Part shown: positions 1-36,264 of the stretch, in pieces
Layout: each line of letters opens with the position of its first letter
Position numbering within the stretch: position 1 is the stretch's first letter
Virus record (IMG/VR): IMGVR_UViG_3300030107_005950
Span: 1-36,264 of that record
Source: a virus
Direction: 5' to 3' (one strand)
DNA: 36,264 bases
Notes under the pieces: model-generated
Database searches by the model: none
Told to the model about the DNA's origin: nothing
What the model saw: the letters and a program-made list of their open reading frames with translations, nothing else
Translations under genes and position numbers: made by a program

Positions 1-98
1 TGTGTGGCTATGGCAGCAGAGGACATCTCTGCAGATGCTGCAGGTAAGTTCCTTCTTCAGGGGTTCCTTCGGGACAACGGGAGCTTCCCCTCCTACAC
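1..98. repeat. Terminal direct repeat, left copy
   Basis: Bases 1-98 are identical to 36166-36263. The next base differs (G at 99, A at 36264). The coding frame continues exactly from the right end into this copy, so the repeat marks a circular assembly or terminal redundancy rather than a second gene copy. Confidence 0.95.
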
Positions 99-264
99 GA
101 TTGGTGGAACCCTCTACACACCCGAGGCCGAGACCTCTTCTCAGAACGTGCCCGAGCAGACTGCTCCTGATTCAGACGGTGACTTCGTTCAAGTTATCGG
201 TTGGGCTGTCACTGCAGACATGGTCTTCTTCAACCCCAGCAACGACGTGATTGAGGTCGCCTGA
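1..264 (+). CDS. Tail fibre-like protein, C-terminal end (continues from 34600)
   Basis: This is the 3' end of the gene that starts at 34600 and runs off the right edge. Joining 36165 to 1 keeps the frame and gives about 609 residues in total. The part here encodes the last 87 residues, a compact Gly/Asp-rich beta-type domain ending in VIEVA. Comparable C-terminal domains occur in structural proteins of uncultured marine phages, which is recalled family knowledge and not a search result. An internal GTG or ATG near 4-10 could be mistaken for a start, but the uninterrupted frame across the join argues against that. The TGA at 262-264 overlaps the next ATG by one base, so translation is probably coupled. 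Confidence 0.85.
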   Translation, partial: CVAMAAEDISADAAGKFLLQGFLRDNGSFPSYTIGGTLYTPEAETSSQNVPEQTAPDSDGDFVQVIGWAVTADMVFFNPSNDVIEVA

Positions 265-1421
265 TGCCCGACATTGAGAAGCTAAACGATGTGGCAACTG
301 GTAGCATTGAGGCCGTCAATGGGGTGTCTAAAGCAAACATCCAGGCGATCAATGGCGTTGGTGTACCTGCAGCAGCAACAGGGGCTTCTCGATGGGTCGT
401 TGTCACGGGTGCCGGATACGTCGCGACGTGCGCAAACTCCGACCGTACATCGTGGAGCAGCTACGACGGGACAGACAGTTCCACTCCGAAAGGCCTGTCT
501 ATAGCGTTCGGAAAGAACAACAGCGGAGCTGACATCTACATCTGCACACGTGACGCAAGCGCACGGGAGATACAGGTATCGGGATCGGATGTCACCACTG
601 ATGCGGTATGGACGGACGTGAACATTGACCACAAACAGTTCGACATCATGTGGGGGGCACGGTCTGACGGTACAGCAGCGGGGACATGGGTCGCTGTTGG
701 TGACGATGCATCATGCTTCAGAAGCACGGACGGCGGGGCGAACTGGTCAGAGATTGATCTCACGGGTCTCAGCGGACACTCGACCACACCACACTTCAAG
801 GGCATTGCATCTAATGGAAGTGGAAAGTGGATGATGGCCCAGGATGGCAATCTGTACGTGTCGACCAATGACGCGGCATCGTTTGCCATATCCACACCAT
901 GGGGAACAGACACACCAGTGACCGTGCAAGGGATCTGCTACACAAACTCTACATGGGTCATCGCATACAGTAGGGGCAGCGCTCCACGGTTACGCTCATG
1001 CGCCGATTCAGACACAACGGACTGGTCGGATGAGTACACGGTGAATGACATCAGCGGTTCAAGCATGGCCAACTCAGGCGGCGACACGTCATCGGACTTT
1101 GTTCGTATGGCTGCAGCCAGCGGGCGCGTCTGCTTTCTTGACACGGGAGACAATCAACTGACGTACGTAGATGTCAACGGCAAGACCATCAGCAACGGTG
1201 GATTCGTTGATCTTGCGTCTTCACCCGGCTCGATGAGCGGCGACGTTTGCCAAGACATTGCAACCGATGGGACAACGTGGTTGATGTCGATGAAAGGCGG
1301 CGACGTATTGGAGAGCACAGACAACGGAGAATCGTGGTCGCGGATTGTCAACGACTTGACTATCTCAAGCAGCCAGCGGGATCTGAACGCGATCACATGT
1401 GACGTGGTGCTACCACTTTAA
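264..1421 (+). CDS. Asp-box (sialidase-like propeller) tail protein
   Basis: A 385-aa protein, probably a virion tail or host-attachment component. Two clear Asp-box (BNR) motifs are visible, STDGGANW at residues 154-161 and STDNGESW at 351-358, with a degenerate one near 199-207 (VSTNDAASF). Regularly spaced Trp and Gly residues fit a beta-propeller. The N-terminus carries a repeated pattern of the type I-x-A-[IV]-N-G-V (residues 15-32) that I associate with phage tail proteins. No catalytic sialidase Arg triad can be assigned, so glycan binding is more likely than hydrolysis. It directly follows the fibre gene with a TGATG overlap and precedes the lysis block. Function is inferred from motifs and position. 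Confidence 0.75.
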   Translation: MPDIEKLNDVATGSIEAVNGVSKANIQAINGVGVPAAATGASRWVVVTGAGYVATCANSDRTSWSSYDGTDSSTPKGLSIAFGKNNSGADIYICTRDASAREIQVSGSDVTTDAVWTDVNIDHKQFDIMWGARSDGTAAGTWVAVGDDASCFRSTDGGANWSEIDLTGLSGHSTTPHFKGIASNGSGKWMMAQDGNLYVSTNDAASFAISTPWGTDTPVTVQGICYTNSTWVIAYSRGSAPRLRSCADSDTTDWSDEYTVNDISGSSMANSGGDTSSDFVRMAAASGRVCFLDTGDNQLTYVDVNGKTISNGGFVDLASSPGSMSGDVCQDIATDGTTWLMSMKGGDVLESTDNGESWSRIVNDLTISSSQRDLNAITCDVVLPL

Positions 1422-1430
1422 GGAGCTCAA

Positions 1431-1853
1431 GTGCGGAACATCGAGCACGTCATTGTCCACCATACTGCTAGCCCGCCTGACTGGACGCTGGAGCGTATTA
1501 GTGAATCTCACCAGGAGCGAGGCTTTGCAGAGCATTCCGGCACCCATTGCGGGTACCACTACGTAATCGAGAGCGACGCTACTTTACGCTTGGGGCGCAG
1601 CATCGATGTGGTTGGTGCCCACTGCAAGGGGTTCAATGCGAAGAGCATAGGCGTATGTGTTGTCGGTTCGTTTGAAGGTGACGACGAGCCAACCGAAGAA
1701 CAATGGGCTACGCTGGTTACGTTGTGTGCTGACTTGCTGCGTCAGTTTCCTGATGCTGGTGTGGTTGGCCACAAAGAAATGAAACCCACGTTGTGCCCTG
1801 GTTTTGACCCGTCGATTCTAAGGTCTGATGTGTTTGCTAAGCTGGAGTGTTGA
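1431..1853 (+). CDS. N-acetylmuramoyl-L-alanine amidase, T7 lysozyme type (endolysin)
   Basis: A 140-aa Amidase_2/PGRP-fold enzyme that cleaves the amide bond between MurNAc and L-Ala in peptidoglycan during lysis. By alignment from memory with T7 gp3.5, the zinc ligands are H10 (in VHHTAS), H114 (in GHKE) and C122 (in LCPGF), and Y42 matches the active-site Tyr. The T7 catalytic Lys two residues before the Cys is Thr120 here, as in many PGRP amidases. There is no signal peptide, so it needs a holin for release. The start is GTG at 1431 behind AAGGAG. T7 lysozyme also inhibits the phage RNA polymerase, but none is encoded here, so a purely lytic role is likely. Confidence 0.93.
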   Translation: MRNIEHVIVHHTASPPDWTLERISESHQERGFAEHSGTHCGYHYVIESDATLRLGRSIDVVGAHCKGFNAKSIGVCVVGSFEGDDEPTEEQWATLVTLCADLLRQFPDAGVVGHKEMKPTLCPGFDPSILRSDVFAKLEC

Positions 1854-1854
1854 T

Positions 1855-2049
1855 ATGGCTACCAAAGTTTTGAACGGATTGTTTCACTCACATGAGCGGA
1901 TCAGCTATCGCCGATTGATGGCGTTTGTTGCTGCGTCTGGTTTGCTGTACGTGGGCAAACTGGATTCTGATTCTTGGGTCATGGTGTGCATCGCGTTTAT
2001 CGCTGGTGAAGCAGCTCCTAAGATGGCGGCTGCGTTTAGACGTGGTTGA
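1855..2049 (+). CDS. Small membrane protein, holin candidate
   Basis: A 64-aa protein with two hydrophobic stretches, about residues 21-35 and 41-54, separated by a short polar turn (KLDSDS), and basic residues at the C-terminus. Size, two-span topology and position one base after the endolysin stop suggest a class II-like holin that permeabilises the inner membrane. The ATG at 1855 is chosen because GGAG precedes it by seven bases; an in-frame GTG upstream at 1828 lies inside the amidase gene. There is no sequence family I can name, so holin is inferred from context. Confidence 0.6.
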   Translation: MATKVLNGLFHSHERISYRRLMAFVAASGLLYVGKLDSDSWVMVCIAFIAGEAAPKMAAAFRRG

Positions 2050-2299
2050 GAACCTCGGCATCGTGTCAATACTTGTCGCGGCTGTATTAGCAGCGGTGGC
2101 AATGTTTATGCGTAAGCGTAGCGAGCCCGTGAAGGGGCCTGCAGCGCCGCCTACACCTGTAATGGTGGAAGAGGTTAGGGAAGAGATAGAAAAGTCTGCA
2201 CAAGAGAACCTGGATGCAATCAGCGTTGGCCTGACTGGTGCCGACCCAGCTGGAGCCGTGGCTGACGCTGCGAACCGGTTAGCCAGGTTGCGAAAGTAA
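2042..2299 (+). CDS. Single-span membrane protein of lysis block
   Basis: An 85-aa protein with one N-terminal membrane segment (about residues 6-23), a basic stop-transfer stretch (RKRSEP), a Pro-rich linker and an acidic helical C-terminal half. The GTG start at 2042 overlaps the upstream stop by eight bases; longer in-frame starts would overlap the whole holin candidate and give an implausible Trp/Leu/Arg-rich extension. It could be an i-spanin-like or holin-accessory protein. No family is recognised. Confidence 0.6.
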   Translation: MVENLGIVSILVAAVLAAVAMFMRKRSEPVKGPAAPPTPVMVEEVREEIEKSAQENLDAISVGLTGADPAGAVADAANRLARLRK

Positions 2300-2739
2300 T
2301 GTCCCCGCTATTGCTTTTGTCACTCTTGCAGCCTGGATGGTCTCAAACATTGAGCGCTCCGCAGGTTTCCTTTCCTGTACCTGACGAATGCTCCGAGAAC
2401 ATCCCCATCCGGTACGGCGAGGAACTTCCCCAGTCCTTAGCCAAGCCGGATGGTACGGCTGCGTGCACGGGTGTCGTTGTGCCCGTCAGTCAGTTGGCGT
2501 ACCTGCTCCAGCTGGAGGAATATCAACGGGCCCAAGAGCGGCTTCATATGCTGGATATCAGGCTATTAGAGAATGAACGTGACTGGTATCGTGACCAGTA
2601 TGTCACGCTGTCTGAGCCATTACCGTGGTACGAAAAGGCTGTGACTCAGCGTTGGATTGGTAGAGCTGAGACTTTGTTGACTGTATCCGTGGTGGCTTTT
2701 GGGCTCGGATATGCTTATGATGTAGGTAGAGGGTCGTGA
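2299..2739 (+). CDS. Secreted or membrane-anchored protein, spanin-like candidate
   Basis: A 146-aa protein. It begins with a hydrophobic signal-like segment (residues 1-16), has two Cys (31 and 56) in a short periplasmic-type domain, a predicted coiled coil (about 66-100, rich in E, R, Q and L), and a second hydrophobic span near 124-141. The start overlaps the previous stop (TAATG). Hydrophobic ends around a coiled coil fit a spanin or other envelope-spanning lysis protein, but no lipobox is visible. The assignment is by position and architecture only. Confidence 0.6.
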   Translation: MSPLLLLSLLQPGWSQTLSAPQVSFPVPDECSENIPIRYGEELPQSLAKPDGTAACTGVVVPVSQLAYLLQLEEYQRAQERLHMLDIRLLENERDWYRDQYVTLSEPLPWYEKAVTQRWIGRAETLLTVSVVAFGLGYAYDVGRGS

Positions 2740-3029
2740 TGGAACTGAAAGACACAGTGGTGCCGATTGCTTCAGCGCTGATTGCAGTGGGCATGTCTTT
2801 GGCTACGGTTACAGCTACGGCGCAAGATGCAGACGAGCTTGCGGATCGGGTGCGAGACATAGAGGTCAAGCAAGCGGGCGAAGAGTCGACCAAGGTGATC
2901 GTGAAGCAGAACACTGAGCGCTTGGAGAGACTGGAAGAGATTATGGGTAAGCTGGCAGAGCAGCAAGCTAAGTCAATGGCCAACCAGGCCGCTATATGCC
3001 AAGCTACTGGGGCGGATTGCGCCCGGTAG
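2739..3029 (+). CDS. Membrane-anchored coiled-coil protein of lysis block
   Basis: A 96-aa protein with one N-terminal hydrophobic segment (about residues 7-26), followed by a charged heptad-like helix (about 30-85) and two Cys near the C-terminus. The ATG at 2739 overlaps the upstream TGA; GTG at 2736, one codon earlier, is an alternative start. This layout is that of an inner-membrane spanin or of a signal-anchored coiled-coil protein. It is the last gene of the plus-strand late transcript and ends two bases before the end of the convergent methyltransferase gene, leaving no room for a terminator between them. Confidence 0.6.
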   Translation: MELKDTVVPIASALIAVGMSLATVTATAQDADELADRVRDIEVKQAGEESTKVIVKQNTERLERLEEIMGKLAEQQAKSMANQAAICQATGADCAR

Positions 3030-3031
3030 TC

Positions 3032-3757
3032 TCATTCATCTACGTCCAGTGCCAGTTTGTCGAGAGCTCTTCGGTACCGCTTCGGGTCTATCTCTGCGCC
3101 AACGTACCTTCTTCCTTGGCCTACTCGTTTAACAGCACGGCCGACTGTGCATAGCCCTGCGTATATGTCCAAGACCGTGTCTCCTGGTGAGCTCCACACT
3201 TCAATCATGTTTGCTTGGTAGCTGATCGGTTTCTCGCTGTGCTCTAGTGCTTCTCCACTCTTGCTGCCTCTGCCTCTGTGCTGCTCTGTGACGTGAGTGG
3301 AACGAAGTAGTTTAGTAGTTGTTGGCTTTGGCTTTCCCTTTCTGTACACCAGTATGGGCTCCGCGTTTCCTCTCCAATGAAAGCCGCTACCTGGGGCACC
3401 CGTCTTGGACCATGCTCCACCAGTCAGGTACTCCCACTGTATGTTCTCTGGAGTAGCCACTGCCATCCAGTCAGCCAGTAGCGGGAAGGTTGCCCACAGT
3501 ATTAGGTATGCGTCTGGAGCTGCACAGCTGTAGGCCTTCCGTACGTGGCCAACTATGTCCGCCATTGTCAGGCATGAATAGTGGCTTGCTGCGCTTCTTG
3601 TCTTGTCTCCACTGTTGCTGTACGTCCACGGTGGGTCACAGAATACCAGTCGAGCATCACGTACTTCATTGAGCAAATCATCTGCCGAGCTCAGGCGCAG
3701 GTCTATGTGGTCCGGTTTGCTGGGTGGCTCCACGCTTAGAAGCGACAGCTGCCTCAT
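3032..3757 (-). CDS. MT-A70 family DNA N6-adenine methyltransferase
   Basis: A 241-aa S-adenosylmethionine-dependent methyltransferase that would modify adenine in DNA. The catalytic DPPW motif is at residues 41-44, HSEKP at 173-177 (a conserved MT-A70 element), and the SAM-binding C-terminal segment LDIYAGLCTVG near 196-206 is followed by RYVGAEID. The start at 3757 makes an ATGA overlap with the 50-aa gene upstream; an ATG at 3826 would add 23 residues but overlap that gene more deeply. It is the last gene of a three-gene minus operon headed by a winged-helix protein. No cognate endonuclease is present, so self-protection from host restriction or regulation by methylation is likely. Confidence 0.92.
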   Translation of the reverse strand: MRQLSLLSVEPPSKPDHIDLRLSSADDLLNEVRDARLVFCDPPWTYSNSGDKTRSAASHYSCLTMADIVGHVRKAYSCAAPDAYLILWATFPLLADWMAVATPENIQWEYLTGGAWSKTGAPGSGFHWRGNAEPILVYRKGKPKPTTTKLLRSTHVTEQHRGRGSKSGEALEHSEKPISYQANMIEVWSSPGDTVLDIYAGLCTVGRAVKRVGQGRRYVGAEIDPKRYRRALDKLALDVDE

Positions 3758-3906
3758 GCTTTCTTGGGTTGTTTGGGTGGTGGGAGCGGCGGGTACTTCC
3801 TTCCCAGGTCGTTCCAATACTTCCACGGATCAAGATCGTGCTTTCGTCTGTCGTCTTCCCACTCTTTCCTTTCTGCGGATCGGCTTGTCGGTGCTTCGTC
3901 TGACAT
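3754..3906 (-). CDS. Small hypothetical protein, 50 aa
   Basis: A 50-aa highly charged protein with a Pro- and Lys-rich C-terminus (PPLPPPKQPKK). The ATG at 3906 overlaps the TAA of the winged-helix gene (TAATG), and its TGA overlaps the methyltransferase ATG (ATGA). Double translational coupling supports it as a real gene despite its size. A longer in-frame version from 3990 exists but would lie inside the upstream gene. I do not recognise the family. Confidence 0.6.
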   Translation of the reverse strand: MSDEAPTSRSAERKEWEDDRRKHDLDPWKYWNDLGRKYPPLPPPKQPKKA

Positions 3907-4199
3907 TAGTTCACCGCCTTCGGTGGCATGCTGTGCTTCATGGCTTTGATGCCTGCTTGCGTCGGCACTAAGCGTGGGAATCCCTTCCACTTTACGATGT
4001 CAATCAAACCACGACCCTTCAGGCCTTGGATAGCAGAGGTAACAGAGCGTCTGTTGTGCCCCATCGGCTCCATCTCTGCGACCATTTGATTCGGCGTCCA
4101 CGAATGAAGAGGGTCGGTGGTTACGTACAGCAATACGGTCCATCTCAATGAGTTCTTGTGGATAACGGGCGCGTGCTCGGGCGGTGTTCGTAGATTCAA
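3906..4199 (-). CDS. Winged-helix DNA-binding protein
   Basis: A 97-aa protein with a winged helix-turn-helix pattern. A helix around TPNQMVAEM (residues 35-43), a recognition helix around RSVTSAIQGLKGRGLI (50-65), and a wing (IVKWKGFPRLV) with a final helix are visible. The start is TTG at 4199, selected because a strong AGGAGG lies five bases upstream on the minus strand. It is transcribed divergently from the replication operon across an 81-bp gap that contains a perfect palindrome, so it is a natural candidate for the regulator of that intergenic region. That role is inference. Confidence 0.75.
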   Translation of the reverse strand: MNLRTPPEHAPVIHKNSLRWTVLLYVTTDPLHSWTPNQMVAEMEPMGHNRRSVTSAIQGLKGRGLIDIVKWKGFPRLVPTQAGIKAMKHSMPPKAVN

Positions 4200-4217
4200 A
4201 GTATCCTCCTATTTGTG

Positions 4218-4235
4218 TCTTGACTACATAGTCAA
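4218..4235 (+). promoter_or_regulatory. Palindromic operator overlapping a -35-like element
   Basis: The sequence TTGACTACATAGTCAA at 4220-4235 is a perfect 7-2-7 dyad. It begins with TTGACT, a good sigma70 -35 element, but no strong -10 follows at 16-18 bp (TACGGT at 17). The 17 bases 4218-4234 recur exactly, on the minus strand, at 9599-9615. The spot lies between the divergent winged-helix and replication genes, 46 bases before the ATG at 4281. Confidence 0.65.
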
Positions 4236-4280
4236 TGTATCATACGGTGTCCAGACCTCATCAAAACATTTGGAGATTTT

Positions 4281-4922
4281 ATGAGCCCCACTAAGAAACT
4301 TGAGATCATTGACCCCGAAACTCTGAGCGAGGCTCACTTCCAGGACCTACATGGGAAGCGATACATCTTGCACACGGGGCTACTGAAGCTGGCGCATGAG
4401 CATGGCCCAGTGGACATCAGTGTAGACATCGTATCGTACGCAGGTGTAGGCGGAGAGGCTGTGACAACGGCAACAGTGACGGGCCCACGTGGTACGTTCA
4501 CTGAGGTTGGCGATGCTTCTCCCGAGAACACTCGTCTGCGCACAGCTACACTTCGCCTTGCTGCTACCCGGGCCGTGAACCGGGCGTGTCGCCTGTACCT
4601 GGGCTTGGGCATGACGAGCTTGGAAGAGATGCCGCCCGAGGGTGCGGACGCTGCGCCACCACCAGTCAAGCGAGAGTACAAGAAGTCAACCAAGGCATAC
4701 GGGAAGTGGGACGGTGAGACCGTGTTTGATTCATGCCCCGATTGTGGTGGTCGAGTGTGGGATAACCGCGAGAACCGCAGGAACCCGAGAGCTCCAGTGT
4801 TTAAGTGTGCTGATGCGGAAGGTTGTGGGTGGATTGCGTGGCCAGCTGATGAGAAAAAGAAGCCGAAGTCTCTTCATCCAAGTGACAACATGACTGACCA
4901 AGAAGTGATGGAGTTGTTCTAA
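4281..4922 (+). CDS. Putative single-strand annealing-like protein with zinc ribbon
   Basis: A 213-aa protein. The first 115 residues hold beta strands followed by a helix, with the pattern GDASPEN and then RTATLRLAATRAVNRACRL (residues 78-105). This resembles the conserved core of Rad52-like and related annealing proteins in phages; I recall the pattern but cannot confirm it. A linker rich in Pro, Ala and Lys leads to a zinc ribbon with C152, C155, C176 and C182 (CX2C-X20-CX5C). It is the first gene of the replication operon, preceded by GGAG five bases before the ATG, and is followed by RHH, RusA and primase-helicase genes, which supports a DNA-transaction role. It may be only a hypothetical DNA-binding protein. 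Confidence 0.55.
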   Translation: MSPTKKLEIIDPETLSEAHFQDLHGKRYILHTGLLKLAHEHGPVDISVDIVSYAGVGGEAVTTATVTGPRGTFTEVGDASPENTRLRTATLRLAATRAVNRACRLYLGLGMTSLEEMPPEGADAAPPPVKREYKKSTKAYGKWDGETVFDSCPDCGGRVWDNRENRRNPRAPVFKCADAEGCGWIAWPADEKKKPKSLHPSDNMTDQEVMELF

Positions 4923-5161
4923 TGGCTGACCCTGACAACACACCTGGGTTGACTCGCATTGGGAAGCGGTGGAAGGTGCAGGCATACCTCTCTGATGAGG
5001 CTGCGCAGGCTATCGCTGACCAAGCGGAGGCTTGTGATCAAAGTGTTGGCAGCATTGTGTCTGCCATCATCGACAAGGTTGCAGCTGGTCGGAACCCCAC
5101 GCCAACGGATAAGATTATTGCAGCCATGAAGGGCGCAGCTCAAGCGCGGAAGCGCGGCTGA
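4922..5161 (+). CDS. Ribbon-helix-helix-like small DNA-binding protein
   Basis: A 79-aa protein whose order fits the MetJ/Arc/CopG ribbon-helix-helix fold: strand KVQAYLS (residues 18-24), helix A (about 25-39), a short turn, then helix B starting at SVGSIVSAIIDKVA. A basic tail (QARKRG) ends the protein. The ATG overlaps the preceding TAA (TAATG) and a GGAG lies eight bases upstream. In this operon it could autoregulate early transcription, and palindromic sites such as the dyad at 4220-4235 are typical RHH targets; this pairing is inferred. Confidence 0.65.
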   Translation: MADPDNTPGLTRIGKRWKVQAYLSDEAAQAIADQAEACDQSVGSIVSAIIDKVAAGRNPTPTDKIIAAMKGAAQARKRG

Positions 5162-5622
5162 TGTGGCACCTAGTATTGGACGACGTTGTTATAGGTAAGC
5201 CCGTAGCAAAGGGCAGACCTCGGGCTTTCCGTGCTGGAAAAATGATTCGCATGTACACACCTGAGAATGTGAAGAAGTACGAGAATCTGATTGGTGGTTC
5301 GCTCTGGGCAGAGATTCCACGAAGGAGTAAGCCTGTGATCCCGGAGGGTCCGGTTCGTTTGGAGCTCGACATCTTCCATCCCAGGCCTCAGCGGTTGATG
5401 CGGTTGAAAGATCCTCCTGGTCCACTGATGATGAACGTCAAACCAGACATAGACAATGTCCTGAAAAGTACGATGGATGGTATTTCGAAGGCACCAATAT
5501 GGCACGATGACGCGCAGGTTTGCAGTGTCACGGTGAATCAGTGGCGATGCTCTAAGGAAGGGAAGCCACGTATTGAATTGAAGATCTACGAATGGAGGGA
5601 GCCCGACTGTGAGAAGCTTTGA
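5161..5622 (+). CDS. rusA: RusA-family Holliday junction resolvase
   Basis: A 153-aa endonuclease that cleaves branched DNA formed during phage recombination or replication. The RusA signature KPDIDNVLKSTMDG is present, and D96, D98 and D117 keep the spacing of the E. coli RusA catalytic aspartates (D70, D72, D91). The N-terminal GKPVAKGRPR and the segment before the signature also fit the family. The length is near the usual 120-150 residues. It starts at a TGATG overlap, and its last 14 bases overlap the GTG start of the primase-helicase gene. It probably removes junctions before packaging. Confidence 0.92.
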   Translation: MWHLVLDDVVIGKPVAKGRPRAFRAGKMIRMYTPENVKKYENLIGGSLWAEIPRRSKPVIPEGPVRLELDIFHPRPQRLMRLKDPPGPLMMNVKPDIDNVLKSTMDGISKAPIWHDDAQVCSVTVNQWRCSKEGKPRIELKIYEWREPDCEKL

Positions 5623-8350
5623 CATCACTTTGTTTGCAGCGCCAGAGCTGAAGAGCGGGCGACGAGAGGACGGGACTCAACGTGATGGTTCAAAGGCTAC
5701 CGACGTAGCGTGGCCTACAGTTGGTACACTTCGCTCGCTGACGATTGACCGCATGTGTGCGTTGATGACGACGCCCGTTCAGGCACCATCTAAGTTTCGC
5801 TGTCCGTTGTTTATTCCTGGGAAACTGAAGGGGAACAAGCGGAAGAATAGCAACGTAGAGTACATGAGTATGTTGGTGCTCGATGTCGACGGGTCATGGG
5901 CACCCGAAGAGCTCGACGAGAAGTTCAGTAACTACTGCAGGATTATCTACTCGTCCTGGTCGCATAGCCCGAGTACCCCTAGAATGCGCTTGGTGCTGCC
6001 TCTGACGCGTGATGTGTCGCCGGAAGAGTATCGGTCCTTGTGGCACTGGGGAACGCAGGCACTGGGTGCTGGAGCGGACTTATCGACTAAGGATGCAGTG
6101 CGTTCGTACCTTCTGCCCGTTGTTCGGGACTACAGTTTCCAGTGGGAGGACGATGCGCCGGACATGGTGGACCCTGATGTGGTGCTGAAGTCTCTGAAGG
6201 ATACCGATGCGTTGGTTGGCTCACAAGTGTCGGCGGTAGCAGAGCGCAGGCAGCTGGTTGATGACGAGGACATGGTGATTCGTACGCTGGCACCCGGAGG
6301 GAAGACCAAGGAGGTCCGGCTTGCGGACTTTGCTGAGACAGCTGAGCCGGGGGATAAGCTGAAGTGTGCGTGTCCAATAAAGGAAGGCTCATCGATGGGC
6401 TCTGCTTTCCTGGTGATGGAGTCTGACCGGGTTCGGTTGACGTGTATGTCAGAGGGGCACGGACACCAGCGGAACGATGGGGCGAATGCATGGTCTGTTG
6501 TATGGCAGCTCCGAAGTGAACCCAGCACCAGCTGGTCTGGTAACAGTGCAGATCGCTGGGTGTTGAGGCGTGTGTTGATGGCATGTCCACGTGACAAGCG
6601 TGCCCAGGTAGCTGTTGAGATACAGTCTCGGGGCTGGTCCTCACTGGTGCTACCTCCAGGGTGTGGAGAGGTTGCGGAGGCTTGGGTGACATGGCGCAGG
6701 CTTGTGTCAAATGTTGTGCCAGTCGGTATGCGAGGTACAAAGCTGCTTTTTTACAGAATAAGCTCGAACGATTTGGCAGAGTTGACACTGGCTGACGCTT
6801 CGAAAGTCGTACGATTGGCAGCTCTACTGGGTAATGAGTGGGCGCCGATGCGTGATCACTATGGTCTGAAGGTCAGTCGAAAGGGTGAAGAGTTTGTGTC
6901 TGACCAGGAGGCAGTCCGCAGTCTGCAGCCCGTGCTGGGTATGCTGTGCTGCAATACTCTGGAGGATGCTACCGCAGGGGATGGCTTGCACATTACGGAC
7001 TCGGGCACACATGTGGTGACGAGCTCAGGCACATACCGTGAGGACAATGGGACATGGGAGCGTGTTGTTCCGCCTGTTGTGGGCTCCAGGTTGGCGGCAT
7101 CGCGTGGTGTGATTCATAGCAGGCCCATCTCAGTTGACAGAGATCAAGCTCGTGAGGCGTTGACAGCTGTGTTCACTGCAGTATCGGGCTGGTCGTTTGA
7201 GAATCAGGAGTGGTGTGTCCCGTATTTATCTGCGTTCATGATGTCGCTGCCTGTGCTGAGTGAGATGAGGCTTGACCCACCATGGCTGGCTATTCGTGCG
7301 CCGACCAGGAGCGGTAAGACAAAGCTCTGCAGGATGCTTGAAGGCATGACGGGTTGGGTGCACCATGCAGGACAGAGCACTGCGTACGCACTGGCCCGTG
7401 CGTTGGATAGGTCAGGGTCCGCAGTCATACTCGACGATGTAGAAGGCACACGTGCCGGGTTCCGTTCGCGAGATGAGGTGATGGGAGCTCTTCGCTCGGG
7501 GCGATTCACCCGTGGGAATCTATCCGCTCAGGGATACGTAGACTACATCCTGCGCAACCCACTCATTCATGCAGGAATCCATGACCCCACTCATGACCAA
7601 GACCGGAACCGATTCTTGGAGGTGAGACTGGAGCGCCGTGCAGGACATGTTGATCCGGGACCCGTAGCTGATGCGTGCATTGACGAGTGGAGACAGGTAG
7701 TACAGTGGGCAATCATTGCGGACATCGACCGGTTCAGAGATGCATACGATGCTGCAGTGGGCTTGTGTGATACCGAAGGTGTGGAGCCACGGTATGCGCG
7801 TAACCTTGTGCCGGCTGTCGCCGTGTGTTTGTGGGCAGGCGGCGAGTGGACAGCACGAGCTGAGGCATTGGTCAAGGGTTGGCGCATTGGTCTACCCGGT
7901 ACCGAGACAGCGGGTGAGGTTCAAGAGATGGAGTTCCTCGACCTCTTGATGTCGGCGCCATTGCGATGGACGGAAGAGGACGATGATGGACGTGGTGCTA
8001 CCCGTGAGAAGTCTCTGAAGGGATGGCTTGCAGATCGGTTCGGTCCGAATCGTGACCGTGGTTCGCATGGTGTCATCGATAGGGACAAGAAGGTTGCGCT
8101 ACCGTGTGAGCTCGGCGCAGTCTGGTACGAGAACGGGGGAGAACAGCTGTACCTTGGTCTCATTCCCGGCGCAGTGCGGCACATTGCATCCCGCCAGCTG
8201 GGCGCACGGGTTGAGAGAGCTGCCGATATACGCAGATACTTTGATGCGCACCCGGGCTTCATTGAACATAGCCGTCGGGTGCGCATCGATGAGAGCGGTC
8301 GCCAGGTCAGGGTCAGCGTGGTGTGCGTACCCACTGAGGATATCTTCTAA
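5609..8350 (+). CDS. Fused primase-helicase
   Basis: A 913-aa replication protein. An N-terminal archaeo-eukaryotic-type primase-polymerase module is indicated by VLDVDG (residues 90-95; D92 and D94 as metal ligands), SSWSHSPSTPR (115-125) and following strands. A possible zinc site is formed by C253, C255, C279 and H284/H286. The helicase half has Walker A APTRSGKT at 564-571 and Walker B VILDD near 606-610, followed by an Arg-rich segment (FRSRDEVMGALRSGR). The C-terminal 100 residues look like a winged domain. GTG at 5609 is the start, with GGAGGGA upstream. It is the only primase or helicase in the genome and there is no polymerase, so host polymerase recruitment is expected. Confidence 0.85.
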   Translation: MRSFDITLFAAPELKSGRREDGTQRDGSKATDVAWPTVGTLRSLTIDRMCALMTTPVQAPSKFRCPLFIPGKLKGNKRKNSNVEYMSMLVLDVDGSWAPEELDEKFSNYCRIIYSSWSHSPSTPRMRLVLPLTRDVSPEEYRSLWHWGTQALGAGADLSTKDAVRSYLLPVVRDYSFQWEDDAPDMVDPDVVLKSLKDTDALVGSQVSAVAERRQLVDDEDMVIRTLAPGGKTKEVRLADFAETAEPGDKLKCACPIKEGSSMGSAFLVMESDRVRLTCMSEGHGHQRNDGANAWSVVWQLRSEPSTSWSGNSADRWVLRRVLMACPRDKRAQVAVEIQSRGWSSLVLPPGCGEVAEAWVTWRRLVSNVVPVGMRGTKLLFYRISSNDLAELTLADASKVVRLAALLGNEWAPMRDHYGLKVSRKGEEFVSDQEAVRSLQPVLGMLCCNTLEDATAGDGLHITDSGTHVVTSSGTYREDNGTWERVVPPVVGSRLAASRGVIHSRPISVDRDQAREALTAVFTAVSGWSFENQEWCVPYLSAFMMSLPVLSEMRLDPPWLAIRAPTRSGKTKLCRMLEGMTGWVHHAGQSTAYALARALDRSGSAVILDDVEGTRAGFRSRDEVMGALRSGRFTRGNLSAQGYVDYILRNPLIHAGIHDPTHDQDRNRFLEVRLERRAGHVDPGPVADACIDEWRQVVQWAIIADIDRFRDAYDAAVGLCDTEGVEPRYARNLVPAVAVCLWAGGEWTARAEALVKGWRIGLPGTETAGEVQEMEFLDLLMSAPLRWTEEDDDGRGATREKSLKGWLADRFGPNRDRGSHGVIDRDKKVALPCELGAVWYENGGEQLYLGLIPGAVRHIASRQLGARVERAADIRRYFDAHPGFIEHSRRVRIDESGRQVRVSVVCVPTEDIF

Positions 8351-8562
8351 TCATGCCGTCGGATGATATTCTTGTATCGTGGGGTTGGCACGCGACCGAC
8401 TTTATTCAATACGTCGCGTTGAAACCGTCCATCAGAGAAGTGGACTATTGTTTTAATATCCCCAAATAGAAGGTCTACTATCTCGATGGAATCATCCATT
8501 GATATACCTTTGCGCAGTAGTTTTCCTACCGCTTCTATAACTTCGTCATATTCAACCTTCAT
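8347..8562 (-). CDS. Hypothetical protein, 71 aa
   Basis: A 71-aa mostly helical, charged protein (YDEVIEAVGKLLRKG at the N-terminus) with a basic C-terminus. It is the last gene of the minus accessory operon. Its ATG overlaps the end of the preceding reading frame by 11 bases, so translation is likely coupled. Its stop overlaps that of the convergent primase-helicase gene by four bases, leaving no space for a terminator. I do not recognise it. Confidence 0.55.
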   Translation of the reverse strand: MKVEYDEVIEAVGKLLRKGISMDDSIEIVDLLFGDIKTIVHFSDGRFQRDVLNKVGRVPTPRYKNIIRRHD

Positions 8563-8773
8563 TGATTGCCTCCAGTGCTTTGGCTATTCCGCGCACGTTG
8601 GCTCCGACTTCGTCCCCTTGTGTGACGAAGATGGTGTCCTGCTTTCTGTGCCCCGTGCGGATCGAGCTTCCCTTGGGGAGTGTGACGATCCATTTGGTTG
8701 CAAAGAAGAGAGTCTTGGCGGAGCCGACGTATCCGTCAGTCGCATGATAGAGTTTGTATCTCGGGGCGCCCAT
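8552..8773 (-). CDS. Hypothetical protein, 73 aa (possible frameshift product partner)
   Basis: This frame encodes a well-balanced 73-aa sequence from the ATG at 8773, with motifs such as ATDGYVGSAKTLFFATKWIV and GDEVGANVRGIAKAL. Upstream of 8773 the same frame turns into an Arg/His/Thr-rich sequence typical of a shadow. GAGG lies about nine bases before the ATG. The gene is entirely overlapped at its start by the frame 8584-8964, whose good coding signal stops just where this one starts. It is either a separate gene with its own ribosome site, or the second half of one protein joined by a -1 shift near the CCAAAAC at about 8776-8782. Confidence 0.5.
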   Translation of the reverse strand: MGAPRYKLYHATDGYVGSAKTLFFATKWIVTLPKGSSIRTGHRKQDTIFVTQGDEVGANVRGIAKALEAINEG

Positions 8774-8964
8774 CGTTTTGGTCCTCGTACGTCTATGAGT
8801 TTGGGGTATCCGTCTATGTTGATGATGGACACGGCACCTTGGTTGATAGTCCAAAGCGCACGCGCCACCAGATTTGCGGCGGCACGTCCAACGACGCGCA
8901 CCTCTTGATGTTGTTTCCATGTCCCGATGCGTATCAGGTACCGGTCGGTCTTGACGTTCTGCAT
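8584..8964 (-). CDS. Hypothetical protein, 126 aa frame with convincing first 63 residues
   Basis: The start at 8964 has GGAG eight bases upstream, just after the stop of the upstream gene. Residues 1-63 look like a folded protein (KTDRYLIRIGTWKQ, RAAANLVARALWTI, VSIINIDGYPKLIDVRGPK). After about residue 63 the composition changes to Ser, Pro, Arg and Thr without hydrophobic pattern, as in an out-of-frame reading, while another minus frame becomes protein-like from 8773. A frameshift, an assembly indel or a natural overlap are all possible. No family is recognised. Confidence 0.45.
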   Translation of the reverse strand: MQNVKTDRYLIRIGTWKQHQEVRVVGRAAANLVARALWTINQGAVSIINIDGYPKLIDVRGPKRWAPRDTNSIMRLTDTSAPPRLSSLQPNGSSHSPREARSARGTESRTPSSSHKGTKSEPTCAE

Positions 8965-8977
8965 GGTAGTGCTCCGT

Positions 8978-9313
8978 TTATGTCAATGGGTTGAGTAGGT
9001 ATGGCTTGCGAGATTCCATGACGTTAGTGAGCTGAGCCGGGAAGTTAAAGTGGGTGAGCAATGCGCACAGTGCATAGACATCTCCCATCAAAACGTTGCC
9101 GAGCTTCTCTTTGAGGTACGAGCTGTGAACGTATGACCCGTCCCAGCTGAAGCATGCGCCGCCCGATCCGCCACGGTGTAACCATGCCAGGAGGTACTTC
9201 CCGGTCGAGTCTCTGCCGATGTTGATGTGGTAGCGTGTGCCGTTGCCCGGTTCGAACTCGTACGCATGGAGGAATGATTGATCGTCTTCGGTTGGTAGTA
9301 GTGTCAGTGACAT
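8978..9313 (-). CDS. Hypothetical protein, 111 aa
   Basis: A 111-aa protein with aromatic- and Gly-rich central strands (residues about 20-65, including HRGGSGGACFSWDGSYVH) and a helical C-terminus (LMGDVYALCALLTHFNFPAQ). The ATG at 9313 is preceded by AGGAGA at good spacing; the frame is open up to 9397 but that extension overlaps the upstream gene. It sits in the minus accessory operon between two genes of unknown function. I do not recognise it. Confidence 0.55.
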   Translation of the reverse strand: MSLTLLPTEDDQSFLHAYEFEPGNGTRYHINIGRDSTGKYLLAWLHRGGSGGACFSWDGSYVHSSYLKEKLGNVLMGDVYALCALLTHFNFPAQLTNVMESRKPYLLNPLT

Positions 9314-9321
9314 GGGTTCTC

Positions 9322-9567
9322 CTACGGTAGGATTAGGGTTTGAAAAATGAACAGGTACGTAATGCACAAAGCAGCCGGCAATACGATGTCGGCCCAAGCC
9401 GCATCATCACTCGCCTCATCACTCGCCTCATCCACTTGCTCGGGGTCAACTGCCCAAGATGGCAGTCGTCCCGTCCGCTGTTGGTACTCTAGGGCTAGGA
9501 CCATATTTACTGCCGCACTTGAAGGGTGCGGTTTAGGCTCGGTTTCATTGTTGGTGTGTTGTTTCAC
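9322..9567 (-). CDS. Small protein with C-terminal membrane anchor
   Basis: An 81-aa protein. The N-terminal half is polar, followed by an acidic repeat (DEASDEASDDA, residues 46-56) and a strongly hydrophobic C-terminal segment from about 58 to 80, which suggests a tail anchor in the membrane. The start is GTG at 9567 with AAGGAGAG upstream. It is the first gene after a promoter at 9586-9613. Function unknown; a membrane-directed early phage protein such as a superinfection or takeover factor is only a possibility. Confidence 0.55.
   Translation of the reverse strand: MKQHTNNETEPKPHPSSAAVNMVLALEYQQRTGRLPSWAVDPEQVDEASDEASDDAAWADIVLPAALCITYLFIFQTLILP
9405..9428. repeat. 12-bp tandem duplication
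   Basis: CATCACTCGCCT occurs twice in tandem at 9405-9416 and 9417-9428. It lies in frame in the small membrane-anchored gene and duplicates the acidic EASD unit. Confidence 0.85.
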
Positions 9568-9585
9568 GTGTCTCTCCTTCTGTTG

Positions 9586-9615
9586 ATTGTAGTCAGTGTG
9601 ACTATGTAGTCAAGA
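9586..9615 (-). promoter_or_regulatory. Minus-strand promoter with palindromic operator
   Basis: On the minus strand TTGACT (9613-9608) is followed after 16 bases by TACAAT (9591-9586), a good sigma70 pair. The -35 lies in the dyad TGACTACATAGTCA (9612-9599), whose 17-bp context is identical to 4218-4234. It is placed to transcribe the genes from 9567 leftwards, separately from or in addition to read-through from 11204. Confidence 0.65.
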
Positions 9616-9617
9616 GC

Positions 9618-10184
9618 TCAGCCCCATTGCTGAGCCATTGCGTTGGCGATGCCTTGGAATGTGGTGCTCCGAATCTTCCAGCGGTCCTCACTCGGCGGCA
9701 GCTTAAGCAGCCATTGGTCGCGACCGGGAACGATGTCCGTGGGCTGCAATGGCCAGAGGTTGCGCAGCCATAGGCACGTGGCTTTGGTGGCACCGTGCCC
9801 GTGCTGCCATGGGTGTATGATTTGGGTGTACTTACGGCCGTGCAAGCGCTCGACTGCGTACCTGTGCGGGATGGGGTTCTCGATGCAGACGCGAGGGATA
9901 TCGCAGTCAAGCAGCCGGTTAAAAAAGTCGCATGCCTCATCCAACTGAGCCCAGCGTTCCGGGTCGCTGTGGAGCCATCGGACTCCTGCTTTGCTGATGT
10001 ACGTGCACGGTGGGTGTGCAATCATCAGGTCCCATCCATCGTCGATGATGTCGAGGACTGAACCTTGGTAGTGCGGACCCGGGGTGTCGGTCGGCAGTAG
10101 GTCGCAGGACATAGCGTCGTGACCCTTCGCAATGAAGGCATCACGCACGCGCCCGCTGTACTCGCATGCGACAAGCACGCGCAT
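9618..10184 (-). CDS. Compact DNA cytosine methyltransferase-like protein
   Basis: A 188-aa protein related to C5-cytosine methyltransferases. The N-terminus VLVACEYSGRVRDAF corresponds to the SAM-binding motif I, HPPCTYIS carries the catalytic Pro-Pro-Cys (residues 58-60), and IENPIPH matches the ENV motif VI (102-104). It is much shorter than bacterial enzymes (300 residues or more) and no separate target-recognition domain is visible, as in a compact phage-encoded branch of the family. The ATG at 10184 overlaps the preceding TGA, with GGGAGGTGA upstream; GTG at 10187 is the alternative. Protection from host restriction is the likely role. Confidence 0.85.
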   Translation of the reverse strand: MRVLVACEYSGRVRDAFIAKGHDAMSCDLLPTDTPGPHYQGSVLDIIDDGWDLMIAHPPCTYISKAGVRWLHSDPERWAQLDEACDFFNRLLDCDIPRVCIENPIPHRYAVERLHGRKYTQIIHPWQHGHGATKATCLWLRNLWPLQPTDIVPGRDQWLLKLPPSEDRWKIRSTTFQGIANAMAQQWG

Positions 10185-10585
10185 CACTCACCTCCCTTCA
10201 GTGGGGCGTTGAGAAAGTCGTGCATCAGCATTGCGCTGGGCCCGTCTTCCTCTTTCGCAGCCTGCGGATCGAAGCAGTTCTCACAGAGCCAATCCCATCC
10301 GCGTCCCAACTGCTCACCCGCGCGGACATGGACGCCGCAGCAATCGCACGGCCGGTACTCCTCCGCGTGGTCTTGGCACAGGTAGATCCCGTTGTTGTTC
10401 TCGAGCGTCGCCATCGCTCCGCATTGCTCGTGGTGTTCGCAGCGTTCCCCGTTGCCGAGGTGCTGCGCCGTCTGATTGTCGGCGTACAGAATGCGGAACC
10501 CGTTGTGGTGTGTTGGTCGTTTGGTTGTCATGGTCTTCTTGTGTTGGTGTTGTGTTGGTCGTTTCCAGTAGTAGCCATAGTTCAT
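10184..10585 (-). CDS. Zinc-binding small protein
   Basis: A 133-aa protein rich in Cys and His. Two probable zinc sites are visible: C49, H51/H52, C55 with C70 and H73, and C80, C82/C83 with C101 and C104. The second looks like a classical knuckle pair (CDCC and CENC). It starts at an ATGA overlap (10585) with GGAG six bases upstream. The acidic end (AKEEDG) and the Zn clusters suggest a protein-protein or nucleic-acid adaptor. It is in the early-type minus operon directly upstream of the cytosine methyltransferase. Confidence 0.65.
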   Translation of the reverse strand: MNYGYYWKRPTQHQHKKTMTTKRPTHHNGFRILYADNQTAQHLGNGERCEHHEQCGAMATLENNNGIYLCQDHAEEYRPCDCCGVHVRAGEQLGRGWDWLCENCFDPQAAKEEDGPSAMLMHDFLNAPLKGGE

Positions 10586-10788
10586 GCGGGCTCCGAGTTG
10601 TCGAGTAGGGTTTGAACGCCCGCTGCGCTGATGCGCTGGATGAATGGAACGTCAGGGTTGTCGGTATTGGCTCGAATGAGTAGGTACCCGTCAGGCGTTG
10701 ACTTGAGAGAGAAGGTGGGCCGAAGCCCGGGCGTGTTTGTGAGTACACGCTTGTACTCTTTGAACATGGTCAGTTTTCCAGGGGTCAT
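10582..10788 (-). CDS. Hypothetical protein, 68 aa
   Basis: A 68-aa protein with a strand-rich centre (LRPTFSLKSTPDGYLLIRAN) and a short C-terminal helix. The ATG at 10788 overlaps the previous TGA (ATGA) and has GGGGAG upstream, so I prefer it to the open frame beginning at 10875. It is coupled on both sides within the minus operon. No family recognised. Confidence 0.55.
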   Translation of the reverse strand: MTPGKLTMFKEYKRVLTNTPGLRPTFSLKSTPDGYLLIRANTDNPDVPFIQRISAAGVQTLLDNSEPA

Positions 10789-11204
10789 GATTGCTCCCCG
10801 CATTCCTTCCGGCGGATGATGCGCTCGGTAGAGGCACCGTCGATTAGGTCCATCACGCGCTGCGATACGCCGCATTCCGGCTTCCCTAAAAGATTGGCCG
10901 TGTATTTATTCGCGTCTAGTACTTCGTAGAGGTCTTCGGCTTCGCTGTCCGTCAGGTCCACGCGGATGTCCCGACGGGGGCGCAGGACGTGCACTCCGTT
11001 TTGGTTGTGGTCCATGCCCGAGTCGAACTCGTGCGGCCATTGCAGTTTGACGCAGAGCGCACGCGCCGCCGCTACGTGGTTAGCGTCAGCGTTGAGTGCG
11101 TAGTCCCACGGGACAGTGACCGAGCCGGCCGCGCAGCGTGCTTTGATTCGTGACCCGCGATGGTCGGTCGGGCCGAGGTATTTGGTGGTGATGGCTTGCA
11201 ACAT
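10785..11204 (-). CDS. Conserved phage-type hypothetical protein, 139 aa
   Basis: A 139-aa protein whose N-terminus (LQAITTKYLGPTDHRGSRIKA, about residues 2-22) and the following VPWDYALNADANHVAAARAL match a pattern I recall from many phage and archaeal-virus hypothetical proteins. It is the first gene of the minus operon: AAGGAGG lies eight bases before the ATG at 11204, and no gene lies upstream. The conserved part may be a small OB- or SH3-like fold; the function is unknown. It flanks the repeat-rich intergenic region. Confidence 0.65.
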   Translation of the reverse strand: MLQAITTKYLGPTDHRGSRIKARCAAGSVTVPWDYALNADANHVAAARALCVKLQWPHEFDSGMDHNQNGVHVLRPRRDIRVDLTDSEAEDLYEVLDANKYTANLLGKPECGVSQRVMDLIDGASTERIIRRKECGEQS

Positions 11205-11225
11205 GTGGGTGCCTCCTTTGGCGGT

Positions 11226-11240
11226 AAGCTCAGTGAGCTT
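11226..11240. promoter_or_regulatory. 15-bp palindrome in the leader of the minus operon
   Basis: AAGCTCAGTGAGCTT is a perfect 7-1-7 dyad lying 21 bases upstream of the start codon at 11204. It could be an operator or a short RNA hairpin close to the ribosome site. Confidence 0.45.
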
Positions 11241-11617
11241 GGTGAAAAAGTGGAGCTACCTGAGTCCAGGAGGGACTGTCGGTAGCCATGAACCGTTAAA
11301 GCCATCGGAGACACGCACGGAAAGCGGTCCCCAGCGAGTGCCCCAGCGAGCGAAGCGAGTGGGTCGAGTGGGTCGCTTGCAGTGGGTGGCGTAGATGGCA
11401 GGTTCAGACATGGCGGACGGCAGGCCATCCGTGAGACAGAGGGTGGAGTACTGTCTCACCACTGTCTCGGGGACTGTCACGGGATACGTCAGCTGGTTTG
11501 TTGGTCAATGAGACAGTAGTGACAGTAGTGTAGAAGTATCTATATATTAGGAACTCTTGTCTCTCTTACAAAGCATACTGAGGATCAGGGTTATTCCTTT
11601 TGTTCGGATAGTCTATT

Positions 11618-11646
11618 TTGTTGTTTCCCCCAAACGTGAGTATAGG
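11618..11646 (+). promoter_or_regulatory. Possible promoter towards the terminase genes
   Basis: TTGTTG (11618-11623), a 17-bp spacer and TATAGG (11641-11646) form a moderate sigma70-like match inside the AT-rich core, directed at the terminase genes. Each box deviates from consensus, so this is tentative. Confidence 0.3.
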
Positions 11647-11710
11647 CTCAAAGTACTGTCACTTCTGTCTCACTGGGATTCTATTCGACCGACATGTCCC
11701 GTGACAGTGA

Positions 11711-11752
11711 ACTGAGACAGTACTGGTACAGTTCGTATCCTACTGTCTCAGT
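11711..11752. repeat. 12-bp perfect inverted repeat
   Basis: ACTGAGACAGTA (11711-11722) and TACTGTCTCAGT (11741-11752) are exact reverse complements separated by 18 bases. Each arm includes one copy of the 8-mer repeat. Confidence 0.9.
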
Positions 11753-11905
11753 ACAACACATCCGGGTCACTCCGGTCGGGAGCACCACAAAGCTTCAGCT
11801 GGCAACAACCCTATGTCCCACCATTGGCTTCGCCATATATTTCGCCCCCCAGTCAAAAAAACCGGACCAGTTGAAAACCCTTGTCACATTGACTACACTG
11901 AAAAC

Positions 11906-12553
11906 ATGAGCACAATGACCACAAAGCAGCGGTCTGGCAGACGAAACATGATTGCCAGGAGAATGATTGAAGACCCAGCGTCGCTGACGCGCCAGTACTA
12001 TGAGTCAGTAGCAGAGGACTACAACTGCAGCCTTCGCACTGTGTACCGAGATGTTGATTGGGTAGTAACGCAGCTCAAGCAAGGCTGGGTTCCGCCGCCC
12101 CCGCGCAAGAAAGTTGAGTCAGCTGTTCGTGGAAAGTTTGTAGAACACGGGGAGCAACAGTTCCCTGATCATCGTCTTGCTATTGAAGATGCTTTAGTTG
12201 ACGGTCGTTGGTCAAACCGGGAAGCTCAGCGCATTGATGATTCGTACGATGCAGGCGGAGTGCGCAAGGTCATTCGCGATGCGGAAGGGGTGAAGGGGGT
12301 CCTGCGTTCTGAGATGGATGCTGACGGTGTTCGCCTGAGCGTGTCGATTCAAATCAAGCGTTTGCACCGAACGGTTGCCCGTCACACTACTCTGCAGAAT
12401 GACGATATGGCATTGAAGGCAGAGGCTGAGCTAGCGAAGCTACACCGTGGTGTGATTCCGCTGCTTGGCAAAATGGACACATCCGAAGACATGTCGCCTG
12501 AAGAGAAGGAGTTCTACAAGCGGCTACTGGGGAGCTCTGGTGGTGATTCTTGA
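11906..12553 (+). CDS. terS: Putative terminase small subunit
   Basis: A 215-aa protein. Residues about 17-60 form a helix-turn-helix-like region (SVAEDYNCSLRTVYRDVDWV), followed by a Pro-rich linker and long charged helices to the C-terminus, the layout of many small terminases that bind the packaging site. The ATG at 11906 is preferred to the open frame at 11813, whose extra sequence is not protein-like. Its TGA overlaps the start of the large subunit (TTGA). Position and architecture support the call, but no family motif is decisive. Repeats lie directly upstream and are candidate binding sites. Confidence 0.7.
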   Translation: MSTMTTKQRSGRRNMIARRMIEDPASLTRQYYESVAEDYNCSLRTVYRDVDWVVTQLKQGWVPPPPRKKVESAVRGKFVEHGEQQFPDHRLAIEDALVDGRWSNREAQRIDDSYDAGGVRKVIRDAEGVKGVLRSEMDADGVRLSVSIQIKRLHRTVARHTTLQNDDMALKAEAELAKLHRGVIPLLGKMDTSEDMSPEEKEFYKRLLGSSGGDS

Positions 12554-14124
12554 CTGTGGACCGAATCACGGCAGCGCAGCAAGCGTTGTTAGATCCGCGT
12601 CGGTTTGTCAGGGTGTGCCAGATTCTTCGCGAGGACGAAGGCGTGGGGTTCCTGGACCCGACGTATGCGCAGCGGATGGTCTTGGATGCGATGGTCAACC
12701 ACCGATGGATAATGATTGGGAAGTACCGGCAGGCAAAGCAGACGACACTGGCGGTGATGTGGCTCCTGGGCCAAGTCATGTTCACTCGGGGGGTGAAGGG
12801 GGCCTTGGTTGCGGAGAAGCACGAGACTGCGGAGATGGCGTTCGAGCGTCTTCAGTTTGCGTATCGGGGGATACCGTCGAAGTTCCGCGTGGGTTCCAAG
12901 TCTGGCGGTGTTCGACATATTGAGTTTGACCATGGGGGGGGGATTCAGACACTGACGGGTGCTGGTCGAGCTCCGGCTGTTGGTCGGTCGATTGACCGCC
13001 TGGTGCTGACTGAGTACGGCGAATGGCCGCATCAGAGAGAAGCAGCGGCGCATTTGTTTCCGTCGATTAACAAGCGCCCGAATGCGCGGGTTGTCTTAGA
13101 GTCTACGTTTGGCAGAGCTGGGTCACAACACGAGCGCATGTGGAGGTCTGCCCTTGAGGGCAAGGGTCGGTTCCATGCTGTGTTCTTGGAGTGGTGGCGA
13201 GATTCGAGTTGTCTGCTACCTGTTCCAGCTGATTTCATTCCAACCAACGAAGAGCTGCGCTACCTGGAGCAGCATGAGGGAATGACCAACGGACACTTGA
13301 TGTTTCGTCGCCGGAGTCTGGACACGGAGTTCGCGGGTGACACGCGGCTGTTCAGGTCGAAGTACCCGTCTGATCCGTATGATGGGTGGCTTGGTTCTTT
13401 AGACCCAGTCATGCCAGAGGATGCTCTTCGTCAGCTGCTCACCGAGGCGGTTGCTGATCCTGAAGAGGGGGACTGGGGGAGCAACGAGCTCCAACCGCCC
13501 CGTCCCAATGGGGTCTACTTGATTACGGCAGACCCAGCTGGATACGGCGCAAAGGGTGACCCGAGTGCTCTGACGGTATGGGATGCCATTTCCAGAGAAG
13601 AGGTTGCGAACTGGTCGGGCAGAGAAGACCCTGGAAAGTTTGCTGACCGGCTGTGTAGAGTCCAAGCTCGGTATGGGAACTGCCTGCTTGCGGTCGAGTC
13701 GAACGCTGCGCACTGTATTGCGACGCTTCGAAGCTATGGGACACAGCGGCTGTTGTGGACGGACAAGTCTCACCCGGGTTGGTACAACACACGGAAGCGC
13801 CTCCAAGAAGCCGAGGCCCGGACGATTCAGTTGCTTCGCGAGGACGACCTTCGTATTCGCAGTCGCGCTACTCTGCATCAGATGCTGGACTACGATGGAA
13901 GAGCTCGCGATTCTAAGTCAAACGAAGGACATCACTTCGATCGTGCCGTCACTGTTGTCATGGCTGGTGACATTTTGTCCCGTCGTGCGTTTACTCCGAT
14001 TACACTGGCTGCGCAGGGGGAATCTACCCCAGCGGGCTATGTTAGCATCAGAGACCTGGATAACTATGGACGAGAAGAGGAAGCTGCTTTAGTTTCTCCG
14101 TTCATTCCACCGCCGAAGAGGTAA
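12550..14124 (+). CDS. terL: Terminase large subunit
   Basis: A 524-aa packaging ATPase-nuclease that pumps DNA into the prohead. The P-loop region is GKYRQAKQTT at residues 57-66 and deviates from the classical form (Ala-Lys-Gln in place of Gly-Lys-Ser/Thr). Walker B and the catalytic acid are in RLVLTEYGEW (150-159, E155). The nuclease half has ITADPA with D328, GDPSALTVWD, and HHFDRAV near 461. The length is normal. TTG at 12550 overlaps the preceding stop by four bases; GTG at 12556 is an alternative start. It is followed by the portal gene three bases later. Confidence 0.94.
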   Translation: MTVDRITAAQQALLDPRRFVRVCQILREDEGVGFLDPTYAQRMVLDAMVNHRWIMIGKYRQAKQTTLAVMWLLGQVMFTRGVKGALVAEKHETAEMAFERLQFAYRGIPSKFRVGSKSGGVRHIEFDHGGGIQTLTGAGRAPAVGRSIDRLVLTEYGEWPHQREAAAHLFPSINKRPNARVVLESTFGRAGSQHERMWRSALEGKGRFHAVFLEWWRDSSCLLPVPADFIPTNEELRYLEQHEGMTNGHLMFRRRSLDTEFAGDTRLFRSKYPSDPYDGWLGSLDPVMPEDALRQLLTEAVADPEEGDWGSNELQPPRPNGVYLITADPAGYGAKGDPSALTVWDAISREEVANWSGREDPGKFADRLCRVQARYGNCLLAVESNAAHCIATLRSYGTQRLLWTDKSHPGWYNTRKRLQEAEARTIQLLREDDLRIRSRATLHQMLDYDGRARDSKSNEGHHFDRAVTVVMAGDILSRRAFTPITLAAQGESTPAGYVSIRDLDNYGREEEAALVSPFIPPPKR

Positions 14125-14127
14125 AGA

Positions 14128-15807
14128 ATGCCGCGTGACATGAAGAATCTGATTGAGGCACACAAGAACTATTATGAGTCTCATGAGAAGCAGGCCTTTG
14201 ATAAGGCGCGAGCTCTGTACCGTGGGAAGCATTTCAATACGAGTACGGTTGAAAACCGGTACTTGTGCTCTGAAAACATGGTGTTCTCGATTGCTGAGTC
14301 TGCTATTTCGGCGATGCTGGGTCCAAACCCCCGGGTATCGGCCAAGGCTACCAGCAAAAAATCAGAGGACATGGCTCCATCCATCACTGCTTTTCTGGAT
14401 TGGTGCTTCCGTCAGACGCAGCTCCGCAAGCGGGCATCCTTGGCACTGACAGATGCGGTTCTTTGCAACCGTGGTGTGCTGAAAACGACCTGGTCGAAAG
14501 AGTCAGACATGCCCGTTGTGCGTTCTGTGGACCCTTCGATGCTGTTCTTCGACCTCTCTGTCCGCGATTCGGAAGACATTCGGTACTGGATGGAGTGCAC
14601 TGTTCTGTCGATCGACCAGTTCCGCCAGCGAGTAGACGCTGGGAAGTACAAAAAGGCAGGGGATGTCCACGCTGACACGTACCCGAAGTGGCTGGTGGGC
14701 CCAGATGCGGACGTGAACGACCAGAAAGTTCGCGAAGCTACCGATTGGGTGGAACTGTGGGAGATCTACGACGTAGAAGAGAGCAAGGTCTACCACTATG
14801 TGCCAAACGGGGACCGGATTGTCTTCGAGGACGACCTGTTGTACGTGCCGTACACGGTGTTTAGCCTGAATCACAACGGTATTGACGTGCGAGGACTGTC
14901 CGAAGTCCAGCTGATTCTGCCCCAACAGGAAAGCATCAACGAGATTCTGACGTTCTGGAACAAAGTCGTTCACCTTACAGTCCCACGGGTCCTGTATGAC
15001 GCGGGTATTGTAGCCGAAGAAGACCTCAGTGCGGCTGTAAGCTCCGCAGTGGGCGCGTTTGTGCCGATTCACACGGCCTCAGACATGCCAGGGGCGCTCC
15101 GAGAGGCTTTCTTTAGTGCACCTGTACCCGAGCTGCACGCGCAGGTCCTGGAGTTCCTAGGGAAGCAGGAGCAGATTGCGTCATTCGTGTCTGCACTGGC
15201 CGAAGCTGCCCGTGGTCAGGTCACTGGCGCCCGGACTGCGACCGAGCTTGCACTGATCGACGCGCAGCTCCGCACCAGATTGTCGAATCGGGTGGGTAAT
15301 CTGGCCGAAGCCATGCAGGATGTAGCCAAAAAGTGCGTATGGCTCTCTGCGAACTTCATGGAAACTGACCGTCAGGTCGAAATTGCAGGATCTTCCGAGT
15401 GGGTCAGCCTTACTGCGGCAGACCTTGCGTCGGCCGACGTTTACTTCGACATGATTGCGTACAACCCCATCTCATCCAACCCAGCTGTGGAGGCAGAGCT
15501 CTTTATCGGGCTGTTGAACGCACTGAAGGAGTCTCCAAACTTCGATCCGCGTGCGATTGACGAGTACCTGGTCGAGACAAACAACCTTCCAACGAAACTG
15601 CTCCGGCCGAAAGAGGAGGTTGAAGCTGAACAACAGGCGAAGGCTGATATGATGGCCGAGCAACAGATTGCAAACGAGACCATCGGCATGTCAGAGCAGA
15701 GTCCGTTGATGCCAGAGCAAGAGTCTATTGAAGCGAACGCGATGAAGGAAACGGAAGCGTACACGCCAGACGTTACTGAAACTCAACCCCCACCGCAGTT
15801 CTCCTGA
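14128..15807 (+). CDS. Portal protein
   Basis: A 559-aa head-tail connector forming the ring at the unique capsid vertex through which DNA passes. Features are a helical N-terminus, a central wing/stem region (SVDPSMLFFDLSVRDSEDIRYWME, about residues 132-155), a region YVPYTVFSLNH leading to LSEVQLILPQQESINEIL, and a long helical section with RGQVTGARTATELALID (about 363-379). The last 50 residues are acidic and Gln/Met-rich. AAGAGGTAAAG provides the ribosome site. Position immediately after terL is decisive. Confidence 0.92.
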   Translation: MPRDMKNLIEAHKNYYESHEKQAFDKARALYRGKHFNTSTVENRYLCSENMVFSIAESAISAMLGPNPRVSAKATSKKSEDMAPSITAFLDWCFRQTQLRKRASLALTDAVLCNRGVLKTTWSKESDMPVVRSVDPSMLFFDLSVRDSEDIRYWMECTVLSIDQFRQRVDAGKYKKAGDVHADTYPKWLVGPDADVNDQKVREATDWVELWEIYDVEESKVYHYVPNGDRIVFEDDLLYVPYTVFSLNHNGIDVRGLSEVQLILPQQESINEILTFWNKVVHLTVPRVLYDAGIVAEEDLSAAVSSAVGAFVPIHTASDMPGALREAFFSAPVPELHAQVLEFLGKQEQIASFVSALAEAARGQVTGARTATELALIDAQLRTRLSNRVGNLAEAMQDVAKKCVWLSANFMETDRQVEIAGSSEWVSLTAADLASADVYFDMIAYNPISSNPAVEAELFIGLLNALKESPNFDPRAIDEYLVETNNLPTKLLRPKEEVEAEQQAKADMMAEQQIANETIGMSEQSPLMPEQESIEANAMKETEAYTPDVTETQPPPQFS

Positions 15808-16220
15808 TGTCGTTTATTGTCCACGATTTGTACTGCGCTGCTTGCGAAGAGTTTGAACGCAGTGTTTTCTACCGACGCTCGAAAGGCATTCCAGTTTGCC
15901 CTGTGTGCTCTTCTGAGCGCAGAGTAGGGTGGTTGGACCCGCCGCGAATAAAACCGGAGTGGACGCCCATTGAGACTGCTACAGGAGTCATCGAGACTCG
16001 CGAGCAGTTCAATAAGCTGGTTGCAAAGAAGCGGGCACAGAATCCTGACAGAGAGCTGGTCGTAAGCGCAAATACCAGGTCTGGTGTCAACCTTCGCGCC
16101 GATGAGGCCCGTCACCGGCACATTACCAATCTAAGATCAAAAGGTTATTGCGAGTCTGATATCAAAGAACGCAAGGCTGAAATAAAAGCAAAGAAGTTGG
16201 AGAAGCTTGCTCGCAAGTGA
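15807..16220 (+). CDS. Zinc-ribbon protein after the portal
   Basis: A 137-aa protein with an N-terminal zinc ribbon (C10, C13, C31, C34; the FmdB-like pattern CX2C-X17-CX2C) and a strongly basic helical C-terminus (SDIKERKAEIKAKKLEKLARK region). The ATG overlaps the portal stop (TGATG). Similar small ribbon proteins occur in phage head modules. It may help assembly or bind DNA, but its role is not known. Confidence 0.65.
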   Translation: MSFIVHDLYCAACEEFERSVFYRRSKGIPVCPVCSSERRVGWLDPPRIKPEWTPIETATGVIETREQFNKLVAKKRAQNPDRELVVSANTRSGVNLRADEARHRHITNLRSKGYCESDIKERKAEIKAKKLEKLARK

Positions 16221-16246
16221 TACCGTATTTTTAGACTGAGGTTCCT

Positions 16247-16621
16247 ATGGCCGTTTCATTGACCCCGAAAGAAAATCTGTCCTACCGGACAGTGAAGCTT
16301 GAGACCACAACAGCTGCAGCACAGACCAACATTACAGGCGGAGCTGTTACTGTTTACAGCATCCTGGTTGATAACGCCGCCACCGCGGTCACATATGTGA
16401 AGCTGCACGATGGTACGTTTTCTACAACCGATGCGGTTGGTACCACTGCACCAACGTGCATCTTTCGGGTTCCGGCACAAACCAAGAAGACCATTAACAT
16501 ACCATCCGGCTTGGCGTTCAGCACTGCATTGAATGTGTGGTGCGAGAAGAACGCTGGCACAGCTGGCACAGATGCCCCAACAGGCGGAACAGTAACCATC
16601 TACTTTACTACTGGAGTCTGA
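16247..16621 (+). CDS. Small beta-rich head protein, paralogue A
   Basis: A 124-aa protein of Thr, Ala, Val and Gly-rich beta strands, with motifs VYSILVDNAATAVTYVKL, PTCIFRVPA and VWCEKNAGTAGTDAPTGG. It is clearly similar to the next gene along its length, so the two arose by tandem duplication. Position between portal and scaffold genes and composition suggest a capsid decoration or fibre protein exposed on the head. GAGG precedes the ATG. Confidence 0.65.
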   Translation: MAVSLTPKENLSYRTVKLETTTAAAQTNITGGAVTVYSILVDNAATAVTYVKLHDGTFSTTDAVGTTAPTCIFRVPAQTKKTINIPSGLAFSTALNVWCEKNAGTAGTDAPTGGTVTIYFTTGV

Positions 16622-16622
16622 T

Positions 16623-17009
16623 ATGGCGATTGATATTGCGAATATTAGTACATCCCTTGGGACCAAGCTGATCACATTCTCGCCTGCAAATGCGACGCCA
16701 TCGGGTGACGTGATTCCAGGTTCGTGTACCATTCACATGATTGAGATCGACAACACAGCGAACGGCTCAGACATCGCGTATCTGAAGATCAGTAACGGCG
16801 ACGGATCAGGCACAGCGGGTGCGGTTACTGTTGGAACGGATGCACCATCGTTCATTTTCCACTGCCCAGCGGGTACGAAGCTGACGTACTTGTTTCCAGA
16901 AACAATCTCGATTACCTCGAAGCTGCGGATGTGGTGCGTCACTGGCGCCGGGACAGCAGGAACCACCAGCCCATCGGGCAATGTTAAAGTCGAAGTACTT
17001 GTCTCATAG
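16623..17009 (+). CDS. Small beta-rich head protein, paralogue B
   Basis: A 128-aa protein paralogous to the preceding one: IHMIEIDNTANGSDIAYLKI, APSFIFHCPAGTK and MWCVTGAGTAGTTSPSGN align with its counterparts. It starts one base after the upstream stop, inside the same transcript. The divergence of the pair implies an old duplication with both copies maintained, perhaps as a heteromeric decoration or for two surface positions. Function is inferred from position. Confidence 0.65.
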   Translation: MAIDIANISTSLGTKLITFSPANATPSGDVIPGSCTIHMIEIDNTANGSDIAYLKISNGDGSGTAGAVTVGTDAPSFIFHCPAGTKLTYLFPETISITSKLRMWCVTGAGTAGTTSPSGNVKVEVLVS

Positions 17010-17017
17010 GAGTTGAC

Positions 17018-17404
17018 GTGGCTGAAAATGATATGACCGAAAAGCTGAAGGCACTGAGTGCTCTGGTAGACAAGCGGGCCAACGACTATGAGGCCAAGAT
17101 TGGTTCTCAGAAAGTCGATGCACCTGAGGGCGCTGAGGGATCTGAGCCAGCTGGAGACATCGCACCGATTGTGAGCAAGCTCGGTGTTGATGAAGAAAAG
17201 GCCAAGATGATTCTCGAATGCGCGAAAGACTTTGACTGGCTCAAGGATATGAGTCCACAAGATTTGGCAGATCACCTGTTTCAGAATGCAGGTGACATGC
17301 AGATGATTATGATGGAAGTGGCGCGTAAGCAGGACGCAGCTTCTGAATCAACCATCCAAGGAGACGTTTATGACGCAGGAACAACAGGGACAACAGCAAT
17401 CTGA
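17018..17404 (+). CDS. Hypothetical head-module protein, 128 aa
   Basis: A 128-aa acidic, mainly helical protein starting at GTG (17018) with AGGAG five bases upstream. The central part (IVSKLGVDEEKAKMILECAK and SPQDLADHLFQNAG) looks like two short helical units. Its last 35 bases overlap the scaffold gene in a different frame, and the encoded tail (DVYDAGTTGTTAI) is Gly/Thr-rich. It may be a scaffold accessory or minor head component. Confidence 0.55.
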   Translation: MAENDMTEKLKALSALVDKRANDYEAKIGSQKVDAPEGAEGSEPAGDIAPIVSKLGVDEEKAKMILECAKDFDWLKDMSPQDLADHLFQNAGDMQMIMMEVARKQDAASESTIQGDVYDAGTTGTTAI

Positions 17405-18122
17405 AGAAGCACCAACTACGGAACAGAATGGGAATGATGGGAACAGTGGTAGTGCTCCTTCGGACCCGCCTTCAGAGGTCAAAGAAGCGAGCACTTCGGC
17501 CTCTGAGGGCACTTCTGCTCCGGAGTCCTGGAATGGCGAGTTGGAAACTTTGGAGTCATCCGAGTGGTACAAGGCACTTCCAGAGCAGCACCGCGGATTG
17601 GTCAAGGAAGGACTGAAGTCAAAGCTGGGTAACTACGAGCGAGGATACCAGCAGAAGTTTCAAGACGTTGCGAAGCAGCGCGATCACCTAGAGAAGGAGA
17701 TCCGAGCTGAACGTGAGCGCATTCAAAACATGCTCTATGGTATGGACGACCCGACTAAGGACGTTCGCTCCGAGCTCGAGCGTGCAGTCAAGGACAAACA
17801 GGAACTTGAGACAAAGCTTGCAGAGATTCATAGGAAGCAAGAAGAGACTCGGGTTGATGAGATTGTTCAATGGGTTGAGCAGAACGCAAAGGATGTCTAT
17901 GAGTCTGATGCTGCATGGGACGCCTTTGTGAAGGCCAACCAAGCGGGCTTCAGCAAGGAAGACTCACTGAAGATGGCGTCAGCTCTTCTGGAGAAGAAGC
18001 CTGCGCCCCAGGTGCCGGATTCCATTGCGATGATGAACAACAACTCAGCGGCATCCGGAACTGAGAGCAAGAGCAACGACGATTATGAGACAGTTCGCCG
18101 ACGGCTGCTTGCACAAAGCTAG
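17370..18122 (+). CDS. Scaffolding protein
   Basis: A 250-aa protein with the typical scaffold layout: a Gln, Glu, Ser and Pro-rich disordered N-terminus (residues 1-55), an ESWNGELETLESSEWYK-type motif, then long coiled-coil helices (about 80-180, for example HLEKEIRAERERIQNML) and a basic C-terminus (YETVRRRLLAQ) of the kind that binds the coat protein. It is directly upstream of the capsid gene. AAGGAG lies six bases before the ATG. It should guide procapsid assembly and then leave. Confidence 0.82.
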   Translation: MTQEQQGQQQSEEAPTTEQNGNDGNSGSAPSDPPSEVKEASTSASEGTSAPESWNGELETLESSEWYKALPEQHRGLVKEGLKSKLGNYERGYQQKFQDVAKQRDHLEKEIRAERERIQNMLYGMDDPTKDVRSELERAVKDKQELETKLAEIHRKQEETRVDEIVQWVEQNAKDVYESDAAWDAFVKANQAGFSKEDSLKMASALLEKKPAPQVPDSIAMMNNNSAASGTESKSNDDYETVRRRLLAQS

Positions 18123-18244
18123 CACACCGCGTAGTATATCTACAGCACCCAGCGGACGGTAAGAGCAGGCCGAGAGGAACTCTGATGGAAGTGGGCAGGC
18201 GACAACAATAATCGTTTTATAAACCCACATCGGAGAATGTTCAC
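18123..18244 (+). promoter_or_regulatory. 122-bp gap before the capsid gene, weak promoter candidate
   Basis: A rare gap in a compact late operon. TTGCAC (ending the scaffold gene, 18112-18117) and TAGTAT (18131-18140 area) stand 17 bases apart, a weak sigma70-like pair, and there is also TTTTATAAA near 18213. Extra capsid transcription or mRNA stabilisation would fit, but neither motif is strong. Confidence 0.25.
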
Positions 18245-19300
18245 ATGGCTATCGATCTTGATACCCTAAATACTACATTTGCCGACCTACGCGGACCTCT
18301 CATCAATGCGTTTGAGACTTCCATTCCTATGTGGCGCGAGCTGCAAAAGAAGGCGCGGGTCAGCAACGATGGCGGAACGTATATTGAGCGTGACTTTGCT
18401 GCTGGAGCACCTGCCAAAGGTACTGGTGTCTACAGTGGTGACGAGCTGCTCACTAACGTCCGTCGCAAGCAAATCAAAAAGCTGCAGGTGGAGACCCACC
18501 GCGCAGTCGCAATGGTTACCATTCCAAAGAAGGTCCTCAACATCAACAAGGGGAAGGCAGCTGTCATCCGCCTGATTGATGCATACCCGAAGGCTACGAT
18601 GGAAGGTATCTCTGGCGACATGAACAAGTTCATGCTGACTGGAACCAGTCGCGGGCTTGTCTTTGACACGTCGGAACTCTTGGGCTTTGTCTGCCTTCCT
18701 GGTACTCACACAAGTGGTATCGGTACTGGTGTGACGAACGGTGTTCTCTCTCTTAACGAGAACCCAGCTGACCAAGTTCTTCCTACGTTCAACGTGGCCA
18801 AGAGCGAGTCTGGATACCACTTCAACCAGCGCGGTGATGTTTCATCATTCGGCGCTTCTGGTATGAAGGAGCTCCGTGCTCAATACCGCAAGGCTGCACA
18901 CTACGCAGGAAAGCCAAACTCCGGACCCGACCTGGTCGTGATGGATTCAGCTTCTTTTGCTAACTTTGAGGCTGAGCGCGAATCAAAGGTTCGCCTTGAG
19001 CTCATCGATGGCCGCACCGAGGGTAAGACAAACTTCTTGTCTCTGACTCTGGGAATGGCTGAAGTGTACGATGATCCTGATTTGGATGTCTCACTGTTCT
19101 CTGGCGATGCCCTTGGTGGCGTTACCTACATGCTGAACACAGACTTCTGGGAATGGATTTGGCTTGAGAAGCCCAACATCAGCCCATTCGCTGATCGTAT
19201 TGGTGATCAAGATGTCGTGTCTGCCAAGTTTGCAATGCAAGGCAACGCGATCTGCACCAAGCTTCCTGCTCAAGCTGTCGTTACTGGCACAGCGTCCTAG
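18245..19300 (+). CDS. Major capsid protein
   Basis: A 351-aa protein, expected to adopt the HK97 fold. The N-terminal IPMWRELQKKARVSNDGGTYIERDF and GVYSGDEL regions are followed by a typical mixed alpha/beta body with GPDLVVMDSASFANFEAERE and a C-terminal SPFADRIGDQDVVSAKFAMQGN region. Position after the scaffold gene and before adaptor genes makes the role clear. CGGAGAA precedes the ATG. It would be the most abundant virion protein. Confidence 0.88.
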   Translation: MAIDLDTLNTTFADLRGPLINAFETSIPMWRELQKKARVSNDGGTYIERDFAAGAPAKGTGVYSGDELLTNVRRKQIKKLQVETHRAVAMVTIPKKVLNINKGKAAVIRLIDAYPKATMEGISGDMNKFMLTGTSRGLVFDTSELLGFVCLPGTHTSGIGTGVTNGVLSLNENPADQVLPTFNVAKSESGYHFNQRGDVSSFGASGMKELRAQYRKAAHYAGKPNSGPDLVVMDSASFANFEAERESKVRLELIDGRTEGKTNFLSLTLGMAEVYDDPDLDVSLFSGDALGGVTYMLNTDFWEWIWLEKPNISPFADRIGDQDVVSAKFAMQGNAICTKLPAQAVVTGTAS

Positions 19301-19308
19301 GAGGAATC

Positions 19309-19824
19309 ATGGCGTATAAATCTTTCACTGACGGTGGCTCAGTCACCGATACTTCAACAACACAAGAGGTCGATCTCGGTTCTTTGCAGACTGTCGATGG
19401 AGAGGGAGGTCCAGTTACCTACGTCTACGTCTACAATGACGATGACAGCACCGATTGGGCTGCTGGTGACGTTATTGAGCGCGTTGCTGCCGGTGGCTCT
19501 CCGACTCACGCCGCTGGTAAAGGCATGGCGTGGGATGGAACCCGCTCAGCAGCTGACGGCACACTTCGCATGGACGTATTGGGCGTAGCTCAGTCCGCTA
19601 TCCTGCGAAGTGAGTACGGCTGGATTCTCTGCAAGGGAATCGGGACCGTCAAAACTGCAAGTGTGGATGTTTCGTCAAGCCGGTTCTTGGCTACTAACGG
19701 ATCAAGCTCTGCGGGCACAGCGGCTACCGCTACCGCCACAGAAACGACGACCGGAAAGCAGATTGGAACCGCGCTCACCGACACAGCAAGCGGTACTTCT
19801 ACTGCTTACATCGACGTGCTGTAG
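19309..19824 (+). CDS. Head decoration-like protein
   Basis: A 171-aa beta-rich protein with Thr/Gly/Ala runs, an N-terminal YKSFTDGGSVTDTST segment, and a C-terminal alternation of ATATATETTTGKQIGTALTDTASGTS that looks like the C-terminal part of many decoration proteins. AGGAGGAA lies before the ATG, so expression should be strong, as for its capsid neighbour. A capsid-stabilising or surface protein is the best guess. Confidence 0.65.
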   Translation: MAYKSFTDGGSVTDTSTTQEVDLGSLQTVDGEGGPVTYVYVYNDDDSTDWAAGDVIERVAAGGSPTHAAGKGMAWDGTRSAADGTLRMDVLGVAQSAILRSEYGWILCKGIGTVKTASVDVSSSRFLATNGSSSAGTAATATATETTTGKQIGTALTDTASGTSTAYIDVL

Positions 19825-19845
19825 GCCAACTATCGGGGGTCCAGT

Positions 19846-21387
19846 ATGAATCTATCTGAACTTCGTTCACTTGTACTGGACCTCCGTTCTTGGGGATCGT
19901 CTACCGACTCGTTTAATCTACGGCTTAACCGTGCGATAAACCTTGCTTACCGCAAGATGTCGAAGGACGTACCCGAGGTCTTGGTTCCAACTGTTGAGAC
20001 TCACCATGTCTTCAAGGACCAGACCACCGCTGATACCAAAGCGTACATTACTCAGACCACCGACAAGTGGGTGCTTGAGTTTAAGGATGCTGCGGGAACC
20101 ATCCTGCACTCGTCCTCTACGGCAACCTGGAGGCCACAGGTCAACGGTACTTGGGACGGCCTTATGCACATCGAGGTTACGGATACGGACAACATCGTGC
20201 ACCGTTTCCGATGCAGAGAGTTCTGGGAAAACTCGGAGTCTCTGAACCCAGGCGATCCTCAAAACTACTACGTTTCATTGGACCGACCGCACTTCTTTAA
20301 TACCAACGCTCTCCGCTCGTTTCGGATTTACCAACCCAACATTTTTCTGAAGTCCGACTATATCCGAGTCGTTGACGCAGCAGCTTGGGACTCAGAGTAT
20401 GAGAACGACCAGCTGCAACGGCTGGATGTTGGACTTGTTGACCGACTGAGTCTCCGCGATTTTCGTGGCGAGAACAAGGGCACGCCCAACTCCGCGTACC
20501 AAGGGAGCGTTGAAAAACTCCCCGGGCCGCGGTCGAGACCCGAGCTCAGCAACGGCACAGGTGACTGGGCAGGCGGAGCTGTAGCAAAGGGACGCTTTAA
20601 GTTCCGGTACACGTACGTATGGGGCGTAGCATCGGAGAAGGAAGGCAAGCCCCGCAGGTCACCAGGAGGCCTTCTTCAGCCGATTATTGAAAGCCCGCCT
20701 TCCCCTACCAGCACAGCGTTTGAAGTCACGTCTGCGCCGCCCAGGATTACGTTTGCTGACGTTGACCGCATGTACAACTTCGGGGAGGCTTCATCGCTTA
20801 GACAGGGCCGCACAGGGCTAAAGATACGCCTATACGCTGCACGTGTAGGAACAGTTGATGACGATGCGATGGGCAGTTGGCCGATTGATGAGCAGTTCTA
20901 CCCGATTGCAGATATCGATCCACCGACAACTTCGATGACGCCGCCCACGTATGACTGGACCGGAAGCACTTCAGTTGGTGGTCTTGACAGTAGCGTTCCA
21001 GATCTAAGTCACCCGCTTTCCGAGAACCAAGTCTATCGGGCTTGGAGTTTGTACCCCCACCAGGACAAGGACTTTCGGGTAGATTTTAGGGTACTGAGAC
21101 TACCAGAGGCACTTCCAAACCAGAGCACAGATCCATCTACAGCTGGAGGCGGCCATCCGATGGTTGAGCCAGATGCAGAGAGCGCTTTGGTCGAGATTGT
21201 TTTGTACTACCTTTCACTAATGGATGGAGCAGACCAGGCGGCTGCTCAGGTCCATCTTGGAAACTACGCGGTTGAGATTAAGTCTGTAAGAGCTCAACAC
21301 GCATCACCGTCTGGAAATGTAATGCCAGCCACATGGGACGAAGCAGGCACCCGTGACTGGAATCTGAAGAGGTTTGAAGAAGTATAA
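19846..21387 (+). CDS. Head-to-tail adaptor protein, enlarged
   Basis: A 513-aa protein placed as the adaptor under the portal (T7 gp11-like). The helical N-terminus (residues 1-45, LRLNRAINLAYRKMSK) and a C-terminal helix pair (ESALVEIVLYYLSLMDGADQ, about 446-465) match the adaptor bundle, but T7 gp11 is only about 200 residues. The extra 300 residues in the middle are beta-rich with Pro/Thr loops, suggesting an inserted domain facing outside. It is followed by a small protein and the nozzle-like gene. Confidence 0.7.
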   Translation: MNLSELRSLVLDLRSWGSSTDSFNLRLNRAINLAYRKMSKDVPEVLVPTVETHHVFKDQTTADTKAYITQTTDKWVLEFKDAAGTILHSSSTATWRPQVNGTWDGLMHIEVTDTDNIVHRFRCREFWENSESLNPGDPQNYYVSLDRPHFFNTNALRSFRIYQPNIFLKSDYIRVVDAAAWDSEYENDQLQRLDVGLVDRLSLRDFRGENKGTPNSAYQGSVEKLPGPRSRPELSNGTGDWAGGAVAKGRFKFRYTYVWGVASEKEGKPRRSPGGLLQPIIESPPSPTSTAFEVTSAPPRITFADVDRMYNFGEASSLRQGRTGLKIRLYAARVGTVDDDAMGSWPIDEQFYPIADIDPPTTSMTPPTYDWTGSTSVGGLDSSVPDLSHPLSENQVYRAWSLYPHQDKDFRVDFRVLRLPEALPNQSTDPSTAGGGHPMVEPDAESALVEIVLYYLSLMDGADQAAAQVHLGNYAVEIKSVRAQHASPSGNVMPATWDEAGTRDWNLKRFEEV

Positions 21388-21659
21388 TGGGAACAAAACT
21401 AAAGAAACCAAGCATTGGTGACGTATTCTTTCACACTACCGCAAACGACTGGTACGAAGAAGCTCGCGTTGTGTCCGTGCAGTCTTACAAGGATGTATGG
21501 AAGGCGCTGCTACTGACCACCAGCGAAGGCCACGTATTCTTGGGCACAGGCAACGAAGTCAGAGACAAGTACGACTGGGCTCCGAAAGTTGAGAAGAGCT
21601 CGACCACGCCACCCAGCAAGCGGAAGCGCATGCAGGCTGTAGCAAACGGAAGCGCATGA
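21387..21659 (+). CDS. Small hypothetical protein, 90 aa
   Basis: A 90-aa protein beginning with a basic MGTKLKKPSIGDVFF and showing strand-rich SH3-like composition (GDVFFHTTANDWYEEARVVSV), ending in a disordered Lys/Ser/Pro-rich tail. Its ATG overlaps the adaptor stop (TAATG). It lies between adaptor and nozzle genes and may be a minor connector protein; no family is recognised. Confidence 0.55.
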   Translation: MGTKLKKPSIGDVFFHTTANDWYEEARVVSVQSYKDVWKALLLTTSEGHVFLGTGNEVRDKYDWAPKVEKSSTTPPSKRKRMQAVANGSA

Positions 21660-21660
21660 A

Positions 21661-23961
21661 GTGGCAGGACCAAGGGACCAGACGCAGATCATAACGAAAG
21701 TGCCTCCAGGCGAGGCACAACGCATCTATGCGCCTGGGTACTTGGCAAACAAGATCAAGAACTACGTGGTCACAGAAGAGCAAACCCTTCGGGCTGTTCG
21801 AGCTGGCTGTAAGTACGAGATCAATGAGTTCGCTGCGAACAAGATGTCTAAGAACACGCGAGGTCTTTTCCACGCAGGCTTGGATAATGGCATGTCAGAC
21901 ATGCTTATTGTTAGAAGTGGGTCGAAGCTTTACCGGCACGCTGGCTGGATGCGCAACTGGGAGCTCTTAAAAAAAGGCTTTTCAAATGATGACCGGCCTT
22001 CGTACCCAGACCAGTTTGTTGTCATTAACAACCGAATCATCTGGTCAAACGGAAGAGATAGGGCACAGGTCATAACGGCAACGGGTGCAGTTCTTCCGCT
22101 TGGTTTCCAAGAGACACCATCAGCTCCTGACGCACTGGGGCCGACAAAGGTTCATGTAGGAAACAAACTGCGTAGGTCTCCCAATCAAGATGGATACTCT
22201 GTCTACGGCCGCGTAGGAACGTCTTCAGATGCTATCGCTTCATCGTCGATGGTTAATCTAAAAGATACTACTACCGACGTAGTTACGCGAAGCGATGTAT
22301 CCGACAACGTGCAGTACGCTGGAATCGTTGATCGCCTGATGGCGTCCAGGTATTACTACTATGTACAGTACGAGGATTCATTTGGAAACTTGAGTCCAAT
22401 CTCTGCCAAAAGCAACGGGGTTCGCATCTTCAATGAGCGGACGTATCCAAACCTTGGTGTCTTTATTGAGGACATTAAGCGGCAGCTCCTTGTTAAAACG
22501 AACTCTCAAGCTCCAGAAAATACGGTAGCCGTTCACATATACAGAACACCGGATGTAAAGCGGATATCTGCAAAGCCTTTCAGACTGGCGCGAATCCCTG
22601 GAACGTCGCCGGTTCTGTACCCCGACAACACACCAGACGCGGAGCTTGGGCCCGAGGCGAAAGAGTACGTACCTGTACCAGTGTTTAAGATTGCTGCCGC
22701 ATACCAAGGGCGCTTAGTCATAGCCAACTTCCCAGGTGAACCCGGCGGGCTTCGAGTATCGGAACCAGGGTTTCCAGGTACGTTTGAAAGCCACATGTAC
22801 GCAATGCCAGACACAGGCGGAGCTGAGATCACAGGCCTCTATTCAAGCGCCGGCGGGCTGTACGCCTTCACTCGTACCAGTGTGTACCACCTGGAGATTA
22901 GGCCCGAGGGCATCTTGTTTACGCCAATAAGCACGGGCGTGGGCTGTGTGGCTCCAGGTACCATCAAAGCCTACAAGGATGGCTCCTTGATTTGGCTAAG
23001 CACGGACGGGTTTGTGAGGATGAGTGCAAATAAAATTGTATCCATCTCAGAGCCAATATCAGAAACAATACGCAACGAACTGAGTAAAGCGAGAGCTCTT
23101 CAAGCACAGGCCGTGATTGATCCTGAAACAGGAGAGTATCGCTGCATCGTTACTACAACAGGCTCAGCATACAACGACCTTATGCTTTCATTTGGTGAGC
23201 TTGGCTGGCGAAGAATAGACTTGAACTGGGATATGTCGGCGATCTGTACAACGGATGACAGTAGAAACCTTACCTTGATTGCTGCTACGCCCATGTTTAA
23301 GAGCGCCAATCCCACGTCCTCGCCTGCGGCGATGCCTCGCTATGTGTACGACAATACTGTCCAAGACAGTCCCGTAAAGGACGTAGCATCAGCTGGTCAC
23401 GACATCGTTGTCTTTGATCGTGAGCGATACGGCAACCAAGACTTATCTGCAAAAGTAGACAGCCCTGAAGCGATATACAGATCAGCATGGATCCGCGCCG
23501 ATGAAGCTGCCCTTACCCCGGTAAATGTACGTATGCTGTACATTGCTATGCTGGACTCAGAGGGCAAAACGATAGACGTTGAGGTAGACGACGACGGTCA
23601 CGGATACGGATTAGATCCGGATACCTCTGCCCGAAAGCTGCATGGTAACTACACAATAACGTTCTACAAAAACGGCAGCTGGACGCCCGTATCTGAGCAT
23701 AAGATCCACGGATTGGGCACTGGTGAGGACGCACCGATAAGAGCTGCTTCCATTCCGATAGGCGACACAGATGACAAAGTCCGGGCTCGCCGCCTGTTTT
23801 GGAGAAAGGTTGCTCCGGATCTTAAAGGCGTAACAACATGGGCGTTTCAGATATCTGCTAAGGTGAAAAACAGACCACACTTACAGGCTTTCGCGTTTGA
23901 CATTTCAACAGCTGGAACCGGCACACCCATGGGCCGCATACCAGACGGGTTAGATCTATGA
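21661..23961 (+). CDS. Tail nozzle (tubular protein B-like)
   Basis: A 766-aa virion protein resembling T7 gp12-type nozzle proteins. The segment LIVRSGSKLYRHAGW followed by RPSYPDQFVVINNRIIWSNG (about residues 117-137) and a PLGF...PSAP stretch is a familiar pattern of this family, with repeated beta-propeller-like strands (FVRMSANKIVSIS, GELGWRRIDLNWD). The start is GTG at 21661, one base after the previous stop. It would form the tube tip through which DNA leaves. It is followed directly by another tail gene. Confidence 0.78.
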   Translation: MAGPRDQTQIITKVPPGEAQRIYAPGYLANKIKNYVVTEEQTLRAVRAGCKYEINEFAANKMSKNTRGLFHAGLDNGMSDMLIVRSGSKLYRHAGWMRNWELLKKGFSNDDRPSYPDQFVVINNRIIWSNGRDRAQVITATGAVLPLGFQETPSAPDALGPTKVHVGNKLRRSPNQDGYSVYGRVGTSSDAIASSSMVNLKDTTTDVVTRSDVSDNVQYAGIVDRLMASRYYYYVQYEDSFGNLSPISAKSNGVRIFNERTYPNLGVFIEDIKRQLLVKTNSQAPENTVAVHIYRTPDVKRISAKPFRLARIPGTSPVLYPDNTPDAELGPEAKEYVPVPVFKIAAAYQGRLVIANFPGEPGGLRVSEPGFPGTFESHMYAMPDTGGAEITGLYSSAGGLYAFTRTSVYHLEIRPEGILFTPISTGVGCVAPGTIKAYKDGSLIWLSTDGFVRMSANKIVSISEPISETIRNELSKARALQAQAVIDPETGEYRCIVTTTGSAYNDLMLSFGELGWRRIDLNWDMSAICTTDDSRNLTLIAATPMFKSANPTSSPAAMPRYVYDNTVQDSPVKDVASAGHDIVVFDRERYGNQDLSAKVDSPEAIYRSAWIRADEAALTPVNVRMLYIAMLDSEGKTIDVEVDDDGHGYGLDPDTSARKLHGNYTITFYKNGSWTPVSEHKIHGLGTGEDAPIRAASIPIGDTDDKVRARRLFWRKVAPDLKGVTTWAFQISAKVKNRPHLQAFAFDISTAGTGTPMGRIPDGLDL

Positions 23962-25865
23962 GTTACATATTCCCAAAGAGAAAACTACAGCCGTCTGATG
24001 TTGTAGAGCCAGATGGGTTGAATGCGGACATAATGCCAGCAGCGGAGCTGATAGACTCCGGGCTAAATGAGCACAACCTAAAGCTTGGCTTTGTGGACGA
24101 TGCCGCGCCACTGGCTCCAGGTGCTCTTCAGACGCCACACTTTGCCATAAATCAAATGAACCCAGACATACCAGTAGGTGTAATGGACGGGGAGGTGGGG
24201 CACAGCTGCCTTCCCAGGGTGACGGGAACGGGCGCCGGCAGCAGTGGGTACACATGGTGCATTCCGACCGACGGGAAGTGGCACACCGTGGGGGACGGGC
24301 CGACTGAAGAGACTTCAAGCAATCCAATGAAGACCACGTTCACTACGGGCGTAAGTCGAGTATGGATTAACGCTTGCGTTCAAATGTTTTGGTTGCCAGA
24401 CGACCAGCCTATTGGAAGGGCGCCGAGTGCAACGGCTTGGTTTAGGGGGAGTGGTGGCAATATTACAAGAAGAGAGTATGGTGGTTGGATTCCTGAGATG
24501 CTGGGAGGAAACCCATACTCTGGTGGTTGGACTGCGTGCGTTCGATTTGCCATTCGTGTGGATGGCAGAATCATAGAGGAAACTATCACCGCCAGGAAGG
24601 ACCGAGACGAGCGAGGGTCTCCGTTTGAGATGTTAAATCAAACGAACTCCGAGCGAGGGAATAGCCCAGTTGGTATTGACTCTCACTCTATATCGCCAGC
24701 TGCTACGAATGTACGTCTGGGGTGTGTTGTCGAGCTCGGTCCTGGTGAGCATGTTGTTGAATTGGTAGCGCGACAAGCGTACCGAAACAGGCCCAACAGC
24801 GGCGGCGATGGGATTAATCACTACACAAAAGGGCAACCGCTGGAAGCCAGATTTGTCACGTACAACTCGCAGCTTCTTGCGGTTGATATACCGGACTTAC
24901 CGCCAGCTGAGAAGAACGCTATTAGCTCTCCACTGATCCAAGTATTTGAAGCTGAGGACAGGATTTCAGACGAGACTTCCGCTCGGTTTGAGAGGCTTAA
25001 AGAAAAGTACAACAATGTCACAGCGGACAACATAGCTCTGGGCGCACTGAATCACCGGCACCTTCTTAGTCCCGTTCTCTTTGCTAGGAGATCGTTCCTC
25101 CAGGGCGATCCTTCTATCATGACAGTACGAGAACCATGGATCGGGTACACAAACAGAGAAACAATCGCGCTACCACCAAAGCTACCAGGGCCAAACGCAG
25201 TCGGCGGTGATGGTTGGTCCATAGCTGGCGAAAAAGAGCAAACCATTTTGGGCCTTCGCTTAGCAGCTTCAGATCTTGATACAGCAGATACATCTATTTA
25301 TACACATGACCCGAAGTTTGGCACTTTTGATACCCATAGCGGTAGGTGCTTTCTTGTTGTCTTTGCAGACGTACAGGTCATTGACATTGATTTCCATGGT
25401 GGCGACCGAGATTATGCTGATTTACTTGCCTGCTTTAGCCTTTACTTCACCTTTAAAGATCGAGATGGAGCCGATGGGGCGGTAGGGCTGGGAGGAGTTG
25501 GACACAAGCGGTGGCGTCCAGAACTTTCTTGGGCGTTCTTTAACAACACGAACTTCAACAGAGCTGCAGGCGACGGAACAGACTGGAAGAAAGTCCAAAA
25601 CAAAAAAGAACGATTCAATGCGTCGATGATGTTTGTGGTGGACATGACGCAGCTCGCAGGGCGCGGACCGATGGGGCTGAGGAATACCAACCCACCACTT
25701 GACCACGACGGAACAGAGGTAGAATTTAGGTCAGTGCACCTTGCGTGTGCAGTTCACCCCAAGGGCAAACTGGCGTACGCAGATCCCGAAAAGGTATACG
25801 GTACCGAGCATGCTATTGTTGAAGTCGGAAACCGGTCGATGTCGGCCATGTTGTTGAGGTACTAA
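23958..25865 (+). CDS. Tail or virion structural protein, 635 aa
   Basis: A 635-aa protein rich in Gly, Asp and aromatic residues, with an N-terminal segment (YIFPKRKLQPSDVVEPDGLNADI) that looks like an attachment domain linking to the tail. The middle (residues about 85-270) is beta-rich and the rest alternates strands and loops, with a predicted helix near 325-345 (SARFERLKEKYNNV). It overlaps the nozzle gene by four bases and the next gene by one. Fibre, spike or tail-base protein is likely; I do not recognise the family. Confidence 0.65.
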   Translation: MSYIFPKRKLQPSDVVEPDGLNADIMPAAELIDSGLNEHNLKLGFVDDAAPLAPGALQTPHFAINQMNPDIPVGVMDGEVGHSCLPRVTGTGAGSSGYTWCIPTDGKWHTVGDGPTEETSSNPMKTTFTTGVSRVWINACVQMFWLPDDQPIGRAPSATAWFRGSGGNITRREYGGWIPEMLGGNPYSGGWTACVRFAIRVDGRIIEETITARKDRDERGSPFEMLNQTNSERGNSPVGIDSHSISPAATNVRLGCVVELGPGEHVVELVARQAYRNRPNSGGDGINHYTKGQPLEARFVTYNSQLLAVDIPDLPPAEKNAISSPLIQVFEAEDRISDETSARFERLKEKYNNVTADNIALGALNHRHLLSPVLFARRSFLQGDPSIMTVREPWIGYTNRETIALPPKLPGPNAVGGDGWSIAGEKEQTILGLRLAASDLDTADTSIYTHDPKFGTFDTHSGRCFLVVFADVQVIDIDFHGGDRDYADLLACFSLYFTFKDRDGADGAVGLGGVGHKRWRPELSWAFFNNTNFNRAAGDGTDWKKVQNKKERFNASMMFVVDMTQLAGRGPMGLRNTNPPLDHDGTEVEFRSVHLACAVHPKGKLAYADPEKVYGTEHAIVEVGNRSMSAMLLRY

Positions 25866-26863
25866 TGGCAAAGATTACAGACATGTACATGTACGATGGT
25901 GATCTTTTGGAGGTTAACGAGCACAACAAAAACGTGTTCGCCCACACCCCTACCCGCAGCATTATGGGTGCGGCTAACGGTAATATCTCGTCTGAAAACT
26001 TCAACGCGGTATTCAGCGGTACGATTCATAGAACAGCTGACGACGCAAAAATAAAAGCCCACCACATACAGCCAGGTGAGACCCACATCACTGAACAGAC
26101 ACACGGGATGGAGACACTCGACTTATGGAACAAGGCCTTCGGCCGGTCAGAAGGCGGGCAGAACATTGCGGCGTCAGCTCGGCACGATGAACTCGCGCAT
26201 TACGCTGCTATTCCTGGGTGCAGTACTCGTATCTATCTTCCGTACGACTGCGCAGCTGTCATGTTTCAATGGTCGTTTCACTACAGCGTGGCTCGCACCT
26301 GGGGATTAGAAGAACACCTCCCAGAGGATGAGGACGACGACACGGTTGTACTGCGACTTAACTCAAGGTCACCAATAATAGCACACAGGGCCTTCTACAA
26401 TGGCAACCCCATTACCGCTACGTACAGGAACTTTCCCCAGACCTATTTTTACCGAGACCATGAAGAGGATGAAGAAGATAGTGATGGGGTCACTGTTCGA
26501 AAACACGGCAGCCAAGTCAGCACGGAGTCTAGAAACGCAAGACAAACAGACTTCCACTACATGGCTACAAACGTCAAGAAGGGCTGGCATGAGCTTAGTG
26601 CTCGAATCAAAATGGATCCAAGTACTCGCATCTTAGACGAAGGCGTGTATCTCAAGACCGCCCGAGAGGGCCAGAAAAAGACAGCCAGATACCGTTATTC
26701 ACCGAGCTATTTGAACAACCGGATTACATTCGGAATAAGGAATGCACGGGCCATTGCGTTTGCTGCACCCCCCACTCAATTTGTACACGTCGTAAGCAGT
26801 AGCATCACCGGTCTTCGAGAAATAGAAAGCATCACCGGTCTTCGAGAAGTAGAAGACGAATAA
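25865..26863 (+). CDS. Tail or virion structural protein with C-terminal duplicated motif
   Basis: A 332-aa protein. The first 70 residues resemble the N-terminus of the preceding protein in style (short strands, then IHRTADDAKIKAHHIQPGETH), with a central acidic stretch (EEDEEDSDG near 200-208). The last residues repeat SITGLRE[IV]E twice because of a 27-bp tandem DNA duplication at 26801-26854. It is probably a tail component acting together with the 635-aa protein. No family recognised. Confidence 0.6.
   Translation: MAKITDMYMYDGDLLEVNEHNKNVFAHTPTRSIMGAANGNISSENFNAVFSGTIHRTADDAKIKAHHIQPGETHITEQTHGMETLDLWNKAFGRSEGGQNIAASARHDELAHYAAIPGCSTRIYLPYDCAAVMFQWSFHYSVARTWGLEEHLPEDEDDDTVVLRLNSRSPIIAHRAFYNGNPITATYRNFPQTYFYRDHEEDEEDSDGVTVRKHGSQVSTESRNARQTDFHYMATNVKKGWHELSARIKMDPSTRILDEGVYLKTAREGQKKTARYRYSPSYLNNRITFGIRNARAIAFAAPPTQFVHVVSSSITGLREIESITGLREVEDE
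26801..26854. repeat. 27-bp tandem duplication
   Basis: Two in-frame copies, 26801-26827 and 26828-26854, differ at a single base (A/G, changing Ile to Val). They encode two copies of SITGLREIE/VE at the C-terminus. Confidence 0.95.
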
Positions 26864-26877
26864 ATCAGGAGACCGTT

Positions 26878-27432
26878 ATGGCATTACCACTACTTGCAGC
26901 AGTCGGAACATCGCTCCTAGGCGGTGCCGTATCTACACTTGCTACCGCTAAGCAGCGCAAGCAAGCAAAGAGGGCTCAGAAGCTACTGGACACCAAGTAC
27001 AAGGACACTCGGGCAACCCAGGGCGTAGCACAAGGTATCCGGCAGCAGTTCAACAGGCAGCAGACCAGCGACACAACGAAGTTCATGGACGAGATGGCCC
27101 GCCTGGAGTCCTCTGGCGTAAACCCCACGCTGCTAAACCAGCGACGACAAGCTCACATGGCCGCACGGGCCGAGGCTGCAGCTCTTACTGGCGCCCAGGC
27201 AGAGCGTGCCGCCCGATCAGCGTTGGCAGCGAAGCGCGGAGAGCTGATGGAGAAGGCCGACGTACCAACTGCAGGCGAGCGCTTCATGCAGGGCATGGGC
27301 GTGGCTGCTCCATTCGCAAGTGCTGCAGCCGAAAGCGTGGGGTCAATGCCTCGCAGGCAACAGTCAGTTGATACACCGGATCAAATTAACAATCTAGCTA
27401 ACTCAATGGAAGATCTACCGGAAGAGGACTAA
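26878..27432 (+). CDS. Internal virion protein, gp14-like
   Basis: A 184-aa protein with a hydrophobic N-terminus (residues 3-24, LPLLAAVGTSLLGGAVSTLATA), followed by an Ala, Gln and Arg-rich helical body (for example LLNQRRQAHMAARAEAAALTGAQAE). This is the profile of the smallest T7-type ejection protein that inserts into the outer membrane during infection. It is followed by two larger proteins in the gp14-gp15-gp16 order. AGGAG precedes the ATG. Function is inferred from order and composition. Confidence 0.75.
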   Translation: MALPLLAAVGTSLLGGAVSTLATAKQRKQAKRAQKLLDTKYKDTRATQGVAQGIRQQFNRQQTSDTTKFMDEMARLESSGVNPTLLNQRRQAHMAARAEAAALTGAQAERAARSALAAKRGELMEKADVPTAGERFMQGMGVAAPFASAAAESVGSMPRRQQSVDTPDQINNLANSMEDLPEED

Positions 27433-27434
27433 CA

Positions 27435-29141
27435 ATGGGACAATTTGACGATCTTCAGATTATATACAAAAACCAGCTGGGTCAGCCTGAGCTGCAGCAC
27501 CGGTCTCTCCGTGAGATCGCTCGCATGGAAGAAGTCCTCGAAGACAAAGAGGCTAGGCTAACAGAATCAGAGCAAGAGTACCTGGGTGCGATGCTGCGCT
27601 TAGAGACACGCACCCGTGCTGACGTGGCATCGCTTCAGAAGCAGATGCTGCAAAACCAAGGCAATCTAACCGAAGCTGTGCTTGAAGGGTTTGTTCGTCA
27701 AAACAACAACATTCGAGACAATCTCACACGACTACAGAGCAGGCTATCAGTCTCTGCGTATGATAGGGCTAACGCAGCGATTCAAGCTGCAGAAAGGAAC
27801 CAGTTCCAGGGAGGCGACGGTACAAAAGCAGGCTGGGAAGCAATGCTGGGCACGGCTATTGATGACCCCGGGTTTCTCATTACAGCATCGCCTGAAAACT
27901 ACATTATTTTAGAACACCTTGATAACTCAATCGGAACATTTGATCCTGAAAGACACAGCCAGTACACCAACGATCAGTACAACAAACTGGTTGAATCGGC
28001 CCAGAGACAGGAGACCAATCACAACAACTTCAAGATGCGGCTATCGGCAGAGGCCGACGACATAATGAACGCCCAAAAGGCGATCATCGCAGGCCGTAAA
28101 AACGAAGCTACAAACTTTATTCAGCAGGCAATCGAGCGTGAGCCTGTAGAGCTTGATGGATTCCAGAGCGATGAAATCCAGCAACGTGTTCGCAAAGCGA
28201 TGGACGCGGACCCAGAGGTACAGAAACTCCGGGCACGTACCGACTACCTTTGGGAGACTGTCCTCGACAAAGGAAGCACCCACAGAAGTGCGTTTGCAAA
28301 CTTGCTTTCAAAGAAGGGTTTCCAAGAGTGGGCAAACGAAAACAACTTTGTTGTTGGGAACGCAGAGGTTGTACGAAACGAAGAGGGTAAGGTAATAGAC
28401 GTCAAGTCGTTTGTCCCAGGTAAAGACCTGATGGTTGCGTACGAGGTCTTCAAAAAGCAACGGGCCAAACGCCCTGACCCCGGGATGAAGGGGCCGCTGA
28501 TTGCTCGTCGGGGGGCGCGTGACCTTGTTCGCTTAGTAAAGAACGATGGGGAGGTTATCCTCGGAAAGACGCTGCCGGCGCAGGCTTCCGATCAAACGGG
28601 AAGCTACCGCATCTCGACAAGCGGCGGCGAGGTGTACGTCACAAAGGAAGACATCAAGAATGTCAACGTCGTTAAGCCCAAGCCTGAGTTTGGCATTGGC
28701 AAGGCGATCAGAGAGTCTCGTGGGGCGCTTGATAAACTCCGGGCAGAGGGCGCATACAGAGACCTAGTGCGAAAGGGTGAGATGCAGGACCCTGTAGAAA
28801 CAGAGCTGCCCGAAGCTGACGATGCCGTTGCGGAGCCACCAGAGGAAGAGCCTGTGACTAAAGCAGAGCCACGCAAGTCTAAGCGCGACCGACGACGTGA
28901 AGCGCTACTGACTGAGTCCGAAGCATTAGATGCTATGCTGGACGCTCCTGCAGCGAGTAGCGACGTACCGACTGCTACCGACGCCCGGGCTGTACCCGTG
29001 CCGCGTAGCGAGCGTAATCTGCTTGGCGGGATCCCAGCTGGGGCCGAGGGCAAGGTAGAACCGGGAAGTAAGGAAGCAGGGAAACTGTTTAGAGCCCGTC
29101 GGCGAGCTCGTCGCAAAGCACTCCGAGAGGCTCGTAGGTAA
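27435..29141 (+). CDS. Internal virion protein, gp15-like
   Basis: A 568-aa helical protein. The first 250 residues are rich in heptad-like Leu, Gln, Arg and Glu (LQKQMLQNQGNLTEAVLEGF, SRLSVSAYDRANAAIQAAERN). The last 150 residues are acidic and then very basic (GKLFRARRRARRKALREARR), probably binding DNA inside the head. It starts three bases after the gp14-like gene and overlaps the next start by one base. The order in the ejectosome module supports the call. Confidence 0.72.
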   Translation: MGQFDDLQIIYKNQLGQPELQHRSLREIARMEEVLEDKEARLTESEQEYLGAMLRLETRTRADVASLQKQMLQNQGNLTEAVLEGFVRQNNNIRDNLTRLQSRLSVSAYDRANAAIQAAERNQFQGGDGTKAGWEAMLGTAIDDPGFLITASPENYIILEHLDNSIGTFDPERHSQYTNDQYNKLVESAQRQETNHNNFKMRLSAEADDIMNAQKAIIAGRKNEATNFIQQAIEREPVELDGFQSDEIQQRVRKAMDADPEVQKLRARTDYLWETVLDKGSTHRSAFANLLSKKGFQEWANENNFVVGNAEVVRNEEGKVIDVKSFVPGKDLMVAYEVFKKQRAKRPDPGMKGPLIARRGARDLVRLVKNDGEVILGKTLPAQASDQTGSYRISTSGGEVYVTKEDIKNVNVVKPKPEFGIGKAIRESRGALDKLRAEGAYRDLVRKGEMQDPVETELPEADDAVAEPPEEEPVTKAEPRKSKRDRRREALLTESEALDAMLDAPAASSDVPTATDARAVPVPRSERNLLGGIPAGAEGKVEPGSKEAGKLFRARRRARRKALREARR

Positions 29142-32100
29142 TGGCTGAGTCTTTCGAGACATTTAAGCTTGGTGGTAAAAGCTACACACTGGACCAACTC
29201 AAAGGTTTGTCTGATGCAGAGATGCGTAAGCTCATAGGCATTCCACGTACGCAGGAGCAACTGGCAGAGCAACAGAGCAAAGAGTTTGCAGCTCGTAGGC
29301 AGCCAACTATCTCGACACCAGCTAAGCAACCGGTAGGGGCTATTAGTCCCAGGGTTCGGGCGAGGGAGGCTTCCGGCAAGTCTTCGACTGTTCCTGCGCC
29401 GGGTAGAAAGTCACCTGCACCTTCGCCCGTTCCCGCTCCCCGGGTGCAGGGCCCTGGGGTTTCTGAACTGTTGAAGGAGCCTGAAGGACGAAGCCTTACG
29501 CCTACAGGCCGTCGGCAGCTTGCTTCAGTGTATGGTCCACAGACGGGGTTTGCAGCAGCAGGACCACTGACATCTAAGCCGAGAAGTGGGGCGCGGGTTG
29601 AAGAAGCTAAGAAGGCAGCGAAAGAGGGAATCATCTATCGCGCCGACGACGAGAAAGCTCGACCAGGTACGCGAGGCTATGCTCTTGCAGAGCTTCTCAT
29701 TAAACAGTTTGAGACTGACCCAGACCTTGTTCCCATACTAGATGCGGTTGACCCTGCAGATTTGGGCTGGCAATCGGCCATACTTACTCTTGCTCGCCGG
29801 CTCCGTGATCGTAGGGGGTACTCTACTGAAGAGGCACTAAAGAAAGCGCATCGAGTGGCGTCCGCCAAAGTAGTGGTGGGGGACTGGCCTCCTGGTATGG
29901 TTAGAATGCCAGAGACTCTTGACCCAAAAAAGATGACGTGGCAGGAAGAGCTCCAAGATGCACTGAAGCCACAGGTTGAGATTGTAGGCTTCAACCAGAG
30001 AGGCCAGACTATCACACCCCGGGCTGAGGGCAGGGTGGCGTACTTTTTCCGGGTCGCTGATTCGGTTGGTGGTGCTCTTTCTGGATTTACAATCGGACTG
30101 TCGGAAGGAAAGTATGGTGAAGACCTGACCCGGGCTGCTATTGCAGGCATCAGAGAGGGCAAGATCGCTCTTGATGCCACAGATGCAATCTCTGTGAACC
30201 AAGACTGGGCCAAAAATAACCCAAGGTTTACTGTACTGCTAAAGCGGCTGGGAATCTCTGCGACCCTGTTTACGCCAGACGCCACGCTTGCGGGCGGGCC
30301 ACTGTACAGAGGCGCCAAACTTGCAACTCGATTTGCTCGGGCACAGCCTACGGTTGGAAGAGCTGAGTCTATCGTGTCAGACATATCCGAGGCTTCTCAG
30401 AAGATTCGTACAGGTAATGACGCAGACCGGGCCGAGGCTGTTCGCTTGTTAACTAATGTTGAGAAGGCTGAGGCCGAGCTCCGCGACAAGGCCGGGGCGT
30501 TTCGTGATGCGGTAAACATTGAAGAAAGTTTGATTGCATCGCGTGACTTGGATGCCGGTGATCAGTTTAAGATTGCTGACAAAGCACTGGCGAAGCAGCT
30601 TGATGAGTATGGACTTCCAGTCCCCCGACTAGTAACGATGAACCCTGCGTTTCGAAGAAGAGAAACGGAAGCGGAAAGGGTCCAGTTCCAAGACTTCCGG
30701 GAAGTGTTTGGTCTTGGCAAACCGTACCAGGAGCTGCTTCTAAGGAGAGACAAGCTCCGGAGAAGCGTAGCTATCGGGCCCGAAGGGATACCAGAAGACG
30801 ACTTTAGGAAGATTCGCGAAGAGCTTAATGTTGTCGAAGACGCTCTTGCTGCTATCGATCGCAACGTAGAGATTCGAACAGAGGCGTATAAGAACACACT
30901 TGGGGCACTCCGCAGAAACGTACGAGGCAAGGCGGCTGAAGGCTCGCAGTCAGAGTTGTTTGGTGTGCGCCAGGGTACGGAAACCCAGCGGGCTGTTGAC
31001 TCGATACAGGCTGACGTAGCGTCGTTGAACATTCCCAACACCCGGGTTGATGCGGATGCCCTGCAGGAAGAGATTACAAGCAAGGGCTCGGCGCTTATCC
31101 CAGATGCTGCAACCATCCGGGCACTTCGTAAAGAAGCGGACGAGCTCAACGAAACCATTGCCAACGCTACTAATATGGGTGCAAGTCCACAAGACTTAGA
31201 GTCCCTGAATAGACAACTTCGGAACGTTACAGCTGAGCTACGGCGAGGACCGAAACGGTCTATCACGGCCAATGAGTTGGCAGAGATACAGGACCAGCTG
31301 GAGCTTGCGTCTAAGCCACGTGTTGGGCTCGCAGGCCCAGGGCTTGCAGAGCGTGGTGACATGCCCGTGGGTGAGACACCAGTGGAGTCCCTTGAGCGGG
31401 CCGTAGAGGGCATAGCAAAGTTTGGAGCAAAGGACCGACAGCTCACCCCTGGGGCGGCGCTTACGCTTCGAGCCGTCACAAGCGTACCAAAGGTTGTGAA
31501 GTCATTGGCGTTTGGTCTTGATGCTGACAAGGATCTTCGCAAGTTGGCACCCGAGTTTGTTAAACGAACGAAGGCAGGCATTCGGTTTATTGATCAAAGT
31601 GCAAGCGACTTCAACGCTTTGATTCGTGAAGGCAACGAAGCAAACAAACTCGATTACCTAACGGGAGCTCGGGTCAAGTTTGAGAACGGTCAGCGAGTTC
31701 AGACTTCGGGCGTTGATTTTGTACAACTAATGCAGCGCAGAATGGACAAAAAGTTCCACCGCCTGGAGCCCATGCAGGCAGAACGTCTGCGTACTACGCT
31801 TGAGCGGTTCTCAACAGAAGGACGCAACTGGGCCATTGACCTACCAGCAGAAGAGCGAACCGCGATAGCTCGGGATCTTCAAGAGTTCTGGGCAGGCGAC
31901 GAGTTCCTTAAAGAGGTCTACCACGTAACTGGCCGGCAACCGGGCGATGCTAGTACCAACGTGTTGAATCCTCCAGAGCTTGAACTTACAGAGGCGCTTC
32001 TGTATTACAGCAAGGTCACAGAACGAGCCGATGGGGCATACACTGGCGGATCACGGCAGGCTGTAGAAGAGATACTCAGAAAGGTCGATGCGCTGTATGG

Positions 32101-34219
32101 AAGGAAAACCAAGGGCGCCCGTGATGCGGTAGCACAAGCTATTGGCGTACTGGGTAACGTTGACGAAGTATTTAGAGGTTGGACAGCGTCTAGGGTGGCC
32201 GTCCCTGATAAACTTCAGGGGGCGTACGCGGACCTCCTTCAAGGCAAAGCGATCGAGGATCCGAATCTAAGGGCCGAGGCTCTGCGTCTGGCAGAAGAAG
32301 CAGGCTTTGGGGCCTCGTTTAAGATTATGACTGACGTCGCCGGTACCGATACGTACATTCCTTTAGCAGCTCGTCAACGATTGATGGAAAGCTTGGACCG
32401 TGTTCTTTCCCGTGGTCGTGTCGGAAAAGACCAACCAGGAACTGCATACAAAGGGGTTCAAGAAGCGGTTCAGTTTACAAAGGCTGCTATTACACGTGGC
32501 AACATTGTGTCGAGGCCGAAGTACTACCATCAGAATACGATGGATCGGTTTAGCCAGCTTGCATTCGAGACAGGAATGGCCCCGGCCCTGGTTACAACTG
32601 CCCGTCAGGGCTTGATTGAGCTCACAACAATACCGGGTTTTGAAAACATACTTAGTGGTGTGTACAAGCCAGGTGGCGAGAAGGCCCGTGATGTTCTCCA
32701 AGCTGGTGGCGATCGTTTAGCCAGTGGACTTAATAAGTTGTTCGCAGCTGGCGGAACCCGGATTGAAGTCAATAAGATACTGGATGGAACCGATGATGTG
32801 ATCATGGTCGGAGACAAGACGTACACTGCGAAGGTTTTACGAAGTATCTTTGTGCAAGAAGGGGCAGCTTCTTCATTTGATAACACAGAGCTCCGCCAGA
32901 TCATTATGACAAGGCGCGGAGCAATGGGCATGGGGCCAGTTGACCCTAAGCTTATCAACGACATGGCTGAATCCATCTCTGTTCGTGAGCGCTACGGCGC
33001 GGCTGTGACGCTCTTGGAACGTGGGATGGAACCGCGTGATGCGATGCGGTTGGTGAACAAGGCGTACTATGATTACGCAACAAGCATCGCCAAAGAAGAG
33101 TCCTCAAGTAAAGCGATGGGCCTCTTACTCACTTCGGTAGAACCCTTTTGGGCATACAAGAAGAACGCCACGCGACAGATATTCAACCGATTGATGTCGC
33201 CAGAAGGCGCGTACCGGATGTCGATAATCCGCCGGGCAACTCAAGAAGGCGCAGACATTGCGACTAAGGAGCTGTATGAATCAAGGACAGACCGGTACGG
33301 TGTCCAGGTTGATGCGCTACCTGAACCCATACGCTCCGACTACTTCACCCTAAAGCTTGCGATTGATGAACACTACGACGGTAAGATCCCAGACGGGATT
33401 GAAGAAGGGGTCCGGGCAATAGTAAGTAACAGCATGACACTGTACGAGTCTGGCAGGTTCAAGGAGCTGACCGCACAAGGAGACATTCGGAAGTTTCGGC
33501 AGGCCGCAGGCATGCAGGCTATATCTCGCGGGACTCCACCACGGCCTGATGAGTCGTCTTACCGTGGGTACATTAGCCGCAGACCATCTGTTGGTTTTAC
33601 GCCCGATATGTCTGACCCTGCGATGCGCCGGTACTTTGCAAACCAGTCGGGAAGCAAGTCGCACCTTGCGCTGGTACTTTCAGAAGACACGCTACACGGA
33701 GCCATGGAGCACATGGCTCATGTGTCGCTGTTGATGGCTGGAATGGGTATGGCACTGCAAGACGACGACATCGACGCAGACGAAGTGATGTCATGGGTGG
33801 GCGATTACTGGGATCTGGAGAGAGCTCCTGTATTGGGTGTCGCGGTAAAGGGAATGGCGTCTGGTGGTGACAGGGGTCCAAGAATATCGAAAACATTGGC
33901 AAACATGCTCCGCGAAACGGGGCTGTACACAGACGGTGAAAAAGCCAAATGGGGCACAGGCCCCGCAGCTGGAGAGGCGCACTACTTGCCTGCCGGTATG
34001 GTGGGGCGGGGGTTCTACACTGCGTATATTCGTTCTCTTGACGATGTCCTCAAAGCATGGGAAGGCACGCCCATGTTGAATCAGATGGGCAGAAAAGGCG
34101 ACATCCTCAAACTTATATCTGCCGCCAGGGGTTATACTTTCACCGAAGGTCAGCGTGAGCGATCGGCTGAGCAGGAACTACGGCGCAAGAGAATCGAAAT
34201 GCGTGCTAACATCGAATAG
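29141..34219 (+). CDS. Large internal virion/ejection protein, gp16-like
   Basis: A 1692-aa protein, about 14% of the genome. A Pro-rich disordered N-terminal 120 residues are followed by mixed helical regions (DALQEEITSKGSALIPDAATI, LDLESLNRQL-type coiled coils) and a C-terminal section with hydrophobic helices (SLLMAGMGMAL near 1526-1540). In T7 the third ejection protein has an N-terminal lytic transglycosylase; I see no such motif here. The size, position after gp14- and gp15-like genes and overlap (TAATG) support an ejection motor role. The C-terminus is basic. Confidence 0.75.
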   Translation: MAESFETFKLGGKSYTLDQLKGLSDAEMRKLIGIPRTQEQLAEQQSKEFAARRQPTISTPAKQPVGAISPRVRAREASGKSSTVPAPGRKSPAPSPVPAPRVQGPGVSELLKEPEGRSLTPTGRRQLASVYGPQTGFAAAGPLTSKPRSGARVEEAKKAAKEGIIYRADDEKARPGTRGYALAELLIKQFETDPDLVPILDAVDPADLGWQSAILTLARRLRDRRGYSTEEALKKAHRVASAKVVVGDWPPGMVRMPETLDPKKMTWQEELQDALKPQVEIVGFNQRGQTITPRAEGRVAYFFRVADSVGGALSGFTIGLSEGKYGEDLTRAAIAGIREGKIALDATDAISVNQDWAKNNPRFTVLLKRLGISATLFTPDATLAGGPLYRGAKLATRFARAQPTVGRAESIVSDISEASQKIRTGNDADRAEAVRLLTNVEKAEAELRDKAGAFRDAVNIEESLIASRDLDAGDQFKIADKALAKQLDEYGLPVPRLVTMNPAFRRRETEAERVQFQDFREVFGLGKPYQELLLRRDKLRRSVAIGPEGIPEDDFRKIREELNVVEDALAAIDRNVEIRTEAYKNTLGALRRNVRGKAAEGSQSELFGVRQGTETQRAVDSIQADVASLNIPNTRVDADALQEEITSKGSALIPDAATIRALRKEADELNETIANATNMGASPQDLESLNRQLRNVTAELRRGPKRSITANELAEIQDQLELASKPRVGLAGPGLAERGDMPVGETPVESLERAVEGIAKFGAKDRQLTPGAALTLRAVTSVPKVVKSLAFGLDADKDLRKLAPEFVKRTKAGIRFIDQSASDFNALIREGNEANKLDYLTGARVKFENGQRVQTSGVDFVQLMQRRMDKKFHRLEPMQAERLRTTLERFSTEGRNWAIDLPAEERTAIARDLQEFWAGDEFLKEVYHVTGRQPGDASTNVLNPPELELTEALLYYSKVTERADGAYTGGSRQAVEEILRKVDALYGRKTKGARDAVAQAIGVLGNVDEVFRGWTASRVAVPDKLQGAYADLLQGKAIEDPNLRAEALRLAEEAGFGASFKIMTDVAGTDTYIPLAARQRLMESLDRVLSRGRVGKDQPGTAYKGVQEAVQFTKAAITRGNIVSRPKYYHQNTMDRFSQLAFETGMAPALVTTARQGLIELTTIPGFENILSGVYKPGGEKARDVLQAGGDRLASGLNKLFAAGGTRIEVNKILDGTDDVIMVGDKTYTAKVLRSIFVQEGAASSFDNTELRQIIMTRRGAMGMGPVDPKLINDMAESISVRERYGAAVTLLERGMEPRDAMRLVNKAYYDYATSIAKEESSSKAMGLLLTSVEPFWAYKKNATRQIFNRLMSPEGAYRMSIIRRATQEGADIATKELYESRTDRYGVQVDALPEPIRSDYFTLKLAIDEHYDGKIPDGIEEGVRAIVSNSMTLYESGRFKELTAQGDIRKFRQAAGMQAISRGTPPRPDESSYRGYISRRPSVGFTPDMSDPAMRRYFANQSGSKSHLALVLSEDTLHGAMEHMAHVSLLMAGMGMALQDDDIDADEVMSWVGDYWDLERAPVLGVAVKGMASGGDRGPRISKTLANMLRETGLYTDGEKAKWGTGPAAGEAHYLPAGMVGRGFYTAYIRSLDDVLKAWEGTPMLNQMGRKGDILKLISAARGYTFTEGQRERSAEQELRRKRIEMRANIE

Positions 34220-34228
34220 GAGTCCATC

Positions 34229-34600
34229 ATGGCAACGTACATTAAACGCCCTTTCCAGCGGGTTACCGGTCGGGTCTCTTCCGTTGGGTCCTCAACAATC
34301 ACAACGTTGTCGAACGTTCCAACACGTGGATACATTGCCCGGGTGCATGCTGTGCTGGTCTCTGGTACTGGGTCTACTATCTCGCCCGTCATTACAACTG
34401 ACAGCTCGGCGACAGACCTAATCAAAGAGATCGCCAGCACAACAGCTGCTGCCCACGTTGATGAGATTCCTGGAGCTCCCATCTCTTTTGTTGCGGAGAC
34501 CGTCGACAGCACTCCAACCCTTTACCTCAAGCATGCGCCCAATGCTGGTAGCGATAATGTAATCGATTACGCTATCGACTTCTGGCCAGGAGAGCTCTAA
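34229..34600 (+). CDS. Small structural protein, 123 aa
   Basis: A 123-aa beta-rich protein: RVSSVGSSTITTLSNVP, IARVHAVLVSGTGSTISP, and a C-terminal DNVIDYAIDFWPGEL. It resembles small head or tail decoration proteins in composition. Its TAA overlaps the fibre ATG (TAATG), so the two are probably co-translated. AGGAG lies upstream of its own start. It may be a fibre-attachment or capsid-surface protein; no family recognised. Confidence 0.55.
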   Translation: MATYIKRPFQRVTGRVSSVGSSTITTLSNVPTRGYIARVHAVLVSGTGSTISPVITTDSSATDLIKEIASTTAAAHVDEIPGAPISFVAETVDSTPTLYLKHAPNAGSDNVIDYAIDFWPGEL

Positions 34601-36264
34601 TGGCATTCAAGAAACCAGACATTACGGGGTTCTCAGGAGCCCCCACGCTTACGGGCCTCAAGGTCGACGGAATCACCCTGGTCGTTGACGATGCCGGAGA
34701 CAAGGTCGGTATCAATACCAATAACCCGCTGGGCACACTGGGTGTGGATGGGGACCTGTATTTTCAGCCGACATCCATCTCCACCAGCCACGTATATACC
34801 GCCGGGTCGCTTGATATACGCGCAAATAACAACATAAAGCTGGGAACTGATGGCGCCGATAGTGTACGTATCGGTCGCACCAACACCAGCGCGGCGAAGG
34901 TCCATATTCGTTCTGGTTCAGACACTGACCTCGTTGTTTCTAATGGGAAGGTCGGCATCGGGATGGAGGATCCTTCCGATAGCCTTGAGATTGACGGAGA
35001 CATTCAGCTTAGTCCCACCGCCATCACCACAGCGCACATTAAGACCACTGGCTCACTCGATGTGCGGGCCAGCGGCAACATTAAAATCGGAACCGATGGC
35101 GCCGACAGTGTTCGCCTCGGCAGGGTCAACACGACAGCGGTTAAGTGCCACATTCGATCTGGTGCTGACACTGACCTCGTCGTTTCAAACAGCATGGTGG
35201 GCTTGGGTACAGAAACACCTGGAACACAACTCCAGCTGGAAGGTACTACTCCCTACATCACACTGAAGAACTCTACAGCTGAGAACACAGCTGGTGGTTG
35301 TGAATCCAAGCTCATCTTTGAGGACCACTCAGATACAACGCTTGGTCAGATTGAGGCATCTCACAGTGGCAGCGCCGACGACACCAAAGGGAAGCTTGTA
35401 CTGTCTACCCACAACGGATCCGCACTGACAGCTGCGATTACTATTGACGACACCCAAGCTGTCACGTTGGCCGGTGACCTGACGGTGAATGGAACAACGA
35501 CTACCATCAACTCCACTACACTTACAGTGGATGACAAGGTGGTGGTCATTGCTTCCGGAGCTGCGGATTCTTCGGCTGCAGACGGGGCTGGAATCTCTGT
35601 TGATGGCGCAAGTGCAACCATCCTGTACGATCACACTGGAACACAGTGGGAGATGAACAAGCCGTTGGAGGTCACGGGTGCGATTACATCATCGGGAGCA
35701 GTCGTTGCTGCATCGTTAGACATTAGTGGCGATTGCGACATTGACGGGACGATGGAGGCTGATGCAATCACAGTAGATGGTACAGCTCTGAATGAGTACA
35801 TTGCCGACACTGTTGGTGCGATGGTTGGCTCTAACACTGAGACTGGAATCACAGTTTCGTATGATGATGCTGACAACACTCTCGACTTTGTTCTTGACCA
35901 GGTGACTGCAACTGGGGCGATCAACAGCGGAAGCATTACCTCTGGCTTTGGAAACATCGACGTGGGTAGCAGCACTATCGCTACTACAGGCTCCGTGACA
36001 GCGGGCACAGTAGACATCAACTCTGGCATTGCTGATGAGAACGCCTCTGGTATTACAGCGTCATTCACTGCAGGCGAGGCGCTTGTTCGTGGTGAGGTTG
36101 TGTACTTTAAGGCTGCCGATTCTAAAATGTGGAAGGCCGTAGCGACGGCCGCGGCAACGAGTCGGTGTGTGGCTATGGCAGCAGAGGACATCTCTGCAGA
36201 TGCTGCAGGTAAGTTCCTTCTTCAGGGGTTCCTTCGGGACAACGGGAGCTTCCCCTCCTACACA
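34600..36264 (+). CDS. Tail fibre-like protein, N-terminal 555 residues (continues at 1)
   Basis: The open frame leaves the right edge and continues into 1-264, giving about 609 residues. The N-terminus binds probably to the tail, followed by two imperfect repeats (about residues 62-130 and 143-210; both contain IKxGTDGADSVR, HIRSG and DTDLVVSN), a linker, a region IASGAADSSAADGAGISVDGA, and a string of beta repeats (ITVDGTALNEYIADTVG, GSITSGFGNIDVGSS). The style is that of marine phage fibre proteins. No chaperone or enzymatic motif is visible. Confidence 0.78.
   Translation, partial: MAFKKPDITGFSGAPTLTGLKVDGITLVVDDAGDKVGINTNNPLGTLGVDGDLYFQPTSISTSHVYTAGSLDIRANNNIKLGTDGADSVRIGRTNTSAAKVHIRSGSDTDLVVSNGKVGIGMEDPSDSLEIDGDIQLSPTAITTAHIKTTGSLDVRASGNIKIGTDGADSVRLGRVNTTAVKCHIRSGADTDLVVSNSMVGLGTETPGTQLQLEGTTPYITLKNSTAENTAGGCESKLIFEDHSDTTLGQIEASHSGSADDTKGKLVLSTHNGSALTAAITIDDTQAVTLAGDLTVNGTTTTINSTTLTVDDKVVVIASGAADSSAADGAGISVDGASATILYDHTGTQWEMNKPLEVTGAITSSGAVVAASLDISGDCDIDGTMEADAITVDGTALNEYIADTVGAMVGSNTETGITVSYDDADNTLDFVLDQVTATGAINSGSITSGFGNIDVGSSTIATTGSVTAGTVDINSGIADENASGITASFTAGEALVRGEVVYFKAADSKMWKAVATAAATSRCVAMAAEDISADAAGKFLLQGFLRDNGSFPSYT
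34782..35210. repeat. Imperfect internal duplication in the fibre gene
   Basis: The segment at about 34782-34955 and that at about 35026-35200 encode two similar units with IK(L/I)GTDGADSVR, HIRSG and DTDLVVSN. DNA similarity is partial, so the duplication is old. Confidence 0.8.
36166..36263. repeat. Terminal direct repeat, right copy
   Basis: Identical to bases 1-98. The following base, 36264, is A instead of G at 99; both codons (ACA and ACG) encode Thr. Confidence 0.95.

Follow-up and report, generated by a model that had tools for sequence, protein, structure and literature searches.

Twelve mirror-arranged GACAGT sites beside the terminase genes of a phage contig form a candidate replication origin

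Results

Genes and features around the repeat cluster

The window analysed here is a whole stretch of 36,264 bp (IMG/VR record IMGVR_UViG_3300030107_005950), and all motif counts cover both of its strands. Its main features are listed in Table 1. A non-coding cluster of short repeats lies between minus-strand genes on its left and the packaging genes on its right, where a presumed small terminase gene (terS), named by its position before the large terminase gene (terL), is followed by a gene for a P22-like portal protein. The 215-aa product of the presumed terS gave no Pfam, PHROG or NCBIfam match. On the other side, a gene for a large primase with ATPase motifs has its 3' end towards the cluster, which follows it after 3.1 kb (4.2 kb in the related contig L001), with the minus-strand genes in between. 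Rfam and tRNA scans gave no significant match in or near the element, and the DNA of the region did not match any annotated phage. Alignment of TerL against genome contigs likewise returned no named host.

Table 1. Coordinates of the features at and around the repeat element in the window
Feature	Position	Strand	Remarks
DNA methyltransferase gene	3032..3826	-	
Primase with Walker A/B ATPase, 913 aa	5609..8350	+	APTRSGKTKLC and AVILDDVEG; proposed origin-binding helicase-primase
DNA methyltransferase gene	9618..10187	-	
Whole element	11431..11752	.	12 GACAGT-core sites, dyad around AT-rich core; candidate replication origin
Left arm, six sites	11431..11526		cores 11435(+), 11450(-), 11461(-), 11473(-), 11512(+), 11521(+)
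Promoter-like GTGACA-N18-TATATT	11519..11548	+	-35 overlaps inner site; L001 and L003 have a similar sequence
AT-rich core	11527..11654	.	38% GC; conserved blocks GTATCTATAYATTAGGAA and TCCCCCAAACG
Right arm, mirror of left arm	11655..11752		cores 11655(-), 11664(-), 11703(+), 11716(+), 11727(+, degenerate), 11742(-)
terS promoter TTGAAA-N17-TACACT	11871..11899	+	6 nt before ATG; outside element
Presumed small terminase subunit, 215 aa	11906..12553	+	by position before TerL
Large terminase subunit	12550..14124	+	phrog_5989, phrog_38
P22-like portal protein	14128..15807	+	PF16510, 2.6e-9

Clustering of the sites

The octamer GWGACAGT occurs ten times in the window, nine times within 11450-11749 and once at 18087. 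There are two near copies, GAGACAGA, one at 11433 and the other, in minus orientation, at 11664, and the twelfth site is a degenerate one, GGTACAGT, whose core reads TACAGT in the window and is a full GACAGT in the related contig L003. GACAGT clusters more strongly than any other hexamer in the window: 9 of its 25 copies in 36 kb fall inside the 320-bp cluster, against a background expectation of 0.14 (Poisson P ~6e-14). Thus, the nine exact and two near-exact copies counted in the preliminary description of this DNA hold up in a window-wide count, which also shows that the octamer is not frequent in coding DNA.

A mirror-symmetric array around an AT-rich core

The preliminary description also placed the repeats, in both orientations, on the two sides of an AT-rich stretch, and the arrangement turns out to be two six-site arms around a core of 38% GC. 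Written by strand and spacing, the layout is + 15 - 11 - 12 - 39 + 9 + for the left arm, followed by the 128-bp core, and - 9 - 39 + 13 + 11 + 15 - for the right arm, so that sites are spaced by 9, 11, 12, 13, 15 and 39 bp. The whole array is mirror-symmetric about 11590.5-11591. The mid-points of the six mirrored pairs (11591.0, 11591.0, 11591.0, 11590.5, 11590.5 and 11590.5) agree within 0.5 bp, the two sites of each pair are oppositely oriented in 6 of 6 cases, and the left and right arms align to each other as inverted repeats. The core, which we presume to be the melting site, ranks among the most GC-poor 120-bp stretches of the window, whose overall GC content is 54%. The sign of the GC skew does not change at the element; for a short phage genome, this is neither support for bidirectional replication nor a strong argument against it. 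The conserved 18-mer GTATCTATAYATTAGGAA of the core alone also matches three contigs that have no DNA similarity to the window (L004, L006 and L007); a search for the repeat cluster found none in L004 and L006, and AT-rich words only in L007.

Conservation in related contigs

Close relatives of the terminase were found in three IMG/VR contigs, of which L001 and L002 are ~82% and L003 ~70% identical to the window in nucleotide sequence, and all three keep the repeats. The spacings in L001 and L002 are identical to those of the window (15, 11, 12, 39, 9, 134, 9, 39, 13, 11, 15), and those in L003 are 14, 11, 12, 39, 9, 124, 9, 39, 12, 11 and 15. In L003, the bases before the core are altered together in most sites, from GWGACAGT to WGACAGT. 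Judged from these alignments, the site positions and the common word appear to be under selection, more so than the surrounding sequence. The homology of the window to L001 and L002 sets in precisely at 11432, the left edge of the element, with different genes to the left, and continues into the packaging genes. The DNA at 11273-11430 is common to the window and L003, where it starts at 203, and is absent from L001 and L002; as a shift of one base separates the two open frames, this DNA may be non-coding or hold a gene in decay. In the distant relative L008, whose TerL is 25% identical, TGTGACA sites in both orientations flank AT-rich DNA at 1095-1361, ~2.4 kb upstream of the terminase, and this array is probably an equivalent origin with another motif.

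Recurrence of the layout beside primase-helicase genes

A half-arm pattern consisting of two ACTGTC, a gap of 20-48 bp, and two GACAGW nine bp apart was scanned against 2.9 million viral contigs with no protein used in the search. It matched 20 stretches, compared with 2 for a control in which a shuffled hexamer was set in the same layout. One of the control matches (L041, 7818-8015) is itself a 12-site array of the control hexamer GTCAGA just 3' of a 751-aa ORF and is possibly another such origin; the control may therefore also catch real arrays with other motifs. After removal of the relatives of the window, 17 unrelated records remained, with GC contents from 44 to 71% and 6 to 16 sites each. 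A primase-helicase gene (D5_N/DUF5906/VapE) is adjacent in 12 of the 17, a count that includes helicases added by family searches of whole records, and no helicase was identified nearby in the other five. The large ORFs beside the clusters have D5_N, DUF5906, Pox_D5, VapE, Prim-Pol, RepB_primase or PriCT domains. The cluster lies 3' of the primase-helicase gene in all 12, usually at less than 100 bp; in 11 of them the distance ranges from a few bases to 0.6 kb, and in the twelfth it is 1.1 kb. A second pattern, made of the inner sites plus the core, added two more independent records, where the cluster is 71 and 2 bp 3' of a primase-helicase gene and the cores have 35 and 40% GC within contigs of 59% GC. 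The combined probability of such 3' placement is ~3e-13, a rough value that assumes random placement and independence. Since the pattern fixed GACAGT, the search does not show that this word is the usual motif of the helicase class. A scan of genome contigs with the pattern gave 10 matches, several of them by ordinary cellular genes, and was left out of the support. In two viral contigs (L012 and L013) and in Rhodovulum visakhapatnamense (L042), a GACAGT array adjoins ORFs without a Pfam match, and there the word may be recognised by another initiator.

Among ten isolated phages with related primase-helicase genes, an iteron-like array was found 3' of the gene in four, each with its own motif: AGGGACAT in Mycobacterium phage Ruthiejr, AACTATGCAT in Lactobacillus phage vB_Lga_AB1, AGTGCAC in Acinetobacter phage Alexa, and GGACAG in Rhizobium phage RR1-A, where the core is the same as in the window and the array is 1.9 kb from the gene. 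In the other six there was no clear array; Mano, Mica, ep3 and others with VapE/D5 primases have none within 3 kb 3' of the gene, and a 3' array is therefore not a universal rule.

The primase-helicase candidate of the window

PHROG 9765/256 primase/helicase matches to the 913-aa protein are confined to residues 65-198, and its ATPase half has no Pfam, NCBIfam or PDB family match. In a profile comparison with a combined D5/VapE alignment, the protein is collinear over the helicase core, with a weak score (probability 21% at best). PDB profile searches with TerS and the primase gave nothing credible, and alignment of the primase against the viral contigs returned only the known relative. An AlphaFold model built from a two-sequence alignment was unusable (pLDDT 33.5), because the protein has too few relatives. 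The identity of the initiator is thus a matter of inference, given the unmatched ATPase part, the weak D5/VapE profile similarity and the poor model, and we infer that the phage's own primase-helicase recognises GACAGT.

Discussion

Origins that combine iterons with a helicase gene are known from SaPIs and PICIs. The SaPI Rep and SCCmec Cch2 proteins are self-loading helicases whose C-terminal domain recognises iterons directly downstream of their own genes (PMC7581432). In PICIs, the origin consists of AT-rich DNA between two sets of iterons 3' of rep, and the rep-ori region of EcCICFT073 maintains a plasmid in E. coli DH5-alpha, for which rep is needed and which is reduced without ori (PMC6092414). 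In the CFT073 record, we found eleven GGTAGA sites, oriented both ways, after the gene of a D5_N/DUF5906 protein at the EcCICFT073 origin; several of the sites read GGTAGACAG, and spacings of 9 and 11 bp occur among them. These iterons contain GACAG, and this core is therefore common to the window sites and a functionally tested origin.

The window element resembles PICI origins in having two iteron sets in both orientations that flank AT-rich DNA and are placed 3' of a primase-helicase gene, and it has the GACAG core and the 9- and 11-bp spacings in common with EcCICFT073. Unlike them, it belongs to a phage that encodes its own capsid and terminase, forms an exact 6+6 mirror, adjoins terS, and lies 3.1 kb from the gene of the proposed initiator, whereas PICI/SaPI-type origins directly follow theirs. 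Short iterons downstream of a helicase gene are likewise common to the SaPI Rep and Cch2 origins, although the iteron sequences differ, Cch2 has only three iterons, and those elements are a satellite and a cassette rather than a phage (PMC7581432). The window element works, in our reading, like a PICI/SaPI-type origin, as a variant and not a strict member, because of its distance from the initiator gene and because the kinship of the initiator to D5 is weak by profile. In the ori/crr system of satellite phage P4, the alpha primase-helicase initiator acts on repeated short sites in both orientations, with a longer iteron and two separated sites; the likeness to the window element is one of general plan, namely a primase plus helicase type of initiator, as proposed for the window, and repeated short sites. 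SV40 and herpesvirus origins have mirror-arranged initiator sites around AT-rich DNA that serve two opposed helicase assemblies. These viruses are unrelated to the window phage, and the analogy is one of working only.

The preliminary description had offered two roles for the cluster, a packaging site or a replication origin. As a pac or cos site, the repeats would be bound by the 215-aa small terminase to start headful packaging. The element adjoins the presumed terS, 154 bp upstream in the window and at a similar distance in its relatives, across all four contigs; the homology with L001 and L002 covers the element and, from there, the packaging genes; and the phage has P22-like portal and terminase genes. 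Packaging, however, is directional, whereas the array, a mirror image in which the sites of all six pairs are opposed, lacks the asymmetry that a pac or cos site requires. The same layout is found beside replication helicases in unrelated phages, an AT-rich core is typical of origins, and terS is served by a separate conserved promoter that lies beyond the array. Given the symmetry of the element and its recurrence next to helicase genes, we consider a packaging site improbable. The small-terminase reading rests on proximity, and an origin and a pac site could overlap.

The position between divergent genes, minus-strand genes to the left and late genes to the right, would also suit operators through which a phage regulator controls divergent transcription, and the conserved promoter-like sequence at the left edge of the core overlaps one site. 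This reading is nevertheless improbable, considering that the promoter of terS (TTGAAA-N17-TACACT), which is conserved in L001 and L003 and from which terS seems to start leaderless, lies outside the array, that twelve sites in two distant mirrored arms with a 128-bp core exceed what operators need, and that elsewhere this layout accompanies helicase genes on their 3' side. In broad terms, two arms of short sites on either side of a core also resemble the geometry of attP. A role in partition or recombination, as for parS or the arm sites of attP, is the most improbable of these readings: the window proteins that were scanned, a part of the ORFs, included no integrase, ParA or ParB, and the association with helicases would be left unexplained.

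The origin part of the preliminary description fares better, being favoured by the architecture, the conservation, the recurrence 3' of unrelated primase-helicase genes and the plasmid-tested satellite origin. On these comparative grounds, the element is very probably the iteron replication origin of a bacterium-infecting phage, at which two helicase hexamers would be loaded. One hexamer would be gathered at each six-site arm, the two facing hexamers would melt the AT-rich core, and they would then load on opposite strands, giving replication in both directions. The 6+6 mirror suggests one site per helicase subunit. In a broader and tentative proposal, GACAGT might be a recurrent recognition word of primase-helicase initiators in many unrelated phages and satellites, and the family of the window might have its complete form, an exact six-per-arm mirror that would be the template for two opposed hexamers with one site per subunit.

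In summary, origins with iterons 3' of such helicases, known from SaPIs and PICIs, now have probable counterparts in phage contigs, among them that of the window phage, which carries a complete set of genes for packaging and the head. A simple DNA pattern finds such candidate origins without a protein search. The 6+6 mirror makes it directly testable how a double hexamer of self-loading helicases is assembled.
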